Shown here in pieces: positions 1 through 64,000 of a DNA stretch of 64,000 bases. This DNA is from Anaerolineae bacterium. Lineage in GTDB: Bacteria > Chloroflexota > Anaerolineae > Aggregatilineales > Phototrophicaceae. How positions within the stretch are numbered: the stretch's first letter is position 1; every line of letters begins with the position of its first letter. The stretch spans positions 1 to 64,000 of the forward strand of contig JALHNT010000019.1 in assembly GCA_022843385.1 (NCBI GenBank). Direction: 5' to 3'. Below the pieces are notes generated by a model that searched no databases, was not told the origin of the DNA, and saw only the letters and a program-made list of their open reading frames with translations. Position numbers and translations under genes: made by a program.

Positions 1-1737
1 CTCAAGGGCATTCGTCGCGAGCTCAAAGGACTGGGTTATGCCGACTTTCGCACGCGCTACCACCTGCTGAAGCCCCAGATGGACACCTTTCGCGAGCGTT
101 ACCTGGCCTTAAAAGAAGCCGAGGATCAAGAGGGGTTGAGCACGCTGCGAGCGGAGATGGAAGCCATGCTCTATCAATGGCAGCAGTTGGGGGCGCAGTG
201 GCGGAACCTGGAGCCATTGGTCTCGCAAAAGCGGGCGCTGGCGCAGCGATTGGAAGACCATGAATTAGCCAAAAGCCATGAGCGGGCCGTGCGACGGCTT
301 CAGAGGGACTTGCAGGCAGAAGCCGGTATCTACGCCCGCCTCATCATCAACAAGTGGACGCGGCTGGGCTACTGCCATCGCATCACCAGAGGCAACCAAA
401 CGATCACGCACAAGGTGAAGTTTGATAGTTATGACATCACGCCTGATGCCATCTACTATAAGATTTCGACCAGCTTCAAGACGGCGATGGGCGGCTGGGA
501 TGAGCAGATGCCAGATGGCATTCACATTGCCAAAGACCTTCTCAATTCCGACACGCTGACCGAACTGAGCATCACCTGCCAGCGCCAGGTCACAGGCGAG
601 TACAACACCAATGGCGCGTGGGTCATCGTGCATCGGCTGGATAGCTATGATGGGCTGATGAATTACGTGAGGTTTGAAGATGTGCTGGATTATTACCCTG
701 CCCAGCATCATGACCGCCTGCCTATTTGCGTCGGCGTGGGCTACAACCGCACGGTCAAATGGATCAATCTGGGGGATTACCCCCATTGGCTCATCGCCGG
801 GTATACCGGGTCGGGTAAGTCCAACCTGGTGAACGTGGCGATCTGTACCCTCATCAGCAAGCATTCGCCTCAAGAACTGCGGCTGGTACTCATTGACCTG
901 AAGGCGGGCGCGGAATTTGGCTACTATGAGCATGTGCCGCATGTCTATGGGGGCATCGTCGATAAAGTCTCCGAAATTTCAGACCGTTTGAGTGAGATGG
1001 AAGCATTGATGATGGAGCGCCTGGCTTTCCTACGCGATCGCCAGTGCCGTAACATTGTGGAATTTAAGGCTAAATTCCCTGATGCCACCATGCCGCGCGT
1101 GGTGATCGTCTTTGACGAAGTGGCGAGCATTATGGCTCATGGGGACACGACCACGCAGATTATGCACTTGCTGCGCCAGCTCACACGGTTGGGCCGCGCG
1201 GCAGGTATCCATGTCATCCTGTGCACTCAGAGGCCGGATGTTAAGGCCATTGATGGGAGCGTCAAGGCTAATTTAGCAGTTCGCCTCAGTGGGCGTCTCC
1301 CATCTGGAGCGGACAGCCAAACGATCCTCGGAACCACCGCCGCCAAAGATTTGCCTTCCATTTTGGGACGGATGATCCTCCAGTTGGGGCCAGACCCCGA
1401 AATGATTCAAGTGCCGCACATTAGTGATGTTGGCGTATCCGAGTCAATTGGCAGGGCGCAGCAGTATAAGCCACCTGAGCCGCTGCCTATCCCCCAGACT
1501 GTGACGGTTACAAGCGAGTGGACACCGGCACGGGTGGCAGAACTCAGCATCACCCATCTGAATGGCAACATTAGTTGGAAAGCGGTATACGACGCCATAT
1601 CGGATGATGTGAGCAGGCAGGGCGCGCGTAAACTGGTGGAAGCCCTGTGGAAGATGGGTCAAATCGAATATCAGGGAACACTCTATGAAATTCGTCCAGG
1701 CAAGGGCAAAGAAAAGTATCTGGTGAAGGCAGCTTGA
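1..1737 (+). CDS. FtsK/SpoIIIE-type DNA translocase ATPase, 5' end outside window
   Basis: The frame is open from base 1, so the visible 578 residues are the C-terminal part of a longer protein; an ATG at 79 is internal. The first ~110 visible residues are charged and helical, coiled-coil-like. A P-loop (GYTGSGKSN, near base 810) and a Walker B strand (VVIVFDE, near 1105) followed by a CTQRPDV segment define an FtsK/SpoIIIE motor. The last ~80 residues look like a small winged-helix domain. There are no membrane segments in the visible part. Such ATPases pump DNA in division or conjugation. The accessory neighbours and nearby tRNA favour a mobile-element transfer or maintenance role over chromosomal FtsK, but that is inference. 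Confidence 0.8.
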   Translation, partial: LKGIRRELKGLGYADFRTRYHLLKPQMDTFRERYLALKEAEDQEGLSTLRAEMEAMLYQWQQLGAQWRNLEPLVSQKRALAQRLEDHELAKSHERAVRRLQRDLQAEAGIYARLIINKWTRLGYCHRITRGNQTITHKVKFDSYDITPDAIYYKISTSFKTAMGGWDEQMPDGIHIAKDLLNSDTLTELSITCQRQVTGEYNTNGAWVIVHRLDSYDGLMNYVRFEDVLDYYPAQHHDRLPICVGVGYNRTVKWINLGDYPHWLIAGYTGSGKSNLVNVAICTLISKHSPQELRLVLIDLKAGAEFGYYEHVPHVYGGIVDKVSEISDRLSEMEALMMERLAFLRDRQCRNIVEFKAKFPDATMPRVVIVFDEVASIMAHGDTTTQIMHLLRQLTRLGRAAGIHVILCTQRPDVKAIDGSVKANLAVRLSGRLPSGADSQTILGTTAAKDLPSILGRMILQLGPDPEMIQVPHISDVGVSESIGRAQQYKPPEPLPIPQTVTVTSEWTPARVAELSITHLNGNISWKAVYDAISDDVSRQGARKLVEALWKMGQIEYQGTLYEIRPGKGKEKYLVKAA

Positions 1738-1826
1738 ATCACTGATTCGCTGATTTCCCATGCGCTGTTCTCTGGCAAATCAGACGGTCAATCAAATCAG
1801 CAAATCAAATTGAGGGAGAAGGGTAT

Positions 1827-2093
1827 ATGACACGTAATCTCTTCATCGCCGCCGCGTTGGTGGGTATCGCGCTGGTGGGACTGTTCGCAGCCGGGTTGAC
1901 CACCGCCACGCCCGGCCTGATGATTGCAGCGGTGTTATGCGCCTGGCCTATGCTGCTGGGTGTGTTGGGCGCAGCCATTGGACGTGCGTCCAATGAGTTT
2001 GCGATCACCCGCAAAGAACCTCAGCAGGTCATCAGGAGTGCCACGCACCGGATGGGATCATCCGCCCCGGCTGGAAAGGTCCCGATGGGATGA
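1827..2093 (+). CDS. Small two-helix membrane protein, unknown function
   Basis: This 88-residue protein has two hydrophobic segments (about residues 5-25 and 30-52) joined by a short Thr/Pro-containing turn, then a polar basic tail. A purine-rich ribosome site (GAGGGAGAAGGG) lies just upstream of the ATG. It follows the FtsK-like gene by 89 bases on the same strand and may belong to the same element. No family is recognised. An overlapping frame at 1924-2127 is less plausible because it lacks a ribosome site. Confidence 0.55.
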   Translation: MTRNLFIAAALVGIALVGLFAAGLTTATPGLMIAAVLCAWPMLLGVLGAAIGRASNEFAITRKEPQQVIRSATHRMGSSAPAGKVPMG

Positions 2094-2095
2094 AA

Positions 2096-2125
2096 AAGCC
2101 CCCAACCGGTTGGGGTTGAGGGCTT
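2096..2125 (-). terminator. Terminator-like inverted repeat between convergent genes
   Basis: AAGCCC pairs with GGGCTT around a perfect 16-base palindrome (CCCCAACCGGTTGGGG, 2100-2115). Read on the minus strand the stem is followed by a T run, as in an intrinsic terminator for the zinc-finger gene. It starts directly after the stop codon of the plus-strand membrane protein gene and could also act there. Confidence 0.5.
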
Positions 2126-2131
2126 GACTGG

Positions 2132-2485
2132 TCATATCCGTGACAGCTTTATGTCACGGATACGCTCATCCATCGCTTCATGAATGCGGAGCAACGCATC
2201 ATCGTCCAACATGTGCAGACATTGGATGATGATCGACTTGCAGCAGTTGTTCGCCTTCCCAGAATACTCCTTCTCGTGCGAGGCGTATTGCGCTAGGGTC
2301 GTGAGGGCAACATAGCCCTGATTGTAGAGATAGACAATATCATCCTCCGGCTTGTCACGCCGACTGGCGCGCTTACGGCAGGTGTCGGAGCAATACTTCG
2401 CATCACGCCGCGTTGCCAAAAAGGACTTGCCGCAAATGGAACAGCGTTTCGGCTTATCCCCATAGCGATATTTGTAGGCGGTCAT
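2132..2485 (-). CDS. Small zinc-finger protein of mobile-element type
   Basis: The 117-residue product opens with a CxxC...CxxxC treble-clef-like finger (CSICGKSF, then DAKYCSDTCRKR). This form is frequent in short phage and plasmid proteins with possible nucleic-acid binding. The rest is a helical domain with Cys-Cys at about residue 80 and an acidic/basic C-terminus. Its ATG overlaps the stop of the upstream gene by four bases, so the two are translationally coupled. The last codons form a strong hairpin (separate entry). Biological role unknown. Confidence 0.65.
   Translation of the reverse strand: MTAYKYRYGDKPKRCSICGKSFLATRRDAKYCSDTCRKRASRRDKPEDDIVYLYNQGYVALTTLAQYASHEKEYSGKANNCCKSIIIQCLHMLDDDALLRIHEAMDERIRDIKLSRI
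2135..2162. repeat. 11-bp perfect hairpin covering the last codons of the zinc-finger gene
   Basis: TATCCGTGACA and TGTCACGGATA form a perfect 11-bp stem around a 6-base loop. The sequence encodes the last nine residues of the zinc-finger protein and ends at its stop codon. It may stabilise the mRNA end or help terminate transcription between the convergent genes; there is no T run immediately after it. Confidence 0.6.
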
Positions 2486-2790
2486 TCGACACGATCCTCT
2501 GGAAAAGGCCAGGGATAATAAGAGTGTGATGGAAAGCGGACATGCTTTGCGTGCTGTTCGATGGCAATGCGCTGTGCAACTTCGAGTGCTGCCAACAATT
2601 GGTAAAAGCCATAGTAGGCAATCGCGCCCTTGCTAATGTAAATCCAAATCTGATGGTCTGGCTTAATCGCCAAATAATCATTGTGCCCTTCCCAGATGTA
2701 CACCCGTGTTTCATGTTTGAGATGCTTCACCTTGGGGTATTCGTCTTCAGGATCAATCTCAACGAGGATCTGATAGGCTGGTTTAACCAC
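2482..2790 (-). CDS. Small protein, unknown function
   Basis: This 102-residue protein has a GTG start and alternating beta-type and aromatic-rich segments (for example DHQIWIYISKG) with a Pro/Trp-rich C-terminus. An AGGGAG stretch lies about 13 bases before the start. Its stop overlaps the start of the zinc-finger gene by four bases (ATGA), which supports this frame over the two overlapping alternatives at 2454-2714 (-) and 2542-2811 (+). No family is recognised. Confidence 0.5.
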   Translation of the reverse strand: MVKPAYQILVEIDPEDEYPKVKHLKHETRVYIWEGHNDYLAIKPDHQIWIYISKGAIAYYGFYQLLAALEVAQRIAIEQHAKHVRFPSHSYYPWPFPEDRVE

Positions 2791-2807
2791 GGTTTACTTA
2801 TTACTCC

Positions 2808-2827
2808 CTGATAAGCATGATTATCAG
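2808..2827. repeat. Short inverted repeat downstream of tRNA-Arg
   Basis: CTGATAA and TTATCAG pair around a 6-base loop, 43 bases past the tRNA-Arg 3' end. It could be a weak processing or termination structure, or a site at the edge of the neighbouring accessory block. No T run follows. Confidence 0.3.
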
Positions 2828-2869
2828 ATGTAATAAACTTCAAGAACATCGGCTAATGTGCATTAAAAG

Positions 2870-2942
2870 TGCGCCCAGAGGGATTCGAACCCCCGACCAT
2901 CGGTTCCGAAGACCGATGCTCTATCCACTGAGCTATGAGCGC
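2870..2942 (-). tRNA. tRNA-Arg (anticodon UCG)
   Basis: Read on the minus strand this folds into a full cloverleaf. The 7-bp acceptor stem has one G-T pair, the T-loop is GGTTCGAATCC, and a 5-bp anticodon stem (TCGGT/ACCGA) encloses the loop CTTCGGA, giving anticodon TCG (reads CGA). The discriminator base is A and no CCA is encoded. The 3' end faces the accessory-looking block at 1-2.8 kb, which is where tRNA-targeting integrases insert. Confidence 0.93.
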
Positions 2943-2953
2943 ATCATTGCTCT

Positions 2954-2981
2954 AGTTTAGCTGATTTCAATCATAGGTCAA
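2954..2981 (-). promoter_or_regulatory. Sigma70-type promoter for tRNA-Arg
   Basis: On the minus strand TTGACC, a 16-base spacer and TAAACT lie just upstream of the tRNA 5' end, close to the -35/-10 consensus. Confidence 0.5.
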
Positions 2982-3069
2982 CCAACAAACTCATTCCAAG
3001 TTTGTGTTGTGAGACGTGTTATTTTCACCTTTTTGGCATTTTACCTAGCAATTGCCGAATGTAGCATGT

Positions 3070-5157
3070 TCATCCATCATTCGTATGGATTTGCACATTT
3101 CGAGCAATTAATCTGCGTGTCTCTCTCAAGACCGGGTGTAAAGGATCTAGTCGTTCAGCCTTCAACAAGAGTGCTTTTGCAGCATCATACATACTTCGCA
3201 GAAACAAGTATCGAGCAGCAAGTGCCAGAAGTGGCACTGAATCGGCGTGAAGTGAAAGACCTTTGTTTAGATAGCCCAATGCTAAGTCCTCCTGATGGTT
3301 TTCCCATAATGTTTGAGCCAACGCAGCCACTATATTTGAGTTATCGGGGATCAAATCTTGCCCATCCAGGAGAACGTCCAAAGCATCTTGTGTATCGCCC
3401 CAGTTATTGTAGACCGCAGCCAAGAGGATGTAACCCTGAGCGAAATGAGGAGATGCTTCGACGACTGACTCTAGGAATTCTGCGTCTTCTGATGAAACTT
3501 GAACACCAGCACTAATCTGATCTGTTAGCTCGCCCAAACGGATCTCAAATTCCGGATCACGTACAATCTGTTCGAGGCGTTCTATTTCGCCACGGTCAAC
3601 ACTAGCCATGGATATCCCAATCGCCCTGAATTGATTTACGGCATCTTTAGCCCGGTTAACATCTTCAGCGCCAATATAGGCACGCACCAGATTCAAGTGG
3701 TTGTTAAGCCGATTTGGATCCCGCTTTACAGCTTGTTCAAGGAGCTCAATGCCGACCTTGGGATTGTCAACCATATAGAATGTGTCAACCACTGAACGTA
3801 CCCCTGCTCCCTCGAGATCACGATCAATCAACATTCCAAAATACTTCCACATCTCAGTGGATTGAACGATAATCATCTGCGTAACAAGCAAAGACAATGT
3901 GTCTATATTGTTAGGAGATAGCATTATTGCGCGTTTCAGCGCTTCGATGGCCTCAAGAATCAGCGACTCTTGGCCGATCTGCTGATGGTTTTCCAGAAAG
4001 ACAAGCTGTTCGTGAAAACGCACACCACTCACACTTTCTCTCTCACGATCGCTTACCAATCGAAAACCCCCAGAAGCGAGTAACAACATTAGATTTCCAT
4101 ATCGCCTGAGAACACCAAATTCTTCCCCCTTCACGCCAATTGCCCGTTGCAAGATATTCAGTGCGGACAAGTAATCTCTTTCAACCAAACACAAATCACT
4201 GAAGATCGCCCAGTTTATTGGCATATTAACGTTAACATAGACTTCAAAGTATTCAAAAGCCGCAGAAGCTAAACCTATACGATAAAGCCCTATTGCAATA
4301 TCATTACTTGATTCTGGAGCTCTCAGCACAAGCTGTTGCATCTTAGGAATTGCGTCAACGGCGACCTGACTAATCTCTTTGTATCGGGGATAGAGCACAC
4401 TAGAGAGGCTTCGAATGGTTAACGAAGCGACAAATCCCGAAACACATCTCTGAGCATAGTCGATAAGGCTTATAGACAAATCCTTTAACTTCTGATTTGA
4501 GCTTCCCCTACCCCATAGACCCAGCAGCATATGGACATTCCATTCACCGAGTGCCTTGAGGAACTCCTCAAATCCTGAATGCATTAGTTGTAATTTATCT
4601 AATTCAAAGTCATAAATCATTGTTGGCAAATTTAGGCTGCGGGCAATTTCTGTACTTTGTGCCACAAGTTCAAGTACTAATTCTGCAACTGACATACCTG
4701 ATAGAGTTATATGTCTTGTTGACTGATCTAAGTCAGCTTCGCTATCGACATTGATAACAAGACTCAATAAATTCCCTGAAGGTCGTGACATCCTTCCCCA
4801 TATTACTAGATCCTCATCCAGGTTCTCAGGGAACCACTCGTCTGGGCCAAATTGAGAATGAGTGAGATCCCAAAGGGAATCTTCCTCAACTTCATCATCT
4901 ATCACAAACAATCGAAGCACGCGGCAACCCGACCAATTCTCCAACAGTAGCGCAAGCAAACCTGTTAAGCCCAAGGCGATATCTGGCATATCATTACTTA
5001 CTATCGGCCAAAGAGCCACCCGTATGCGGGGTTTAGCGAATGAACTAAGCAAGATAGTTGATGATTTATCCCCAACATTAGTGGCTTCTAGTGCTTCCAG
5101 CAGTAGAGGACTATACTGCTCATCTTGTATCAGTCTCTGTAACAAGTGTTTCATCAC
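3070..5157 (-). CDS. Large TPR-repeat protein
   Basis: The 695-residue soluble protein has no signal peptide. Its N-terminal ~200 residues do not match a family I recognise. From about residue 290 to the end it is a series of helical pairs of tetratricopeptide type; the clearest are at the C-terminus (AQGYILLAAVYNNWGDTQDAL and the following two units, residues ~595-690). TPR arrays mediate protein-protein contacts. It is followed by nothing on its strand before tRNA-Arg, and is separated from the upstream secreted-protein gene by a terminator. Specific role unknown. Confidence 0.75.
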   Translation of the reverse strand: MMKHLLQRLIQDEQYSPLLLEALEATNVGDKSSTILLSSFAKPRIRVALWPIVSNDMPDIALGLTGLLALLLENWSGCRVLRLFVIDDEVEEDSLWDLTHSQFGPDEWFPENLDEDLVIWGRMSRPSGNLLSLVINVDSEADLDQSTRHITLSGMSVAELVLELVAQSTEIARSLNLPTMIYDFELDKLQLMHSGFEEFLKALGEWNVHMLLGLWGRGSSNQKLKDLSISLIDYAQRCVSGFVASLTIRSLSSVLYPRYKEISQVAVDAIPKMQQLVLRAPESSNDIAIGLYRIGLASAAFEYFEVYVNVNMPINWAIFSDLCLVERDYLSALNILQRAIGVKGEEFGVLRRYGNLMLLLASGGFRLVSDRERESVSGVRFHEQLVFLENHQQIGQESLILEAIEALKRAIMLSPNNIDTLSLLVTQMIIVQSTEMWKYFGMLIDRDLEGAGVRSVVDTFYMVDNPKVGIELLEQAVKRDPNRLNNHLNLVRAYIGAEDVNRAKDAVNQFRAIGISMASVDRGEIERLEQIVRDPEFEIRLGELTDQISAGVQVSSEDAEFLESVVEASPHFAQGYILLAAVYNNWGDTQDALDVLLDGQDLIPDNSNIVAALAQTLWENHQEDLALGYLNKGLSLHADSVPLLALAARYLFLRSMYDAAKALLLKAERLDPLHPVLRETRRLIARNVQIHTNDG

Positions 5158-5208
5158 GTGAATCCTTCTGACTATGGCTCAATGCGCAGCATTCCAACTA
5201 AACACTAT

Positions 5209-5246
5209 GGAAAACATAAACGCCTCACAGATTTCCCTGTAAGGCG
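5209..5246 (-). terminator. Intrinsic terminator after the SH3-repeat gene
   Basis: On the minus strand CGCCTTACAG pairs with CTGTGAGGCG (one G-T pair) around a 6-base loop, followed by TTTATGTTTT. It lies between the SH3-repeat gene and the TPR gene. Confidence 0.7.
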
Positions 5247-5275
5247 CCTATAGTCAATCTTTTCGAGAAATGAAA

Positions 5276-6766
5276 TCAGCCTACAATTGGGATGACACTA
5301 GCATCGCCCTGTAGAACAACCTGAGAGGCCAACACCCAACCGAAACCCAGTGAGGAATTGACTTGCAACCATTGGGAATCAGCGGTCCGTGCAACTACAG
5401 CAATCTCTAGTGGCCCCGTCAACGTACCGATGATCCCAAAGTTAGTTCCCGGAGCTGCGTAAAGATTTATGCCTGCGGAGATAATTGCCATTGGTGTGGC
5501 CATAATGCCAACTGCGGAAGTGTCGCGGATCACAGGTACACTGTCGATTGATCCCCTGAACAGTGTAAACTCGCTGTTGACCCAACCCTGACCAAATGAT
5601 CCCTGAACAAGAAACCAGACACGATCAGATGCAATTCCTATTACTGATAAGCGTGATCCGCCAGAGACTGTCGCAACAATTGAGAACTGGGCTCCGGGAC
5701 CGCTTCGAATGTTCAGGAAGCCGGTATTCACGACCACATGAGGCGTATCTAGACCAAACGATGCGCCGCCACCAATCCCAGGTTGAGTAACAGGAGCAGC
5801 AGCAACAACTTTGGACAAATCAATTAAATCTGTTGGAGTTCCCTCTCGGGCTGTAGTTGCATTTGCAGGAACCCACGCCCTAAATCCGTCACCCAACTCG
5901 ATGCGCACAAACTGACCATCTCGGCTGATCTCCAAGAAATAGGCCTCACGACCAGCGGACAGCACAGGTAGACCTTCTCCGCTTCCACTCGGTGAACTAA
6001 CCATATTCACAGGCTCACGGTTGATGATGACCACTTGGCCCGATACACGCGACAAGCGGAAAAAGACTTTCGGCGCTTCAATCCAACCGGCACCAACGTC
6101 TGGCACATCAATTGCCACCCATTCGACGCCGCGGGAGTCTTTTGCGCTTCCAACAATGCTATAGTCCATACCGCTGTCACGAAATACCGTAGTAATCGCA
6201 GTTGCGCCATCTGCTGGTTGAGTGCGGACATTCACCGCTTCAACATTGATCACCGCGCGGAAACGTTCACCTGGAGCAACTGTGACAACACGATTATTTG
6301 CAAGGATAAAGCGAATCGGCGAACCAAGCATCGGCGTGGTCGACGCACTGGAGGGCGCGCCACCGCCACCACCCTGACCTGCTGGCATAGATAACGACGA
6401 GGCCGACGAAATGGGAGCCGCCGCAACTGCTTCTTCAAATGTTACGACCGGGACGTTATCAAAGTTACCGCGCGGAATTGTGAACTCAACATTCACCCAA
6501 CCAATCCCGACCACAGTTGACACCTGGAACCAGATATTGTCACCAAACCGTCCCAGAACAGGCAACTCGGTGCCACCTACCACGGTCAAGAGTACAGTAT
6601 ATTGCACACCTGGTCCTGAACGAATATTCAAGAAACTGGAATTGACAACAAGGCGAGGTGCCACAAATTGTCCTTGTTCTGCTGGGGCGGCAGCAGTAAC
6701 TGAGGCAAAGGCTAAGCTAAAGCCCAAACAAACCAAAATAAATAGAGGGATAAGGGAACGTTTCAT
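5276..6766 (-). CDS. Secreted multi-SH3b-domain protein
   Basis: The ATG at 6766 is preferred over an in-frame start 90 bases upstream because AGGAG sits 9 bases before it and a signal peptide begins there (MKRSLIPLFILVCLGFSLAF, cleaved near ASVTAAAP). The mature 496-residue product contains bacterial SH3 modules: two close copies with FLNIRSGPG (about residues 40-110 and 350-420), a third terminal copy, and two more diverged SH3-like units between them, separated by Gly/Ser/Pro-rich linkers. Such modules usually bind cell-wall or surface glycans. No catalytic domain is visible, so a surface-binding or structural role is likely. Confidence 0.8.
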   Translation of the reverse strand: MKRSLIPLFILVCLGFSLAFASVTAAAPAEQGQFVAPRLVVNSSFLNIRSGPGVQYTVLLTVVGGTELPVLGRFGDNIWFQVSTVVGIGWVNVEFTIPRGNFDNVPVVTFEEAVAAAPISSASSLSMPAGQGGGGGAPSSASTTPMLGSPIRFILANNRVVTVAPGERFRAVINVEAVNVRTQPADGATAITTVFRDSGMDYSIVGSAKDSRGVEWVAIDVPDVGAGWIEAPKVFFRLSRVSGQVVIINREPVNMVSSPSGSGEGLPVLSAGREAYFLEISRDGQFVRIELGDGFRAWVPANATTAREGTPTDLIDLSKVVAAAPVTQPGIGGGASFGLDTPHVVVNTGFLNIRSGPGAQFSIVATVSGGSRLSVIGIASDRVWFLVQGSFGQGWVNSEFTLFRGSIDSVPVIRDTSAVGIMATPMAIISAGINLYAAPGTNFGIIGTLTGPLEIAVVARTADSQWLQVNSSLGFGWVLASQVVLQGDASVIPIVG

Positions 6767-6873
6767 GCTCTGTTCTCCTGTTGCCAGATTCACCGGCGAT
6801 TGTGGCGTGAGCGACCAACAAAGTTCATCTGAGTACATTTCGTAACCTGGTAACAAGTATAGATTGCATCGAA

Positions 6874-6903
6874 ATTATGCGCAACCTATCGCAATAGGAT
6901 AAT
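6874..6903 (+). promoter_or_regulatory. Candidate promoter of hisZ-hisG with inverted repeat in the spacer
   Basis: TTGCAT, an 18-base spacer and GATAAT are placed about 70 bases before hisZ. The spacer holds CCTAT-CGCA-ATAGG (6885-6898), which could be an operator. The divergent SH3 gene starts about 110 bases to the left. Confidence 0.35.
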
Positions 6904-6974
6904 AGTGTTGCACTTGAAGAAAACCACGTTATCATGAGAGTTCTTCAATCAATCCTTACACTACGGATACGTCT

Positions 6975-8312
6975 ATGCCTCGTGACAACAATCGTATAGA
7001 ACGGTCGCAGTACGTGACCAGACAATTACAGTCTCACCTTCAGCAGTATGGCTACGAGTTGCAAGAATTAGCTTTGATTCAACCATCTGAGCTATTCCTG
7101 ACAAAGGCAGGCGATCAGATTGTTCAAAGCCTTTTCAAATTTGAGCGACACAACCGAGAATTGGCACTAAGACCAGAATTCACTGCTGGGGCAGCGTACC
7201 ACTACTCCCTGACGCATTCCAACCAGGTAGTCCGCTGGCAATTCAATGGCTACATCTTTCAGGAAAATCCTGCTTCAAATGTTGCAGATTATCAACAATG
7301 GAGCATTGGAGCTGAACTTATTGGCATGTCTCATGTTGTTGCAGATGCCGAAATCATTGCGATTGCCGCATTGGGGCTGGAAGATCTCGGCCTGGAAAAG
7401 TGGAAACTTGTAGTGGGGCATACAGGCTTAACACGCTCTTTGCTCAGGCAGTTTAATCTAGATGTAAGGGTTGAGCGATTTCTCATGCAACAAATGGCGG
7501 GAGAGCATCACTCGATTATCGAAAAAGAGAAAATACTCCAGCACTATAATACGTGGATAGCCAACAGCAATCTCTCTGGTGATCAGCCTTGGGCAGGTAA
7601 CTCTTCTGACAAACCAATGGGGGGGCGAACACAAGAAGATATCGCGCGCCGCCTTCAGCAGAAGCGCCGCCGCACACATGAATGGGATCGATTTGTCGCT
7701 GCGCTCGACTTCCTCAATGATTGGATGGCAATTCGTGCAGACGAACGTATTGCATTCGACCAGATGCGAACGTGCATTGCGCAACACCTTGACGGGTATC
7801 AATCTGAAATCCTGATGCATTGGAAAAAATCATTGAGCTTGCTTGACCAGCTTGGTGTAGAGAGCCATCACATTACTATTCAACCCGCCATAGCAAGGGC
7901 ATGGGAATACTACACCGGAGTTGTATTTGAACTTTACATCGAAGACTTACATGTTGGTGGAGGTGGAAGGTATGACGAGTTAATTCGCATGCTTGGCTCT
8001 GGGCGCGATGTCCCGGCCGTTGGCTTTACATATTATGCTGATCACATCACGGACCATGTCAAGATTCCCGATGAAAACTTCCAGTCGGTGTACAATTTTG
8101 TCACCCCGGACCATTTAGTAGAACAAGCGTTGCCCTGGGTAAAGCACATACGATTATCAGGTATACGCGTCCAAATGCTTTTAGAGGCAGTTGACTCACC
8201 TTATTCACTATTTCTGGAAGATCGCAATGAGGTTAGAGTGAAAGACAGCGTGTATCGATTTGACCAGATCGAGCTTTTGATATCCGATTTGAAGCAGGGT
8301 ATACCACAGTGA
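6975..8312 (+). CDS. hisZ: HisZ-like ATP phosphoribosyltransferase regulatory subunit (HisRS paralogue)
   Basis: The 445-residue protein has the class II tRNA-synthetase fold: RPEFTAG (motif 2 region, ~residue 70), WEYYTGVVFE (~300) and GGGGRYDELI (~318), the last two typical of HisRS and HisZ. The residues expected for tRNA charging are weakly conserved, and the gene is joined to hisG by a GTGA overlap, so HisZ is the better name. HisZ normally partners short HisG and gives feedback control by histidine in the first step of histidine synthesis. Here the adjacent HisG is the long form, which usually needs no HisZ. Confidence 0.78.
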   Translation: MPRDNNRIERSQYVTRQLQSHLQQYGYELQELALIQPSELFLTKAGDQIVQSLFKFERHNRELALRPEFTAGAAYHYSLTHSNQVVRWQFNGYIFQENPASNVADYQQWSIGAELIGMSHVVADAEIIAIAALGLEDLGLEKWKLVVGHTGLTRSLLRQFNLDVRVERFLMQQMAGEHHSIIEKEKILQHYNTWIANSNLSGDQPWAGNSSDKPMGGRTQEDIARRLQQKRRRTHEWDRFVAALDFLNDWMAIRADERIAFDQMRTCIAQHLDGYQSEILMHWKKSLSLLDQLGVESHHITIQPAIARAWEYYTGVVFELYIEDLHVGGGGRYDELIRMLGSGRDVPAVGFTYYADHITDHVKIPDENFQSVYNFVTPDHLVEQALPWVKHIRLSGIRVQMLLEAVDSPYSLFLEDRNEVRVKDSVYRFDQIELLISDLKQGIPQ

Positions 8313-9313
8313 TTACATTAGCTCTCCCTAGCAAGGGTGCGATTTCTGAACCAACACTATCCTTCCTGCGGGAATGTGGACTGCGTGTTGAGAAGCCGAA
8401 TCAGCGTCAATACACAGGGTACATACCGGCACTTGCAGGAGTAAATGTGCTGTTCCAACGAGTAAATGATGTTGTCTATAAGGTTATTGATGGGACCGCA
8501 CAGCTGGGAATTACAGGATATGATGTCGTGCGGGAAAACTCGCATTCAGGCATGATCGTCATTCATGATCACCTCGGATATGGTCAGTGTAGCCTGGTTG
8601 TTGCGGTGCCCGAATCCTGGATTGATGTATCAAATATGATGGATCTTGTTGATGTCGCACTCGACTTCAGAGAATTCCAACACCGCAATATTCGGATTGC
8701 AACCAAATATCCCGTCTTGTCACGTGAGTTCTTGCACCAACATGGGATTCATCATTTTACTCTTGTCAAGGCAGAAGGTGCTATTGAGGCGGCCCCCCTC
8801 ATTGGTTATGCCGATCTCATCATTGACCTGACACAAACTGGCACCACACTGCGAGAAAATCACCTGAAGATATTGAGCGATGGCGTGATTGTAGAGTCAC
8901 AGGCCTGCTTGATTGGTCACCGCAATGCTTTCAAAGATGATGTCAAGGCTTTGAACACACTCCGTCAACTGCTTGAGTTCATCGATGCAACTCATAACGG
9001 TCGCCGCTATTCTCAGATTACAGCGAATATTATCGGTGATACAGCACGCGAGGTTGCCGAAAAGGTATCACAATACCCGGCCACATGCGGTCTCCAGGGT
9101 CCAAGCATATCACCTATGTTTAATTCGAGCGCCAACTCCAATCAGAATACACCTGGCTGGTTTACCGTGAATGTAGTTGTCGCTAACGAGAATCTACTGG
9201 CTGCTGTTGAGTACCTCCGCGACATCGGAGGTACTCAAACTATCGTCAGCCCGGTTCGATATGTTTTTCAACACGAAGGCGAAACCTACTTGCGCTTGTT
9301 ACAGCACTTGTAG
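8309..9313 (+). CDS. hisG: ATP phosphoribosyltransferase, long form
   Basis: This enzyme condenses ATP and PRPP, the first step of histidine synthesis. The GTG start overlaps the hisZ stop. The catalytic domains show ALPSKG at the N-terminus, ATKYP, GAIEAAPLIGYADLIIDL and TGTTLREN, all standard HisG motifs. The 334 residues continue into a C-terminal ACT-like segment (about residues 255-334) as in long-form HisG. A 13-bp perfect inverted repeat lies within the coding sequence near the end. The gene ends one base from the convergent kinase gene. No other canonical histidine genes except a diverged hisD homologue are in the window. Confidence 0.88.
   Translation: MITLALPSKGAISEPTLSFLRECGLRVEKPNQRQYTGYIPALAGVNVLFQRVNDVVYKVIDGTAQLGITGYDVVRENSHSGMIVIHDHLGYGQCSLVVAVPESWIDVSNMMDLVDVALDFREFQHRNIRIATKYPVLSREFLHQHGIHHFTLVKAEGAIEAAPLIGYADLIIDLTQTGTTLRENHLKILSDGVIVESQACLIGHRNAFKDDVKALNTLRQLLEFIDATHNGRRYSQITANIIGDTAREVAEKVSQYPATCGLQGPSISPMFNSSANSNQNTPGWFTVNVVVANENLLAAVEYLRDIGGTQTIVSPVRYVFQHEGETYLRLLQHL
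9207..9238. repeat. 13-bp perfect inverted repeat inside hisG
   Basis: TTGAGTACCTCCG and CGGAGGTACTCAA flank a 6-base loop, encoding part of the C-terminal domain of HisG about 75 bases before its stop. No T run follows, so it is not a classic terminator. Confidence 0.7.
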
Positions 9314-10576
9314 TCACAGGCCAAGTTGCTGCTCGATCTCATCTAACTTCGTATCAATGAAACTCCGCTGATCGAAGCTATTGGCACCCATTTCGACTGC
9401 CAAAGCTAGCCCCAAAAGGCTTACTGCTGGCGGGAAACGCGAACTATCAGCAAGATTCATGGTTAAGAATGGGCAGCAAAACAAGGCTGCCTTCAGATAA
9501 CTGCGCCAATCTTCTCGTAGAAGCCCATGAGTTTTCAAATGTAAGAGACATGGAAAAAGTACATATTGAAGTTTACTCTCCAGAAACATAGCTCGTATGG
9601 AGTGAAGCACATAATCATGTTCAATCGACAAATGATCTTCATCAACTGAATACTGGATATGGATTGCGCTTGCAATATTCTGCGGGAAATACATCCACAT
9701 GGCAAAAACATTATGGAAGAGTGGTTTAGCTAAATCCAAAAGTGGATGATGATTGCCTGCAAATGCCGGATCGAAGTACAAGAGCGATGGAGAGGTATCA
9801 TCTTTTCGGTAAAACAAGTTGCCGTTGTGGGCATCTCCATGTCCAGTTACGGCCGGCCCGGCTGTAGCTGGATCCAGCAATTTAATGGATCGCCCAATCA
9901 AGTCATCAATGGTATCCACATATCTTTGACCGTTAATGGTCCACTGAAGGTGCCGCACATGATTAGCCAGTACTGATCGGCCTGGCAGCGCGAACGAGTT
10001 GATTTCAGAATTACCACTCTTGATCCCGTAAAATCGATCCAGGCGGCCACCGGTCAAGCGATGATAAAAGAGCTGATGGATCGGTGATTGGGCAGCCTCT
10101 TGAGCGGATTGCATATGCAGCGTTCGCAAGTAAATCTGAAACAATTGCTGATCAGCTTGATTTTGAGCTTTCGTAAGGTCAACCGTCGTATCTGAGGTCC
10201 CCTGTTCAATAGCCCACGCAAGGTCAAATACTGACTGTTCATCAATAACCTGATAGATGAGAATTTGTTTTCCAGCTTCAGTTGAGCGAAACACTGGCAC
10301 AATGATGGGATAACCGACATTTGCAAGCAATTCCGCATTATAGTATTCGTTGATGATGTTATCAGCTTCGACGTGCGTCTTAAAAAAAAGACTCTTCCCA
10401 TCACGCAGGTACAAGTAACCGTTGAACGAGTTCAGAGAAACTGCTACGGGGCGAAGCTCAACATGTACAACATCATGCGAATAAACGTCCTGCAAGAAGT
10501 GGAGGAGCAAGGCTTCCGCCTCACTCTTCCCATCTCGTTGCAACTTTTGGATGCGCTCCAGTATGTTATTACTCAT
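9314..10576 (-). CDS. APH-like small-molecule kinase
   Basis: The 420-residue protein shows the phosphotransferase (APH/choline kinase-like) catalytic loop HGDAHNGN at about residue 250, with Asp and Asn in place, and a metal-binding DPAFAG in the DFG position at about 270. An N-lobe Lys candidate is in LFFKTH near residue 66. The substrate is unknown. Its ATG overlaps the stop of the upstream hisD homologue by four bases (ATGA), so the two proteins are likely made together and may act on one pathway. It is not close to any antibiotic kinase I recognise. Confidence 0.7.
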   Translation of the reverse strand: MSNNILERIQKLQRDGKSEAEALLLHFLQDVYSHDVVHVELRPVAVSLNSFNGYLYLRDGKSLFFKTHVEADNIINEYYNAELLANVGYPIIVPVFRSTEAGKQILIYQVIDEQSVFDLAWAIEQGTSDTTVDLTKAQNQADQQLFQIYLRTLHMQSAQEAAQSPIHQLFYHRLTGGRLDRFYGIKSGNSEINSFALPGRSVLANHVRHLQWTINGQRYVDTIDDLIGRSIKLLDPATAGPAVTGHGDAHNGNLFYRKDDTSPSLLYFDPAFAGNHHPLLDLAKPLFHNVFAMWMYFPQNIASAIHIQYSVDEDHLSIEHDYVLHSIRAMFLESKLQYVLFPCLLHLKTHGLLREDWRSYLKAALFCCPFLTMNLADSSRFPPAVSLLGLALAVEMGANSFDQRSFIDTKLDEIEQQLGL

Positions 10577-11883
10577 AGACCGAGGATTTCGTTGCGTTTA
10601 CGAATTGCCATTGCGTGAGCAGGAAAATCTTCGTAATCTGCTAGCGTTGTCGTGATTCCCTGCAAGCGCATATATCCTTCACGCGAAAGGTAGCCAACTC
10701 CACTTCGCTTTAGAAAGTCATGAACACTGACGGATGAGAAACTCTTGGCAAAGCCACCAGTCGGCAGGATAGCATTCAATCCAAGACAATAATTCGCTGT
10801 TGGGATAGGAGTCATCTCTCCCAACAAGATTTCTCCAGCGTTCTGGATCCGATTTAGAGTTATAAATGGTTCCTTTGTCAGCAATTCCAGATGCTCAGGT
10901 GCATAATTATTGACAAATGTGATCGATTCCTCGAGATTCGCAGTCAACAGGATTCCACCATAATTTGAGAGGACATTCCGTATGAATGTTTGACGCCATT
11001 CGGGAAGCGACTCAATATATGTGGGCAATACCTCTAGAACTCCCTCAGCTACATTACGGCTATGGGTAACTAGAATAGCCGCGGATTCTGGGCCATGTTC
11101 TGCTTCGACCAAAAGATCGAGTGCTGCCAGATGCGGATTGGCTGTCTCATCTGCTAGGATGATAGACTCGCTTGGGCCGGCTGGCAACCCAACATCAACC
11201 ACACCATATAGCAAGCGCTTGGCAGCTGAAACATAGCTACTTCCCGGGCCAATGATCTTGCTCACTTTGGGGATCGTAGCAGTACCATATGCTAACGCAG
11301 CGACAGCCTGCATACCTCCAATGACATAGACTTCATCGATACCACATATTTCAGCAGCTATCAGTGAAGCTGCATCTGCCTTCCCCTCAGGGGTTGGTGG
11401 TGTAACCACAACAATCTTAGGAACAGCGGCAACTATAGCTGGCGTTGCCAACATTAACATGACCGAGGGAAATGCACCCTTCCCTCTCGGAACATACAGG
11501 CCAACACTGGCTATTGGCGTCACTCGCTCCCCAGCCATGATCCCTGGCTGAACCTCTGTAAACCACATCGGTTGTGGCATCTGTTCCTGATGGAAGCGCT
11601 CAATGTTGGCATGCGCATCTTCAATTGCTTTGATCACATCGGAACTCAACCGTGATCGAGCTGAAAGAAAGTCTTCTGACGTTGCTCGCAACATCTCTAC
11701 TGAGAAGTTGGGAGCGTCAAATTTGCGTGCGTATTCCACCACAGCGTCGTCGCCAGTAGTCCGCACTCGATCAATGACTTCTTGCGCTAATGGAAACAAT
11801 TGACGGATATCAGTTTCAGCGCGACGCAGTATTCGGGCAATCTGATCTGAGCCGAGCTTGTTCAATTCCCAAAACTGAATCAT
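10573..11883 (-). CDS. HisD-family zinc dehydrogenase, probably not a standard histidinol dehydrogenase
   Basis: Length (436) and overall sequence fit HisD: YVPRGKG, GPGSSYV, AGPSES and APEHLEL with the catalytic Glu-His pair. Compared with E. coli HisD, however, Gln259 is Glu (VEAEHG), Asp360 is Asn (TANYCLG) and His367 is Ala (LNAILPT), while His262, Glu414 and His419 are kept. The first two are zinc ligands and the third contacts histidinol. The family contains other alcohol dehydrogenases, for example the dihydroxypropanesulfonate enzyme HpsN, so an alternative substrate is plausible. AGGAGAG precedes the ATG. Coupled to the APH-like kinase. Confidence 0.75.
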   Translation of the reverse strand: MIQFWELNKLGSDQIARILRRAETDIRQLFPLAQEVIDRVRTTGDDAVVEYARKFDAPNFSVEMLRATSEDFLSARSRLSSDVIKAIEDAHANIERFHQEQMPQPMWFTEVQPGIMAGERVTPIASVGLYVPRGKGAFPSVMLMLATPAIVAAVPKIVVVTPPTPEGKADAASLIAAEICGIDEVYVIGGMQAVAALAYGTATIPKVSKIIGPGSSYVSAAKRLLYGVVDVGLPAGPSESIILADETANPHLAALDLLVEAEHGPESAAILVTHSRNVAEGVLEVLPTYIESLPEWRQTFIRNVLSNYGGILLTANLEESITFVNNYAPEHLELLTKEPFITLNRIQNAGEILLGEMTPIPTANYCLGLNAILPTGGFAKSFSSVSVHDFLKRSGVGYLSREGYMRLQGITTTLADYEDFPAHAMAIRKRNEILGL

Positions 11884-11896
11884 TTCTCTCTCCTGT

Positions 11897-11931
11897 AAAA
11901 CTCAAAAAGCGCAAGGTAATTAGCCCTGCGC
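11897..11931 (-). terminator. Intrinsic terminator after sqdB
   Basis: On the minus strand GCGCAGGG and CCTTGCGC pair (one G-T) around CTAATTA, followed by TTTTTGAGTTTT. It separates sqdB from the hisD homologue, so the latter probably has its own promoter or depends on read-through. Confidence 0.8.
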
Positions 11932-11957
11932 CTCGCTGTTTGGGCATGTTGAGAAGG

Positions 11958-13160
11958 CTATGGATGGGCTATCGTCTGGTCAATCACATTTGCTCGCTTG
12001 CGACTGCCATCCCAGCGGATATCGGGGATCAGGACATCCCGTTTTTCTGCAATCCGATCTTTGTGGTGAAGCAGATCTTGCAACATGATCCTGATTTCCG
12101 CCTTTACATCGTGCGAGGGAGTATACCCAAGATTGATGAGATGGTTGCGATCCGGGTTATAGTAATGCTCATCGAGTTCTTTTCGCGGATTGTCATAGTG
12201 CTGAACGGATATGCCCATTCCAAGTTGGTTTCCAACTGTCTGAACTATGTATGCCAGTTCTTCAACCGTGTAACATTCTTCAAATTGATTGAAAACGCGA
12301 TATTCGCTTCGTTCAGGTGGATTCTCGATTGTGACCGCGAGACACTGCATCGAATCGCGCAACGGCAGAAAGCCACGAGTCTGACCGCCTCCACCAAATA
12401 TGGTCAGCGGATGATCGATTACAGCCTGGCAACAGAATCGGTTGATGGCGGTACCGAAGCATTGATCAAAATCAAGACGAGTTCGAAGGAGGGCACTATT
12501 GCGCATCTCTTCGATACGAGTACCAAACACCACTCCCTGCATAATGTCAGTAGCTCGCAACCCCCAAACACGACAGGCAAACATAGTATTGTTTGAATCG
12601 TGGACTTTGCTCCAGTGATAGAAACTATTGGCCTGCCGAGGAAATGGCAGTTTATCTTTTCGACCTCGGAACTCGACCTCAAAAAATCCCTCCGGAATGT
12701 CAATGTTCGGGGTACCGTACTCTCCCATCGTCCCTAACTTGACAAGATGGGCATCAGGGCAGACTTCCTTCATGGCCCACAGCAAGTTCAAACTACCAAT
12801 GACGTTGTTATTCTGAGTGAAAACCGCATGAGCCTGATCCATCATAGAATAAGGCGCAGATGGCATCTCTGCAAGGTGGACAATCGCATCTGGCTGAAAT
12901 TCCTGAAGGAAGGACTTCAGAAAAGCATAATCAAGCAAATCACCTTCCCGGAAAAGTATAGTTTCACCAAACTGCTCACGAAATGCGGCTAATCTCTGGG
13001 CTATATCACTGATGGGTATTGCGCTGCAACTACCCATTTCCTCAACCCATTGCCGCCGATAGAACGTGTCATTACCAGCTATGGTATGCCCACGTACAAC
13101 CAGATACTGTGCAAGTGCCCAACCCAAATAACCATCAATACCAGCGATGAATACTCTCAT
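11958..13160 (-). CDS. sqdB: UDP-sulfoquinovose synthase
   Basis: The 400-residue SDR makes UDP-sulfoquinovose from UDP-glucose and sulfite, the head group donor of sulfolipid SQDG. The N-terminal NAD site is GIDGYLGWALA. Strings highly specific for SQD1/SqdB are present: KLGTMGEYGTPNIDIPEG (about residues 160-178), YHWSKVHDSNN with the YxxxK pair, GIRATDxxQGVVFG-like and GQTRGFLPLRDSMQC. CGGAGA precedes the ATG. No SQDG transferase (sqdX) is in the window. The neighbours are amino-acid biosynthesis genes and an intrinsic terminator follows. Sulfolipids occur in phototrophic Chloroflexota and some non-phototrophs. Confidence 0.9.
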   Translation of the reverse strand: MRVFIAGIDGYLGWALAQYLVVRGHTIAGNDTFYRRQWVEEMGSCSAIPISDIAQRLAAFREQFGETILFREGDLLDYAFLKSFLQEFQPDAIVHLAEMPSAPYSMMDQAHAVFTQNNNVIGSLNLLWAMKEVCPDAHLVKLGTMGEYGTPNIDIPEGFFEVEFRGRKDKLPFPRQANSFYHWSKVHDSNNTMFACRVWGLRATDIMQGVVFGTRIEEMRNSALLRTRLDFDQCFGTAINRFCCQAVIDHPLTIFGGGGQTRGFLPLRDSMQCLAVTIENPPERSEYRVFNQFEECYTVEELAYIVQTVGNQLGMGISVQHYDNPRKELDEHYYNPDRNHLINLGYTPSHDVKAEIRIMLQDLLHHKDRIAEKRDVLIPDIRWDGSRKRANVIDQTIAHP

Positions 13161-13222
13161 GAATGGTCTCCGTGAAAGCAGGTCTGGGAACTAGAACCCT
13201 GGACTGCGTGAAAGGCTACGGG

Positions 13223-14308
13223 TCAGACGCTCAATTTGTCATCTGCGGCAGGTTGGAAGTTCGCCAGGTACCCCTGATGCGCAAGTAACTCCGCATTCAG
13301 AATGCTACAGCCAGCAGCACCCCGAATTGTGTTGTGCGATAAGGCAACGAACTTATATCCGAGCAATGGACATTCGCGAAGTCGCCCAATAGAAGTCGCC
13401 ATTCCATTGCCGGCATTTCGGTCACGACGACTCTGTGGACGGTCAACCTGTGGCAAATAATGGAGCGAAGGTTGAGGTGCTGTAGGCAATTGTAGCACTG
13501 GCTCTGGAGCGCGAAACGACGTCCAGGCGTCGATAATCTCATCCAGCGCTGGTCCCGCATCAAGATCAACAGATACATTAACTAGGTGCCCATCTACTAC
13601 CGAGACACGATTGCAGGAAGCACTCGTCACTGCAGGCAACCACTCAATCTGGTTGCCATTCAGATTGCCAAGCATCCGCAAAGTCTCTGTTTCTAGCTTC
13701 TGTTCGTCACCGCTCACGTATGGGATGATGTTATCAATTATATCAAGCGAAGGAACACCAGGGTATCCAGCACCACTAACCGCCTGGGCACTAACCACCA
13801 GTATTCGTTTGATGTTAAACCTTCGTAATGGAGCCAGTGCCATAACTACTGGCATTGCAGTGCAATTTGAATTCGCAACAATTGCACCAGTCGACCAACC
13901 GCGTTTCTCCCGCTGAATGTCAATCAGTCGAATATGGTCTGCGTTCGCTTCGGGGAGCAGCAAAGGAATATCTTCAATCATACGATTGGTAGATGCATTG
14001 GTACATACGACATGTCCGGCAGCAGCCAGCGTCATTTCACGAACTTCAGCAGCCTCTTTCGGAAGCGCAGAGAATACAAGCAAGGAGTCCAGTTGCGCGT
14101 CTAGCGGTTTCACTGTTAAGTGCTTGACCTTTTCAGGCGCATCACCATCCAACACCCAGTTCACAACTTCTCCATAGGGTTGCCCGGCACTTCGATTTGA
14201 GGCCACAACTTCAGCAACCTGAAACCAGGGATGATTTTTGAGCAGTTGAATGAAGCGTTGACCAACAGCACCTGTCGCGCCGAGAATGGCAACTTTGAGC
14301 TTTTCCAT
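13223..14308 (-). CDS. asd: Aspartate-semialdehyde dehydrogenase
   Basis: It reduces aspartyl phosphate to aspartate semialdehyde for lysine, threonine and methionine. The 361-residue protein has the NADP site GATGAVGQRF, the nucleophile Cys in VANSNCTAMP and HNTIRGAAG near the C-terminus, a combination typical of the archaeal/fungal-type branch. The ATG at 14308 follows AAGAGG; an upstream in-frame TTG at 14332 overlaps pheA and is less likely. It lies 13 bases downstream of pheA, so the two form an operon. Confidence 0.9.
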   Translation of the reverse strand: MEKLKVAILGATGAVGQRFIQLLKNHPWFQVAEVVASNRSAGQPYGEVVNWVLDGDAPEKVKHLTVKPLDAQLDSLLVFSALPKEAAEVREMTLAAAGHVVCTNASTNRMIEDIPLLLPEANADHIRLIDIQREKRGWSTGAIVANSNCTAMPVVMALAPLRRFNIKRILVVSAQAVSGAGYPGVPSLDIIDNIIPYVSGDEQKLETETLRMLGNLNGNQIEWLPAVTSASCNRVSVVDGHLVNVSVDLDAGPALDEIIDAWTSFRAPEPVLQLPTAPQPSLHYLPQVDRPQSRRDRNAGNGMATSIGRLRECPLLGYKFVALSHNTIRGAAGCSILNAELLAHQGYLANFQPAADDKLSV

Positions 14309-14321
14309 TAGAGCCTCTTGA

Positions 14322-15161
14322 TTAGATTCCAACCGACTCGCGTCCTGTTTTTTCAGCGGGATATGAGCCTAACATCTTGACGAAAGAAGCACGCTGCAAG
14401 AGACGTGCCAATGCCTCCTGGCAAATTGGGTCTTGCCAATGTCCCTCAAAGTCCAAATAAAAGACGGGTTCCCAGGGGCGATTTCGGCGCGGTCGCGATT
14501 CTATTTTGGTAATATTTAGCCCTCGTGTGGCAATCTCCCCCAAACAATGGTAAAGAGCTGCTGGTTGATGCCGTGTAGCAAAAACCAATGAGGTTTTGTT
14601 GTATGCCCCTTTTGCAGGATCATCATGACCGAGGACAAAAAACCGAGTGAAATTAAACGCGGTGTCCTGAATTTGAGTTGCCAGGATATCGAGATTGTAC
14701 AATTTTGCCGCCAATTCACTCGCTATTGCCCCAACGCCCGACAATGGATTGACTGATAAATCATGGGCTGAGCCAGCAGTATCATACCAGGGTATCGGCT
14801 TTAGCTGGTGACGTTTCAAGAATTGCTCGCATTGTGCAAGAGCTTGCGGATGAGACCGAACTGAATGTAAGTCCTCCAGCTTCTGTCCAGGTGAACTCAG
14901 AAGCGCATGGTGTATTGGGAGATAGACTTCTGCCTGAATAAGCAGATCATAATCCATCAACAGTTCATAGGCTTGACTGACTGCACCAGCCAGAGAATTC
15001 TCTATTGGCATGACGCCATAATCAACTTGTCTTGACTGGATAACAGGGAACATATCCGTCAGCGTTTCACAGGGATAAGTCTGTACATCATCCCCAAAGT
15101 GTTGTCTGAGAGCTTGCTCAGAATATGCGCCAGGCATTCCTTGGAAGGCTACAATTGTCAC
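14322..15161 (-). CDS. pheA: Prephenate dehydratase
   Basis: It converts prephenate to phenylpyruvate in phenylalanine synthesis. With the GTG at 15161 the 279-residue protein matches the usual monofunctional length and starts at VTIVAFQGMPGAYSEQA. It has NFTRFFVLG (catalytic region, ~residue 170) and a C-terminal ACT domain with ESRPRR, the phenylalanine-binding motif for feedback inhibition. An in-frame ATG at 15278 would add 39 residues with no family resemblance, and that stretch is built around a 24-base palindrome, so I take it as leader DNA. Co-transcribed with asd. Confidence 0.85.
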   Translation of the reverse strand: MTIVAFQGMPGAYSEQALRQHFGDDVQTYPCETLTDMFPVIQSRQVDYGVMPIENSLAGAVSQAYELLMDYDLLIQAEVYLPIHHALLSSPGQKLEDLHSVRSHPQALAQCEQFLKRHQLKPIPWYDTAGSAHDLSVNPLSGVGAIASELAAKLYNLDILATQIQDTAFNFTRFFVLGHDDPAKGAYNKTSLVFATRHQPAALYHCLGEIATRGLNITKIESRPRRNRPWEPVFYLDFEGHWQDPICQEALARLLQRASFVKMLGSYPAEKTGRESVGI

Positions 15162-15197
15162 GAGAGTCTCACTTAACTGGTGGCAGAAGCAATCGAA

Positions 15198-15221
15198 AAC
15201 GTGGAGGATCTCCTCCACGTT
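15198..15221. promoter_or_regulatory. 24-base perfect palindrome upstream of pheA
   Basis: AACGTGGAGGA-TC-TCCTCCACGTT is perfectly self-complementary and lies between divergent pheA (GTG at 15161) and the gene starting at 15340. As DNA it could bind a dimeric regulator; as RNA it forms a tight stem. It is in frame with the upstream alternative start of pheA but is unlikely to be coding. Confidence 0.55.
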
Positions 15222-15339
15222 GCCGCCGACATAGTAGCATATAGCCTGTACAGCGTCAATCAGATGTGGCACCTTCATCAGATATCACAACTCTTGTAGT
15301 CTGGTCAACGATGTCCAAGCAGATAAGTGACATAACACA

Positions 15340-16389
15340 ATGACATTCCCGAGAATTTACCTAGCATTAGATAATTGTTTTGCTTCGAAACGTTGGACAC
15401 AACCGGCGGAATGGATGCACATCGCGCGCGATGCGGGTGTGTACTACATCGAAGCCAGTGCTGACAACGAATGCGATCCGCTTTACACACCACCAGAAGT
15501 GCTTAGAGATTGGGTAGAATCTGTCAGGCAAGAATCAGACAAAACGGGAGTTCGTCTATCAAGCTTCTATTCAGGTCATGGCACCTATGCCACTCTCGGA
15601 CTTGCACACCCAGATATTCGTGTGCGTGATCATATTCAGCATCAGTGGCTTGAGCCAATGATCCGTATGGCTGCTTCATTGGATGCTGGATTCGGATTCT
15701 TCTGTCATGCTTTTCCGCAATCAGTCCTCAGTGATCCCAATGAGTATGATTCGACACTGAATGACCTCCGCCAACGCCTCGCTGACTTGAGCCAATATGC
15801 GGCGTCTCATGGCTTAAGCAGCATTGGGGTTGAGCAAATGTACAGCCCACATCAAATACCCTGGACGATTTCAGGATCAATCGATCTGCTCAGGGCGATT
15901 TTTCACCGGAGTCGCTGCAACTTCTACCTAACTCTGGATACTGGACATCAGATCGGTCAGCGACACTATCTTGAAGGCGAAGGAAGTCCACCCCAGCTTC
16001 GGCGGTTGGTTGCGCAAGCGGAAGACACTGATCTATATGCGTGGTTGCGTAAACTGGGAAGTTACTCGCCAATCATTCACTTGCAGCAAACAGATGGTAC
16101 GGTATCAGCCCATCGTCCGTTCACGCAACATTACAATGCCAACGGCATTGTTCACCCGCGTAAAGTTCTGGACGCTCTTTGGTCAGCCTATCATGATGCT
16201 GAACTTCAAGGGATGCCTAAGCGCTGCGATTCCATCTACCTGACGCTGGAGATATTCAGTGGAACTGCCCAAAAGCCGCAGGAGATTTTGGGCAATATTC
16301 GAGAGTCTATTGACTATTGGCGACAATTCATCCCTGAGGACGGATGCCCTTTAGATGAATTGGTCGAGAATCAACAAACATCTGACTGA
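15340..16389 (+). CDS. Xylose-isomerase-like TIM-barrel sugar isomerase/epimerase
   Basis: The 349-residue protein resembles the AP-endonuclease-2/xylose isomerase TIM-barrel superfamily. Metal-site candidates are Glu in IGVEQMYS (~residue 165), Asp/His in LTLDTGHQIG (~200), His in IIHLQQTDG (~245) and Glu in LTLEIFSG (~305), in the right order for a ketose 3-epimerase or aldose-ketose isomerase. It adjoins (convergently) the LacD-type aldolase and ABC sugar transporter and probably feeds that pathway. The exact sugar cannot be read from sequence. Confidence 0.7.
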   Translation: MTFPRIYLALDNCFASKRWTQPAEWMHIARDAGVYYIEASADNECDPLYTPPEVLRDWVESVRQESDKTGVRLSSFYSGHGTYATLGLAHPDIRVRDHIQHQWLEPMIRMAASLDAGFGFFCHAFPQSVLSDPNEYDSTLNDLRQRLADLSQYAASHGLSSIGVEQMYSPHQIPWTISGSIDLLRAIFHRSRCNFYLTLDTGHQIGQRHYLEGEGSPPQLRRLVAQAEDTDLYAWLRKLGSYSPIIHLQQTDGTVSAHRPFTQHYNANGIVHPRKVLDALWSAYHDAELQGMPKRCDSIYLTLEIFSGTAQKPQEILGNIRESIDYWRQFIPEDGCPLDELVENQQTSD

Positions 16390-16413
16390 TCATGTCTGAG
16401 ACTCATTGACCGA

Positions 16414-17379
16414 TTAGTACTGCTTATACCAATCACCACCCAAACCTGCTGCTGGTTGGTAGAATTTTGTCCAGGGCTTGGCATCGTCATTGGCGATTTG
16501 AATGAGCTGTTGCAGCCTTGGCACGGCTGTTTCGAGTAGAAACTTTCTACGGTCAACCGGTGACATCGTAACAGCTTCTTTCCAGATGGCGCGACCTGCC
16601 AGAAATCCGCTCGCACCGGCTCGACAGGCAATCTGCGTCTGTTCAGCAAACGTTTCAAAGGCCACACCAGCACTCAATAGCACCCAGGGAATGGTAGCAA
16701 CCGATGACAGTTCCTCACAAGATGCCTGCCAACGTGCCTTATCGGAGTCAAAGGCAACATCCACCGGGAACTCCAGCTTCAAAATGTCGGCACCCACCTT
16801 GCTAAGGCGCTTGGCAGTTTCAATTACTACCTTTGGACGTGTAGCTGCAAAAGCTGCACTTTCTTTTGAAATATTGGCGTCCAGGCTGTAGGAGAGTGGC
16901 TCTAGAAACAACGGCAAGTCATGCTGATGACATTCATCGGCCACTTGACGGATAACATTGTCGATCTCATCTGCCAGCGCGCCAGACTCAGGATGGTAAT
17001 AGGCTAGAAGCTTAACAGCGGTACCCCCCATCCGTTTGATTTTGGCGATAGTCCAGTCCGGATTGAATTGAATCTTGCGGTAAGTGGCGTCTCCGCTGTA
17101 TCCACTTTTTTCGTAAGACAGCAACAGTCCACTATTCCGCGACATTCTGAGCGCTGGAACCAAGCCATACTCTTCATCAAGCAACACGGCGCTGGCATCC
17201 TGAGAGAGTGCAGACACAATTTCACTCTTGATTTCCACAGCAATGTCATATGAAGTTCCATCTGGCAGCATCTTGCGATAAGAACCGCGCTGGTCAAATG
17301 CAAGAATTGTGAACACATCCTGTGGATTACCCGTTCTTTTTAGCCCCAACCAACGTCCCGGTGTCAGTTCAATCGGCAT
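16414..17379 (-). CDS. LacD-family aldolase (tagatose-bisphosphate / sulfofructose-phosphate aldolase type)
   Basis: The ATG at 17379 is preceded by GGAAGGAG and is preferred over an upstream in-frame start at 17442. The 321-residue class I aldolase has the Schiff-base Lys in GTAVKLLAYYHP (~residue 120) and the phosphate-binding end AGASGFLAGRAIWKEA (~275). LacD splits tagatose 1,6-bisphosphate, and YihT-type relatives split sulfofructose 1-phosphate. With the ROK and PFK-like kinases nearby it would cleave a ketohexose bisphosphate to triose phosphates. It is last in the transporter operon, after a hairpin at 17407-17443. Confidence 0.8.
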   Translation of the reverse strand: MPIELTPGRWLGLKRTGNPQDVFTILAFDQRGSYRKMLPDGTSYDIAVEIKSEIVSALSQDASAVLLDEEYGLVPALRMSRNSGLLLSYEKSGYSGDATYRKIQFNPDWTIAKIKRMGGTAVKLLAYYHPESGALADEIDNVIRQVADECHQHDLPLFLEPLSYSLDANISKESAAFAATRPKVVIETAKRLSKVGADILKLEFPVDVAFDSDKARWQASCEELSSVATIPWVLLSAGVAFETFAEQTQIACRAGASGFLAGRAIWKEAVTMSPVDRRKFLLETAVPRLQQLIQIANDDAKPWTKFYQPAAGLGGDWYKQY

Positions 17380-17406
17380 CAATAAGCTCCTTCCAATTAC
17401 AATAGA

Positions 17407-17443
17407 GGTGGCAACTATCGATCTCTTCAACGATAGCACCACC
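17407..17443 (-). repeat. Intercistronic hairpin between transporter ATPase and aldolase genes
   Basis: GGTGG...CTATCG pairs with CGATAG...CCACC (5 + 6 bp with a small internal loop). No strong T run follows, so it may tune expression or RNA processing rather than terminate. Confidence 0.45.
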
Positions 17444-17460
17444 GAAAATGCTGTCCGAAT

Positions 17461-18216
17461 TTACAATTCTGATCCGCCTACCATGTGCGTGACCAGAAGC
17501 TCAACCGTCGCTTCGCTGCGGGGGACATTTGCCACCACACGCCCGCGTCGCATGACCACCATTCGATCAGCTACTTCCATCACATCATGCATGGTATGGC
17601 TGATAAATATGACCGGAACCCCCTCGTTTCGCAGAGTCTTTACGGTTGCCAACACTTTCCTTTGCTCTGGCACGCCAAGTGCTGCGGTTGGTTCATCCAT
17701 GATGACCAGCTGGGCATTCCAATATAATGCTCGTGCAATCGCAACCGCTTGTCGCTGGCCGCCAGAGAGATTTACCAGTTTCTGCTTAAGGGATGGAATA
17801 TGTATATCAAGGCGATCAAGCACTTTGGTCGCCTCTGTTCGCATAAACTCATCATCAGTTACTGGCAAAAGGCCAAGGAACCTGCGCTTCTTCTCGCGAC
17901 CAAGGAAGACATTTGCACCGACATCAAGATTTTCAGCTAACGCTAAATCCTGATAGATGGTCTGAATGCCGTATTCGCGGATTTCAGCAGGAGTAGATGA
18001 TCGAAGGTCGCGGTCATTAAAGGTGATGGCACCTTGTTCTGATTTGTAGACTCCTGATATGCACTTGATGAGAGTGGATTTCCCAGCACCGTTGTCGCCA
18101 AGAAGTGCTACGACTTCACCCCTGTACACCGCAAAATCAACATTATTGAGCGCAGTTAAGCCACCGAAGAACTTGGAAACGCCGCTGACACGAAGGATAG
18201 GCTGGTCGCTATGCAT
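17461..18216 (-). CDS. Sugar ABC transporter ATP-binding protein
   Basis: This 251-residue single ATPase domain has Walker A GDNGAGKST (~residue 38), signature LSGGQRQAVAIAR (~150) and Walker B LVIMDEPTAAL (~170). It is half the length of RbsA/XylG-type double ATPases, so a homodimer probably drives the transporter. Its start overlaps the permease gene stop by 8 bases. It powers uptake through the membrane protein encoded just upstream. Confidence 0.92.
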   Translation of the reverse strand: MHSDQPILRVSGVSKFFGGLTALNNVDFAVYRGEVVALLGDNGAGKSTLIKCISGVYKSEQGAITFNDRDLRSSTPAEIREYGIQTIYQDLALAENLDVGANVFLGREKKRRFLGLLPVTDDEFMRTEATKVLDRLDIHIPSLKQKLVNLSGGQRQAVAIARALYWNAQLVIMDEPTAALGVPEQRKVLATVKTLRNEGVPVIFISHTMHDVMEVADRMVVMRRGRVVANVPRSEATVELLVTHMVGGSEL

Positions 18217-19318
18217 TTGCCTTTAGCCTTTCCAGTGCTGCCTGAGCTTGATTGACAAGGACGGCGACAATGATTACAACACCGACTACCACAAACTGCC
18301 AGAGCGGATTGACATTAAGGATGACGAGGCCATTCGACAGCACATTGATGATGAGCGCGCCGATCACCGCACCGCGCACTGTTCCCTCACCACCGAATAA
18401 GCTGGTTCCACCGATCACTACAGCAGCGACAGACTGAAGGAGCGCCGCCTCAGCCGCATTCGGTGCGCCTGCCGTGAAGCGAAAAGTATGCAGAACTCCA
18501 GCGATTCCAGCGGTAAAGGCAGCCAGGACATAAATCCAGACCAGGTGATTGCGGACGTTGATACCGGAACGTATCGCGGCATCCTGATTACCGCCAATCG
18601 CATAAGTGTGGCGTCCAAACTGCATACGGCTAAGGACAAAAGCGAAGATCACAACGACGATAGCCGTGATGATGACCGGATAAGGCAATAATCCAGCGAC
18701 TCCGCGACTGATTTCAGGAGGTAAATCGGCTGGTCGGCTGAACAAGGTTACACCCTGTTGCGGTATCCACCACAGCAGGCTGCCGTTACCAATGCCTCGC
18801 AGAGTCCCTTGAAGTGCCGGTGGCAAGTTACCAATGATCTGTTGACCATCGGTCAAGAGAAACGCCGCGCCGCGTACAATACCAAACATACCCAGCGTAG
18901 CAATAAATGGTGGCACCTTTATTCGGGCAACGAGTATACCATTGATAAAGCCTGGGATGAGAGAAACAGCCAGTGCCATCACCACACCGATAAACATCGC
19001 AAGACCCACATCGGTTCCACCGATTACGAGATCACGCATTGCACGTGCACAAATGACAGATGCAAGTCCTACCGTCCAGCCAATGCTCAGATCGATACCA
19101 GACGTAATGACCACATAAGTCTGCCCAATTGCCATCAGGGCAACCATCGTGCTGGTGACAAGAACATTAGAGAAATTAGCCAGAGTCAAGAAGCCGCGCC
19201 CGGTCACAGAGAAAAAAATCACCATTAGGAGCAAAAAGATATACGCCCAACTTCGCGCAATGAAGTCGAGGGTTTGATCGCGATTGAATGAAGTCTTCAT
19301 GTTGGAGGATGTGCCCAT
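18209..19318 (-). CDS. Ribose/xylose-type ABC transporter permease
   Basis: The 369-residue integral membrane protein has about ten hydrophobic segments. VITSGIDLSIGWTVGL (~residue 75) and NQDAAIRSGINV (~230) are hallmarks of the carbohydrate branched-chain-type permeases (RbsC/XylH). GAAGG precedes the ATG. It forms the channel for the periplasmic-type binding protein encoded 153 bases upstream; the gap contains a hairpin that probably lowers permease expression relative to the binding protein. Confidence 0.92.
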   Translation of the reverse strand: MGTSSNMKTSFNRDQTLDFIARSWAYIFLLLMVIFFSVTGRGFLTLANFSNVLVTSTMVALMAIGQTYVVITSGIDLSIGWTVGLASVICARAMRDLVIGGTDVGLAMFIGVVMALAVSLIPGFINGILVARIKVPPFIATLGMFGIVRGAAFLLTDGQQIIGNLPPALQGTLRGIGNGSLLWWIPQQGVTLFSRPADLPPEISRGVAGLLPYPVIITAIVVVIFAFVLSRMQFGRHTYAIGGNQDAAIRSGINVRNHLVWIYVLAAFTAGIAGVLHTFRFTAGAPNAAEAALLQSVAAVVIGGTSLFGGEGTVRGAVIGALIINVLSNGLVILNVNPLWQFVVVGVVIIVAVLVNQAQAALERLKANA

Positions 19319-19422
19319 GCTGGAGCCTTCGATGTCTGAAAGTCAGTCAGCGGAACAGAGACGTCGATTGGCTTGGCTTGCTCAAGAAAATAGGTCTACT
19401 GCTATAGATCAGCAACAAAGAA

Positions 19423-19452
19423 GGAAAGGCAGATACACAGTTCTGCCTTTCC
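19423..19452 (-). terminator. Attenuating hairpin between binding-protein and permease genes
   Basis: GGAAAGGCAG and CTGCCTTTCC form a perfect 10-bp stem. On the minus strand it follows the binding-protein stop by 20 bases and is followed by TTCTTTGTTG. This position usually gives more binding protein than membrane components. Confidence 0.6.
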
Positions 19453-19471
19453 CCGTTGTATAGCTTATGAA

Positions 19472-20446
19472 TCAGCCAGTGTAGATGAATTTGGCGTTAT
19501 TCGGATCATCCACGTTTTCACTGGTGAAGACGAAATAGCCGGTAGGCAACCGCTTCGGAACGGAGGTGTAGCCACGCACATTTGCCATTTGCATAACCAC
19601 GCCGAGGTAGCCCATATCGGCAGGTTTCTGAGCGATGACGATGGAGACCGTACCGTCACGCAGGTAGCCAATGTTCTCTTCTGAAGCATCGAACAAGGCA
19701 ACCTGTACCGCGCCAGCCAGTCCAGCGTTCTGAATGGCTGCGCCAGCGCCGAGGGCACCAAATGTGTTGGTGGCGAACATGCCTGTGATGTCCGGGTTAG
19801 CCTGCAACACTGCCGCCGTCTGCTGTTGAGCGGTGTTGGCATCATTCTCGTTGTAGTCTACCCGTACCACTTCCAGACCACGCGCCGCAGCCGCTTCCAC
19901 ACACCCCTGTTCGCGCTGATCGGTGGTGCTGATCCCCGGACGCACATTCTGGATGTAGATTTTGGCACCCTCACCCAGGGCGTCGGCAAGAGCATTGCAG
20001 GCGATACGTCCACCCTCAACATTGTCAGAACCAACGTAGCTCAGAGGGAATGTGACAGGGCCAGCGGCATAATCGCCATCACCGATGAAGGTATCCACCG
20101 TGATGACTGGAATGCCGGCGTCATTGGCTTTTTGCAGAACTGGGATCGACTGTTCCTTGTCGTTCGGTGCCGTCACCAGCGCGTCGATGTCACCGCGCGC
20201 GATCAACGCTTCGATGATCGGCACGGAGAACTGCACGTTGAACTGCTCTGGATCCTGCTGAATAACTTCGACACCCATATCCGAAGCCGCTTGATTTACG
20301 CCACGCGACATGGTGATGTAGAACGGATCGGGGTTTACGCCTGGGACAAAGGCGATGGTGTAGGAGTCTGATTGGGCAGATGTGATGGGAAGGATGGCTA
20401 TCGACAAAAGGGCGAGTGTCAAGACCAGGATGATCGTTTTCTTCAT
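19472..20446 (-). CDS. Sugar-binding protein of the ribose-type ABC transporter
   Basis: A signal peptide (MKKTIILVLTLALLSIAI, cleavage near ITSAQ) is followed by a two-lobed periplasmic-binding-protein fold of the LacI/RbsB class: FVPGVNPDPFYITMSRG, DALVTAPND, YVGSDNVEGGRIAC and FDASEENIGYLRDG. There is no lipobox Cys. AGAAGAGG precedes the ATG. First gene of the minus-strand sugar operon, divergent from the PFK-like gene. The sugar is not predictable; ketohexose or pentose binders share this fold. Confidence 0.9.
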   Translation of the reverse strand: MKKTIILVLTLALLSIAILPITSAQSDSYTIAFVPGVNPDPFYITMSRGVNQAASDMGVEVIQQDPEQFNVQFSVPIIEALIARGDIDALVTAPNDKEQSIPVLQKANDAGIPVITVDTFIGDGDYAAGPVTFPLSYVGSDNVEGGRIACNALADALGEGAKIYIQNVRPGISTTDQREQGCVEAAAARGLEVVRVDYNENDANTAQQQTAAVLQANPDITGMFATNTFGALGAGAAIQNAGLAGAVQVALFDASEENIGYLRDGTVSIVIAQKPADMGYLGVVMQMANVRGYTSVPKRLPTGYFVFTSENVDDPNNAKFIYTG

Positions 20447-20520
20447 GTAAGCCTCTTCTAATCCGAACGAAATAATTGAGAAGGCAAATCAACATGTTTT
20501 GCGGATCAAGGATCTCCTTT

Positions 20521-20646
20521 CATGAGCGAGGAAACGATTTCTCATGATGAGGGAGAGTTTACTGAGGTTTGGCGGTTCTGTCAACCGAGTCGCATTTTCG
20601 AATTGAATGCTTCATAATCGCAATATTGATTATTTTGAGGTAAGGA
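20521..20646. promoter_or_regulatory. Divergent control region of the sugar module
   Basis: Between the binding-protein and PFK-like genes are GAAACGATTTC (20531-20541), resembling a LacI-family half-site pair, nested in CATGAG...CTCATG (20521-20546), and TAATC...GATTA (20615-20632). AAGGAG (20641-20646) is the ribosome site of the PFK-like gene. No regulator gene of the LacI type is in the window. Confidence 0.35.
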
Positions 20647-20652
20647 GTTCTT

Positions 20653-21624
20653 GTGAGAACCCTATGCGTTGTCAGCGGCGGTGACGCCCCTGGGATCAAC
20701 ACCTTGCTTGCCCACTACACTGCAAATGCGAACGAACACGGCGATGCCGTCCTGGGGGCATCGGGTGGCTTTCCTGGATTGCTGGAAGGTCGCCTAGGTC
20801 CGCTGGATTTTGACACTCTCATCCCTTGGATCGGACGTGCTGGATGCGTACTGCAATCGAGTCGTGATCCGGTGCTGAAAGATCATTCGTCTCAAGCCCA
20901 GATCAAGAAAGTCCTTGCGGAGCATCAGATTGACAATATACTGTTGTTCGGCGGTAATGGAACGCTGCGGTATATTCCTCCCCTGCTCCAAGAATGGAAT
21001 ATCTCTTGCGTTAGCATACCAACAACCATTGACAACGATGTGCCTGGAACTGACCTATCACTGGGATTCGACTCAGCTTGCAATTATGCTATCCAGACCA
21101 TTGATGGCATCCTGGCAACTGCCCACGCATTACGTGGACGAATCTTTATGGTCGAGACGCTTGGCGGCAATTGTGGTCATATCGCCCTCGCAGTTGCAGA
21201 ATCCTCATGCGCCCACGTTGTGATCCTCCCCGAATACGAGTACACCGATGAATGGTTACAAAATCGCCTGTTACATGCCATCGAGCGTTTCGGCTATGCC
21301 CTCATCGTGATCGGCGAAGGTGCTCGCGGTGCACGGACGCTCGCGGATGAGATCCCGCAATGGATTGGTTATCGTATGCGTGATGTACGACTGGGTCATG
21401 CTCAACGTGGTGCGATTCCGTCCCACCGAGATCGTCAATTGGCTGCCAAGATGGCCCATTGCGCTGCTCAGTCACTCAGGTCGGGTACCACCGCAGGAAC
21501 CGTAGTTGTGCGGCAAGGAAGCATTGTAATCACAGCAGAACCCCTTCCCGAAGAATCGGTCCTTCCAGACAAAGCAGTGTACAACATGATAAACGGGTTC
21601 AATGATGAGCCTACTGGCAGTTGA
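20653..21624 (+). CDS. PfkA-family phosphofructokinase with altered ATP/Mg site
   Basis: The GTG start follows AAGGAG. The 323-residue protein aligns with E. coli PfkA: VVSGGDAPGIN, PTTIDNDVPGTD with the catalytic Asp127 equivalent, and counterparts of the fructose-6-phosphate residues Arg162, Glu222, Arg243, His249 and Arg252 (RIFMVET, IGEGA, RDVRLGHAQRG). Unusual are GGNGT in place of GGDGS (Asp103 to Asn), and VETLGGNCG in place of VEVMGRYCG. Likely role is 1-phosphorylation of a ketohexose 6-phosphate ahead of the LacD aldolase. It overlaps the ROK kinase gene by 23 bases. Confidence 0.82.
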   Translation: MRTLCVVSGGDAPGINTLLAHYTANANEHGDAVLGASGGFPGLLEGRLGPLDFDTLIPWIGRAGCVLQSSRDPVLKDHSSQAQIKKVLAEHQIDNILLFGGNGTLRYIPPLLQEWNISCVSIPTTIDNDVPGTDLSLGFDSACNYAIQTIDGILATAHALRGRIFMVETLGGNCGHIALAVAESSCAHVVILPEYEYTDEWLQNRLLHAIERFGYALIVIGEGARGARTLADEIPQWIGYRMRDVRLGHAQRGAIPSHRDRQLAAKMAHCAAQSLRSGTTAGTVVVRQGSIVITAEPLPEESVLPDKAVYNMINGFNDEPTGS

Positions 21625-22540
21625 CTTTGGTGGCACACGAACACGAGTAGCTCTCTTTTCATCTGAGCTGCAACTCATTCGGCGTGACGAGATGCCATCA
21701 CAGGTCAATGATGCTCCTGATAAAGTCGTTCAGCGCATCATCGACCTATGCCATTCCGTTGCACATGATATTTCAGATCTGGATGCAATCGGCATTGCTG
21801 CTCCGGGGCCACTCGACCCTCAAAACGGTATTATCTATCATGCTTTCACCCTTCCTGGATGGCGTCAATTTCCTATCGGTCGATTGCTCAGTAATGGGCT
21901 GAAGCAAAAGCCTGTTTTCTTGCAGAATGATGGAAATCTGGCAGCGTTGGCGGAATACCATCTGGGAAGCGGCGCTGGCATGAACCCGTTGATATACCTC
22001 ACTATCAGTACGGGAATTGGTGGGGGCATTATCATTGACGGGAAGCTATTTTCTGGCTGGAACGACATGGCAGCCGAGCCAGGCCATCAGCGCTTTGTGT
22101 CACCAGATGGTTCAATCAGGCGACTGGAAGAAATGGCTTCGGGAACAGGTGTTGCTCGTCTGGCACAAGAACGACTGTTGACGACAAAACAACCCTCGAT
22201 ACTACGAGAAAGTGCCGATATTGACGGGAAAAGTGTTGGTGAAGCAGCACAACAGGGTGATTGGTTAGCGTTGGAGGTGGTCGCGGAAGCAGGTAAATGG
22301 TTGGGACTGGGGCTGCTCAATCTGATCCACCTTTTTAACCCGGAAGTAATCGTGCTAGGCGGAAGCGTGACACAGCTTGGAGATATAATCCTTTCGCCGG
22401 CTCGGATGGTGATCCAGCAACATGTTCTTCATCCGCGCTTTTATGCGCCTGATCTCATTCGCCTGACGCAGCTTGGCGATGATGTCTGCCTGTATGGCGC
22501 AGCTTATCAAGCCCAACAACAACTTCTGCAATCGTCATGA
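21602..22540 (+). CDS. ROK-family sugar kinase
   Basis: The 312-residue protein has the ATP-binding DFGGTRTRVALF at the N-terminus, IGIAAPGPLD, the catalytic Asp in QNDGNLAALAE (~residue 112) and STGIGGGIIIDG. The Cys-rich zinc motif of classical ROK glucokinases and repressors is missing (the region reads EPGHQRFVSPDG), and there is no N-terminal DNA-binding domain. It probably 6-phosphorylates the imported sugar; coupled to the PFK-like gene. Confidence 0.85.
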   Translation: MMSLLAVDFGGTRTRVALFSSELQLIRRDEMPSQVNDAPDKVVQRIIDLCHSVAHDISDLDAIGIAAPGPLDPQNGIIYHAFTLPGWRQFPIGRLLSNGLKQKPVFLQNDGNLAALAEYHLGSGAGMNPLIYLTISTGIGGGIIIDGKLFSGWNDMAAEPGHQRFVSPDGSIRRLEEMASGTGVARLAQERLLTTKQPSILRESADIDGKSVGEAAQQGDWLALEVVAEAGKWLGLGLLNLIHLFNPEVIVLGGSVTQLGDIILSPARMVIQQHVLHPRFYAPDLIRLTQLGDDVCLYGAAYQAQQQLLQSS

Positions 22541-23359
22541 GTCTCTGATCGCCCGCGTGACATGAGCGATGATCTCCTCAGCACTTTCTTCAATCGGACG
22601 ATCTGTAACATCCAGTGTCCAGAAGCCACCGCGACGAAATATCTTGCGAGCATATTCCACCTCTTCATACAGGTCTTCCGCAGAGCTGTATGAAGATTTC
22701 ATCGATAATCCCAGTCGTTGCTGGCGAAACTGACGAAATGCCACCAATTGCCCCGGTTGAATCGACAATCCGATGACTCGACGACTGTCCACTTCAAATA
22801 GCTGATCGGGTGGGCTCATCTCACGCATCAGGGGCACATTTGCCACTCGCCAACCGTGAGTCGATATGTACATACTCAGCGGCGTCTTGCCGACACGTGA
22901 TACACCAGTCAATACGATTTCTGCCAGATGGAGTTCTTCTATTCGTCGGCCATCATCATGGTCGACTGTGTACTCCATCGCCTCGATACGGCGAAAGTAA
23001 GGCGCACGCAATCTCTGGTAAAGACCCGGTTCGCCCTTGGGTTCTAGTTCCAGCAAACGGGTCAGTTGCAAAAGTAGCGGCCCCTGCAAATCAATCGCCA
23101 TCACATTGCTATTGCGAGCCAGAGTAGTCAATGTATTACGCAGATCAGTATTGACCAGCGTATGCACAATCAATCCGTTGCTCGCCGCAGCATTGACGAC
23201 TACAGACTCAATTGCAGATATATCGCGTACTCCTGACAAAACGTAGATTGGAACATCGATCCCTGGAAACTGCGCCAGCGTTGCGCGAACAATCCGTTCA
23301 CCGCTTGTCCCCTGCCCGCCCGAAACAATATAGATGGTTGGTATTGTCATGAGGACCAT
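22535..23359 (-). CDS. PEP synthase / pyruvate phosphate dikinase regulatory protein (kinase-pyrophosphorylase)
   Basis: The 274-residue protein begins IYIVSGGQGTSGERIV and carries the P-loop GVSRVGKTPLSMY at about residue 150, the signature of the DUF299/PPSR family, which adds and removes phosphate on a Thr of PEP synthase or PPDK using ADP and phosphate. It connects glycolysis and gluconeogenesis at the PEP-pyruvate step. Neither target enzyme is in the window. It is convergent with and overlaps the ROK kinase by six bases. An internal ATG at 23350 is an equally good start. Confidence 0.88.
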   Translation of the reverse strand: MVLMTIPTIYIVSGGQGTSGERIVRATLAQFPGIDVPIYVLSGVRDISAIESVVVNAAASNGLIVHTLVNTDLRNTLTTLARNSNVMAIDLQGPLLLQLTRLLELEPKGEPGLYQRLRAPYFRRIEAMEYTVDHDDGRRIEELHLAEIVLTGVSRVGKTPLSMYISTHGWRVANVPLMREMSPPDQLFEVDSRRVIGLSIQPGQLVAFRQFRQQRLGLSMKSSYSSAEDLYEEVEYARKIFRRGGFWTLDVTDRPIEESAEEIIAHVTRAIRDS

Positions 23360-23432
23360 TCACTGATGATATTCACCAAAACTTCAACATAGTCTATGTC
23401 ACAGTTGCGTTGAATCCGTAGGACGCTTTGCA

Positions 23433-24182
23433 TCAGTTTTGCCCGTCATTCATAATGGGCGGAATTGTAACTTCGACAGGGTGCGCTTGCTTGGTCGCAG
23501 CTAATGTGTAGACAAACGTCGCATCCGCCTTCCACCAGCCGTAGAGTCGGTTTGGCGCTTCTGCTATCCTCTGAGTGTCTACCGTGATTTCCAGTGGTTT
23601 CCACTGATCTTCTGTCCAGGTAAAGCGACAATCCATAGTGCGACTGTCAACAGTCAGGCCGCATTGCAGGGTCTTCAATCCAGACTCTTTGGCGCTCCAG
23701 ATAACAGTAATCGCCACATGGCGTTGACGCTCTGGCAGATCCGTCAACCGAATTTGTTCGGCAGGAGTAAAGAAATCTTCGACAAATGCAACCTGTCGCG
23801 CCTCAATGCGCTCTATGTCCACCCCAATACTTCCTATGTCAGATAGAGCACAGAAAGCGCGATCGGCACTGTGGCTGATCGATAGCGACCAGTCTCGATA
23901 GTCCGCCAGATATGGCGCACCATTCGGATTGGTCGCTATCTCGATCTCGTTCAGGTCACTTTCAGCACATGAGCCAAGTACTGCTTGAGCAAGATGTTTG
24001 GCTGTCCAACGTCCCAACAACCAATCACGACGGCGCTTCTCTACCGTGAACGTCTCGCAGCGTCGCTGCTCAGAAACACTCAGCAGACCCGGTGGCATGA
24101 CAGCCCGTGCCAGATCAGGGTGAGCGCTCAGGGTTTGGGTAAGCCAGTAGATCATCAGCCATCCATCTAGATGGGACACCAT
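23433..24182 (-). CDS. Sfp-type 4'-phosphopantetheinyl transferase
   Basis: The 249-residue enzyme attaches phosphopantetheine to carrier proteins. It has RRDWLLGRWTAKHLA, LSISHS, the Mg-binding IGVDIERIEAR (~residue 118) and WSAKESGLK (~165), all in the expected order. It lies 20 bases downstream of the megasynthase reading frame and is almost certainly dedicated to its ACP-like domains. Those domains carry Thr instead of Ser at the attachment position, so its acceptor chemistry deserves testing. Confidence 0.9.
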   Translation of the reverse strand: MVSHLDGWLMIYWLTQTLSAHPDLARAVMPPGLLSVSEQRRCETFTVEKRRRDWLLGRWTAKHLAQAVLGSCAESDLNEIEIATNPNGAPYLADYRDWSLSISHSADRAFCALSDIGSIGVDIERIEARQVAFVEDFFTPAEQIRLTDLPERQRHVAITVIWSAKESGLKTLQCGLTVDSRTMDCRFTWTEDQWKPLEITVDTQRIAEAPNRLYGWWKADATFVYTLAATKQAHPVEVTIPPIMNDGQN

Positions 24183-24202
24183 GAATATCCCATCACATTT
24201 GA

Positions 24203-25372
24203 CTAGAGCTTTACCGGATTACGCAACCGGACAGTTCGATAACCGGTCAACCGGACATATACCCTGCCCTGCTCATCAACCACATCAACATCAAAGTGTT
24301 TACCGTCGTCGATAGGCTGGGCAATTGCGTACAGTCGTTGCCCTTCTGCGTCGGCGGGATCGCGATAGGCAATGACCGAAGCAATTGACAGCGGCAATGC
24401 CAGTGCCCCTTTGGTCTTCATCTCCCAGATGCCAGCTGTCTGAAAAGCCAGTTCGATTAAACGCGGCGACATCAGAGACATCGATTCTGCTGGATGTGTA
24501 TTCGGTGGCAGCCCTTCGGCCATTAAGCCAATGGCACAATCTCCGCTCACCGTTGCCCGCTCCAGCACGTGATAGGCCGGACCATGGAAATATACCTTGT
24601 AAATGTCAGCAGCCATAATTGGCAGTCCATCAGTGAGTGGCTTGAACTCAATGGATGGGAACTCAGGCACATCCTTACCCAACCGAATCTTGGCACGGAA
24701 ATGTGTACGTGTCTGTGTTTCACCAGTCGCAAGAGTTCTCGCTGATCGCAGTTGCACCTGCGCCAAAATAGTCTCAGCATCAACAAGCTGTGGAGTGGCA
24801 GAGAGAAGGAGTGTTTGCGCCTCCATACGATAGAACTTGAACGGACTATCAAACTGCTCCTGTTCTACTGCTAAGACACGATAACCTGGAGCAACCAGCG
24901 CAGCAAGTTGGGCAAAGGCTTCTGTTCCCATTACCCCTGGCAGCAAAGGAGTGCCATCCATCGCATGATCGTACAGGAACGGTTGCACAGTGGGGTCGAG
25001 CGTCGTTTCGACCTGCCACCCACCGTACAGTGGAACGCCGATCACCTTCCCTAGCATGACCGCTGGCGGCACAATGCGTTCCAATTGCTCATTCATGATG
25101 TCAGGATTCAGTCCACCATTGGGATCCAATTCCTGTGTCAGGATGCCGAGCTTGCCGCCCACCAACACCTCACCACGAAATCCCCCAGCAACTAGCTCGC
25201 GTCGAACTGTCGGGATGCCAGACTCAGGTGGAGCACTTCGATGCCGGCCATCTCCATGATCTTTGGAATGGAACCCCGCGTTGCCATCCCAATGCCACCC
25301 CAGGCTGTCCAGTCGATGGCAATCCCACGTGTCTGCGGACGTGTACGACGGAAGGAACTCGTCAACTTGCAT
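24203..25372 (-). CDS. C-terminal part of the megasynthase (KR end and dehydratase domain), frame-shifted from the main ORF
   Basis: Only the part below about 25230 reads as real protein; the first ~47 residues of this frame are an out-of-frame overlap with the KR. From [13 protein letters not shown] on it continues the KR of the upstream ORF, then enters a hot-dog dehydratase domain with the catalytic His in [14 protein letters not shown] (residue ~2678 of the restored protein) and [13 protein letters not shown] as the second-half motif. Restoring one base near 25230 gives a single 24203-32997 gene of 2931 residues. If the frameshift is genuine, this piece would be a separate or untranslated DH. 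Confidence 0.75.
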
Positions 25373-28300
25373 AGCAGGTCGTTAGCGGCACTGTAATCCG
25401 TTTGTCCGCTGTTGCCAAAACGTCCTGCGACTGAACTGAACACGATAGTGGCTGCCAACGGCAAACCTTCCGCAGCTCGCAACAGGTTGAAGAAGCCATC
25501 CGCTTTGACATCAAACACCAAGTCAAACTGAGCTGGATCTTTGTCAGGCAGGGTTCGGCTGATTTCCAATCCACCAGCATGAACCAACACATCAATCCGC
25601 CCGAAACGCTGGCGAATATCGGCCACAACCGCGGTGACACCAACTTCATCCAGCAAGTTCAGGCTGTAGTAGTATGCCACTCCACCAGCTTCCTGCACTG
25701 ACTCAACGGCTCGCAAGGCAGCATCCTGACGTTCGATAGCTGACAGTTGCTTGTCGACTTGCACCGGCGTCAACTTCTCACCGGCTGCGCGAGATTGTTC
25801 AATGATCTGCAACTTGAGAGCATCTTTATCCTTACGGAATAGGGCAATCAGAGGATCATCTGGTGCTGGCAGGGGCGTCAAGTCGAGCAGATAGAATATG
25901 CCCTGACTGGCGGCTGCCAGATCGGCCACAATCGCGCTGGTGATGCCGCCTGCTGCGCCGGTCACGACAAATACCGTGTCAGAATTCAATACCAGACCGG
26001 GTTGACCATCAGCAGCCGGTTGTTCTACGAGCGTGACAGCACAACGCTGTTCATCATAATAGCCCACTTCAACGATGCCCGGATCCGTTAACGTCTCAGC
26101 GATCAGCGCGTCTGCTGGTGCTGCGGCTTTACGGCTGATGGCAAAATCCACCACCTTCACCAGCACATCTCCTCGTTCGCGTTTGTAGGCTTTGCTGAAG
26201 CCGGCCACTGCCCCGCCCAATGGAGCTGTAGCGCCTGCATTGTGATAGCCATGCAGACCACCGAGCCGGGTTGCGCTGACGAGGAACGTTCCAACAGCGC
26301 TGATGCTGTTGTACAGAGTGCGCATCGTCAGATACAAATTCTTGATGCGCTGGCGGTTAAGTTCGCGCCATTGCGCTAAATCCATCTCATTCAATTCTGG
26401 CTCAACATCCAGGGCAGGCAGCCAATACACGCCCTGAATTGGCCCCTCGCTCAACCAGATTTTGAGCTGGCGTTGCAGCTCTGCACCTGCTATTCCAGGA
26501 TCATCTATCGTGAGGGTTGTCACCCCCAGTTTTTCCAGGCGATTGACCAATGCTTTCGCTACCCCATCGCGACACCCCATCACGACGACGCGGCTGGAAG
26601 AGGTCAGTTGGACACCTGTTGGTTTGCACCATTCCAGCGGCGGACGTAGCACAGGTACTGCAACTCGACGAGGGATCCGATCGGCGGCTTCCAGGGAACC
26701 AAGCAAGTGAGAATTGGAGGCAATCGTTTTAGTCGGCTCAGTTTTGTCATTCGGCGAAGATGCAGGCGATTGAGCAACGGGAACAATACTCAGATCAGGC
26801 CGCATCTCCCGCACAAAGCCGATAACCCTCGCCAGAGTCGGATAGTCACGTAGCTTCAGATCATCGCGTCGGGGGATATCGAAGCGGGTGCGGATCGCCG
26901 CGAAGGTCTCAGCCTGCTTGACCGTGTCCACGCCCAGATCTGCTTCCAGATCAAGGTCGAGGTCGAGCATATCAGTCGGATACCCTGTCGCCTGTGACAC
27001 AATCTCCAAAACCGCTGTCACTATTGGGTCAACCGGCATCGCCGCAGTGATCTGAATAGGTGCCGCCTGCGCGTTGGCTGAAGTTGCTACACGTGCTTGT
27101 ACCGATTGAGTCGCCAAATCAGGGCGCATTTCACGCACAAAGCCGATGACCCTTGCCAGAGTTGGATAGTCGCGCAGCTTCAGGTCATCCCGTCGGGGAA
27201 TATCGAAGCGGGTGCGAATTGCCGCGAACGTCTCGGCCTGCTTGACCGTGTCCACGCCCAAGTCGGCTTCCAGGTCAAGGTCGAGGTCAAGCATATCCGT
27301 CGGATACCCTGTCGCCTGTGACACAATCTCCAATACGGCTGCCACTACCGGATCAGCCGTGACCACAACCGGGGCGGCTTGAGCAATCGTTGGACTGTTA
27401 ACCGGAGTCTGTGCCGCTCGTGTCGCTGCCAAGTCAGGGCGCATCTCGCGTACAAACCCGATGACTCGTGCCAGAGTTGGATAGTCACGCAGCTTCAGGT
27501 CATCCCGTCGGGGAATATCGAAGCGGGTGCGAATTGCCGCGAAGGTTTCTGCCTGCTTGACCGTGTCCACTCCGAGGTCTGCTTCCAGATCAAGGTCAAG
27601 GTCGAGCATATCGGTCGGATACCCTGTCGCCTGTGACACGATCTCCAAGACAGCAGTCACTATTGGGTCAACCGGCATCGCCGCAGTGATCTGAATAGGT
27701 GCCGTAGGTGAAGTTGCTACAGGTCCATGTAGCGATTGATTCACAATATCAGGGCGCATCTCCCGCACGAACCCGATGACTCGTGTCAAAGTCGGATAAT
27801 CGCGCAGCTTCAGGTCATCCCGTCGTGGGATATCGAAACGAGTGCGGATGGCCGCGAAGGTCTCAGCCTGCTTGACCGTGTCCACGCCCAGGTCGGCTTC
27901 CAGATCGAGATCAAGGTCGAGCATATCGGTCGGATACCCTGTTGCCTGTGATACGATCTCCAAGACCTGAGCAGTAATGAGATCAGTCGAGGTGGATAAT
28001 GCGGGTGTTGGAGCTTCAATCACAATGGTTTCCATTGTGACTTCGGCCCGGGTCAATGGTGCTGTTTCGACCGATACTGTCGTTTCGATGTGTGCTGGTG
28101 CGCGGGTGTCGATTGCAATTTGGGCTGTAATCTCGGATGATGGATTTATGGCGACTGGTGGTACGACTTGGACTGGCGGCATCAGTCGTTCAACATCAGG
28201 CACAGTCATCCGTTGTGGCTGACTATCGCCAGCGGCAGAAGCACTGTTGCTGCTCAGTGTGCGCTGGTTGGGTGGTGTTCCATAACGCCAGCGATTTGGC

Positions 28301-31300
28301 GCAGGATGTCGAGAGGGAACCCCCTGATCCTGAATGCGCAGCGTACGCTTGCTGACCTCCAGTTGTGCACGATCGTACCCACTCAGTTTATCCAACCACT
28401 GCTGATACAGCGACTTATCGTCTACCCGATCGAGACTTCCGGCGATGCGTCGCGTAAGGGTCATGGCAATTTGTGAGCCAAAGCCCGCCGATAAATGGAG
28501 CGCGTACTGAACGGGGTAGCGTCCGCCTCGACTCAGATTGAGCAGACCCAAATCATGGTCAATCTCTTTGATGTTAGGCACGGGCGGCACAATTCCATGC
28601 TCAAGAATCTTCAGCGCGATGACATCTTCAATGCCCACCCCCATCGGATGCCCAGTGAGCCCTTTGGTATTGGCAATGATGATGTCACTGGCTGCTTCGC
28701 CAAATGTATGACGGAGCGCACTAATCTCAGCAGATGCACTGCCGCCACGAGCCGGCGTATAGGTTTCATGGGACATGAACACGGTTTGTGCGGCCATCGC
28801 CTGACGATGAAGGCCAAAGCGTCGTTCCGCCGTCGTCACCAGGTCATTCATCACCTGATTGATGTGCTGCACATCCAGTCTTGTACCGTGATAGGCACTG
28901 TTGCGGGTTTCGGTGCTGAGGACCTCGACAATCCCGCGCATCCCGCGTTCGCGCACCGCGTCTTCACTCTCGACAACTAGCGCCCCCGCACCCATACCAA
29001 GGATTGTGCCGTGTCGCCGCCGGTCAAACGGCAGCGCCGCCGATTCCACACTGTCATCAGTAGCCGCTGCGCCCGATGCCAGAAAGCCGGAGCCGATCCA
29101 TTCCATCAGATTTTCGCCGGTGACGTTATCTGCCGCTACCACGACCACTCGTTGGCAGCGCCCGGCGCGAATCCAGTCCTCCGCCAGGCCGATCGCCTGC
29201 GTGGTGCTGGCACAAGCAGCATTCACATGAGTATTGGGGCCACGGGCACCGATGAATTCGGCGAACTGACTGTGACCCATCGCCAGGATGCGGAAGATGA
29301 AGCGCCGGTCAAAATCGTAGCGCTCGCGTTCGACCTGTTCGCGTAGATCGTGAATACGTCTGTGTATTTCCTGTAGGGTTTGTGGATCAGAGGTATAACG
29401 CCGTAGATCTTCCAGAAGTTCTAGCCGTTCAACATGACTCTTATAGGTATGGTAACGTGTCAGTTCGTCGGCAAAACGATCAATGCCAGGAAACGCGCTG
29501 GCAAAAATCACGCCGGTGCTGTCACGCAGTGGCTCCGGCAACATCCAGCGATCCGGCAGATGTTTGCCGGTTGTTGTCTGACGATAGGTTTGTACCAGCG
29601 GTATGCCCGCCTCGCGCAGGGCATCGATGCCCGCCGCAATAGCCAACTGGGTAGTGCTATCAAGGGCTTCAATCATCTTTTCCGGGACACCATATTCCTC
29701 GGCGAGATCGAACAATCCCGGCCGTCCAGCCAGCTTGATGACCTCGTCACCTTCTGTGATCGTTTCAAAGCGGTTGTTACCATCTTCAGATTTCACCAGC
29801 CGCGTGATGCGCTTGGCAATCATCCGTTTGCGGAAGCGCTCCGGGATGAGATCAATGAGCTGTTCGCCGCGCAAAATGCGGGCAACGTTCTCTTCATCCA
29901 TAACTCGCTTTTCCGCGCCGGGTAAGCCTAGGCCACTGCCGCTAATCACCACCGAGCCAGAAACAGGCGAGTCGAGGCGTTGGGCTGCCGCGGCAGGTGC
30001 AGTTTGGTTGTGCATTAATTCATGTACAGCATGGATAAGGATCTGGTTGAAAGCCTGCATCGAGATACTGCCATCGTCAGAACGGGTTGGATTTGCCATA
30101 GGCGTTTCACTCACTTCAATAGTCACTTCGGGTGGTGGAACGACAGCCGGAACGGTCGCATACCCGGCGGCATACAGTCCACACAGGGCTTGATTGAATG
30201 CAGCCAGATCGCCAGTCTTGGGATGATTTGTCAGCAAGGAGAGAATGTCAGACTGCTGGGCGAAGACATCATCAACAAAGCCCTTCAATGCGCGCTTGGG
30301 ACCGACCTCAACAAATATTCGCGCACCGGCCTGATAGAGCGTTTTCAACCCCTTTACCCATTGTACCGGCGAGGCGATTTGCTCCTGGAGAATATCCTTA
30401 ATGCGATCAACCGACCGTGGGTAGAACTCGCCGCTGACATTGCCGATGAGCGGAAGTTGTGGCAGCGCAATCCGAGATCGATCCAAGACCTGCCGCAATG
30501 GTGCGCTGGCTGGAGCGACAATGCGGGTATGAAATGCATGACTCACGGGCAACCGCAGCGCTTTGTATCCGCGTTCGGTAAAGAGATCAACAGCCTGCTC
30601 AACCGCTTTGGTTTCGCCACCAATCACAGCCTGACTCTCACTGTTGATATTGGCTGGGACTACATAGCCATCCACCCGTTTTAGGATAGCTTCGACCTCG
30701 GCCAGCGGAGCAATCACCGCCGCCATCGCCCCATTATCTGCCACTTCAATCTTGCTCATTTCACTGCCCCGCGCCGCAGCGGCTTCCAGTGCGTCAGCGA
30801 ACGGCATCACCCCGGCAGCGATCAGGGCGGCATATTCGCCCAGCGAATGCCCCATCACCATGTCGGGTTTGAAGCCATAGGCTTCTAATAGGCGCAGCAG
30901 CGCAATATCCAGCGTGAGCATGGCTGGCTGGGTGATAGCTGTTTGCATCAGATCGATTTCGGCCTGGGCATCAGGCGAGTCCATGAAGATAAAGGCAGTC
31001 AACGGTTTGCCGAGGATGGGCGTCATGATGCGGTCTGCTTCAGCGAAGACCTCCGCCACAACTGGGAAGGTCTGGGCCAGTTCACGCCCCATGTTGATGT
31101 ACTGACTGCCCTGCCCCGGAAAAAGAAAGACGACCTTACCAGGCGTTTCGCCGCTGCGTCGGAAGATACCCTGCGATTGCAGTGGTTTCCAGGCGGCCAG
31201 ATTGTCAAAACCCATCGCCTTCTGTGCGGTCTGAACGCGGTGCAGCAGTTCGTCATGATCGCCATAATCGATGACCAGACGCTCTGGTGCACGAATCTCT

Positions 31301-32997
31301 AACGGGTCTGGCAGTTGAGGTGGTGGCGTCCAGCCATTCTGGATGCGTTCGATCAGGCGATCCACTTTATCTTTGAGCGCCGTCGCTGTCCTGGCACCTA
31401 GAGCGAGGATGCCGCGTGGCGGCGCAGTCAGGCGAACCGGCGGAGCATCCAGCACTGATGCCCGAACGGGATTAAGGGTAGTCTGAACATCTACCCCGGC
31501 ATAACTGCGCCGGTTGCTCGTCAATTGCCCGGGCTGATGCTCTTCCATCACAATATGAAAATTCGTACCCCCAAAGCCATAGGCGCTCACACCGCAACGA
31601 CGGGGTGTCCCATTAGCCTTTTCCCACGTCTCAGCCTGATGAATCAGGCGAAACGGCGTTTGGGCGAAATTGATATTCGGATTCGGGCGATCCGCGTTAA
31701 GTGTCGGTGGCAGTATGCGATGATGGAGCGCGAGCGTCGCCTTCAATAAACCGGCGGCACCAGCTCCAGCCTTTAGATGACCAATATTGCTCTTGACTGA
31801 TCCCAGGCCGATTCTGCCTCGTTGCGCCGAGCCGTAAATCTGGCTCAGGCTCTCGACTTCAACCACATCGCCAACACGGGTGCTGGTGCCATGTGCTTCG
31901 ACCAGCGTGGCGCTGGCCGGTTCCAGTCCGGCATTCTCCCAGGCACGCTGCACCGCATACTGTTGACCCGCCGGGTTTGGCGCGGTAATCCCTTTGCCTT
32001 TCCCATCGCTGGAACCGCCTACCCCACGTATCACTGCGTAAATCTTGTCGCCCGCCCGTTCAGCATCTTCCAGTCGTTTGAGGATGAATGCGGCTGATCC
32101 CTCACCCATGACAAAACCATCTGCGCCTTCACCAAATGGCCGACTGCCAGTCGCGCTGAGTGCGCCGATCTTGCAGAACTTAATGAAGGTCGAAACACCC
32201 ATGTTGCGGTCAACGCCACCTGCGATCACGGTATCGACATGATGTTCGGTTAGCATCTCGACAGCGGCATTGATGGCTGCAAAGCTCGAGGCACAGGCGG
32301 CATCGGTGATGAAGTTAGGCCCATTCAGATTGAGGACGTTGGCGACACGACCAGAGACGATGTTGGGCAGTTCGCCAGGCATCGAGTCTTCAGTGATATT
32401 GGGGAACTGCTGCTCAATCACCTGGTGCCATTGTTCCAGCACCGCTTCTCGCTGGGCTGATGACAGACGGGCAAACTCGCCGCTGGCTTGCAGGGCGCGG
32501 GCATATTCCGGGAACATCGCGCGCAGATGCGTCTGGTAGTGAAGTTCTCCCCCCATCGCTGTGCCGATGATGACCGCCGTGCGCTCGGTGTCCAGCGGAC
32601 GCTGTGGGTAGCCGTAATCTTCCAGCGCATCTGAAGCAATCGACAAAGCCCACTGCTGTCCGGGGTCCATTGCGGCGGCGACTTTGGGGGGTATCTTGTA
32701 GCGTTTCCAGTCAAACTCAAAATCCCGCACCCAGCCGCCGATAGTGCTGTAGGTCTTGTCTGGGACGGTGATATCCGGATGATAATAATCGGCAGCTCGC
32801 CAGCGGTTCTCCGGGACAGGCGTAATGCTGTACCGCTTATCCAGGATGTTTTGCCAGAATGCCGAAACAGTTGGCGCATCCGGTAAGATGCAGCCCAACC
32901 CTACAATGGCGACGGCGCGCTCGGCTTTGCTTTCCATAATCGCGGCGCTGATGGAATGCGCCTCTCCCCCTCTGGTTGGATTAACTGGCTTTAGCAA
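25192..32997 (-). CDS. PUFA-synthase-like type I megasynthase, KS-AT-KS-ACPx4-KR
   Basis: Domains of this 2601-residue ORF: KS1 ~28-470 (Cys235 in DAACASS, His369 in EAHGTST, His407 in NIGH); AT ~615-920 (Ser718 in GHSLGE, His823 in SHAFHT, suggesting malonyl-CoA); KS2 ~1050-1510 (Cys1262 in NAACAST, His1410 in SHETYTP, His1450 in GLTGHPMG), closer in motif to FAS-I ketosynthases; four carrier domains ~1670-2075 with LGVDTVKQ, Thr1707, 1812, 1917 and 2025 in place of the pantetheinyl Ser; KR ~2270-2590 (VTGAAGGIT, Tyr2535 in DYSAAND). The ORF ends out of frame; a missing base near 25230 separates it from the DH. No ER is present. Overlaps the acyl-CoA dehydrogenase stop by 17 bases. Product unknown; probably an iteratively built fatty or polyketide chain. 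Confidence 0.88.
25229..25232 (-). other. Apparent single-base deletion (frameshift) in the megasynthase
   Basis: On the minus strand GAAGTGCTCCACCTGAG would read E-V-L-P-P-E with one additional C (CTCCCACCTGAG), joining the KR to RRELVAGG and the DH domain. The site is a short C run, a usual place for sequencing error. Confidence 0.75.
26800..27980 (-). repeat. Four tandem carrier-domain repeats
   Basis: Four ~230-base units with ~315-base period, very similar at DNA level (blocks such as GACCGTGTCCAC are invariant), encode the ACP-like domains. Linkers between them are Ala/Pro/Val-rich and differ. This is coding DNA and not an array of independent repeats. Confidence 0.9.
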
Positions 32998-34621
32998 ATG
33001 TGTGATTCAATTGTTCAGCAGCGAAGTCCATGTCGGCGATTAAGCCGGCCTGGGCGTTATATAGTGCAGGCAGATTCAAGCTGGTGATGAAGTTAGGGTC
33101 CGTCTGACCAGCGCCTGTCGTCCAGCGCGGTCCCTCGGTTGCGACTTTCATTGCTGCCTCGCGGGCAAAGATACGGGCTAAGGCTTGCCGAGTTGGAATG
33201 GTGAACGGAATCGCTTCGGTGGGTTTTTGCACGACACGCTCGGCAAACAGGGCAGCGCCTTCGACGTAGGCAATCATCTCACCCAATCGAAATAAGACAT
33301 GCTGATGTCGGGTCAGGCGATCCAGTCGGCAGCGTTCCAGGATGGCAGACAGAGCGGTCATCGCCAGCGCTGCGATCCCGGCACCGCTGTCCGGTTCCCG
33401 CCGATGCTGGTCGTTCAGCCGCGCCGCCCAGTCAGCATAATAGGCACCACGTGACTTGAGATGAAGCTGCCAGCGATCACGGGCAATTGTCCACTCCATG
33501 ATCTCAGAGGTGCCTTCGTAGATGGTCGTGATGCGCACATCGCGCTTGATCTTTTCGACCATGTATTCGCGGGTGTAGCCATAGCCACCATGCGCCTGAA
33601 TTGCGTCATCAGCAGCGCGATTGCCGGCTTCCGTTGCGAGATACTTGGCGACAGCGCCTTCAGTCGCTAATCCAGCCTCGTCACTATCCAGCCGTTCCGC
33701 TACCCATTCGATGTACGAGCGACTGGCTTCCAACCGAGCTGCGTTCGGCACAATCAGCTTGTGGGTATATGCCTGCTTCTGACTGAGTGGCGTGCCACCC
33801 TGCACCCGTTCCTGTGAATAGCGGATCGCTCGGCGCAGCGCTTCCCAGCCTGCGCCTAAACCGAACGCGCCAACCATAAGCCGGGTATAACCAAAGACAG
33901 CCTGGGCTTCGGCCAAACCATTCCCCTCCGCACAGCCCACTACCCGATCAACAGGCACAAATACATCATCTAGATACAGTGCCGCTGTGTTGCTGGCGCG
34001 GATGCCATGTTTATCTTCTGGTTTACCATGAGTAAAGCCCGGCGTGTCACGCTCGACGATGAACCAGGTTGGCCCTCCCGGAGCCAGCGCCAGCACCGTA
34101 TACAGGTCAGCTACTCCACCATTGCTGATCCACTGTTTGCGCCCGGTAATCTTGTAGCCGGTGACGTGCCCATTTTCTTCGACTGGTATTGCTTTCGTAG
34201 TCATGGCGGCCAGATCACTACCGGCTTGCGGTTCCGTCGCGCCATAGGCCAGGAGCAGTGACTCTTCGGCAATGCGTCCCATCCAATGGCGTTTCTGCTC
34301 CGGGGTTCCACCAACCGTGATCGGGTCCGTACCGAGGAAGGTCGCCAGCACCCCAGTGGCTATGCCCAGATCAATCGAGGCCATTAATTCCGAGACACGG
34401 TAAATGTCATACGCGCCCCCGCCCAATCCACCATATTCCTCTGGAATGAATGTCAGGTGCAGCCCCAATTGACTGGGATCATATAGCTCATCAAGGATAT
34501 CGTGCGGAAACTCATCTTTATGATCGAGTTCTAACAGACGTTCGATCGGTAAGCGTCGCTGTGCATAGGTTGCCAGTGTGTCGAGGATCATTCCCAGCGT
34601 ATCATTGTCAAGGCGTGGCAT
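32981..34621 (-). CDS. Acyl-CoA dehydrogenase family protein
   Basis: The 546-residue flavoprotein shows [16 protein letters not shown] and [12 protein letters not shown] (FAD/substrate motifs), [18 protein letters not shown] and the catalytic Glu in IYEGTSEI (~residue 395). A C-terminal extension of ~130 residues resembles long acyl-CoA dehydrogenases. It heads the megasynthase operon and its stop lies inside the megasynthase start. It may desaturate or reduce the acyl chain bound to the carrier domains, replacing the missing enoyl reductase; that is inference. Confidence 0.88.
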
Positions 34622-34751
34622 ACCAACCCCTTCCCCCCATTTTCCGTCTTGATTGTTATTTTAGGAGTGGATGCCAGATGAGAAGAGTAACAAACATAAT
34701 CTGATTCATATGAAGAATATGTGACTCATATCACTGAATGCCATAAAATGA

Positions 34752-34785
34752 GGATAAACAAAACAGCCTCGGATCAGTCCGAGGC
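34752..34785 (-). terminator. Intrinsic terminator of tRNA-Asp
   Basis: GCCTCGGA-TCAG-TCCGAGGC (34766-34785) forms an 8-bp stem, followed on the minus strand by TGTTTTGTTT. It lies about 40 bases past the tRNA 3' end. Confidence 0.85.
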
Positions 34786-34826
34786 CGTTTGTTGGTTGTT
34801 TGAGTGGCATTCAAACAAGTTTGAGG

Positions 34827-34900
34827 CGGGGATGACGGGATTCGAACCCGCGGTCTTTGCCTTGACAGGGCAATATGTTAGGCCGCTACACCACACCCCC
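34827..34900 (-). tRNA. tRNA-Asp (anticodon GUC)
   Basis: The minus strand folds as a cloverleaf: acceptor GGGGGTG/CATCCCC with discriminator G, anticodon stem TTGCC/GGCAA around CTGTCAA (anticodon GTC), T-arm CGGGTTCGAATCCCG. No CCA is encoded. It has a consensus promoter and its own terminator. Confidence 0.95.
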
Positions 34901-34921
34901 TGATTTGGGATGACGAATAAA

Positions 34922-34950
34922 ATTGTAGCAGTCCGATTCTCCCCTGTCAA
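34922..34950 (-). promoter_or_regulatory. Consensus sigma70 promoter of tRNA-Asp
   Basis: On the minus strand TTGACA (34945-34950), exactly 17 bases, then TACAAT (34922-34927), placing the start of transcription about 14 bases before the tRNA. An inverted repeat AAACAG-GGTATA-CTGTTT (34957-34974) lies just upstream. The rest of 34901-35146 holds no gene I can support. Confidence 0.8.
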
Positions 34951-35146
34951 TATTCAAAACAGGGTATACTGTTTGTCACTTCTTCATTCAGTATTTTTCA
35001 ATCGACAAATCTATCTAAATCCGTTTACAGAACGCATATTCTGTTGCGCAATGAGTTCATGGATTTAGTGCTGATTGCTCCTTCCACACCCCTGCTTCTT
35101 GAACCTTCCGGCTTCGTTTTTCACCTGCCAGCGGCAATGCGATGAT

Positions 35147-36127
35147 TTACGATGCTACTTTCTGAAGCGCTGCCCACAGTTGATCTTCAACATCAATCTC
35201 GCCGGATTCATTCGCAGCGCTCAGGAGACGATTACCGCGTTCGCCCGGCACTAGTATCTCATCAACACCCGGTAGGCGCTTAGTAGACTTCACTTTGTTG
35301 ACCAGCATCGCCACTTGTTCATGAAATGACTCGCGTTCAACCAGCAGTTCAGGATCAATCGCAACCACCAGATTGCCGCAATCCATCTTGTTCCCCTGCT
35401 CATTATGGGAAGTGCCGCATAGCAACCGGGTCAGCACTTCAACGGTCAGTGCCAGTGCAGCCCCTTTGTACCCGCCAAAGGTACGAATTGCCCCAGCCAA
35501 TGCGGCCGCCGGGTCAGTTGTCGAGTTACCATTAGCATCATAAGCCACATCGCCTGGGATGCTACGCCCTGCTGTTTTGGCTTCGATGATGCCGAAACGC
35601 GCGATCGCGGCTGTTGCCATATCGAAGACAATCGGGCTCTCGGTTGAGGGGATACCCACCGCCAGAGGATTTGTGCCAAAAATCGGTTCATACGAGCCAT
35701 GCATCGCTACATATTCCAGCGATCCGGAAAAGCATAAGCCGATAAATCCAGCCTGAGCAACCTCGTTCGCAAAATACCCGATAGCGCCTGTCGAAGTGGT
35801 TGTGTTGTTGGTGCCAACAATGCCAATACCATGTTCGGCAGCTTTGCTGATCGCCATTTCTGTCGCTCGCTTCATGGCGATCATGCCTTGATTGCGCCCT
35901 CCATTCAACAGCGCCGACAACTTGGTATCCCGCAGGACACGCACCGGTTCAGCAGCTTTGTCGCGTGGCATTCCAGCGCCGATGAGCTTGACGATACCCT
36001 GGTTATTGCCGCGCAATTGCGCATACATCAACACTTCAAGGATGACCGCTGACTCATCTGGTGGATAGCCGCTCTTAGCTAATGCCTGAAGTGTAACGGC
36101 CTTTAGTTCAATGAGTTGAACTTTCAC
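35147..36127 (-). CDS. Ldh2/malate-dehydrogenase-type (ComC/YbiC) oxidoreductase homologue
   Basis: The GTG at 36127 has AAAGGA nine bases before it; a TTG at 36145 overlapping the previous stop is the alternative. The ~326-residue protein has the family core GIVGTNNTTTSTGAIGYFANEVAQAG, FGTNPLAVGIPS, VFDMATAA and GGYKGAALAL. The family reduces 2-oxoacids or imines with NAD(P)H and includes the sulfolactate dehydrogenase ComC. The usual SHG with its active-site His near residue 40 is replaced (LRGNNQGIVKL), so catalysis is uncertain. Last gene of a four-gene coupled set. Confidence 0.8.
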   Translation of the reverse strand: MKVQLIELKAVTLQALAKSGYPPDESAVILEVLMYAQLRGNNQGIVKLIGAGMPRDKAAEPVRVLRDTKLSALLNGGRNQGMIAMKRATEMAISKAAEHGIGIVGTNNTTTSTGAIGYFANEVAQAGFIGLCFSGSLEYVAMHGSYEPIFGTNPLAVGIPSTESPIVFDMATAAIARFGIIEAKTAGRSIPGDVAYDANGNSTTDPAAALAGAIRTFGGYKGAALALTVEVLTRLLCGTSHNEQGNKMDCGNLVVAIDPELLVERESFHEQVAMLVNKVKSTKRLPGVDEILVPGERGNRLLSAANESGEIDVEDQLWAALQKVAS

Positions 36128-36141
36128 GAATGATTGTCCTT

Positions 36142-37170
36142 TCAAACAACCCGATACTGGATCGGTTTTCCCAAAATATGATTGACGATATTGGTGTAAT
36201 CGCCCGCTCGTCCTTTGTCCTCGGCACTGGCTGTATGGCTGCCTGCAGCTGTGTGCGGCGTGAGCACAATATTGAAGCCGACTTTCGCCAACAGAACGAG
36301 TGGGTTATCTGGCTTGATCGGTTCCCAATCATAACTGTCGATAGCTATTCCGGCGAGGTTTCTGGACTCGATCGCGTTTGCAGCAGCTTGCTCGTCAATC
36401 GTTCCCCCACTGCCACAACTGACCAGGATGGCTCCTGGTTTCATCTTAGCAATCGTCTTCTCATTGAGAAAGTATTTCGTCTCAGTGAAATAAGGCAGCA
36501 AATTCACGACCACGTCACTTTCCCGCAGCAATTGGTCAAGAGTAACATAGCTGATGCTCAGGTCGTTTTCGATACGATCAGGCAGAGGTCGTCGCTTATT
36601 GTATACAACCCGACACCCCCATCCGACCAGGCGGCGAGCCAGTTCGGATCCAATTTCACCAAAGCCCAGGATGCCGACTGTCTTTTGCCATAGCGTGCCA
36701 ATGCCCACACGATTCGACCAGTTATAGGCGAATGTATCCTCATTCGTCTGGCGGCTTTCGCGCCAATCCGTTCGCGCATCCAGCGCAACTTGCTCCACTT
36801 CACGAAGGTTTTTTGTGAGTGCCAGCATCTGCATCATGAGGTGCTCCGCAACATTGATCACGCCCGGATCGGGCCAGGTGCAGACGATCACGCCGGCCTG
36901 TTTCGCAGCGTGAACATCAATGTCATGGGTTAGAGAACCCAGGCGCAGGATAAGCTTCAGTCGGGGAGCAGCCTGAATCAGATCATGGTTAATCGTCCCC
37001 ACTCGTTCGGAAATGAGGTAATCTGCATTTGCTACCGCTGAGGCCAGCGTATCATGTTCCGGGCTGCGGAGCATCTTGACATCCAGATCATCTGGCGCAG
37101 CCGAAAGCGCTCGCTGTTGATGAAACTCGCCGCGCTCGGTGGTGAAAACAGCTTTATAACGCTCGGTCAT
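36142..37170 (-). CDS. D-2-hydroxyacid dehydrogenase family protein lacking the catalytic Arg
   Basis: The 342-residue protein has a Rossmann site GILGFGEIGSELARRL (~residue 168) and the terminal catalytic His in LTPHTAAGSH (~300). The Arg expected in the NTARGG segment is Ser (VSCGSGGTIDE) and the Glu of the xExEP segment is Asp-shifted (DSYDWEP). It may have a different reaction or a non-catalytic role. Start and stop overlap its neighbours by four bases on the upstream side and coincide with the Ldh2-type gene region downstream. Confidence 0.8.
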   Translation of the reverse strand: MTERYKAVFTTERGEFHQQRALSAAPDDLDVKMLRSPEHDTLASAVANADYLISERVGTINHDLIQAAPRLKLILRLGSLTHDIDVHAAKQAGVIVCTWPDPGVINVAEHLMMQMLALTKNLREVEQVALDARTDWRESRQTNEDTFAYNWSNRVGIGTLWQKTVGILGFGEIGSELARRLVGWGCRVVYNKRRPLPDRIENDLSISYVTLDQLLRESDVVVNLLPYFTETKYFLNEKTIAKMKPGAILVSCGSGGTIDEQAAANAIESRNLAGIAIDSYDWEPIKPDNPLVLLAKVGFNIVLTPHTAAGSHTASAEDKGRAGDYTNIVNHILGKPIQYRVV

Positions 37171-37562
37171 GTTTTGCTCGATTCAAGGGGTTGACGTTCC
37201 ATTTGTGCCGTGTCGAAGTACTCCCTCCAATAGACGATCTTTCCGTCTTCGCCAACGACAAAGACAATCGCATCGTCGGCTGCATGGCACGTGCCAGTAG
37301 CCAGCCGCGTTTCGCTCCAATGCCACTCAACAGCCCCAGTATTGCCATTGATGATGACACGGATGATGTCAATAGTGACCTGATGAGCGGTTTCAAAAAA
37401 TGTGACGGCTGCTGAACGAATCGCGTCAGGGCCTTGCCACCGACCACCCGGCGACATAAACACCCCACGTGGCGCAAAATCAGCAATGATCGCCGTAAGG
37501 TCAGCCTGTTCCCAAGCTTGAGCCTGACGTTTAACCAGGAGCCATGCTTCTTCCGTGTTCAT
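37167..37562 (-). CDS. SnoaL-like / NTF2-fold protein
   Basis: The ATG at 37562 overlaps the upstream stop (ATGA); a longer frame from 37658 is unlikely. The 131-residue product begins with a helix (AWEQADLTAIIADFAPRGVF), followed by GPDAIRSAAVTFF and alternating beta strands ending VVGEDGKIVYWREYFD, the usual SnoaL-like pattern. Such cone-shaped folds bind small molecules as isomerases, hydrolases or accessory proteins. Function in this cluster unknown. Confidence 0.75.
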   Translation of the reverse strand: MNTEEAWLLVKRQAQAWEQADLTAIIADFAPRGVFMSPGGRWQGPDAIRSAAVTFFETAHQVTIDIIRVIINGNTGAVEWHWSETRLATGTCHAADDAIVFVVGEDGKIVYWREYFDTAQMERQPLESSKT

Positions 37563-39016
37563 GAGTACTCTACGACCTCGGCAGCACGTCGATAGGCATT
37601 CGTGTTGAGTCCTGCATACCAGGTCATGAAACGCGCTGCTGCGATCAGGTACTGCCAACGATCAGGATGGCTGCTCGCGTAAAACTCTTTTGTCATGGCA
37701 TTGAGATGCTTGAAGCTGTGCAGTAAAGTTCCATCATCGGTGCAGGCTATCTCCGTGAGAAGTGCAATTAACGCTTTTGGTTGTTCACCCGTTTCAGCAT
37801 AGGCTTTCACTGCCGCTGTCGATATCCGGTAATCGTGCCCATAAAGCGCTTCCCTCAAGGCTGAAAGCAAATACTGGCTTGATTTTCCCTTCAACGAAAT
37901 TACATCGTCACGATATGGATAGTGTTGCTCGATGGTGAATGGTACGAATTCAAAATCGCTGTTGAGTACGCTTGGCCCCCGTTCCAACAGACTACCTCCT
38001 TGAACGGCGGCCAACGCTTGAGTGCGCGGAGTCAGGAATGCCAAGGAGCTTCTCAACCCATTCGTACTGGTACCAATGTGAATCGGCGCCACTTCGCGGC
38101 TGATGGCATCAAAATCCTGATGGGGAACCGGAGAGGCACACAGGTACATATCAGCAGCGACCAGTGTAACCGCAGCCAGAATAGTAGCCGGTGAATAGCC
38201 TTCCTGAGCCATGGCGCGTGCCGCGATTTCTGGACGATCACTGGCGTGAGATTGATGGAATTGCTGTCGTAGGCTTTCGATCCTCTCAGGTTGGTATTCT
38301 GTCTGTGGTGATCCTGTTTCGAGACCGTATTCTCCAAGCAATTTTACAGCGCGATCATACGGGGCAAAATTCCGAGGAAAACTGGCACTGTAACGCAGCG
38401 TACAGCGTAGCATATCGAAGCCTCGTTCCCACCCAACCAATTCAATTAATCCCAGGCAGAGAATGGGCGAGATCATCGTGTGATCGTCAGTGACCATGCC
38501 CTCAAGTCCAATATCGAGCAGCAAATCAATCAGACTATCGCGCGATGTGTCCTGCTCAATCGCCACCAGACGGGCATCAGCCCGAAGATACTCGCCCATT
38601 CGCACATCAGTCCTGAGCAGGCTGATATTCTCTTCCAGGCTCTTGGCTCGATACGGGCGTGCGGGCAACAGTTGATACGGCGAGAGGCAAGGATCATTCA
38701 AATCAAAAGCCACCTGGTAAAGCGCCTGCATAAGCAGAAGATGACGAATTTCCCGTTTCTGGGGTTTGGCAAGGCGACGGGCATCTTCACAGGCAATCAT
38801 GGCATGGGATACAAAGCCCAAGAGATTGTGCGCTTCATTCTTGATATAGCGCATCGCGGTCAATGCGCCCGCTGCCCAAAGCACATCTTCTTCAACACCA
38901 TCTCGCAGTGCCCGCGCAGTCTGTTCTATCACTGTATCGGTATTCGACTCACGCAGCCAGCTAATCTGTTTTTGGACAGCATCGAAATCCAGTTGATGAT
39001 TCATTGTGAACAGCAT
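37559..39016 (-). CDS. Unknown all-helical protein, 485 residues
   Basis: I do not recognise a family with confidence. The protein is rich in helices, has no signal peptide or membrane segment, and has scattered His motifs (NEAHNLLGFVSHAMI ~residue 70, DDHTMISP ~180, HQDFDAI ~300, HSFKHLNA ~435) reminiscent of, but not demonstrably, questin-oxidase-like proteins. ATG at 39016 or 39004. An AAGGAG ribosome site is 11 bases before the first and lies in the loop of a small hairpin. It leads a set of four translationally coupled genes. Confidence 0.65.
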   Translation of the reverse strand: MLFTMNHQLDFDAVQKQISWLRESNTDTVIEQTARALRDGVEEDVLWAAGALTAMRYIKNEAHNLLGFVSHAMIACEDARRLAKPQKREIRHLLLMQALYQVAFDLNDPCLSPYQLLPARPYRAKSLEENISLLRTDVRMGEYLRADARLVAIEQDTSRDSLIDLLLDIGLEGMVTDDHTMISPILCLGLIELVGWERGFDMLRCTLRYSASFPRNFAPYDRAVKLLGEYGLETGSPQTEYQPERIESLRQQFHQSHASDRPEIAARAMAQEGYSPATILAAVTLVAADMYLCASPVPHQDFDAISREVAPIHIGTSTNGLRSSLAFLTPRTQALAAVQGGSLLERGPSVLNSDFEFVPFTIEQHYPYRDDVISLKGKSSQYLLSALREALYGHDYRISTAAVKAYAETGEQPKALIALLTEIACTDDGTLLHSFKHLNAMTKEFYASSHPDRWQYLIAAARFMTWYAGLNTNAYRRAAEVVEYS

Positions 39017-39427
39017 ATAACGACAAGCTCCTTGTCATCTCACTTCAGTTTACCGTTCAAGGCTTTTGCAGATTTGATCTGTCAAGAACTTGACAGAACA
39101 TGTATTCTGTTCTATGCTGATGTCATGTTTTGCTTCACTATTCCCTCTGATTTATGTCAACTTCCGCCCTTCATCCAATACATTTCAGGTTTCGGCGACA
39201 GGTTGTTGTGTTCCCGACAGCCGTTGCGCTTCTATGGTGCAGCGGCAGTTCACTCCCTTTTGAATGCTGCACAAGGCGACAACAGCCGAGCCGGAGCGTA
39301 GTCTCTTGTTGCAACTTTGCGCGGCCATCCCCTTCAGTCGCCTCCGCATTCGGCGGGAATACTGCACTATGTGCAAAATCGTAAATCAAATTACCTTGAA
39401 GATTAACCAGCTCTGCTAGTCGATCCT
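39017..39427. other. 410-base gap between two parts of the catabolic cluster
   Basis: No convincing gene is seen; short frames lack ribosome sites. It holds CTGTCAA-GAAC-TTGACAG (39079-39096), which gives a TTGACA on each strand, and AGAACA...TGTTCT (39095-39113). On the plus strand TTGACA-17-TATGCT resembles a promoter pointing towards no recognisable gene. The region probably contains the control site for the downstream four-gene set. Confidence 0.5.
39022..39036 (-). promoter_or_regulatory. Hairpin enclosing the ribosome-binding site of the 485-residue protein gene
   Basis: On the minus strand GACAAG-GAG-CTTGTC places AAGGAG across the stem and loop, 11 bases before the ATG. It could limit translation initiation. 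Confidence 0.4.
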
Positions 39428-40930
39428 TTATAATTCCCATCCCGCGTAAAAACGGCGTATATGGGGTACAAGTTGATTAACAGCTTCTTCCATGCCACCT
39501 TGAGTTCTCTCGGCAAGCTGTTTTGCCAGTGCATCACGAATCGCTGTTACGATTTCATCCTCACTGACCGAGACACATTGCCCATCGCGTATGACCCACT
39601 GCCCATTCACCATTACGCATTGTACATGTTGGCGGCTGGCACGTCGCAAGAGAAACTCAGTCCTGTAATCAGGCGACAGGTAGTGATTTGGTGCCCATGC
39701 GCCGCAAACCGCCTTCCAATCGATGCAAACAATATCTGCCAGGTATCCAGGCGACAACGCGCCTAGTTGGACTGTCTCTCCAAGAGTGATTGCTACGCCG
39801 CTCCGGGTTCCCAAGTTCCACATTTGCCCAGCAGTCAGTGATGCTGTTGCTGCGCCCGGTTGATTGCCCAGTGTCCACGCTAATCGTAGTTCGCGCAAGT
39901 AATCCTGGTCATCATCTAATCCGTGACCATCTAATCCGACACCAACCCTTATCCCTCGGTTGATCATCTTTGCTATCGGAGCAATGCCACTCCGAAGGCG
40001 TAAATTACTGGAAGGATTATGAGCAATTCCTACCTGTTCATGCGCCAGAATCTCGAAGTCACTTTCTTCAACATGAACCATGTGAGCCAGTGTAAGCCAG
40101 TCACCCAACACCTGCAGTTCATTGAAGTGTTGAATGAAACTCTTGCCCCACTGCTTCTTCGCATATATCGCCTGATAGCGGGTTTCCAGCAGATGCATTT
40201 GCACCCGAGTATCTCGTCGCTTTGCCCACTCTACGCTATTCTGAATAAGTGCATCGCTGCACCACTGACCGCCAGCCGGACTGACTTGAATATGTATGGT
40301 ATGGCTCTGTGCATCATGATACTGCCGGTATAGTTGGTCACATAACTCGATGTATTCCTGATGTGACCAATCGGGAAGACTCATAAACTGCTGCGCCACT
40401 GATTGCATTTCACGGGGAAGACTCGAAAGAAAGCGATCCTGATTTGCATAGATCAATGGGTTCTGGTCGATCATCGGTGGATGGAAAGCTACGCGTATAC
40501 CCGCATCGCGATAGCCTCGTATCGAGTCATGACACTCATCCGCCAACGTTTCCCAGGACACAGGATTATGGCTGTGGGCGGTGACGCTGACGCCGGATTT
40601 CAACAATTGGATCGCGTCATAAGCCGCTGCCAGATAGGGTGGGATGTGAAGCTGTGTTGCCAGTTTCGGTAGCCAGATTTCTAACAGGTCATCTGCGATT
40701 CCGAGCGATGCACTCCCAATTGCTCGGCCATGATCGTGACTGTTGACCAGCGCGGGCATGAGCAACCAATTCTCATCACCGAATAACTCTGCATTGGGGT
40801 AGAGTTGCTTCAGTTCAGATCGAGTACCAGTAGCAACAATGCGATCCGACTCAACGCATAGCGCAAAATCGGCCACGATGGATGCGTTGGCGTCAGGTAG
40901 ACCCAAGCCAGCCCAAATAATCGTGCTCAC
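39428..40930 (-). CDS. Amidohydrolase (TRZ/ATZ / cytosine-deaminase-like)
   Basis: The 500-residue metal-dependent hydrolase has the HxH pair in VNSHDHGRA (~residue 66), further ligand candidates in QMHLLET (~245) and LAHMVHV (~280), and a GLDGHGLDDDQD segment near the final Asp (~330). The N- and C-terminal strands form the composite beta-sandwich. The class deaminates or dechlorinates N-heterocycles or opens cyclic amides. GTG start overlaps the SDR stop by four bases. Substrate unknown. Confidence 0.88.
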   Translation of the reverse strand: MSTIIWAGLGLPDANASIVADFALCVESDRIVATGTRSELKQLYPNAELFGDENWLLMPALVNSHDHGRAIGSASLGIADDLLEIWLPKLATQLHIPPYLAAAYDAIQLLKSGVSVTAHSHNPVSWETLADECHDSIRGYRDAGIRVAFHPPMIDQNPLIYANQDRFLSSLPREMQSVAQQFMSLPDWSHQEYIELCDQLYRQYHDAQSHTIHIQVSPAGGQWCSDALIQNSVEWAKRRDTRVQMHLLETRYQAIYAKKQWGKSFIQHFNELQVLGDWLTLAHMVHVEESDFEILAHEQVGIAHNPSSNLRLRSGIAPIAKMINRGIRVGVGLDGHGLDDDQDYLRELRLAWTLGNQPGAATASLTAGQMWNLGTRSGVAITLGETVQLGALSPGYLADIVCIDWKAVCGAWAPNHYLSPDYRTEFLLRRASRQHVQCVMVNGQWVIRDGQCVSVSEDEIVTAIRDALAKQLAERTQGGMEEAVNQLVPHIRRFYAGWEL

Positions 40931-41679
40931 TGGAAAATACCTGCCTGCTGTCCACCATCAATGACAAATGTCTGCCCCGTAATCATTCGAGCGCTGTCTG
41001 AACAAAGATAAAGCACCATCGCCGCCACTTCTTCGGCTTGAATAACACCGTTCAACGGCTGATATTGATTCAGAAAAGCATCACGATCTTGTGGAGGAAC
41101 TCCTTCTGTGAGTGGTGTTTCGATGTATCCAGGGCAAATCGCATTACAGCGAATCCGACTACGGGCATAATCCAGAGCAATTGACCGAGTGAGGTTTATG
41201 ACTCCTGCTTTCGCTGCGGCATAGGCCGCCTTGTTTTTGGCAGGCCGAATACCGAATGTGCCGGCAGTGTTGAGAATGACCCCCCCACCCCGCTTTTGCA
41301 TTTCCGGGATCGCAAACTTACTACCCAAAAACACACTTTTGAGATCAATGTTCAGGCACTCATCCCACTCCTGTTCGCTGATTTCAGTGACTGCTCCAGA
41401 CGGGCTTATCCCGGCGTTATTGAACAAGATATCGAGTCTGCCAAATGTCCTTACCGCCGCGGCCACTATTTTTTCCACATCAGCGCTTTGTGCCACATCA
41501 GCACCAATAGCCAAAGCGTGACCACCATCATTTAGTATTTCAGATACAACGGTCTCGGCTTTCGACAGAGTACGATTTACAACAACCACGGCTACGCCCT
41601 GCCGCGCTAGAGCAAGGCAACTTGCTCGGCCAATTCCAGATCCGCCACCGGTTACAATGGCGACGCGCTGATCAATCAT
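40927..41679 (-). CDS. SDR-family oxidoreductase
   Basis: The 250-residue classical SDR has the TGGGSGIGRA cofactor site, NNAG (~residue 90), a Ser/Tyr/Lys catalytic set (Tyr-Ala-Ala-Ala-Lys at ~155) and the C-terminal GQTFVIDGGQQ. It is FabG-like. Coupled by ATGA overlap with the aldehyde dehydrogenase gene upstream and a GTGA overlap with the amidohydrolase downstream, so it probably oxidises an alcohol intermediate of the same pathway. Confidence 0.9.
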   Translation of the reverse strand: MIDQRVAIVTGGGSGIGRASCLALARQGVAVVVVNRTLSKAETVVSEILNDGGHALAIGADVAQSADVEKIVAAAVRTFGRLDILFNNAGISPSGAVTEISEQEWDECLNIDLKSVFLGSKFAIPEMQKRGGGVILNTAGTFGIRPAKNKAAYAAAKAGVINLTRSIALDYARSRIRCNAICPGYIETPLTEGVPPQDRDAFLNQYQPLNGVIQAEEVAAMVLYLCSDSARMITGQTFVIDGGQQAGIFQ

Positions 41680-43160
41680 AACTTCACCCAGACCGACTTG
41701 AGCTCCGTATACATATCCATCACCTGATGGCCTAACTCACGTCCAAAGCCGCTCTCGCCTATGCCACCGAAGGGAACAGCCGGATCAAACCAGTCATAGG
41801 TATTGATCCAGACAACGCCTGCACGTAATTGGGCAGCCATTCGATGAGCGCGGCTCAGATTGTTTGTCCACACACCAGCCGCCAATCCGTAGCGGGAATT
41901 GTTTGCCCGTAGCAGGACTTCTTCTTCTGTCTCGAAGCGAAGAATTGACAAGACAGGGCCAAAGATTTCATCAGTCGCGATCATCGCTTCGTCGGTCACA
42001 TTACTAAAAATCGTTGGCTGCATGAAGAATCCATCAGATAGATCACCTTCCAGCCGTTGACCACCGCTCACCAGTTGGTAACCGCCTTTCACCCCTGCTT
42101 CAACATAACCGATCACCCGTTCGAGCTGCTGTTGTGATATCAGCGGGCCCAAATGTGATGTTCGGTCTAAGCCAGGCCCAACCTTTAGTCCGCGAGCCTT
42201 TTCAGCCAGGACGCTTTGGACTTCATCGTAAATATCCGATTGGACGAATAATCGTGAACCGGCTACGCAGTTTTGACCACTATTTGAAAAGATGGCCCAC
42301 AGAGCAGCTTCCGAAGCCGCCGATATGTCGGCATCATCCATTATGATGAGCGGCGATTTGCCGCCCAGCTCCAGTGAAACATGTTTCAAGTTGCCAGTAG
42401 AAGCCTGTACAATTGCCTTCCCAACTTCTGTAGAACCTGTAAATGCCACCTTATCTACATCAGGGTGATGGGTAAGTGCTGCACCAGCCGTTTCCCCAAA
42501 TCCCGTGACAACATTGAATACCCCTTCGGGAATACCCGCCTCCAAAGCCAGCTCCGCCAGCCGAATTGCTGTCAAGGGTGTTTGTTCGGCGGGCTTCAGC
42601 ACAAGCGTATTGCCTGCGGCCAGTGCTGGACCAATCTTTTGCACAGCCATAACCAATGAGTAATTCCACGGGGTGATGGCACCGCATACTCCAAGCGGTT
42701 CACGGCGCGTGTAGACATGAAAACCCGGTGATGACACAGCGTAGGTTTCACCAGTCAGCTTTGTCGGCCAACCCGCGTAGTAACGCATTTGCCCAATAGC
42801 GACATTGACTTCCACATTAAAGGCGACATTGAATGGCTTACCATTATCGAGTGTTTCGATCTGCGCCAACTCTTCTTTATGGATTTCCATCAATTCTGCG
42901 AATCGGTACAACAATCGCTCTCGCTGCGCTGGCATTAGCGCTGCCCATGTTGGAAACGCAGCTCGCGCTGACTGTACTGCCAGGTCAACATCAATCCGGT
43001 CGCCTTTGGCAACTTGAGTCAATGCTTTGCCTGTCGCCGGATTCAGCGTTGGAAAAGTTTCTCCACTCCTGGCGGAAACCCACTTGCCCCCAATCAACAA
43101 CTGTTGATCGCGGTGGAGAAATGCTGCTACAGCGGGAAGAATCGGTATCAGATTGCTCAT
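41676..43160 (-). CDS. NAD-dependent aldehyde dehydrogenase
   Basis: With the ATG at 43160 (GGAG seven bases before it) the protein has 494 residues. The catalytic Glu is in LELGGKSPLI (~residue 262), the nucleophile Cys in NSGQNCVAGSR (~296) and the NAD site in AFTGSTEVGKAI. It is closest in pattern to betaine/aminoaldehyde-type ALDHs. An upstream in-frame start at 43178 overlaps the previous gene. Oxidises an aldehyde to its acid in this operon. Confidence 0.92.
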   Translation of the reverse strand: MSNLIPILPAVAAFLHRDQQLLIGGKWVSARSGETFPTLNPATGKALTQVAKGDRIDVDLAVQSARAAFPTWAALMPAQRERLLYRFAELMEIHKEELAQIETLDNGKPFNVAFNVEVNVAIGQMRYYAGWPTKLTGETYAVSSPGFHVYTRREPLGVCGAITPWNYSLVMAVQKIGPALAAGNTLVLKPAEQTPLTAIRLAELALEAGIPEGVFNVVTGFGETAGAALTHHPDVDKVAFTGSTEVGKAIVQASTGNLKHVSLELGGKSPLIIMDDADISAASEAALWAIFSNSGQNCVAGSRLFVQSDIYDEVQSVLAEKARGLKVGPGLDRTSHLGPLISQQQLERVIGYVEAGVKGGYQLVSGGQRLEGDLSDGFFMQPTIFSNVTDEAMIATDEIFGPVLSILRFETEEEVLLRANNSRYGLAAGVWTNNLSRAHRMAAQLRAGVVWINTYDWFDPAVPFGGIGESGFGRELGHQVMDMYTELKSVWVKL

Positions 43161-43162
43161 AA

Positions 43163-43927
43163 TCACTCCAACATCCATCCACCATCAACAAAAATCATAT
43201 CGCCTGTTATGTAACGTGATTCATCGGAAGCAAGAAACAGAGCCAAGTCGGCCACATCCGCTGGCAGTCCTAGTCGACGTAAGGGAATCCGCGTGTTTGC
43301 CCATCGATTGCTGTCTTCCTCAGATGGTAACATGCTAGTATCGATGATTCCGGGTGCCATTGAGTTCGCCCGAATACCCAACGGCCCATATTCATAAGCT
43401 ACGCCTCGAGTCAGTGATGCAACTGCTGCTTTGGTCACACAATAGGCCGATGAATTCAGAAAGGCAATCGAAGCACTGAGAGAAGCGAGGTTGACGATTG
43501 CCCCTTTGATCTGATGTTCCATCCAGAGTCGCACAACAATCTGTGACACCAGAAAAACACTGCGAACATTAATGTCCATAATGCGATCCCACTGTTCATC
43601 AGTTGTCTCGTGGAAAGGGGAATTGAAGAAAATGCCAGCATTATTTACAAGGACATGTGGAACACCTAACTGCGCAACAGTGATCTGCACCATGCGCTCA
43701 ACCGCATCGCGTTTCGAAACATCACATTGTATAGCTACCGACACCACATCATGTCCATTCGCTCCCGCTCGCTGGGTTGCAGCTTCCGCAGTAGCTTGAG
43801 CGCTCTCACTATTCAGATCAACAACGGCGACAGCACAACCCTCTTCAGCATAGCGCAAAGCAATCGCCTGACCAATGCCCCGTCCTGCACCCGTCACGAT
43901 AGCAATCTTATCGGCTAGTCGTCCCAT
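43163..43927 (-). CDS. SDR-family oxidoreductase
   Basis: The ATG at 43927 has GGAG seven bases upstream; an ATG at 43948 overlapping the permease gene is the alternative. The 254-residue protein has TGAGRGIGQA, NNAG, Ser in NLASLSAS, YCVTK (Tyr-x3-Lys) and GDMIFVDGGWM. It ends two bases before the aldehyde dehydrogenase start. FabG/glucose-dehydrogenase-like; substrate unknown. Confidence 0.9.
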   Translation of the reverse strand: MGRLADKIAIVTGAGRGIGQAIALRYAEEGCAVAVVDLNSESAQATAEAATQRAGANGHDVVSVAIQCDVSKRDAVERMVQITVAQLGVPHVLVNNAGIFFNSPFHETTDEQWDRIMDINVRSVFLVSQIVVRLWMEHQIKGAIVNLASLSASIAFLNSSAYCVTKAAVASLTRGVAYEYGPLGIRANSMAPGIIDTSMLPSEEDSNRWANTRIPLRRLGLPADVADLALFLASDESRYITGDMIFVDGGWMLE

Positions 43928-43940
43928 ATCCGATCTCCGC

Positions 43941-44942
43941 TTACTCATGTCGCAGTCGTGGGTCGATCAGGTGATAGGTTAGATCAACCAACATATTCAC
44001 GACCACATAGGCAAATGCCACAAAGATCACAGCCCCTTGTACCACAGCATAATCCCGCTTCAAGATGCCATCGAGAAGCATTCGCCCTAAACCCGGCCAG
44101 GTGAAGACCACTTCTGTAATGACTGCGCCTCCAAGCAATGTGCCAAACTGCAGGCCCTGTAAGGTGATGATCGGCAGCAAGGCATTTCGCATGGCGTGAC
44201 CCCAGATCACTCGCCATTCGGATAATCCCTTCGCCCGCGCGGTACGCACGTAGTCGGTGTGAATCACTTCCAGCATGGTCGAGCGAGTCAGTCGAGCAAC
44301 AAAGCCGGCTGAAGTCAGCCCAATCGCCAGCGCCGGGAGAAACAAATGCCTTAGAAAACTGCCGAGCGCAGCACCGTTTCCTGTTAGTACATGGTCAAGT
44401 AGCATGAAATTTGTGATCGTCTCATACTGTACGCCAGTTCCAATTCTTCCACCAGAAGGGAACCACCGAAGTTGGATGGCAAATACGATAATCAGTATGA
44501 TCGCAACCCAGAACAATGGCAGTGATAATCCGAGTATCGAAAACGTGCGCGTCAGGTAGTCAACCCATTTCCGCTTGCTGACGGCAGAAACCACCCCCGC
44601 ACCCACGCCTATCACCGTGCTGATTACCATTGCGACGAGCGCGAGTTCAATAGTCGGTGGCAAGCGCTCAAAGATGAGTCGTGACAAGGGAATACCTGAC
44701 GACATGGAGGTTCCCAGGTCGCCGCGAAGCAAGCCAGAGATGAAGGTGGCGTATTGAGTGGCAATTGGCTGATCGAGTCCCCACTCTGCTCGCGCTCGCG
44801 CAATGGCGTCTGGGTCGCGAAGTTGATTTGATACTGTGTCAATCATGTTGCCTGGTACCAGACGCAGCACCAGGAATGTCAGGCTGGCAACTGCCCACAA
44901 TACCACAGGTAGCCACAACAACCGTGTCAGGAAATAGCGCAT
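43941..44942 (-). CDS. Oligopeptide-type ABC transporter permease (DppB-like)
   Basis: The 333-residue protein has six hydrophobic segments, the N-terminal LLWLPVVLWAVASLTFLVLRLVPGN typical of DppB/OppB and the cytoplasmic EAA-loop DYVRTARAKGLSEWRVIWGHAMRNALLP. It pairs with the DppC-like permease encoded three bases upstream and the Tat-exported binding protein. Confidence 0.92.
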   Translation of the reverse strand: MRYFLTRLLWLPVVLWAVASLTFLVLRLVPGNMIDTVSNQLRDPDAIARARAEWGLDQPIATQYATFISGLLRGDLGTSMSSGIPLSRLIFERLPPTIELALVAMVISTVIGVGAGVVSAVSKRKWVDYLTRTFSILGLSLPLFWVAIILIIVFAIQLRWFPSGGRIGTGVQYETITNFMLLDHVLTGNGAALGSFLRHLFLPALAIGLTSAGFVARLTRSTMLEVIHTDYVRTARAKGLSEWRVIWGHAMRNALLPIITLQGLQFGTLLGGAVITEVVFTWPGLGRMLLDGILKRDYAVVQGAVIFVAFAYVVVNMLVDLTYHLIDPRLRHE

Positions 44943-44945
44943 GGT

Positions 44946-45854
44946 TCAAATATTCCGCAGCTTGGGATCAAGGTGGTCGCGCAGTCCGTCGCCAATGAAG
45001 TTGACACTAAGCACGGTTAATGTGATGACCAACCCTGGAAAAAACGGAATATGTGGTGCATCAAATATGAATTTTTGCCCATCAGCAACCATCAAGCCCC
45101 AGTCTGGCGTTGGAGGTTCAACACCCAAACCCAAGAAATTCAAGGCTGTCGAAGTGCTGATCGCGATCGCGAGCATGGCAGATGCTTGCACGATGATCGG
45201 TGGAATCATATTGGGTAGGATGTGTGAGCGAATGATGTGCGAGTCCGTTGCCCCCAATGCTCGGGCCGCAAGCACATAGTCTTCGTTAACCAAAGTAAGA
45301 ACCAATGCCCGAGCCAGACGTGCGAATACCGGTATCATAAAGAAGGCAATTGCGATAATGGCATTCGACTGCCCTCGCCCTAATCCCGCAACAATGAGGA
45401 TTGCAAGCAGTACAGACGGAAAACTGAGCATCACATCCATCAATCGCATCAACAACTCATCCAGCCAACCTCGTTGATAACCCGTCATAACGCCAATCGC
45501 GACTCCAATGCTCATGGCACTAATAACCGAGATGAAACCTGTACTTAGTATCGGTCGTCCGCCGTACAGGACTCGTGCCAGAATATCTCGACCTGAGTTA
45601 TCGGTTCCAAAAGGATGAACAAGGTTCGGACTCTGCAAACGCGAAAGAGCATCGATTTTTTCAGGATCATAGGGACTGAGTAGAGGCGCAAAAATTGTAC
45701 AGAAGAGAATTACGCTAAAGAACACCATGCCAAAGGCTGCCAGTTCAAAGCGTTGTGCCAAGCGCAACAAGCGGGTGAAAGAACGATTGTGTCGTTTCTC
45801 ACGAAGTAAAGCATTCTGCTTGTTGGATGTCACGACTTGCGAAGTCATCAGCAT
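44946..45854 (-). CDS. Oligopeptide-type ABC transporter permease (DppC-like)
   Basis: About 302 residues from the ATG at 45854 (a TTG at 45866 and an ATG at 45848 are alternatives). It has the DppC N-terminal OppC_N pattern, HPFGTDNSGRDILARVLYGGR, and the EAA loop DYVLAARALGATDSHIIRSHILPN. No ATPase genes of the DppD/DppF type are in the operon, so ATPases must come from elsewhere in the genome. Confidence 0.9.
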   Translation of the reverse strand: MLMTSQVVTSNKQNALLREKRHNRSFTRLLRLAQRFELAAFGMVFFSVILFCTIFAPLLSPYDPEKIDALSRLQSPNLVHPFGTDNSGRDILARVLYGGRPILSTGFISVISAMSIGVAIGVMTGYQRGWLDELLMRLMDVMLSFPSVLLAILIVAGLGRGQSNAIIAIAFFMIPVFARLARALVLTLVNEDYVLAARALGATDSHIIRSHILPNMIPPIIVQASAMLAIAISTSTALNFLGLGVEPPTPDWGLMVADGQKFIFDAPHIPFFPGLVITLTVLSVNFIGDGLRDHLDPKLRNI

Positions 45855-45872
45855 AATTGCCCACAAGATAGA

Positions 45873-45904
45873 CCACCTGTCAACAGAATTACGTTAACAG
45901 GTGG
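45873..45904 (-). repeat. Hairpin between binding-protein and permease genes
   Basis: CCACCTGTCAAC pairs with GTTAACAGGTGG with one mismatch around an 8-base loop. It directly follows the binding-protein stop. It probably favours binding-protein mRNA stability or partial termination, as in the sugar operon at 19.4 kb. Confidence 0.55.
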
Positions 45905-45920
45905 CATGGCGGATGACTAG

Positions 45921-47543
45921 CTACATAGTCTGGATGAAGACATCGCGCAGTGTTGCACGACCTGCTGCTGCGGCTTGAATTGGAACACCCATTACGTCGC
46001 GCCCCATAAACACTGGCGGTGTGAGATACGCCAGATAGATGTATGGCATTTGTGCAAGTGCGAGCGCCTGAATCTGTTGATAAATCGCAATCCGTTTTTC
46101 TGCATCGGTTTCGGCCAACCCGGCGTCAATCAGAGTATCCATTTCTGCGGCCGTGGGCAGTAGTTCATGGAATGTCTGACCACCTGGCGAATTCTTGGAG
46201 TGGAGGATTAAGGCTTTGTCATTTGGATCAGGCACAAATGTAGAGCGCTGGTTGATACTGAGGGTGGTCTCACCTGCATTGACCTTGCCCCAGAACGAGC
46301 CACTATCTAACCCATCAAGTGTTACTTCAAATCCAACAGCTTCCAGATCAGCCTTGACGAGTTCAGCCAACTGCGGCCAAAAGCGATTATTTTCATAGGC
46401 CAGGCCAATCTGGATTGGTGTAGCTAAACCTGACTTGGTGATGTGTTCCTGAGCCAGTTCCAGGTTTTGGGTGCTGATTTCGCGCCCCGATGGATCAAAT
46501 CCCAGATCGGTTGGTGACAGAATAGAAGCTGGATATTCACCGTAACCATTGAGGCCGATCTGAACGATATTGTCACGGTTGATGGCATAATTCACGGCCA
46601 ACCGAATATCAAGGTTGCTGGTGGGTTCGTTCTTCGCGCTGGCTCCTATGAACAGATCAACCAGCGCCGGGCCAACTTCCACCTTTGTACTCTCGCCATT
46701 TGCCAGGCGATCCACGCTGGTGAATGGCGCATATAAGGTGAAGTTGACTTCACCAGCCTCCATAGCAGCCAGGATGGATGCCTCATCTGGATAGCTGCGG
46801 ATGACCATACGATCCAGGAATGGGCGACCACCCCAATAGCCTTCAAATGGAACAAGGGACACTTCCTGTCCTGGCACGAAATTCTCAACCTGGAATGCAC
46901 CGGCTGTTACCATATTGAGGCCGATTTCCGTACCAAATTCATCCAGCGCAGCCGGACTGATGACATATGCTGAAGGGCGAGATAGGCGATGCAACTGGGT
47001 GGCATCTGATGTCAGGAGCTTCAGCTCAACAGTGAGATCATCAAGAGCCGTCAATGACGCGAAGTTAGGCGCGCCATGCCCGAAATGCATGTAAACGCCT
47101 TCGACATGACTGACATCATTGGTGTCCGTATGACGATTGATGCTCCGTACTACAGCTGCTGCATTAACGGGTGTTCCGTCATGGAAAGTGGCACCAACGC
47201 GCAACGTGAATGTGTAGGTCAACCCATCCTCGCTCATTGTCCAGCTCTCAGCCAGGCCAGGCGACACATTCCCAGTGGTAAAGTCAGAGCGCACCAATCC
47301 CTCACCAATATTGTCCATGACATGAATAGTTCCGAAACCGGTCCATAGGCCGGTTTCAAGTGTGTCTCCCATTGACTCGGCAGCAAAAACCAATGTGCCA
47401 CCATTTTCCTGTGCAGCAGCAGTCAGTGATTCAGCTGAAACCGATACTAGTTTGCCCATTGGCCCCAGTGCAAATAATCCCGCTACTGCAGCGCTCCCAC
47501 TGAGGAATTGGCGACGGCTGATCGACTTTGATTGATGCTTCAT
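45921..47543 (-). CDS. Family 5 extracellular solute-binding protein, Tat-exported
   Basis: The ATG at 47543 has AGAGGAG eight bases upstream. The 540-residue protein starts with a Tat signal (SRRQFLSGSAAVAGLFALG) and shows the DppA/OppA fold: GLAESWTMSEDGLTYTFTLR, ATFHDGTPVNA and INRDNIVQIGLNG. It captures peptides, opines or other amine-containing solutes for the permeases downstream. A 104-base gap separates it from the lipoyl-domain gene, where an internal promoter is possible. Confidence 0.92.
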   Translation of the reverse strand: MKHQSKSISRRQFLSGSAAVAGLFALGPMGKLVSVSAESLTAAAQENGGTLVFAAESMGDTLETGLWTGFGTIHVMDNIGEGLVRSDFTTGNVSPGLAESWTMSEDGLTYTFTLRVGATFHDGTPVNAAAVVRSINRHTDTNDVSHVEGVYMHFGHGAPNFASLTALDDLTVELKLLTSDATQLHRLSRPSAYVISPAALDEFGTEIGLNMVTAGAFQVENFVPGQEVSLVPFEGYWGGRPFLDRMVIRSYPDEASILAAMEAGEVNFTLYAPFTSVDRLANGESTKVEVGPALVDLFIGASAKNEPTSNLDIRLAVNYAINRDNIVQIGLNGYGEYPASILSPTDLGFDPSGREISTQNLELAQEHITKSGLATPIQIGLAYENNRFWPQLAELVKADLEAVGFEVTLDGLDSGSFWGKVNAGETTLSINQRSTFVPDPNDKALILHSKNSPGGQTFHELLPTAAEMDTLIDAGLAETDAEKRIAIYQQIQALALAQMPYIYLAYLTPPVFMGRDVMGVPIQAAAAGRATLRDVFIQTM

Positions 47544-47647
47544 ATTCCTACTCCTCTTGATGAAACCCACTTATGTCTACACTCAACAGTTCACAGTTGC
47601 CGCAAATTGCTGCATTGGATGCTTCTGTTTATTGCACTCCTTTAAAA

Positions 47648-47893
47648 TCACTCCCCTTCTTCGATGTAGGCGATTATCTGTCCTACCTCAACTTCTGCAT
47701 CCACTTCATACGATAATTCCACGACCACTCCGGGGGCAGGCGAGTCAATATCAACATTCACTTTCTCGGTTTCAACAGTTGCCAATCCTTGCCCCGCCTG
47801 AACCTTGTCGCCTTCTTTCACCAACCAACCAGTGATGATCCCACTGGTCATCGTCATTCCAAACTTAGGCATATATACCGGAATGAGAGCCAT
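47648..47893 (-). CDS. Free-standing lipoyl (biotinyl-lipoyl) domain protein
   Basis: The 81-residue protein is exactly one lipoyl domain: MPKFGMTMTSG, then the attachment Lys44 in VETEKVNVDIDSPAPG. It lacks the peripheral-subunit-binding and acyltransferase domains of an E2. It lies 12 bases after E1-beta, so it probably receives the acyl group produced by the E1 pair. No E2 catalytic domain, E3 or lipoate ligase is in the window. Confidence 0.9.
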   Translation of the reverse strand: MALIPVYMPKFGMTMTSGIITGWLVKEGDKVQAGQGLATVETEKVNVDIDSPAPGVVVELSYEVDAEVEVGQIIAYIEEGE

Positions 47894-47905
47894 CGATCCT
47901 GATCC

Positions 47906-48907
47906 TTATTTGGCAACCTGAACTGCAACTGGGTATGACATCAGCGAACGCACTGCATCCGCAATCTCTTCTGCAGAAGGAACAACCGCCTTCTCCAGCT
48001 TAGGGCTAAATGGAATTGGAACCGGTTTGGCAGCCACCCGCTTTACAGGAGCCTTCAGATCACTGAATGCTTTTTCTGCTACGCTTGCTGCCCACTCGCT
48101 GGCAGCTCCGCATACCAAGTGCCCTTCATCTACCGCAACAAATCGTCCTGTCTTTCTAACACTTTCCAACACCAATGACTCATCCCACGGTTTCAGAGTT
48201 CGAAGATCAATCACTTCGACATCAATGCCTTCTTTTTCAAGTTCTTTAGCGGCCTTAAGGCTATGAAGTACCATCAGGCCAACTGAACAGATTGTGATAT
48301 CCTTTCCATGTCGCTTGACTTCACCTTCTCCTAACGGAATAACATATTCCTCATCAGGAATGTCACTACGCTGGCCGCCCAATGAGAGATGATTCAAAAA
48401 GACGACCGGATTGTCATCACGGATAGCCGCTTTCAGCAGACCTTTTACGTCGTAGGCAGTGCTTGGCATGACTACTTTGATCAGTGGCATATTCATAAAG
48501 AACTGATGTACTGATTGACTGTGGTGATGTCCGGCGCTTGAGCCAGAACCATTCTGCACCATGTATACCAGTGGCAACTTGGTCTGACCGCCAAACATAT
48601 AGCGCATGGCACCCGCCTGATTCGCGATCTGATCAAATGCCAAATACAGGAATGTACCAAACATGAGATCAACGATCGGGCGTAAACCTGTTGCCGCTGC
48701 TCCAACTCCCGCACCCGCAACTGCCAGCTCAGAAATCGGCGTATCGATGACACGCTTGTCACCAAATTCCTTGTGCAGTCCACGTGTCCCGGCAAATACG
48801 CCTATTCGCACATCTTCACCCATCAGGAGCACGGACGAATCACGATGCATTTCTTCAAACAGGGCTTCGTTGATAGCCGCGATGTAGGTTTTGCGTGCCA
48901 CATTCAT
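47906..48907 (-). CDS. 2-oxoacid (pyruvate/acetoin-type) dehydrogenase E1 beta subunit
   Basis: The 333-residue transketolase-fold subunit has RVIDTPISELAVAGAGVGAA, GQTKLPLVYMVQNGSGSSAGHHHSQS, YVIPLGEGEVKRHGKDITI and IDLRTLKPWDESL, all usual for AcoB/PdhB. It forms an alpha2beta2 enzyme with E1 alpha, although a Rieske gene is inserted between the two genes. Confidence 0.92.
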   Translation of the reverse strand: MNVARKTYIAAINEALFEEMHRDSSVLLMGEDVRIGVFAGTRGLHKEFGDKRVIDTPISELAVAGAGVGAAATGLRPIVDLMFGTFLYLAFDQIANQAGAMRYMFGGQTKLPLVYMVQNGSGSSAGHHHSQSVHQFFMNMPLIKVVMPSTAYDVKGLLKAAIRDDNPVVFLNHLSLGGQRSDIPDEEYVIPLGEGEVKRHGKDITICSVGLMVLHSLKAAKELEKEGIDVEVIDLRTLKPWDESLVLESVRKTGRFVAVDEGHLVCGAASEWAASVAEKAFSDLKAPVKRVAAKPVPIPFSPKLEKAVVPSAEEIADAVRSLMSYPVAVQVAK

Positions 48908-48915
48908 TCTCCTGA

Positions 48916-49998
48916 TTAAACCGCAGTAGTAATGCCTAATTCATCCAACCAGCTCTGGTACTCGATCAGGGGCAGATCAGCCGGACGCAACGGTAACTCG
49001 ATCTTTGTCCAGAAAGGCGGTAGCAACCAGGGACGTTGGCTCTCCACAATGCGGCGATCCTGTTCTCGCAGGGTGTCTTGTAGTGCTTCAAAGTCGACAT
49101 CATACGCTGGCTTGTCATGATCGTAATTTCGCGCAGACCCCCAGAAAGTGAGAGTGGAATTCCAACGCTGCGGACAGACTGCTTGCCAGATCAATGTGTG
49201 TCTTCCATCCGAAGAGTCAGTTGCTCGAATATCAAAGTGTATCGTATTGGGAATTCCCACAGTTGTGGTAATTGCCACCTCCCGAACCGCTGAGTCATCA
49301 TTTGATTCTGCTATAGTGGCGTTGTTTGGTTGGGTCATGATTATCTCAACCTTGAGATACTGCCCTTCTCGCCAAACACGATGCTCTGGAGGGAGGGGAT
49401 GTGAACGATTCCCAACCAAACCGGGATGTACCCACGGCCCATGCGTATCATCCAACGCAGCCATGATGACACGGGGTGCGGACGCGATCCAAGGCGCATA
49501 AGTTCGTAGCGGACCAATTTGATAAGTGCCATCATCAAGATGTGGTAGGTCGGGCAGATGAAAAGCCGGGTTCGGATCAAGGCACACCCAGATCAAACCA
49601 TAACGTTCCTGGATATGAAAGGTGGGGACACGAGCACTGGATGGGATTTCTCGCCCAGCACTCAACTGCGGAATGTCAACACACTGCCCATCCTCAGCAT
49701 ATGTCCACCCATGATATGGACACATCAGACACTCACCGGAACCGGGGATTTCACGTATTTCTCCCAACGATAGCTGCGCCTGAAAGTGTCGGCAGATATC
49801 CTCCATGATCACCAAATCACCATTGAGTCGGACAATAACGAGCGGTTCTTCCAATAACTCAACACTCGACGGCTTACCATCGACAAGCTGCTCACTTGGA
49901 AGAACTGGATGCCAGAAACGACGCATTGAAGCGTAGTATGTCTCTATAGCTTCTGCAGTAGGCGTTCTGGCAAGTTGTGATTGTGTTGTCAGCTTCAT
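48916..49998 (-). CDS. Rieske non-heme iron oxygenase, terminal component
   Basis: The 360-residue protein has the [2Fe-2S] site CRH...CPYHGW (about residues 68-93) and the mononuclear iron site D-x2-H-x4-H in DDTHGPWVH (~residue 170). Its form is of the single-component monooxygenase/demethylase class (vanillate demethylase, caffeine demethylase, Pao-like). No ferredoxin reductase is encoded nearby. It lies between the E1 alpha and E1 beta genes with gaps of 15 and 8 bases, and probably hydroxylates or demethylates the pathway substrate. Confidence 0.9.
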   Translation of the reverse strand: MKLTTQSQLARTPTAEAIETYYASMRRFWHPVLPSEQLVDGKPSSVELLEEPLVIVRLNGDLVIMEDICRHFQAQLSLGEIREIPGSGECLMCPYHGWTYAEDGQCVDIPQLSAGREIPSSARVPTFHIQERYGLIWVCLDPNPAFHLPDLPHLDDGTYQIGPLRTYAPWIASAPRVIMAALDDTHGPWVHPGLVGNRSHPLPPEHRVWREGQYLKVEIIMTQPNNATIAESNDDSAVREVAITTTVGIPNTIHFDIRATDSSDGRHTLIWQAVCPQRWNSTLTFWGSARNYDHDKPAYDVDFEALQDTLREQDRRIVESQRPWLLPPFWTKIELPLRPADLPLIEYQSWLDELGITTAV

Positions 49999-50013
49999 AA
50001 CTATCCTCCAGAA

Positions 50014-50988
50014 CTACACCCATGTATCCTCATAAATTGATGATGTGTCCGGGTCAGGACTGGATCGAGCAAAGTCAACTGCTTTCATCACTGTTTCGCT
50101 GATCTCGTGATCCATCACTTCTAGCTCAGTAGTGGAGACAAGGTTGTGAGATGCAATGTAAATATGTAACTTCATAATTGGATCATTCCGCTCAGATGCA
50201 GCTACCTCATCGGGCAAGCGATATTCCTGACCGGCAAGGAATGCGGCTTCACCTTCTGCATGACCACCTCGCCGATGTGTCTTGGCTTCGATCAAGGTTG
50301 GGCCGGCACCATTTCGCGCGCGTCGCACAGCTTCTAGTGCGGCATCGTAAACCGACAACACATCGGTACCATCAACTTTGACGCCGGGTATACCATAGCT
50401 TACAGCGCGATCCGCAATATCCTGTATATTCATGGCTTTTGTAGAAGGCGTGAATTCACCATACTGGTTATTCTCGCAAACGAAGAGAACAGGCAGCTTC
50501 AGCGTTGAGGCCATATTCAGTGATTCATGGAAACTGCCTTCATTGGCTGCACCATCTCCGAATAGAGCTACCGATACCTGATCTGTACCACGATAGTACG
50601 CGCTCAATCCCGCACCAACCGCAACAGGAATGCCGCCACCAACAATGCCACAAGCGCCCAACATTCCAATCCGAAAGTCAGCGATATGCATGGAACCGCC
50701 CTTCCCTTTGCAATAGCCGGTCGCTTTGCCGAAAAGCTCGGCCATCATGCGGTTCATGTCTCCACCTTTAGCAATTACATGACCATGCCCTCGATGTGTG
50801 CTGGTGATATAGTCATCATCCCGCAATGCCGCGCATACTCCTACCCCGACTGCCTCTTCACCAATATAGAGATGCACGAAGCCAGGCAGTTGTCCCTGAG
50901 AAAAGAGCTTTCCAACTTGCTCTTCAAAACGTCTTATCCGCAGCATGCGTGCGTAAATATCGAGTATTGTTTCGGTAGAAATTGCCAT
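50014..50988 (-). CDS. 2-oxoacid (pyruvate/acetoin-type) dehydrogenase E1 alpha subunit
   Basis: The 324-residue protein is a TPP enzyme: LYIGEEAVGVGVCAAL, STHRGHGHVIAKG, GKGGSMHI and the TPP motif GDGAANEGSFHE...CENN (about residues 160-195). It resembles AcoA/PdhA. It decarboxylates a 2-oxoacid (or cleaves acetoin) and passes the acyl group to a lipoyl domain. It starts three bases after the M20 gene stop. Confidence 0.92.
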   Translation of the reverse strand: MAISTETILDIYARMLRIRRFEEQVGKLFSQGQLPGFVHLYIGEEAVGVGVCAALRDDDYITSTHRGHGHVIAKGGDMNRMMAELFGKATGYCKGKGGSMHIADFRIGMLGACGIVGGGIPVAVGAGLSAYYRGTDQVSVALFGDGAANEGSFHESLNMASTLKLPVLFVCENNQYGEFTPSTKAMNIQDIADRAVSYGIPGVKVDGTDVLSVYDAALEAVRRARNGAGPTLIEAKTHRRGGHAEGEAAFLAGQEYRLPDEVAASERNDPIMKLHIYIASHNLVSTTELEVMDHEISETVMKAVDFARSSPDPDTSSIYEDTWV

Positions 50989-50991
50989 TGG

Positions 50992-52233
50992 CTATTCAGC
51001 TTTCAGTGTAGTACAGAGACTTGCTGCTGTTCGGGCAAGTACTCGCGTTGCAGTAACAATCTGTGCGATTTCAATTCGCTCATCAACCATCGGCCAGATT
51101 GGAATGTGGCCTGGTCCGTACTCGACACAGGTGATGCCAACGCCCTTGAAGTGACATGTATCCGCAGTTGCCCCAATCCGATGTCCTGCTCCGATTACAG
51201 GGAAATGTCCTGTGACTGTTTGATGAGCATTGACAAGTTCAGAAACGAGCGGCGATTCTATCGATGTCGCTTCGCGCGCCGGCATATTCGGCTGTTGCGG
51301 ACTTTGAGGAATAATCAATTCATAACGAAAATCCGTATCTTCGTGACCCATCTGGTCCAGCAACCTAGTCATATCTTCCCGAACACTCTCTTCAGTCATT
51401 CCAGGAACAATCCGGAGGTCAAATGTCAATGTCGTTGTGTCCTGGAAGTGTTCGATATTGCGCACAGCCATTGCAGGAAATCCAGGTAAGAGTGGATGGG
51501 CAGCATAGCGCAACCAACCACCATCAGTGATGGAAGGTAACTGCTGGTACGATGGACTAAGGGCATTGATAACGCGTGTAATTTTCTCGATTGGATTGAT
51601 GTACGGAACACGGTGTTTAAATTCACCCTTGATGCGCGCTTTGCCCTGCACATATCCAACCGAAATCACACCGACATCTAGGTTACCAGCTTCAGCAACA
51701 ACGCAATAATCAGGTCGCAAGCCCTCTTCAATCAGATGTAAAGCACCGACGCCCCCACCGGTTTCTGCTACTACGCAGCCAACGATCAAATCTCCTCGCA
51801 ATTTGATGCCAGATCGCCGTACGAGTTCTGCCGCCATCAGAATTGATGCAACACCAGCTTTCATGTTGATTGCACCAAGACCATATAAGTAACCGTCAAC
51901 AATATCACCGCTGAACGGATTATGCGTCCACTGTTCTTCGCGAAATGGGCGGCCTCCCCAATCGCTGGTGTCAGTGTGACCACACAACATCAGGCTTGGG
52001 CCATATCCATCACCCTTTAATGTGCCTATCGCTTGATGAGTCACACGACCGTCGCGTAATGGCACTGTCTGGATTTCTACTAGAAATCCGCGTTGTTGCA
52101 TCCAATCAGCAATCCAATTGCCAATCTCAGACTCATGCCAGAGAAAGGACGGTATTCGAATCAGTTGTTGTGTGAGTTCGATAACTTCTTGAGAATTGAA
52201 CTCTGCAATGACATCCTCAATGCTGGTGTTCAC
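50992..52233 (-). CDS. M20-family peptidase/deacylase homologue with altered metal site
   Basis: The GTG at 52233 overlaps the RidA stop (GTGA) and has GGAG upstream; the longer frame from 52287 overlaps RidA widely. The 413-residue protein has the M20 fold with MLCGHTDTSDWGG (first zinc His) and a dimerisation domain. The bridging Asp of GRGAxDMKGG is Asn (GLGAINMKAG), the catalytic/metal EE pair is AETGG and the C-terminal His is missing (IWPMVDERI). Relatives are ArgE, DapE and acetylornithine-type deacylases. Activity is uncertain. Confidence 0.82.
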   Translation of the reverse strand: MNTSIEDVIAEFNSQEVIELTQQLIRIPSFLWHESEIGNWIADWMQQRGFLVEIQTVPLRDGRVTHQAIGTLKGDGYGPSLMLCGHTDTSDWGGRPFREEQWTHNPFSGDIVDGYLYGLGAINMKAGVASILMAAELVRRSGIKLRGDLIVGCVVAETGGGVGALHLIEEGLRPDYCVVAEAGNLDVGVISVGYVQGKARIKGEFKHRVPYINPIEKITRVINALSPSYQQLPSITDGGWLRYAAHPLLPGFPAMAVRNIEHFQDTTTLTFDLRIVPGMTEESVREDMTRLLDQMGHEDTDFRYELIIPQSPQQPNMPAREATSIESPLVSELVNAHQTVTGHFPVIGAGHRIGATADTCHFKGVGITCVEYGPGHIPIWPMVDERIEIAQIVTATRVLARTAASLCTTLKAE

Positions 52234-52625
52234 AATTCGCTCCGAACCACAGCCCAAACATCGAAGCCAACCTGCGCCCCACCCCATAATTCTTTGACGC
52301 CTACTGTATTGCGGGTAGGATAGGGAGGATGAAAATATTCCCTAAAGACACGATCCATTTCGCTGAAGTTCTGAATGTCCGTTAGCGATACATTTACTCG
52401 AATAACATCGGCAAATGTACAGCCACCAGCGGTAAGAACCGCGTTGATGTTGGATAGCGCTTGCCGCACCTCGGCTTCAAGCCCACCTTTGACCACTCCG
52501 GAGCCATCGGGATGTGTCCCGAGATAGCCAGAAGTAACAAGCATGTTGCCCCATTTCAATGCCTGACTGTATCCGCTGCTCGGAATAGGGGCGCTTTCAG
52601 TTAGGATAATCTCAAAATTAGTCAT
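52230..52625 (-). CDS. RidA-family (YjgF/Rid) protein
   Basis: The 131-residue protein shows PSSGYSQALKWGNMLVTSGYLG, EAEVRQALSNINAVLTAGG and the C-terminal YPTRNTVGVKELWGG with the conserved Arg that binds carboxylates. RidA proteins hydrolyse reactive enamines/imines made by amino-acid or amine catabolism. Its ATG overlaps the regulator stop (ATGA) and its stop overlaps the M20 start. This suggests that an enamine or imine arises in the pathway. Confidence 0.92.
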   Translation of the reverse strand: MTNFEIILTESAPIPSSGYSQALKWGNMLVTSGYLGTHPDGSGVVKGGLEAEVRQALSNINAVLTAGGCTFADVIRVNVSLTDIQNFSEMDRVFREYFHPPYPTRNTVGVKELWGGAQVGFDVWAVVRSEL

Positions 52626-53299
52626 GATTTGTCCTGAAAGAGAAGTCCGTTTCCACGCTGTTCGCCCCTTGCTTCAGCCAGATAGTTGTATATTGTCGCG
52701 CGACTAATGCCCAATTGATCTGCAACAATAGAAACGGCACGCTTTACTTGAAAAATGCCTTTGGCATCCAGCCTTGCGATTAGCTCCACTTTGTCGTCCC
52801 GACTGAGTATGGGATTTTCTTTTCCGATTTCGACCGTTGTCTCGGAGATGACCGCATGTATCGTTTTGTGAATATCATCCGAGAATAGCTCGTTTAAATG
52901 AATACCATTCTCAGTGTCAAGGAACTCAGTGATGAAATTGCGAAAATTTACGAGGCTGGTCACTTCGAAATTGATGCAAAATGCGCCATATGCAGTGCCA
53001 TCTGCGTCGTGCAAAAAGATCGTACTGGACTTCATCAAACGACCGCCAGGGAGTGTTGTAATGTAGTCATACAAATCTTTATCGGTTTCGCCACTGTTGA
53101 TGCATTTCAGCAATAGATCAGTTGCTGCTCCACCAATCGAGCGATTTGTGATATTTCCTTCGATATGGACTATTGATCGTTCCAGATCTGTGAAGTCGTG
53201 AATGACGACTTCACAACCGGGTGAGAACAAGCGCGTTAGAGCCATCGCTAAACGCTGAAGCATCGAATAAGTCAGTACACGATCATCACTGAGAGGCAT
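52622..53299 (-). CDS. YheO/DauR-like PAS-HTH transcriptional regulator
   Basis: The ATG at 53299 is preferred over a TTG at 53308. The 225-residue protein has an N-terminal YheO-type PAS domain (residues ~10-125: CEVVIHDFTDLERSIVHIEG, STIFLHDADGTAYGAFCINFE) and a C-terminal helix-turn-helix (~175-215, AVSIVADQLGISRATIYNYL). It leads the operon, probably sensing a pathway metabolite and controlling the divergent promoters at 53300-53430. Confidence 0.88.
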   Translation of the reverse strand: MPLSDDRVLTYSMLQRLAMALTRLFSPGCEVVIHDFTDLERSIVHIEGNITNRSIGGAATDLLLKCINSGETDKDLYDYITTLPGGRLMKSSTIFLHDADGTAYGAFCINFEVTSLVNFRNFITEFLDTENGIHLNELFSDDIHKTIHAVISETTVEIGKENPILSRDDKVELIARLDAKGIFQVKRAVSIVADQLGISRATIYNYLAEARGEQRGNGLLFQDKS

Positions 53300-53317
53300 C
53301 AATACCAATACTACTCT

Positions 53318-53353
53318 TTGACAATTTGTCTAATGCTTGTACGAACTGTACAG
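53318..53353. promoter_or_regulatory. Candidate operators and promoter between regulator and creatininase-family gene
   Basis: TTGACA (53318-53323) overlaps GACAA-T-TTGTC (53320-53330), and TTGTAC-GAACT-GTACAG lies at 53337-53353. They are good candidates for binding sites of the adjacent PAS-HTH regulator controlling both directions. Confidence 0.4.
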
Positions 53354-53430
53354 CGAAGATACAATCTTTTCCAGAGCTTGTCAAACGAATTTTCCAGTTC
53401 TTTTTTCGTCAAACTGACCAAGAGGGTGAG

Positions 53431-54243
53431 ATGACAGACAACGTGCTATATGTTCAAAAAGGGCCTGCAACGTTAACAGAAATGAGTGGTACAGAAGTTG
53501 CTGAAGCCCTGAAACACACTGATGTTTTGCTACTTCCGGTTGGTGCCACTGAGAACCATGGTGCACACCTTCCATTGGGGACTGACACCATGGAAGCACG
53601 GGAAATATGCCGTCGGGTTGCGCTCCGAATGCAAGTGGATGGTCATCCAGTTGTGATTGGGCCTGTTATTCCATTTGGTACCTCCAGCTTCCATATGGGA
53701 TTTCCTGGAACAGTGACATTGACTTCTTCTACGCTCATCACTTTGCTAAAAGAAGTAGGCCTAAGTCTGTACAAAACTGGGTTTCGCAAGTTTGCGTTTA
53801 TTCATGGGCACGACGGCAGTTTGCCATCCATGATGGTGGCAGCCCAAGACATAGTTGACATGACACCTGATGCTCAGGTTATGGTATTGAACTGGCTGAC
53901 GCCATTGAGCAAGGTGTATCACACGATCCAGGTTTCGAAAAAGGGAGAAGGTCACGGTGGTGAGGGGGAAACTTCTCGTATCCTTGTCACTCACCCTGAG
54001 ATTGTGCATCCAGAGCGTGGTATTCCTCATCATCTTGATCCGACGGTTATGGCTAAGATTCAAGGCCCTGAACACATCAAAACGGGCGGCGCTATCTTTT
54101 ATGCAACACGAAGCTATAAGGACCATACGCCGTACGGGCACATTGGCGATCCTTCTCTCGCCAAACCTGAGACAGGCGAAAGAGGATATGCAGTTATAGT
54201 TGATTGGGTCGTGTCAGTGTTGAAGCGGGATTATTTCTCATAA
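53431..54243 (+). CDS. Creatininase-family amidohydrolase
   Basis: The ATG at 53431 follows GAGGGTGAG; an upstream frame from 53326 would overlap the control region. The 270-residue protein has the family metal site: GATENHGAHLPLGTDT (Glu, His, Asp; ~residue 40), FIHGHDGS (~125) and GHGGEGETS (Glu; ~180). Members open creatinine or similar lactams or remove formamides. It is divergent from the catabolic operon and likely under the same regulator. Confidence 0.9.
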   Translation: MTDNVLYVQKGPATLTEMSGTEVAEALKHTDVLLLPVGATENHGAHLPLGTDTMEAREICRRVALRMQVDGHPVVIGPVIPFGTSSFHMGFPGTVTLTSSTLITLLKEVGLSLYKTGFRKFAFIHGHDGSLPSMMVAAQDIVDMTPDAQVMVLNWLTPLSKVYHTIQVSKKGEGHGGEGETSRILVTHPEIVHPERGIPHHLDPTVMAKIQGPEHIKTGGAIFYATRSYKDHTPYGHIGDPSLAKPETGERGYAVIVDWVVSVLKRDYFS

Positions 54244-54410
54244 CTTGCCGCAAATAATCGATTGTGCCTTGCCGCGGACAGTCAGGGACTATCTGAGTTG
54301 ATTAAGCGTGGTAGGTGAGTTTGTAAACGCAAACGACCAATTCCCATTGGGAAGACAAGGATTGGGTATACTATTGAGAAACATCAACTGCTGACTTGGA
54401 TTTGTAGCAT

Positions 54411-57167
54411 ATGGCGACAAAAGATCTCTTCATATCGTACTCTCGCCGAGACAATACGTTTGTCCGTAAATTGCATGAATCACTCAAGCAATCCGGACGT
54501 GATGTCTGGGTTGATTGGGAGAATATTCCGCTTACAGCGGAATGGATGGAGGAAATTGAACGAGGAATAGAAAACGCAAATGCACTCGCGTTTGTGATTT
54601 CGCCTGACTCGGTAGCGTCTGAGATATGCACCAAAGAACTTGCTCATGCGATCAATAACAATAAGCGTCTGGTTCCGATTCTCTACCGCGAATTGACACG
54701 TGAAGATCAGAAATCACTTCATCAATCACTCTCTGCCCATAATTGGATATTCTTTCGTGAAAATGACGACTACCAGAGTTCATTTCAGGCTCTAACAAAA
54801 GCCCTGGATACTGATCTGGAATATGTGCGTGATCACACAAGGCTCTTGACTCGCGCTATCGAATGGGATCAAAAAGATCGGGATCGCAGTTTCCTGTTGC
54901 GTGGAAAAGATCTGCAGAATGCTGAAGTTTGGTTTGAGAAAAGCGCGAACAAAGAACCCAAGATTACGGAACTACAGAAAACGTACATCTCAGCAAGTCG
55001 CCAGGCAGAAAACTGGCGACGACGTGAGCGTATTTTGAACAGCATCATTACACTTGCGTTAGTCGCTACGATCGTTGCCCTGGGCATTGCCTATTGGCAA
55101 TTCACTCTCGCCACAGAAGCCAGTGCAAAAGCACAGCAACTATCCCTTGCGGCCAACGCTCAAGTTGCTTTAACCAACTACAATCGAGATTTGGCGCTGG
55201 CACTCGCCCTAACCGCAAATCGCACCGGACAGCCGCTGGGCGAAACAGAAAGAGCGCTATCAGATGCCGCATACAATCCTGGTACGCAGCTTGTATTCAG
55301 CGAGCATACTGGTGCGGCGAATGCGGTAGCTTTCAGCCCAGATGGGACATGGGTTGCATCGGGTTCAGGTGACAACAGTGTTCTCGTATGGAATCTCCAA
55401 ACGGGAACTATTCTCCACAATTTACAGGGACATACGAGACCGATCAAGAGCATTGCCATTAGCCCAAACGGATTAATGATCGCATCGGGCGATGAAGAAG
55501 GTGCAATACACCTATGGAATGTTGCGGATGGCAATTCGATTCGAGTTCTAGCGGGTCATGGCATGTCGGTGCGATCCTTGAAGTTCAGTGCTGATAACGA
55601 TCTCCTCCTTTCAGGCTCCGATGATAAAACAGCACGTATGTGGCAGATTGAAAGTGGTGAATCGACAACACTTTTCGAAGCCAATGGATCGGTGTTTGCC
55701 GTATTGTTTCATCCTTTAGATCAAACAGTGCTTGTCTTTGCTTTGGACACCCCCCCTACCCGCTGGAATGCAACTACAGGTGAAAACATCCGTGAATATT
55801 CCAACCAACAGGTGACAGGTCAGATCAATTTGGATGTTGGAGCCGCGGCGATTACCCCTGATGGCGAATATGTTCTTTCGGGTTGGGGAATCGAACTCCG
55901 CCTGTGGAGTCTCGATACTGGCGAGACCGTCCGTTCAATGGCTGGACATGGTAGCTACGTCAATAGCATCAGTATCAGTCCTGATGGCACATATGCATTA
56001 TCGAGCGCTCGACGAGAGAACAGTATCCGAATGTGGCGTATCAGCAATGGTGAAGAAATCAGTCGATTTGAAGGGCATCGCGGAGTAGTTCAAAATGTGG
56101 CAATCAGTGCATCTAATGGACGCTATGCCCTGACTGCTTCTGTTGATACAACCGTGCGTTTATGGGATCTTGCGAATGGTGCCGAAGTGAAGGCATTAAC
56201 CGGACCCAGCGGTGACATCTATGGAGTTGCCTACAGTCCTATAGCGGATACTGCTGTTTCTGGCGACACAAAGGGTGAGATATGGGTATGGGATATAAAT
56301 AGTGGGCAGGCTATCACGTCATTCTCAGCTCATGAAGGAACCATTTGGAGCGTAGCCTATAACCACGATGGGACACAGGTTCTGACCGGCAGTGCGGACA
56401 AAACAGCATGTCTCTGGAGTAGTGAGGCATGGGAAAAGTTGCGTTGTTTTGGCCCTCATGATAGGGAAGTTACAAGTGTCGCTTTTGGCCCTGATGGTTC
56501 AACCCTTCTGACAGGTTCTAATGACCAGATGATTCGGCTTTGGGATACGACTACAGGCGACTTATTGCGCACCTACGAAGAAACAGATGGTCAATTGCGA
56601 TCATTGTTCTTCAATGCTAGTGGAACTCAATTCCTGGCAGGCGCAGATCATGGTCGTCTGATTGAAGTCGAAACGGGTAGTGTTTTGCTCAGATTAGAAG
56701 GTCATTCAGACCGAATTAACAGCATTGCATTTAGCCCAGATAACCGTCAGATTGTGACTGGATCTGGTGATGGCTCCATTCGATTGTGGGATGGCACAAC
56801 TGGCACAACACAGAGAGTCTTTGAGGGGCATACGGGACAAGTAAGGTCAGTAGCCTTCAGCCAGGATGGGCTACGGATTTTGTCCAGCTCGGCTGATGCC
56901 ACACTGCGCTTGTGGGACACACGGACTGGTCTAGAAGTACGCCGCTTTGAGGGGCATCGAGAGTGGATCAATCAAGCCGTCTTCAGTCGGGATGGTCATT
57001 CTGCTCTCAGTGGTTCATGGGACAATACACTGAAACTCTGGCACATACATACCCTTCCAGAATTGATTGCCTGGGCTACAGATAGTCGCTATATTCGTGA
57101 CCTGACCTGTAATGAACAGCGCATTTATCTGGTTGAAACAAGCGTAACGTGTCCACCGAACTCCTGA
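54411..57167 (+). CDS. TIR domain - transmembrane helix - WD40 repeat protein
   Basis: The 918-residue protein has an N-terminal TIR domain (~4-135: DLFISYSRRDNTFVRKL, VWVDWENI, SPDSVASEICTKELAHA with Glu76 in the position of the NADase Glu), a helical linker, one membrane helix at ~208-228 (SIITLALVATIVALGIAYW), then WD40 repeats from ~285 to ~895. I count about 14 blades, two of them degenerate (TRWNA, GRLIEV), enough for two seven-blade propellers. The TIR would be cytosolic. TIR-WD40 proteins are usually viewed as sensors, some with NADase activity. It is followed after 24 bases by the NTT-HEAT-CNB gene. Confidence 0.88.
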   Translation: MATKDLFISYSRRDNTFVRKLHESLKQSGRDVWVDWENIPLTAEWMEEIERGIENANALAFVISPDSVASEICTKELAHAINNNKRLVPILYRELTREDQKSLHQSLSAHNWIFFRENDDYQSSFQALTKALDTDLEYVRDHTRLLTRAIEWDQKDRDRSFLLRGKDLQNAEVWFEKSANKEPKITELQKTYISASRQAENWRRRERILNSIITLALVATIVALGIAYWQFTLATEASAKAQQLSLAANAQVALTNYNRDLALALALTANRTGQPLGETERALSDAAYNPGTQLVFSEHTGAANAVAFSPDGTWVASGSGDNSVLVWNLQTGTILHNLQGHTRPIKSIAISPNGLMIASGDEEGAIHLWNVADGNSIRVLAGHGMSVRSLKFSADNDLLLSGSDDKTARMWQIESGESTTLFEANGSVFAVLFHPLDQTVLVFALDTPPTRWNATTGENIREYSNQQVTGQINLDVGAAAITPDGEYVLSGWGIELRLWSLDTGETVRSMAGHGSYVNSISISPDGTYALSSARRENSIRMWRISNGEEISRFEGHRGVVQNVAISASNGRYALTASVDTTVRLWDLANGAEVKALTGPSGDIYGVAYSPIADTAVSGDTKGEIWVWDINSGQAITSFSAHEGTIWSVAYNHDGTQVLTGSADKTACLWSSEAWEKLRCFGPHDREVTSVAFGPDGSTLLTGSNDQMIRLWDTTTGDLLRTYEETDGQLRSLFFNASGTQFLAGADHGRLIEVETGSVLLRLEGHSDRINSIAFSPDNRQIVTGSGDGSIRLWDGTTGTTQRVFEGHTGQVRSVAFSQDGLRILSSSADATLRLWDTRTGLEVRRFEGHREWINQAVFSRDGHSALSGSWDNTLKLWHIHTLPELIAWATDSRYIRDLTCNEQRIYLVETSVTCPPNS

Positions 57168-57191
57168 TTCACAATTGAATGGATTTAGGCT

Positions 57192-60100
57192 GTGAAATTG
57201 AATATTCGAGCCGAGGAATGGCCACGATTTCGTGCGCTATTTTTGAGCTTTTTCCTGTTCACGATTGGCCTTGTATGGGCGGGTAACACTCTACGTGCTG
57301 AGTTGGTCAACATCAGCATGGCATTTTGGTCACAAGCGCAACTGATCAGTGCAATTGTGGTGATTGTCATTTCCGTTCTGTATACCGCCTATGTTGATCG
57401 CATCTCAAAAGATCACATGTTCGTGGTGATAAATGCTCTGGGTATTGTTTTTGGATTAGCAAATGTCCCACTACTCATCTCCTCAGATGTCAGACTCCAG
57501 GCAATAGGTTTTTTGCTCCTTTGGGTACTTTATCAACTGCTTTTCTATATATGGATTATTCACTGGGGCACCTACATTATTGATCAGTATGATAGTCAAT
57601 CTGCAAAGCGGATATTTCCGCTGTTGGGTGCAGCTCGTCCACTTGCCACTACTTTTGCTGGTGTTGTGTACAGTCTATTGGTGTCATTTCTTCAGCTCAA
57701 TACGCTTGGCGTTCTGGTTGCATGGGTCGCTCTTCTTGGTGCAAGCTTTCTCTTTTTGTCGGGTAGCAATAGACCCTCGGCATCAGTTATTGACCACTCG
57801 AAATCAATTAAGTCCCCTGTAGCTTTTTTGTCAGAAGGTATCAAAGCAGTATTTGCATCACATTTTGCGAGGTGGATGGCAATAGCTGCATTACTCGTAA
57901 TTGCCATCAATACACTAACCGAATATCAGGTCAGCTTGCTCTTACGCGAACACTTTCAAGACAGCAGCGATCCAGTTCGCAATTTCAGCTCATTTACTGC
58001 ACAAATTGAAAGCCTATCGAATATTGTTGCCTTTGTTTTTCAACTGTTTATCTTTGGTGAGATCACCAAACGAGTCAATCTTGGCAACATGAATCTCATT
58101 TATCCGACTGCGCTGATTCTCTCGACCATGGGACTAGTCACCCTGCCCGGTGTGGCAACCGCTGCAATAGCCTATGTGACGATTGGAGCCTTTCGACGGA
58201 TTTTCCGTGATCCAGTTATTGGATTAATGGCAAATGCTACTCCTGCACAGACTCGTGGACGAAGTCGTGCGATCATCAATGGAGTCATCTCGCCAGCGGG
58301 AATGGTAATTGCATCGTTATTCCTGCAGATCATCCCGCTACTGGGGATCTCTTGGCTATTGCCAGCACTGTTGATCTTGCTGGTCGGTAGCCATCTGGTA
58401 GTGGCGCTGGTACTGAAGCGCGAGTACGCTACAGCAATCGTGACCTTGTTGAAACGAGAGAACACGAGTTTCTTGCTGACCTACAACGAAGATGTTAGTG
58501 CCCAGGAACTTGGATTCAGCGACAAAACAAAATCTCAGTGGATCGTTGAACGAATTAGTAAGACAAGCGATCAGGATTTGCAAGTGTTTCTCGCGCAGAT
58601 TCTGTTAGAAAGTAACGGAAGGACCGCCATCCCACCACTCATAGGACTGGTACGGACGCTGCCTCCAACCAATCAAGCCGCCATTCTCGATATGGTGAGT
58701 TCACATTCTTTCCGCAGTCAGGAATTGACCAACCTGTATGCTGAAATGACACTTTCTAAGTTCGATCAATTGCGACAAATCGGTATCCGTGGTTTAGGGC
58801 AGATCAGGCGACATGATCGCGCCTGGATGCAGCAAGCATTCGAGAGTTTGAGCGACACATCGCCACTTGTTTTGGTGGAAGTTATCCCTTATCTGATGAA
58901 TAGTTCACAAGAGACTTATCGAGCATCAGCTGAGAAAGCCTTACAACGACTGACGAGTAGTAAGACAGATCAGGATCATCTGCAAGCAATAAACATCATC
59001 AGGCAATTGGGTGATGTGAATCAGATCATTAGCTTACTCCGTTTCCTCAAATCGAAAGACAATCAGGTACGACTGCAAGCAACCACAGCCATCAATGCCC
59101 TGCTAAAGACGAATGTTCCCCCACCCATCGTCCGGCAAATTAAGACGTACATTCCCGAACTGCTCAGTGATCCCGTAGAAGCAATCCGATTGGCTGAGTT
59201 GCGGATGTTGTCCAGCATCCCGTCCCCCGAAGCCTATGATGCTCTAATTATGGCCTTGAATGATCGCGCCAGGAGCGTCAGAGATGCGGCGTTGCAACTC
59301 ATTGTACGTGTCGGAGACCCCATAATCCCACGTCTTGAAGATGGTATGCGAACCCGGAGGGATGAAGCGGGTAATATGTTTGCCGTGGCTCTGAGCAAAA
59401 TCAACAACGATGCTTACCGTCACCTCGTCATCGAGCGCATAGATGACGCCTTGGATAAGATTGACACGTTCCATCAGTTTCTCGAGTTACTATCACCATT
59501 CCGATCATTTGCCAGCATACATATCCTGGAAAATGATCTCCAGATTCAAACTAAACAGAGAATTAATCAGATCTTTTTTCTATTGACCGCATCACGCGAT
59601 GAAGCTTCAGTCAAAGTCATTCAAGAATCTTTGGCGAGCCGTGATCCACGTCGTCGCGCAGATGCAGTTGAGGCACTAGAATCGCTGACATCTCCGCAAT
59701 TGGCTCATCGAATTATCCCTCTATTGAGTGTCCAGACTCCGCGCATCGCCACAACCGCAACGGATGGCATCAGCGCTCAGGGTTTGCAACCCGGTATGGA
59801 GCTCCTGCTGAGATTTGCTACTGGAGAGGACGTGTGGTTTCGGGTAATTGCCATAATCGCCTTTGCAGAGCTAGCCCAACAACATCCTGATTTGAAATTG
59901 CAGTATCCAGATGTCAACCAAGATACGGTGACAACCGCGTTCAAAAGTATCGACATCCGAAAACTGTTGATAGCAGTTCGGGCGTCGACAGCGAGTACCG
60001 ATATTGATGTTCAGGTTGCTGCACGGGCCGCAATTCGCATGATACAAGGGCAGACCATTACCCATCGAATGAGAGAAAAGGAAAACGCATCGATGTTGTC

Positions 60101-60563
60101 CATAGTCGAGCGCATGATTATGCTGAAACAGATCTACCTGTTCGAGTCCATTCCAGTAGATCAATTGCGTGTATTGGCAAGTATTTGTGACGAAGAGTTC
60201 ATCACACAGAATACGATTCTGTTTCGCGAAGGTGACCCTGGTGGAAAGCTCTATGTTGTCGTCGAAGGAGTCGTCAAGATCGGTGTTTTGGATAATGGGG
60301 GCAATCACTTCACTCAACTGGCTCGTTATGAGGGCATTTCTGCGTTTGGGGAGTTAACCCTTTTTGAAAACAGCACCCGATCGGCTACAGCCATGGCTGA
60401 GACTGATGCCGTGTTGTTGGGCATTCGCAATGAGGCCATTATCGTCCTCATTCGGGAACATCCAGATCTGAGTATTTCACTCCTGGGAACACTCAGCAAC
60501 TATCTGCGCACAGCCAACAATCGAGTGGCAGAGTTGATTACCAATCCATCTCAGGCGGTCTGA
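57192..60563 (+). CDS. NTT-type nucleotide transporter-like - HEAT repeat - cyclic-nucleotide-binding fusion
   Basis: The 1123-residue protein (GTG start) has an N-terminal domain of about ten to twelve membrane helices (residues ~10-420) resembling ATP/ADP translocase-like (Npt/NTT) or MFS folds, with DSQSAKRIFPLLGAARP. HEAT-type helical repeats follow (~440-960). A cyclic-nucleotide-binding domain ends the protein (~980-1105: LFREGDPGGKLYVVVEG and cassette FGELTLFENSTRSAT, with the Glu and Arg that hold the cyclic phosphate). Such NTT-HEAT-CNB fusions are known in bacteria, with unknown function. Operonic position after TIR-WD40 suggests a joint role. Overlaps convergent GNAT gene by 13 bases. 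Confidence 0.82.
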   Translation: MKLNIRAEEWPRFRALFLSFFLFTIGLVWAGNTLRAELVNISMAFWSQAQLISAIVVIVISVLYTAYVDRISKDHMFVVINALGIVFGLANVPLLISSDVRLQAIGFLLLWVLYQLLFYIWIIHWGTYIIDQYDSQSAKRIFPLLGAARPLATTFAGVVYSLLVSFLQLNTLGVLVAWVALLGASFLFLSGSNRPSASVIDHSKSIKSPVAFLSEGIKAVFASHFARWMAIAALLVIAINTLTEYQVSLLLREHFQDSSDPVRNFSSFTAQIESLSNIVAFVFQLFIFGEITKRVNLGNMNLIYPTALILSTMGLVTLPGVATAAIAYVTIGAFRRIFRDPVIGLMANATPAQTRGRSRAIINGVISPAGMVIASLFLQIIPLLGISWLLPALLILLVGSHLVVALVLKREYATAIVTLLKRENTSFLLTYNEDVSAQELGFSDKTKSQWIVERISKTSDQDLQVFLAQILLESNGRTAIPPLIGLVRTLPPTNQAAILDMVSSHSFRSQELTNLYAEMTLSKFDQLRQIGIRGLGQIRRHDRAWMQQAFESLSDTSPLVLVEVIPYLMNSSQETYRASAEKALQRLTSSKTDQDHLQAINIIRQLGDVNQIISLLRFLKSKDNQVRLQATTAINALLKTNVPPPIVRQIKTYIPELLSDPVEAIRLAELRMLSSIPSPEAYDALIMALNDRARSVRDAALQLIVRVGDPIIPRLEDGMRTRRDEAGNMFAVALSKINNDAYRHLVIERIDDALDKIDTFHQFLELLSPFRSFASIHILENDLQIQTKQRINQIFFLLTASRDEASVKVIQESLASRDPRRRADAVEALESLTSPQLAHRIIPLLSVQTPRIATTATDGISAQGLQPGMELLLRFATGEDVWFRVIAIIAFAELAQQHPDLKLQYPDVNQDTVTTAFKSIDIRKLLIAVRASTASTDIDVQVAARAAIRMIQGQTITHRMREKENASMLSIVERMIMLKQIYLFESIPVDQLRVLASICDEEFITQNTILFREGDPGGKLYVVVEGVVKIGVLDNGGNHFTQLARYEGISAFGELTLFENSTRSATAMAETDAVLLGIRNEAIIVLIREHPDLSISLLGTLSNYLRTANNRVAELITNPSQAV

Positions 60564-61387
60564 TTTGTGTCGGATGGATCACTGACCCACCAGACCTTTG
60601 ATCCCGCGATCTGAAATCCGACTCGCAGTTGGTTGTTCTGACTGCTACTGCCTGGTTGACATTGGCTGACCATGAGATGACAGCCGGCAGCAGCCGCATC
60701 GTGAATGCGTCGATAAAGCAATGCTGTCTGACAGCCCCGGTTACGCATTTCCGGCACCGTAATACCAGTTGCCATCGAAGCCGCACCGTTTGCCACATGC
60801 AGGATGCCTAGCCCTGCTGGTTCCCCCTCGATGTAGGCAATGTAACAGCGATACTCTGGATGTCCGTAGATAAGGCGCACGGGCAATCCCGCATCACCCT
60901 TGACGCTATCATAGATGCCACAAAAATCATTAATCTCGTGATCACCGACGGCCAGAATGTCGATATGTGCTGGCGTTGGCGGTACGGAAGTGGTCGGTAC
61001 ACCGTACAGCATCTGGTGGAATGCTGCCTGGAATAAACCCATTCGATTTAGTATCGTCGGCAGATCGGAGCGCACGAAATAAGGCTGGATAACATAAGGA
61101 TTGAGATCAAATAAAGGTGTGCCACCATTTCTGTAAAAGAATTCCAGGATGTCGGGGATATGTTCAGCATCATCAAGGGTCATCTCGAACACACGATTGA
61201 ATATCTGCGGCTTAAAGGCACGGCAAACAACGGCTGTAGATTGACCGAATTGTTGAACCCTGGCGCCATACGGATTCCCTGGCACAGCCGCAATCTGCTT
61301 AACCCACGTCACAAAGCAATTTCGCTCAACCTGAATCAAGCGTTTTGCCAACGCTGTGTTTAACTGTAATGCTGGCGTGTCAGTCAT
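60551..61387 (-). CDS. GNAT-family acetyltransferase
   Basis: The 278-residue protein has a C-terminal GNAT domain (~140-265) with strands AYIEGEPAGLGILHVANGAASM and the acetyl-CoA loop ITVPEMRNRGCQTALLYRRIHDAA; the P-loop form is R-N-R-G-C-Q-T-A. The N-terminal ~130 residues are a partial GNAT-like repeat. Substrate unknown. It is the last gene in a minus-strand set with the GAD-like gene 17 bases upstream. Confidence 0.82.
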   Translation of the reverse strand: MTDTPALQLNTALAKRLIQVERNCFVTWVKQIAAVPGNPYGARVQQFGQSTAVVCRAFKPQIFNRVFEMTLDDAEHIPDILEFFYRNGGTPLFDLNPYVIQPYFVRSDLPTILNRMGLFQAAFHQMLYGVPTTSVPPTPAHIDILAVGDHEINDFCGIYDSVKGDAGLPVRLIYGHPEYRCYIAYIEGEPAGLGILHVANGAASMATGITVPEMRNRGCQTALLYRRIHDAAAAGCHLMVSQCQPGSSSQNNQLRVGFQIAGSKVWWVSDPSDTNQTA

Positions 61388-61403
61388 ATTGGGGTCAATT
61401 CAG

Positions 61404-61907
61404 TTAGGTGCACTCTAGACTGGCGATCTGATCCAATTCCGCCTGGAAATATTCGCAAAGGAACTGGCGCTCACGTTCAGCAACGTGCTGATCATAGGCA
61501 AACAATATGATCAGATTTCCATCTCTCTTTTGTTTCCCCATCTGGGTGTAAAGATGACGGATTTCTGATCGCGTAATGCCATACCTGGGAAGCTCGTCGG
61601 ATGTGAAGAAACCGGCTGTTATAAAAGTTGCCTTCACCAGATCGCACAATTCGCGGCCATACAGCAGAGATGCCTCAATGTCTTTTCGAAATAAGCCTTC
61701 CAGCCCTGTGAACAAAGAACAATAGGCGACTGCTTGATTGTTGATCAAGATAGCCGAATGTGTCGAAGCAAACTCAACCCTTACCAAGGGGCCAGATGAA
61801 AACTCCTGTACCCCATTGGCTTGAAGTACATCAAACAGCAAAGATCTCACCGGTGAGTGCCTCCACACGCAATGCATTCCTTCATCAGTATAGAGGCAAT
61901 TTGCCAA
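61404..61907 (-). CDS. Free-standing GAD-domain-like protein (GatE/AspRS-associated domain)
   Basis: The 167-residue protein resembles the GAD domain inserted in GatE and bacterial AspRS: VAYCSLFTGLEGLF, LYGRELCDLV and GFFTSDELPRYGITRSEIRHLY (near residues 55-120) match the order and spacing of that domain. It lacks the amidotransferase and tRNA-binding parts, so it is not a functional GatE by itself. Role unknown. Resemblance is from memory of the family and not searched. Confidence 0.5.
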   Translation of the reverse strand: MANCLYTDEGMHCVWRHSPVRSLLFDVLQANGVQEFSSGPLVRVEFASTHSAILINNQAVAYCSLFTGLEGLFRKDIEASLLYGRELCDLVKATFITAGFFTSDELPRYGITRSEIRHLYTQMGKQKRDGNLIILFAYDQHVAERERQFLCEYFQAELDQIASLECT

Positions 61908-61954
61908 TACTCAGTAGTCAAATTCACAAGGTTTTCAGATTCTTTTGAGTTGCT

Positions 61955-63055
61955 CTACGGCGCGAAGTAATCGTCCAGGTGACAATTGGCTACAGGTACT
62001 CCCATATCCTGGATTTGATTGATTGCTGCCCAGGCTTCGCGCACTGCGTCACGCCCTTCAACAACGCTTAACGAAATTGCAAAGCGTTGTTCCTGCCCCG
62101 GTTCCAACATCACCAATCGTTGCCGCTGGCGAGCAGCATTGAGTCCCTCGGGGATACAATTGCCTGGCTCGATACCATTCACATAGATACCGCTACGAAG
62201 ATTTTTCCATTGTGTCAAATAAGGTAAGCTGGTGCTTTCCCAATCAAGAGCGAGCGCCATGTCATCAGTGCCAATCATCGCTTTAGTGAAGCCATTCTGT
62301 TTCGATTTGAGCCGATGGAAAAATACCTGTTCGCTATAGCCGACACTCGCCCCAGCGTAATCCCACCACCGTTGATAGCCTGCCTGGGCAGTGGTATCAC
62401 GCGGGAGGACAGCTGCGCTTGGCGTATGCAAACGTACCCCATCACGGATGATAGGATAGCCCAGATTGAAATGGTACAGCAACATCAGTGGGACAGGTTG
62501 GTCGCCAACATTGGAAACCGTATCCCATATCGTGATGGTCGGTTCACCCAATTCCAGCCCATACGAACGCTTTAGCAGCAATTGTTCTCCGAATAATCGC
62601 GACTCAGCAACCTCAGCATTCAGCCAGATACTGTAGTCACTATCACCATACCAGTGTCGATCTACACTGATCGAACTCGCTCTCAGTCGGCTATAACGTC
62701 CATGTAAATCACGAAATTCACCGCTCACATCATCTTTTTCCGGCGGGCCTACATGCGACAAACCACAGGTTGTTAGCAAACCACCATTGAACTGCTGCAA
62801 CCATGATTGCCCAAAATCAGGCGCAAATGGTGATCCTTGACTAATCCAGGTGAGCGCAATGCCCTTGTAACTGGCAGACCAAATATCAAGGCCGCGATCT
62901 GGCAGCAATGTAAACGACAAACCGCTGCTATTGTAGGCTTCGATTATCCGCATACCATCCGGCAGTATTGATTGACGAAAATCGATGAACTGTCGCATAT
63001 CAATGCTGTGGCGTTCAATCGTGGTTCGATTGTAGAAATGAGAAGCTATTTTCAT
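61955..63055 (-). CDS. Aldose 1-epimerase-like protein (DUF4432 type)
   Basis: The ATG at 63055 (366 residues) is preferred; the frame extends to 63127. The protein is a galactose-mutarotase-fold beta-sandwich: LLPDRGLDIWSASYKGIALTWIS, GGLLTTCGLSHVGPP, LHGRYSRLRA and LMLLYHFNLGYPII (likely catalytic and sugar-binding residues), ending GIEPGNCIPEG. It resembles the DUF4432 aldose-epimerase group with a sugar or sugar-acid substrate. It lies downstream of the molybdopterin enzyme gene on the same strand. Confidence 0.8.
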   Translation of the reverse strand: MKIASHFYNRTTIERHSIDMRQFIDFRQSILPDGMRIIEAYNSSGLSFTLLPDRGLDIWSASYKGIALTWISQGSPFAPDFGQSWLQQFNGGLLTTCGLSHVGPPEKDDVSGEFRDLHGRYSRLRASSISVDRHWYGDSDYSIWLNAEVAESRLFGEQLLLKRSYGLELGEPTITIWDTVSNVGDQPVPLMLLYHFNLGYPIIRDGVRLHTPSAAVLPRDTTAQAGYQRWWDYAGASVGYSEQVFFHRLKSKQNGFTKAMIGTDDMALALDWESTSLPYLTQWKNLRSGIYVNGIEPGNCIPEGLNAARQRQRLVMLEPGQEQRFAISLSVVEGRDAVREAWAAINQIQDMGVPVANCHLDDYFAP

Positions 63056-63190
63056 AGGGATGCCAGTGGTGAAGCTCCAGGAATAATCTCTCAAAAGCCA
63101 GTAACGGCTATCAGCATACTGAAACAACTTGCACCGGCAGAAAACTTACCGATGCAAGTCGGCTGTAAACCTAATCGGCCCGTTGTCGGG

Positions 63191-64000
63191 CTAACGAACA
63201 TCATGCCAGGCGGTATAGACCTCTTTACGACCTGATCTCATCGCGCGATATAAGGCATCCTGATCGACAGGAATGCTGAAAACCCGGACGCCTACTGCAT
63301 TGTAGATCGCATTGGCAATCGCTGGTGATGTGTTAATGGATGGAATTTCACCCACCCCTTTTGCGCCGTAAGGCCCTTCGCTTGAACGATGTTCAACCAG
63401 GTGACTGATGATCTCCGGTGTATGCTTGATGCTGGGCATTTTGTAGCGTGACAACAAGGTTGACCAGGGCACACCATTCTCAATGATATAGCTTTCAGTC
63501 AGGCAATTGCCCATCGCCATCACAATCCCACCCTCAATCTGCCCTTGCAGCAGCAATGGATTAATGGCGCGCCCGATGTCGGTGGCCGAGATGATCTTAT
63601 GCACTTTGACTTCACCGGTCATGAGATCGACCGATACCAAAGCACATTGTGTTGCATACGAGAAGGCAAAGTGCATATCGCCGCCGGTGCCGAGCGGTTG
63701 GGTCTTCGGCCCCCAATACTCGTGCAGGATACGGGTTGACATACCCTGCCCTTTCGCCAGTTTGACCGCCTGACTGAATGGCATCCGATGACCGTTGTTG
63801 CGGATCAGACCTTCTTCAAAAATCAACTGATCGGGTGGGCAATCCAGTTCTTCAGCTGCAACAGTGCTTAAGGCCTGGCGCAATCGCGAGGCGGCATGAC
63901 GGACTGCATTGCCTGTCATGAAAGTTTGCCGGCTAGCAGTCGTCGGGCCACCATTGGGTGTTAAGTCCGTATCAGATAGAAGCACACGTACCTGATGATA
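63191..64000 (-). CDS. Xanthine dehydrogenase/aldehyde oxidase-type molybdopterin subunit, C-terminal part
   Basis: The frame is open to the right edge, so only the last 269 residues are visible (gene begins outside the window). Motifs of the XdhA/CoxL class are clear: GGPTTASRQTFMTGNA (~residue 16), TGEVKVHKIISATDIGRAINP, QGQIEGGIVMAMG and GAKGVGEIPSINTSPAIANA, with Glu261-type catalytic Glu in GVGE. It hydroxylates aldehydes, purines or similar. An apparent start at 63985 is an internal codon. Confidence 0.9.
   Translation of the reverse strand, partial: YHQVRVLLSDTDLTPNGGPTTASRQTFMTGNAVRHAASRLRQALSTVAAEELDCPPDQLIFEEGLIRNNGHRMPFSQAVKLAKGQGMSTRILHEYWGPKTQPLGTGGDMHFAFSYATQCALVSVDLMTGEVKVHKIISATDIGRAINPLLLQGQIEGGIVMAMGNCLTESYIIENGVPWSTLLSRYKMPSIKHTPEIISHLVEHRSSEGPYGAKGVGEIPSINTSPAIANAIYNAVGVRVFSIPVDQDALYRAMRSGRKEVYTAWHDVR

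Follow-up and report, generated by a model that had tools for sequence, protein, structure and literature searches.

Two neighboring genes on the forward strand of the window (by which we mean the whole stretch of 64,000 nucleotides analyzed, from an uncultured member of the Chloroflexota) may encode a co-inherited membrane signaling unit, in which a receptor, P0001, would be coupled to a cNMP-responsive NTT-like membrane output, P0002; we assign this reading a probability of roughly 0.45. The first-pass annotation of this DNA had described a membrane-anchored TIR-WD40 protein bearing Glu76, followed 24 bases on by an NTT-like protein that ends in HEAT repeats and a CNB cassette with its Glu and Arg intact, which description was borne out on each of these points. 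The two open reading frames occupy positions 54411..57167 and 57192..60563, and in the gap of 24 bases between them (57168..57191, + strand) our pattern scan listed no terminator-like site.

P0001, a receptor-like protein of 918 aa with an ATG start that is documented by its open reading frame, its Pfam matches, and a full-length ortholog in the genome G456, begins with a TIR domain (residues 7-128, 54429..54794; TIR_2, PF13676, E 9.4e-28), which domain is followed by a juxtamembrane region (about residues 137-207, 54819..55031; alignment A3 and profile), a single TM helix (residues 208-228, 55032..55094; mean hydropathy 2.19), and WD40 repeats (about residues 290-890, 55278..57080; PF00400, 10 stretches). 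Glu76 (codon 54636-54638) lies opposite the catalytic Glu of AbTIR (chain 8g83), an NAD hydrolase, in the alignment, and the corresponding column is occupied by E in 59 of 60 aligned members of the P0001 family. Judged from these alignments, P0001 possesses the catalytic Glu expected of NADase TIR domains.

Lys and Arg residues flank the TM helix of P0001 unevenly, with five in the 15 residues on the N side and one in the 15 on the C side, and the N-side excess is present in 53 of 56 family members, the remaining 3 being ties. A different type of WD40 receptor, to which we return below and which was seen whole once, consists of a kinase, an nSTAND domain, a TM segment, WD40 repeats, and a C-terminal binding protein recognized by Pfam as Peripla_BP_4; that domain is usually located outside the membrane and therefore supports an outside propeller. 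The TIR-juxtamembrane profile also matches such kinase-type WD40 proteins (G437, E 1.3e-7; G488, E 4.6e-7). Because of the positive-inside rule, together with the binding-protein domains on the related receptors, P0001 is predicted to have a cytosolic TIR and a WD40 propeller on the outside. A single-sequence structure model of the protein was set aside owing to its pLDDT of 39.

P0002 starts at a GTG and comprises 1123 aa, as indicated by the open reading frame, Pfam, the structural model, the profile, and the G456 ortholog. An NTT-like membrane domain (about residues 1-420, 57192..58451; Foldseek and profile A8) precedes a HEAT-repeat region that is helical in the model (about residues 445-950, 58524..60041; HEAT_2, PF13646, E 4.3e-14) and a cyclic-nucleotide-binding domain (about residues 976-1117, 60117..60542; PF00027, E 7.2e-15), which order within a single chain was confirmed by Pfam, the model, and the fold search. 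In the PDB search the last of these domains matched CRP-type regulators and PKA regulatory subunits. Its phosphate-binding cassette, FGELTLFENSTRSAT (60345..60389, located by alignment), contains E1054 and R1063, both invariant across six aligned sequences; in a wider alignment of 59 rows that included distant members, the E was found in 54 and the R in 39. By sequence, then, P0002 retains the Glu and Arg that are taken as the mark of a functional cNMP-binding domain.

The assignment of the membrane domain was less direct. Carriers of the NTT family are familiar chiefly from plastids and from parasites living inside cells, and P0002 alone gave no PF03219 match in Pfam, MFS_1 appearing only below threshold. 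The AF2 model (pLDDT 78.4, pTM 0.66), compared with 350,542 chains by Foldseek, had its best structural match in AtNTT1 (9j3l_A; E 1.8e-7, TM-score 0.73 by target length, rmsd 4.0), with 17% identity in the structural alignment. Profile A8, built from P0002 and 10 relatives, was run against the PDB with E values up to 10 admitted, and all its matches were NTT chains, namely AtNTT1 and Chlamydia pneumoniae NTT1 (E 7.2e-26 and 1.1e-22); this result is helped by 4 of its 11 rows, each of which has a TLC match of its own. The NTT (TLC) label is thus right, though not obvious, on account of the fold search and the family profile search. Two features distinguish P0002 from the NTT/TLC ATP-ADP carriers: a long HEAT-CNB tail, and the absence of the RDTKD segment that plant and chlamydial NTT carry, which is not kept in the alignment. 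The Glu of the LVEVTWK segment aligns with a family-consensus Glu.

This divergence leads to a different view of the carrier, according to which the NTT part has lost transport and acts as a receptor or scaffold, forming with the HEAT and CNB parts a cNMP-responsive membrane platform for receptor heads. The unconserved RDTKD segment would fit that view, as would the frequency of sensor-type genes beside P0002 relatives and the fact that HEAT repeats usually bind proteins; the NTT fold, however, is intact in the P0002 model, and an alignment of 14 sequences shows no variation at some charged positions of this domain, D69 and R140 among them, so that we consider a mere platform unlikely.

The adjacency of the two genes is not confined to the window, as a purely local arrangement would be. 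G456, which belongs to the same family and another genus, contains an orthologous pair in identical order and strand, consisting of a 947-aa protein at 48.7% identity over nearly its full length, a gap of 125 bp, and a 1143-aa protein at 36.5% identity. In trees built on subsets of rows, with which fuller quick trees agreed, P0001 was sister to its G456 counterpart with support of 97/92 (bootstrap/SH-aLRT) and P0002 to its own with 100/99. Long open reading frames that both have full-length homologs, and that recur as a pair in G456, are more than chance, and the maintenance of the pair in another genus suggests that both proteins work together. Between the G456 genes one scan listed a terminator-like hairpin with a U run (z -1.79), which a second scan omits; because of that hairpin, a single transcript for the pair in G456 is not assured. 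A second P0001 relative in G456 had no NTT-HEAT-CNB neighbor.

The pair is rare but real. Among 154 genomes of the order we found 12 close P0002 orthologs, that of the window included, and the TIR partner accompanied 2 of the 12 (window and G456); none of 16 same-genus genomes had a close P0002 ortholog. No NTT-HEAT-CNB gene was found at 40 other TIR-WD40 loci, which sample was the better-scoring part of the matches and excluded the window, G456, L131, and L134. A general co-occurrence of the two genes is not supported by these counts. One of the sampled loci, L195, had a weak CNB-type match that was not an NTT-HEAT-CNB gene. First searches of 61 and of 396 genomes brought up no second pair in the loci retrieved with flanks, which in one listing of 63 matches were all but 19 low-scoring ones; the G456 pair came from a fuller search of the family (98 genomes). 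L131 and L134, where a TIR-WD40 gene lies near a distant P0002 relative, were not counted as the same pair because the TIR gene there is part of a different operon, itself conserved (C39-SH3, TIR-WD40, SLATT, TPR-S).

Two further P0002 orthologs have, directly upstream, the different WD40 receptor-type gene mentioned above, so that the recurring partner of P0002 may be a WD40 receptor rather than a TIR as such. For 4 of the 12 close orthologs the gene immediately upstream, on the same strand, was a WD40 gene (gaps of 24, 125, 98, and 109 bp), and a WD40 gene lay within 600 bp at 5 of 56 NTT-HEAT-CNB loci, compared with 0/276 and 0/258 genes of random stretches under the two respective neighbor rules. 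The Fisher p values were 1.8e-6 for the 4/12 and 1.6e-4 for the 5/56, to be read with the relatedness of the orthologs in mind; when the WD40 cases were counted as two lineages, p was 0.001. In the control, which held only 2 long WD40 genes, overlapping stretches were counted once. The 56-locus count omits 7 of 63 loci, at which the match of the distant carrier gene did not reach the cut-off of 1e-60. Among the 7 omitted loci a WD40 match was present only at L139, downstream and on the opposite strand. Eight named loci were removed as duplicates of G loci. L271 and L273 were removed as copies of L090 and L092.

Against a functional reading it may be argued that a TIR-rich genome simply placed a TIR-WD40 gene beside an unrelated carrier, the G456 pair then reflecting a synteny, handed down or transferred, that has no bearing on function. 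The window genome indeed has 57 TIR_2 matches, the TIR-juxtamembrane profile matches it 11 times, the TIR partner is as infrequent as stated, and the neighbors of P0002 relatives are varied: histidine kinases, dCache-GAF sensors, MinD-like ATPases, acetyltransferases, acyl ligases, and divergent genes, several of these being named by eye. Nevertheless, these two genes are the only ones common to both loci despite identities of 49% and 37%—no other gene of the window's 40-64 kb matched the 17-kb G456 locus at E<=1e-6—and the recurrence of another WD40 receptor type upstream contrasts with its absence beside the random genes, in view of which we hold chance adjacency to be improbable.

If the two proteins do form a signaling unit, P0001 would be a receptor of Toll-like topology, with its propeller outside, one TM helix, and a cytosolic TIR, and P0002 the output, a carrier of the NTT fold with a cytosolic HEAT arm ending in the cNMP-binding domain. 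The propeller would sense a ligand or damage, whereupon the TIRs would be brought together, and the assembled TIR might cleave NAD+ or only scaffold; contact with the HEAT arm, or else the sensing of a nucleotide by the CNB domain, could then alter the state of the NTT domain, such that nucleotides would start or stop crossing the membrane. More speculatively, and with considerable doubt on our part, the loci might represent an undescribed bacterial receptor/carrier system in which WD40 receptors of the same build (propeller outside, TM, juxtamembrane region), with exchangeable cytosolic TIR or kinase and nSTAND heads, control an adjoining cNMP-gated NTT-type nucleotide carrier, an outside signal thereby shifting NAD+/nucleotide flow across the cell membrane.

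Toll-like receptors likewise combine an outside sensor, one TM helix, and a cytosolic TIR, which is the layout predicted for P0001; they have leucine-rich repeats instead of WD40 and a domain order that is the reverse of that in P0001, so the likeness is one of layout and not of kinship. The NTT-HEAT-cNBD fusions that Major, Embley and Williams (2017, PMC5381601) reported in oomycetes and in bacteria, cyanobacteria included, have the domain order of P0002, and the portion of that paper considered here, which suggests cNMP-adjusted ATP transport for them and calls NTT-HEAT fusions widespread and uncharacterized, describes no receptor partner; P0002, for its part, is divergent enough to miss PF03219. 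In the open-licence literature we found no link of TIR-WD40 with NTT-HEAT-CNB. A conserved receptor partner gives NTT-HEAT fusions a testable role in signal response and, if the proposal is true, a bacterial layout resembling that of Toll receptors would be wired to nucleotide traffic and TIR chemistry joined to NTT carriers.

A defense role of the pair is unproven. Such a role would be of the abortive-infection type, the TIR depleting NAD+ or making a signal and the membrane protein being the effector, as is predicted for the SLATT proteins that lie beside P0001 relatives. In family f34, at 8 of the 11 loci retrieved with flanks, a SLATT-type gene lies directly downstream of the P0001 relative (one of the eight was confirmed as SLATT_1 by Pfam, and the contig ends first in two of the other three), and SLATT is predicted by Kaur et al. 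(2020, PMC7159879) to be a nucleotide-responsive pore effector in conflict systems based on nucleotide signals. PADLOC, moreover, matched the P0001 TIR to defense TIR models. In the window, however, the TIR-WD40 gene adjoins NTT-HEAT-CNB instead of SLATT, the match of P0001 to TIR-retron models was far below cut-off, and the neighborhood is metabolic, regulatory, or unassigned; we therefore judge a defense function unlikely. Of the ten window neighbors scanned, one protein matched nothing in Pfam and one reached GNAT only below threshold; the Pfam names of the others are Creatininase, PAS_6/HTH_22 (a regulator), Peptidase_M20, E1_dh, transketolase, Rieske, DUF4432, and MoCoBD_2. No defense-type gene, cyclase, or ThsA was found among these ten, and a defense island was accordingly rejected. 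When 10 genomes of the same genus and 6 of the same order were searched for the flanking creatininase gene, none gave a match at E<=1e-60.

Pycsar CNB-TIR and Thoeris have TIR and cyclic-nucleotide domains in common with the window pair, but the matches are weak, and the pair divides CNB and TIR between its two proteins. Thoeris was rejected upon a ThcB4 score of 28.3 bits versus a cut-off of 220 and a neighborhood consisting of the NTT protein and nondefense genes, and Pycsar upon the lack of a cyclase among the 10 neighboring genes. In favor of a signaling unit, on the other hand, 9 matches to class III cyclases were counted in the window genome, and three distant P0002 relatives sit after a DUF2652-type gene, whose protein gave no match in the PDB and shows a weak resemblance to these cyclases (hhalign probability 41%).

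The two reading frames of the first-pass annotation—P0001, a TIR-TM-WD40 protein of 918 aa (54411-57167, + strand), and P0002, an NTT-HEAT-CNB protein of 1123 aa (57192-60563, + strand), separated by 24 bases—were recovered with their TIR Glu76, membrane helix, WD40, HEAT and CNB parts as there described, and the CNB cassette of P0002 retains both its Glu and its Arg. The NTT label was likewise upheld, though without a Pfam TLC match in P0002 itself, whose Pfam scan gave a weak MFS_1 match: four of the eight P0002 relatives scanned reached the TLC cut-off, the AlphaFold model found its best PDB match in AtNTT1 (350,542 chains compared), and the only PDB entries matched by a profile built from the membrane portion (11 rows, 4 of which match TLC on their own) were NTT carriers. 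The named relatives of P0002 belong mainly to the Anaerolineae and other Chloroflexota, and NTT-HEAT-cNBD fusions are already in the literature as uncharacterised proteins (PMC5381601). For a WD40 receptor joined with such a protein, we found no report in the open-licence literature.

The co-occurrence that the first pass put forward for checking was borne out in part. No second pair turned up in the flank-bearing loci retrieved after searches of 61 and 396 genomes, nor did any of 40 other TIR-WD40 loci have an NTT-HEAT-CNB gene alongside. Close P0002 orthologs numbered five in 98 genomes of the family, the window counted, and none in 16 same-genus genomes; one of the four outside the window, in genome G456 of another genus, stands in a second pair. 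There a TIR-TM-WD40 gene (product sharing 48.7% identity with P0001 along almost the entire length) is followed after 125 bp by the carrier gene, whose product is 36.5% identical to P0002, and besides the pair no further gene is common to the 17 kb G456 locus and window positions 40-64 kb. Each protein is sister to its G456 counterpart in its own tree (TIR-WD40, 97/92; carrier, 100/99); the next relative of P0001 is L243, a second TIR-WD40 protein of G456, beside which a carrier of the P0002 kind is absent. The simplest history is an ancestral pairing formed once and retained in two diverged lines, or transferred as a unit. The G456 intergenic space (L240:9550-9674) contains a terminator-like hairpin with a U run; our scan listed none in the 24-base gap.

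In the order-level sample of 154 genomes, 12 close P0002 orthologs were found, of which just two have a TIR partner, an observation that counts against a fixed unit. A second WD40 receptor type also precedes NTT-HEAT-CNB genes (L270:533-10210, complete; L271:1966-7450; L241:5505-15998). Long WD40 genes lie 98 bp upstream of the carrier in G488 and 109 bp upstream in G499 (named record L090), and in G437 such a gene is separated from the carrier by a short frame and one gene of 384 residues. The complete G488 protein comprises a protein kinase, nSTAND1, one TM segment, WD40 and a C-terminal periplasmic-binding-protein domain; the G499 protein, its start cut off, shows the WD40 and binding-protein domains, and that of G437, also cut, shows kinase-like and P-loop motifs recognised by eye only. 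A TIR-juxtamembrane profile weakly matched the G437 and G488 proteins (1.3e-7 and 4.6e-7). The G488 carrier gene is followed after 10 bp by a stand-alone CNB gene, the second CNB of that locus.

Among the 56 loci passing the stricter carrier profile, five had an upstream WD40 gene within 600 bp (window, G456, G488, G499 and G080, the last having a start that looks nSTAND-type by eye, with a small frame of opposite orientation before the carrier). Random stretches from five of the carrier-bearing genomes gave 0/258 genes by the same rule and 0/276 by an immediate-neighbour rule; with the WD40 cases collapsed to two lineages, orthologs being non-independent, p was 0.001. Also counting against the unit are that this control held just two long WD40 genes, the kinship of the orthologs, the G456 hairpin, and the RDTKD segment of known NTTs, which is not retained in the alignment.

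Among the remaining carrier orthologs of the order, G021 carries a histidine kinase gene upstream, G042 and G502 a MinD-like ATPase gene, G500 an unrelated gene that overlaps, and G030 and G041 divergent genes; the G040 gene is cut at its start, and a different contig carries its probable first half, preceded by a sensor gene. Since upstream genes vary and WD40 cases recur, WD40 receptors are one recurrent neighbour kind among several. MinD/ParA-like ATPase genes, named by eye via the P-loop motif, directly precede NTT-HEAT-CNB homologs at L050, L088, L089, L092, L148 and L159. A DUF2652-type protein with a class III cyclase-like start is encoded directly upstream of three distant relatives (L131:6055-7137; L134:6006-7127, called by Pfam; L136:8971-10071; the others called as its homologs); its profile weakly resembles class III cyclases, which arrangement hints at a possible cNMP input.

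The architecture, CNB cassette, NTT fold and conserved linkage being established, a mechanism may be proposed. The TIR is probably inside and the propeller outside the cell, because 53 of 56 full-length TIR-TM-WD40 proteins have a Lys/Arg excess on the N side of the helix (three tie; positive-inside rule) and because a binding-protein domain follows the propeller in the other receptor type. P0001 would sense outside the cell, sensing would activate the receptor head, and the receptor might be coupled to the carrier via HEAT or a cyclic nucleotide.

The suggested defence setting was not borne out: the ten scanned flanking genes are metabolic, regulatory or without assignment, and form no defence island. 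The genome (7.85 Mb, 117 contigs) has 57 TIR_2 matches, an expansion reaching well beyond this locus, 11 matches to the TIR-juxtamembrane profile and nine to class III cyclases. The window also holds a 2601 aa reading frame (25192-32997, - strand). In family f34, P0001 relatives belong to a conserved operon made up of genes for a C39-like peptidase with SH3, the TIR-TM-WD40 protein, a SLATT-type protein and a TPR-S protein (L134, L200, L204, L205, L209, L211, L226, L233); SLATT lies directly 3' of the P0001 relative in 8 of the 11 f34 loci fetched with flanks, the contig ending first in two of the other three, and SLATT proteins adjoining TIR-type enzymes are already described (PMC7159879).
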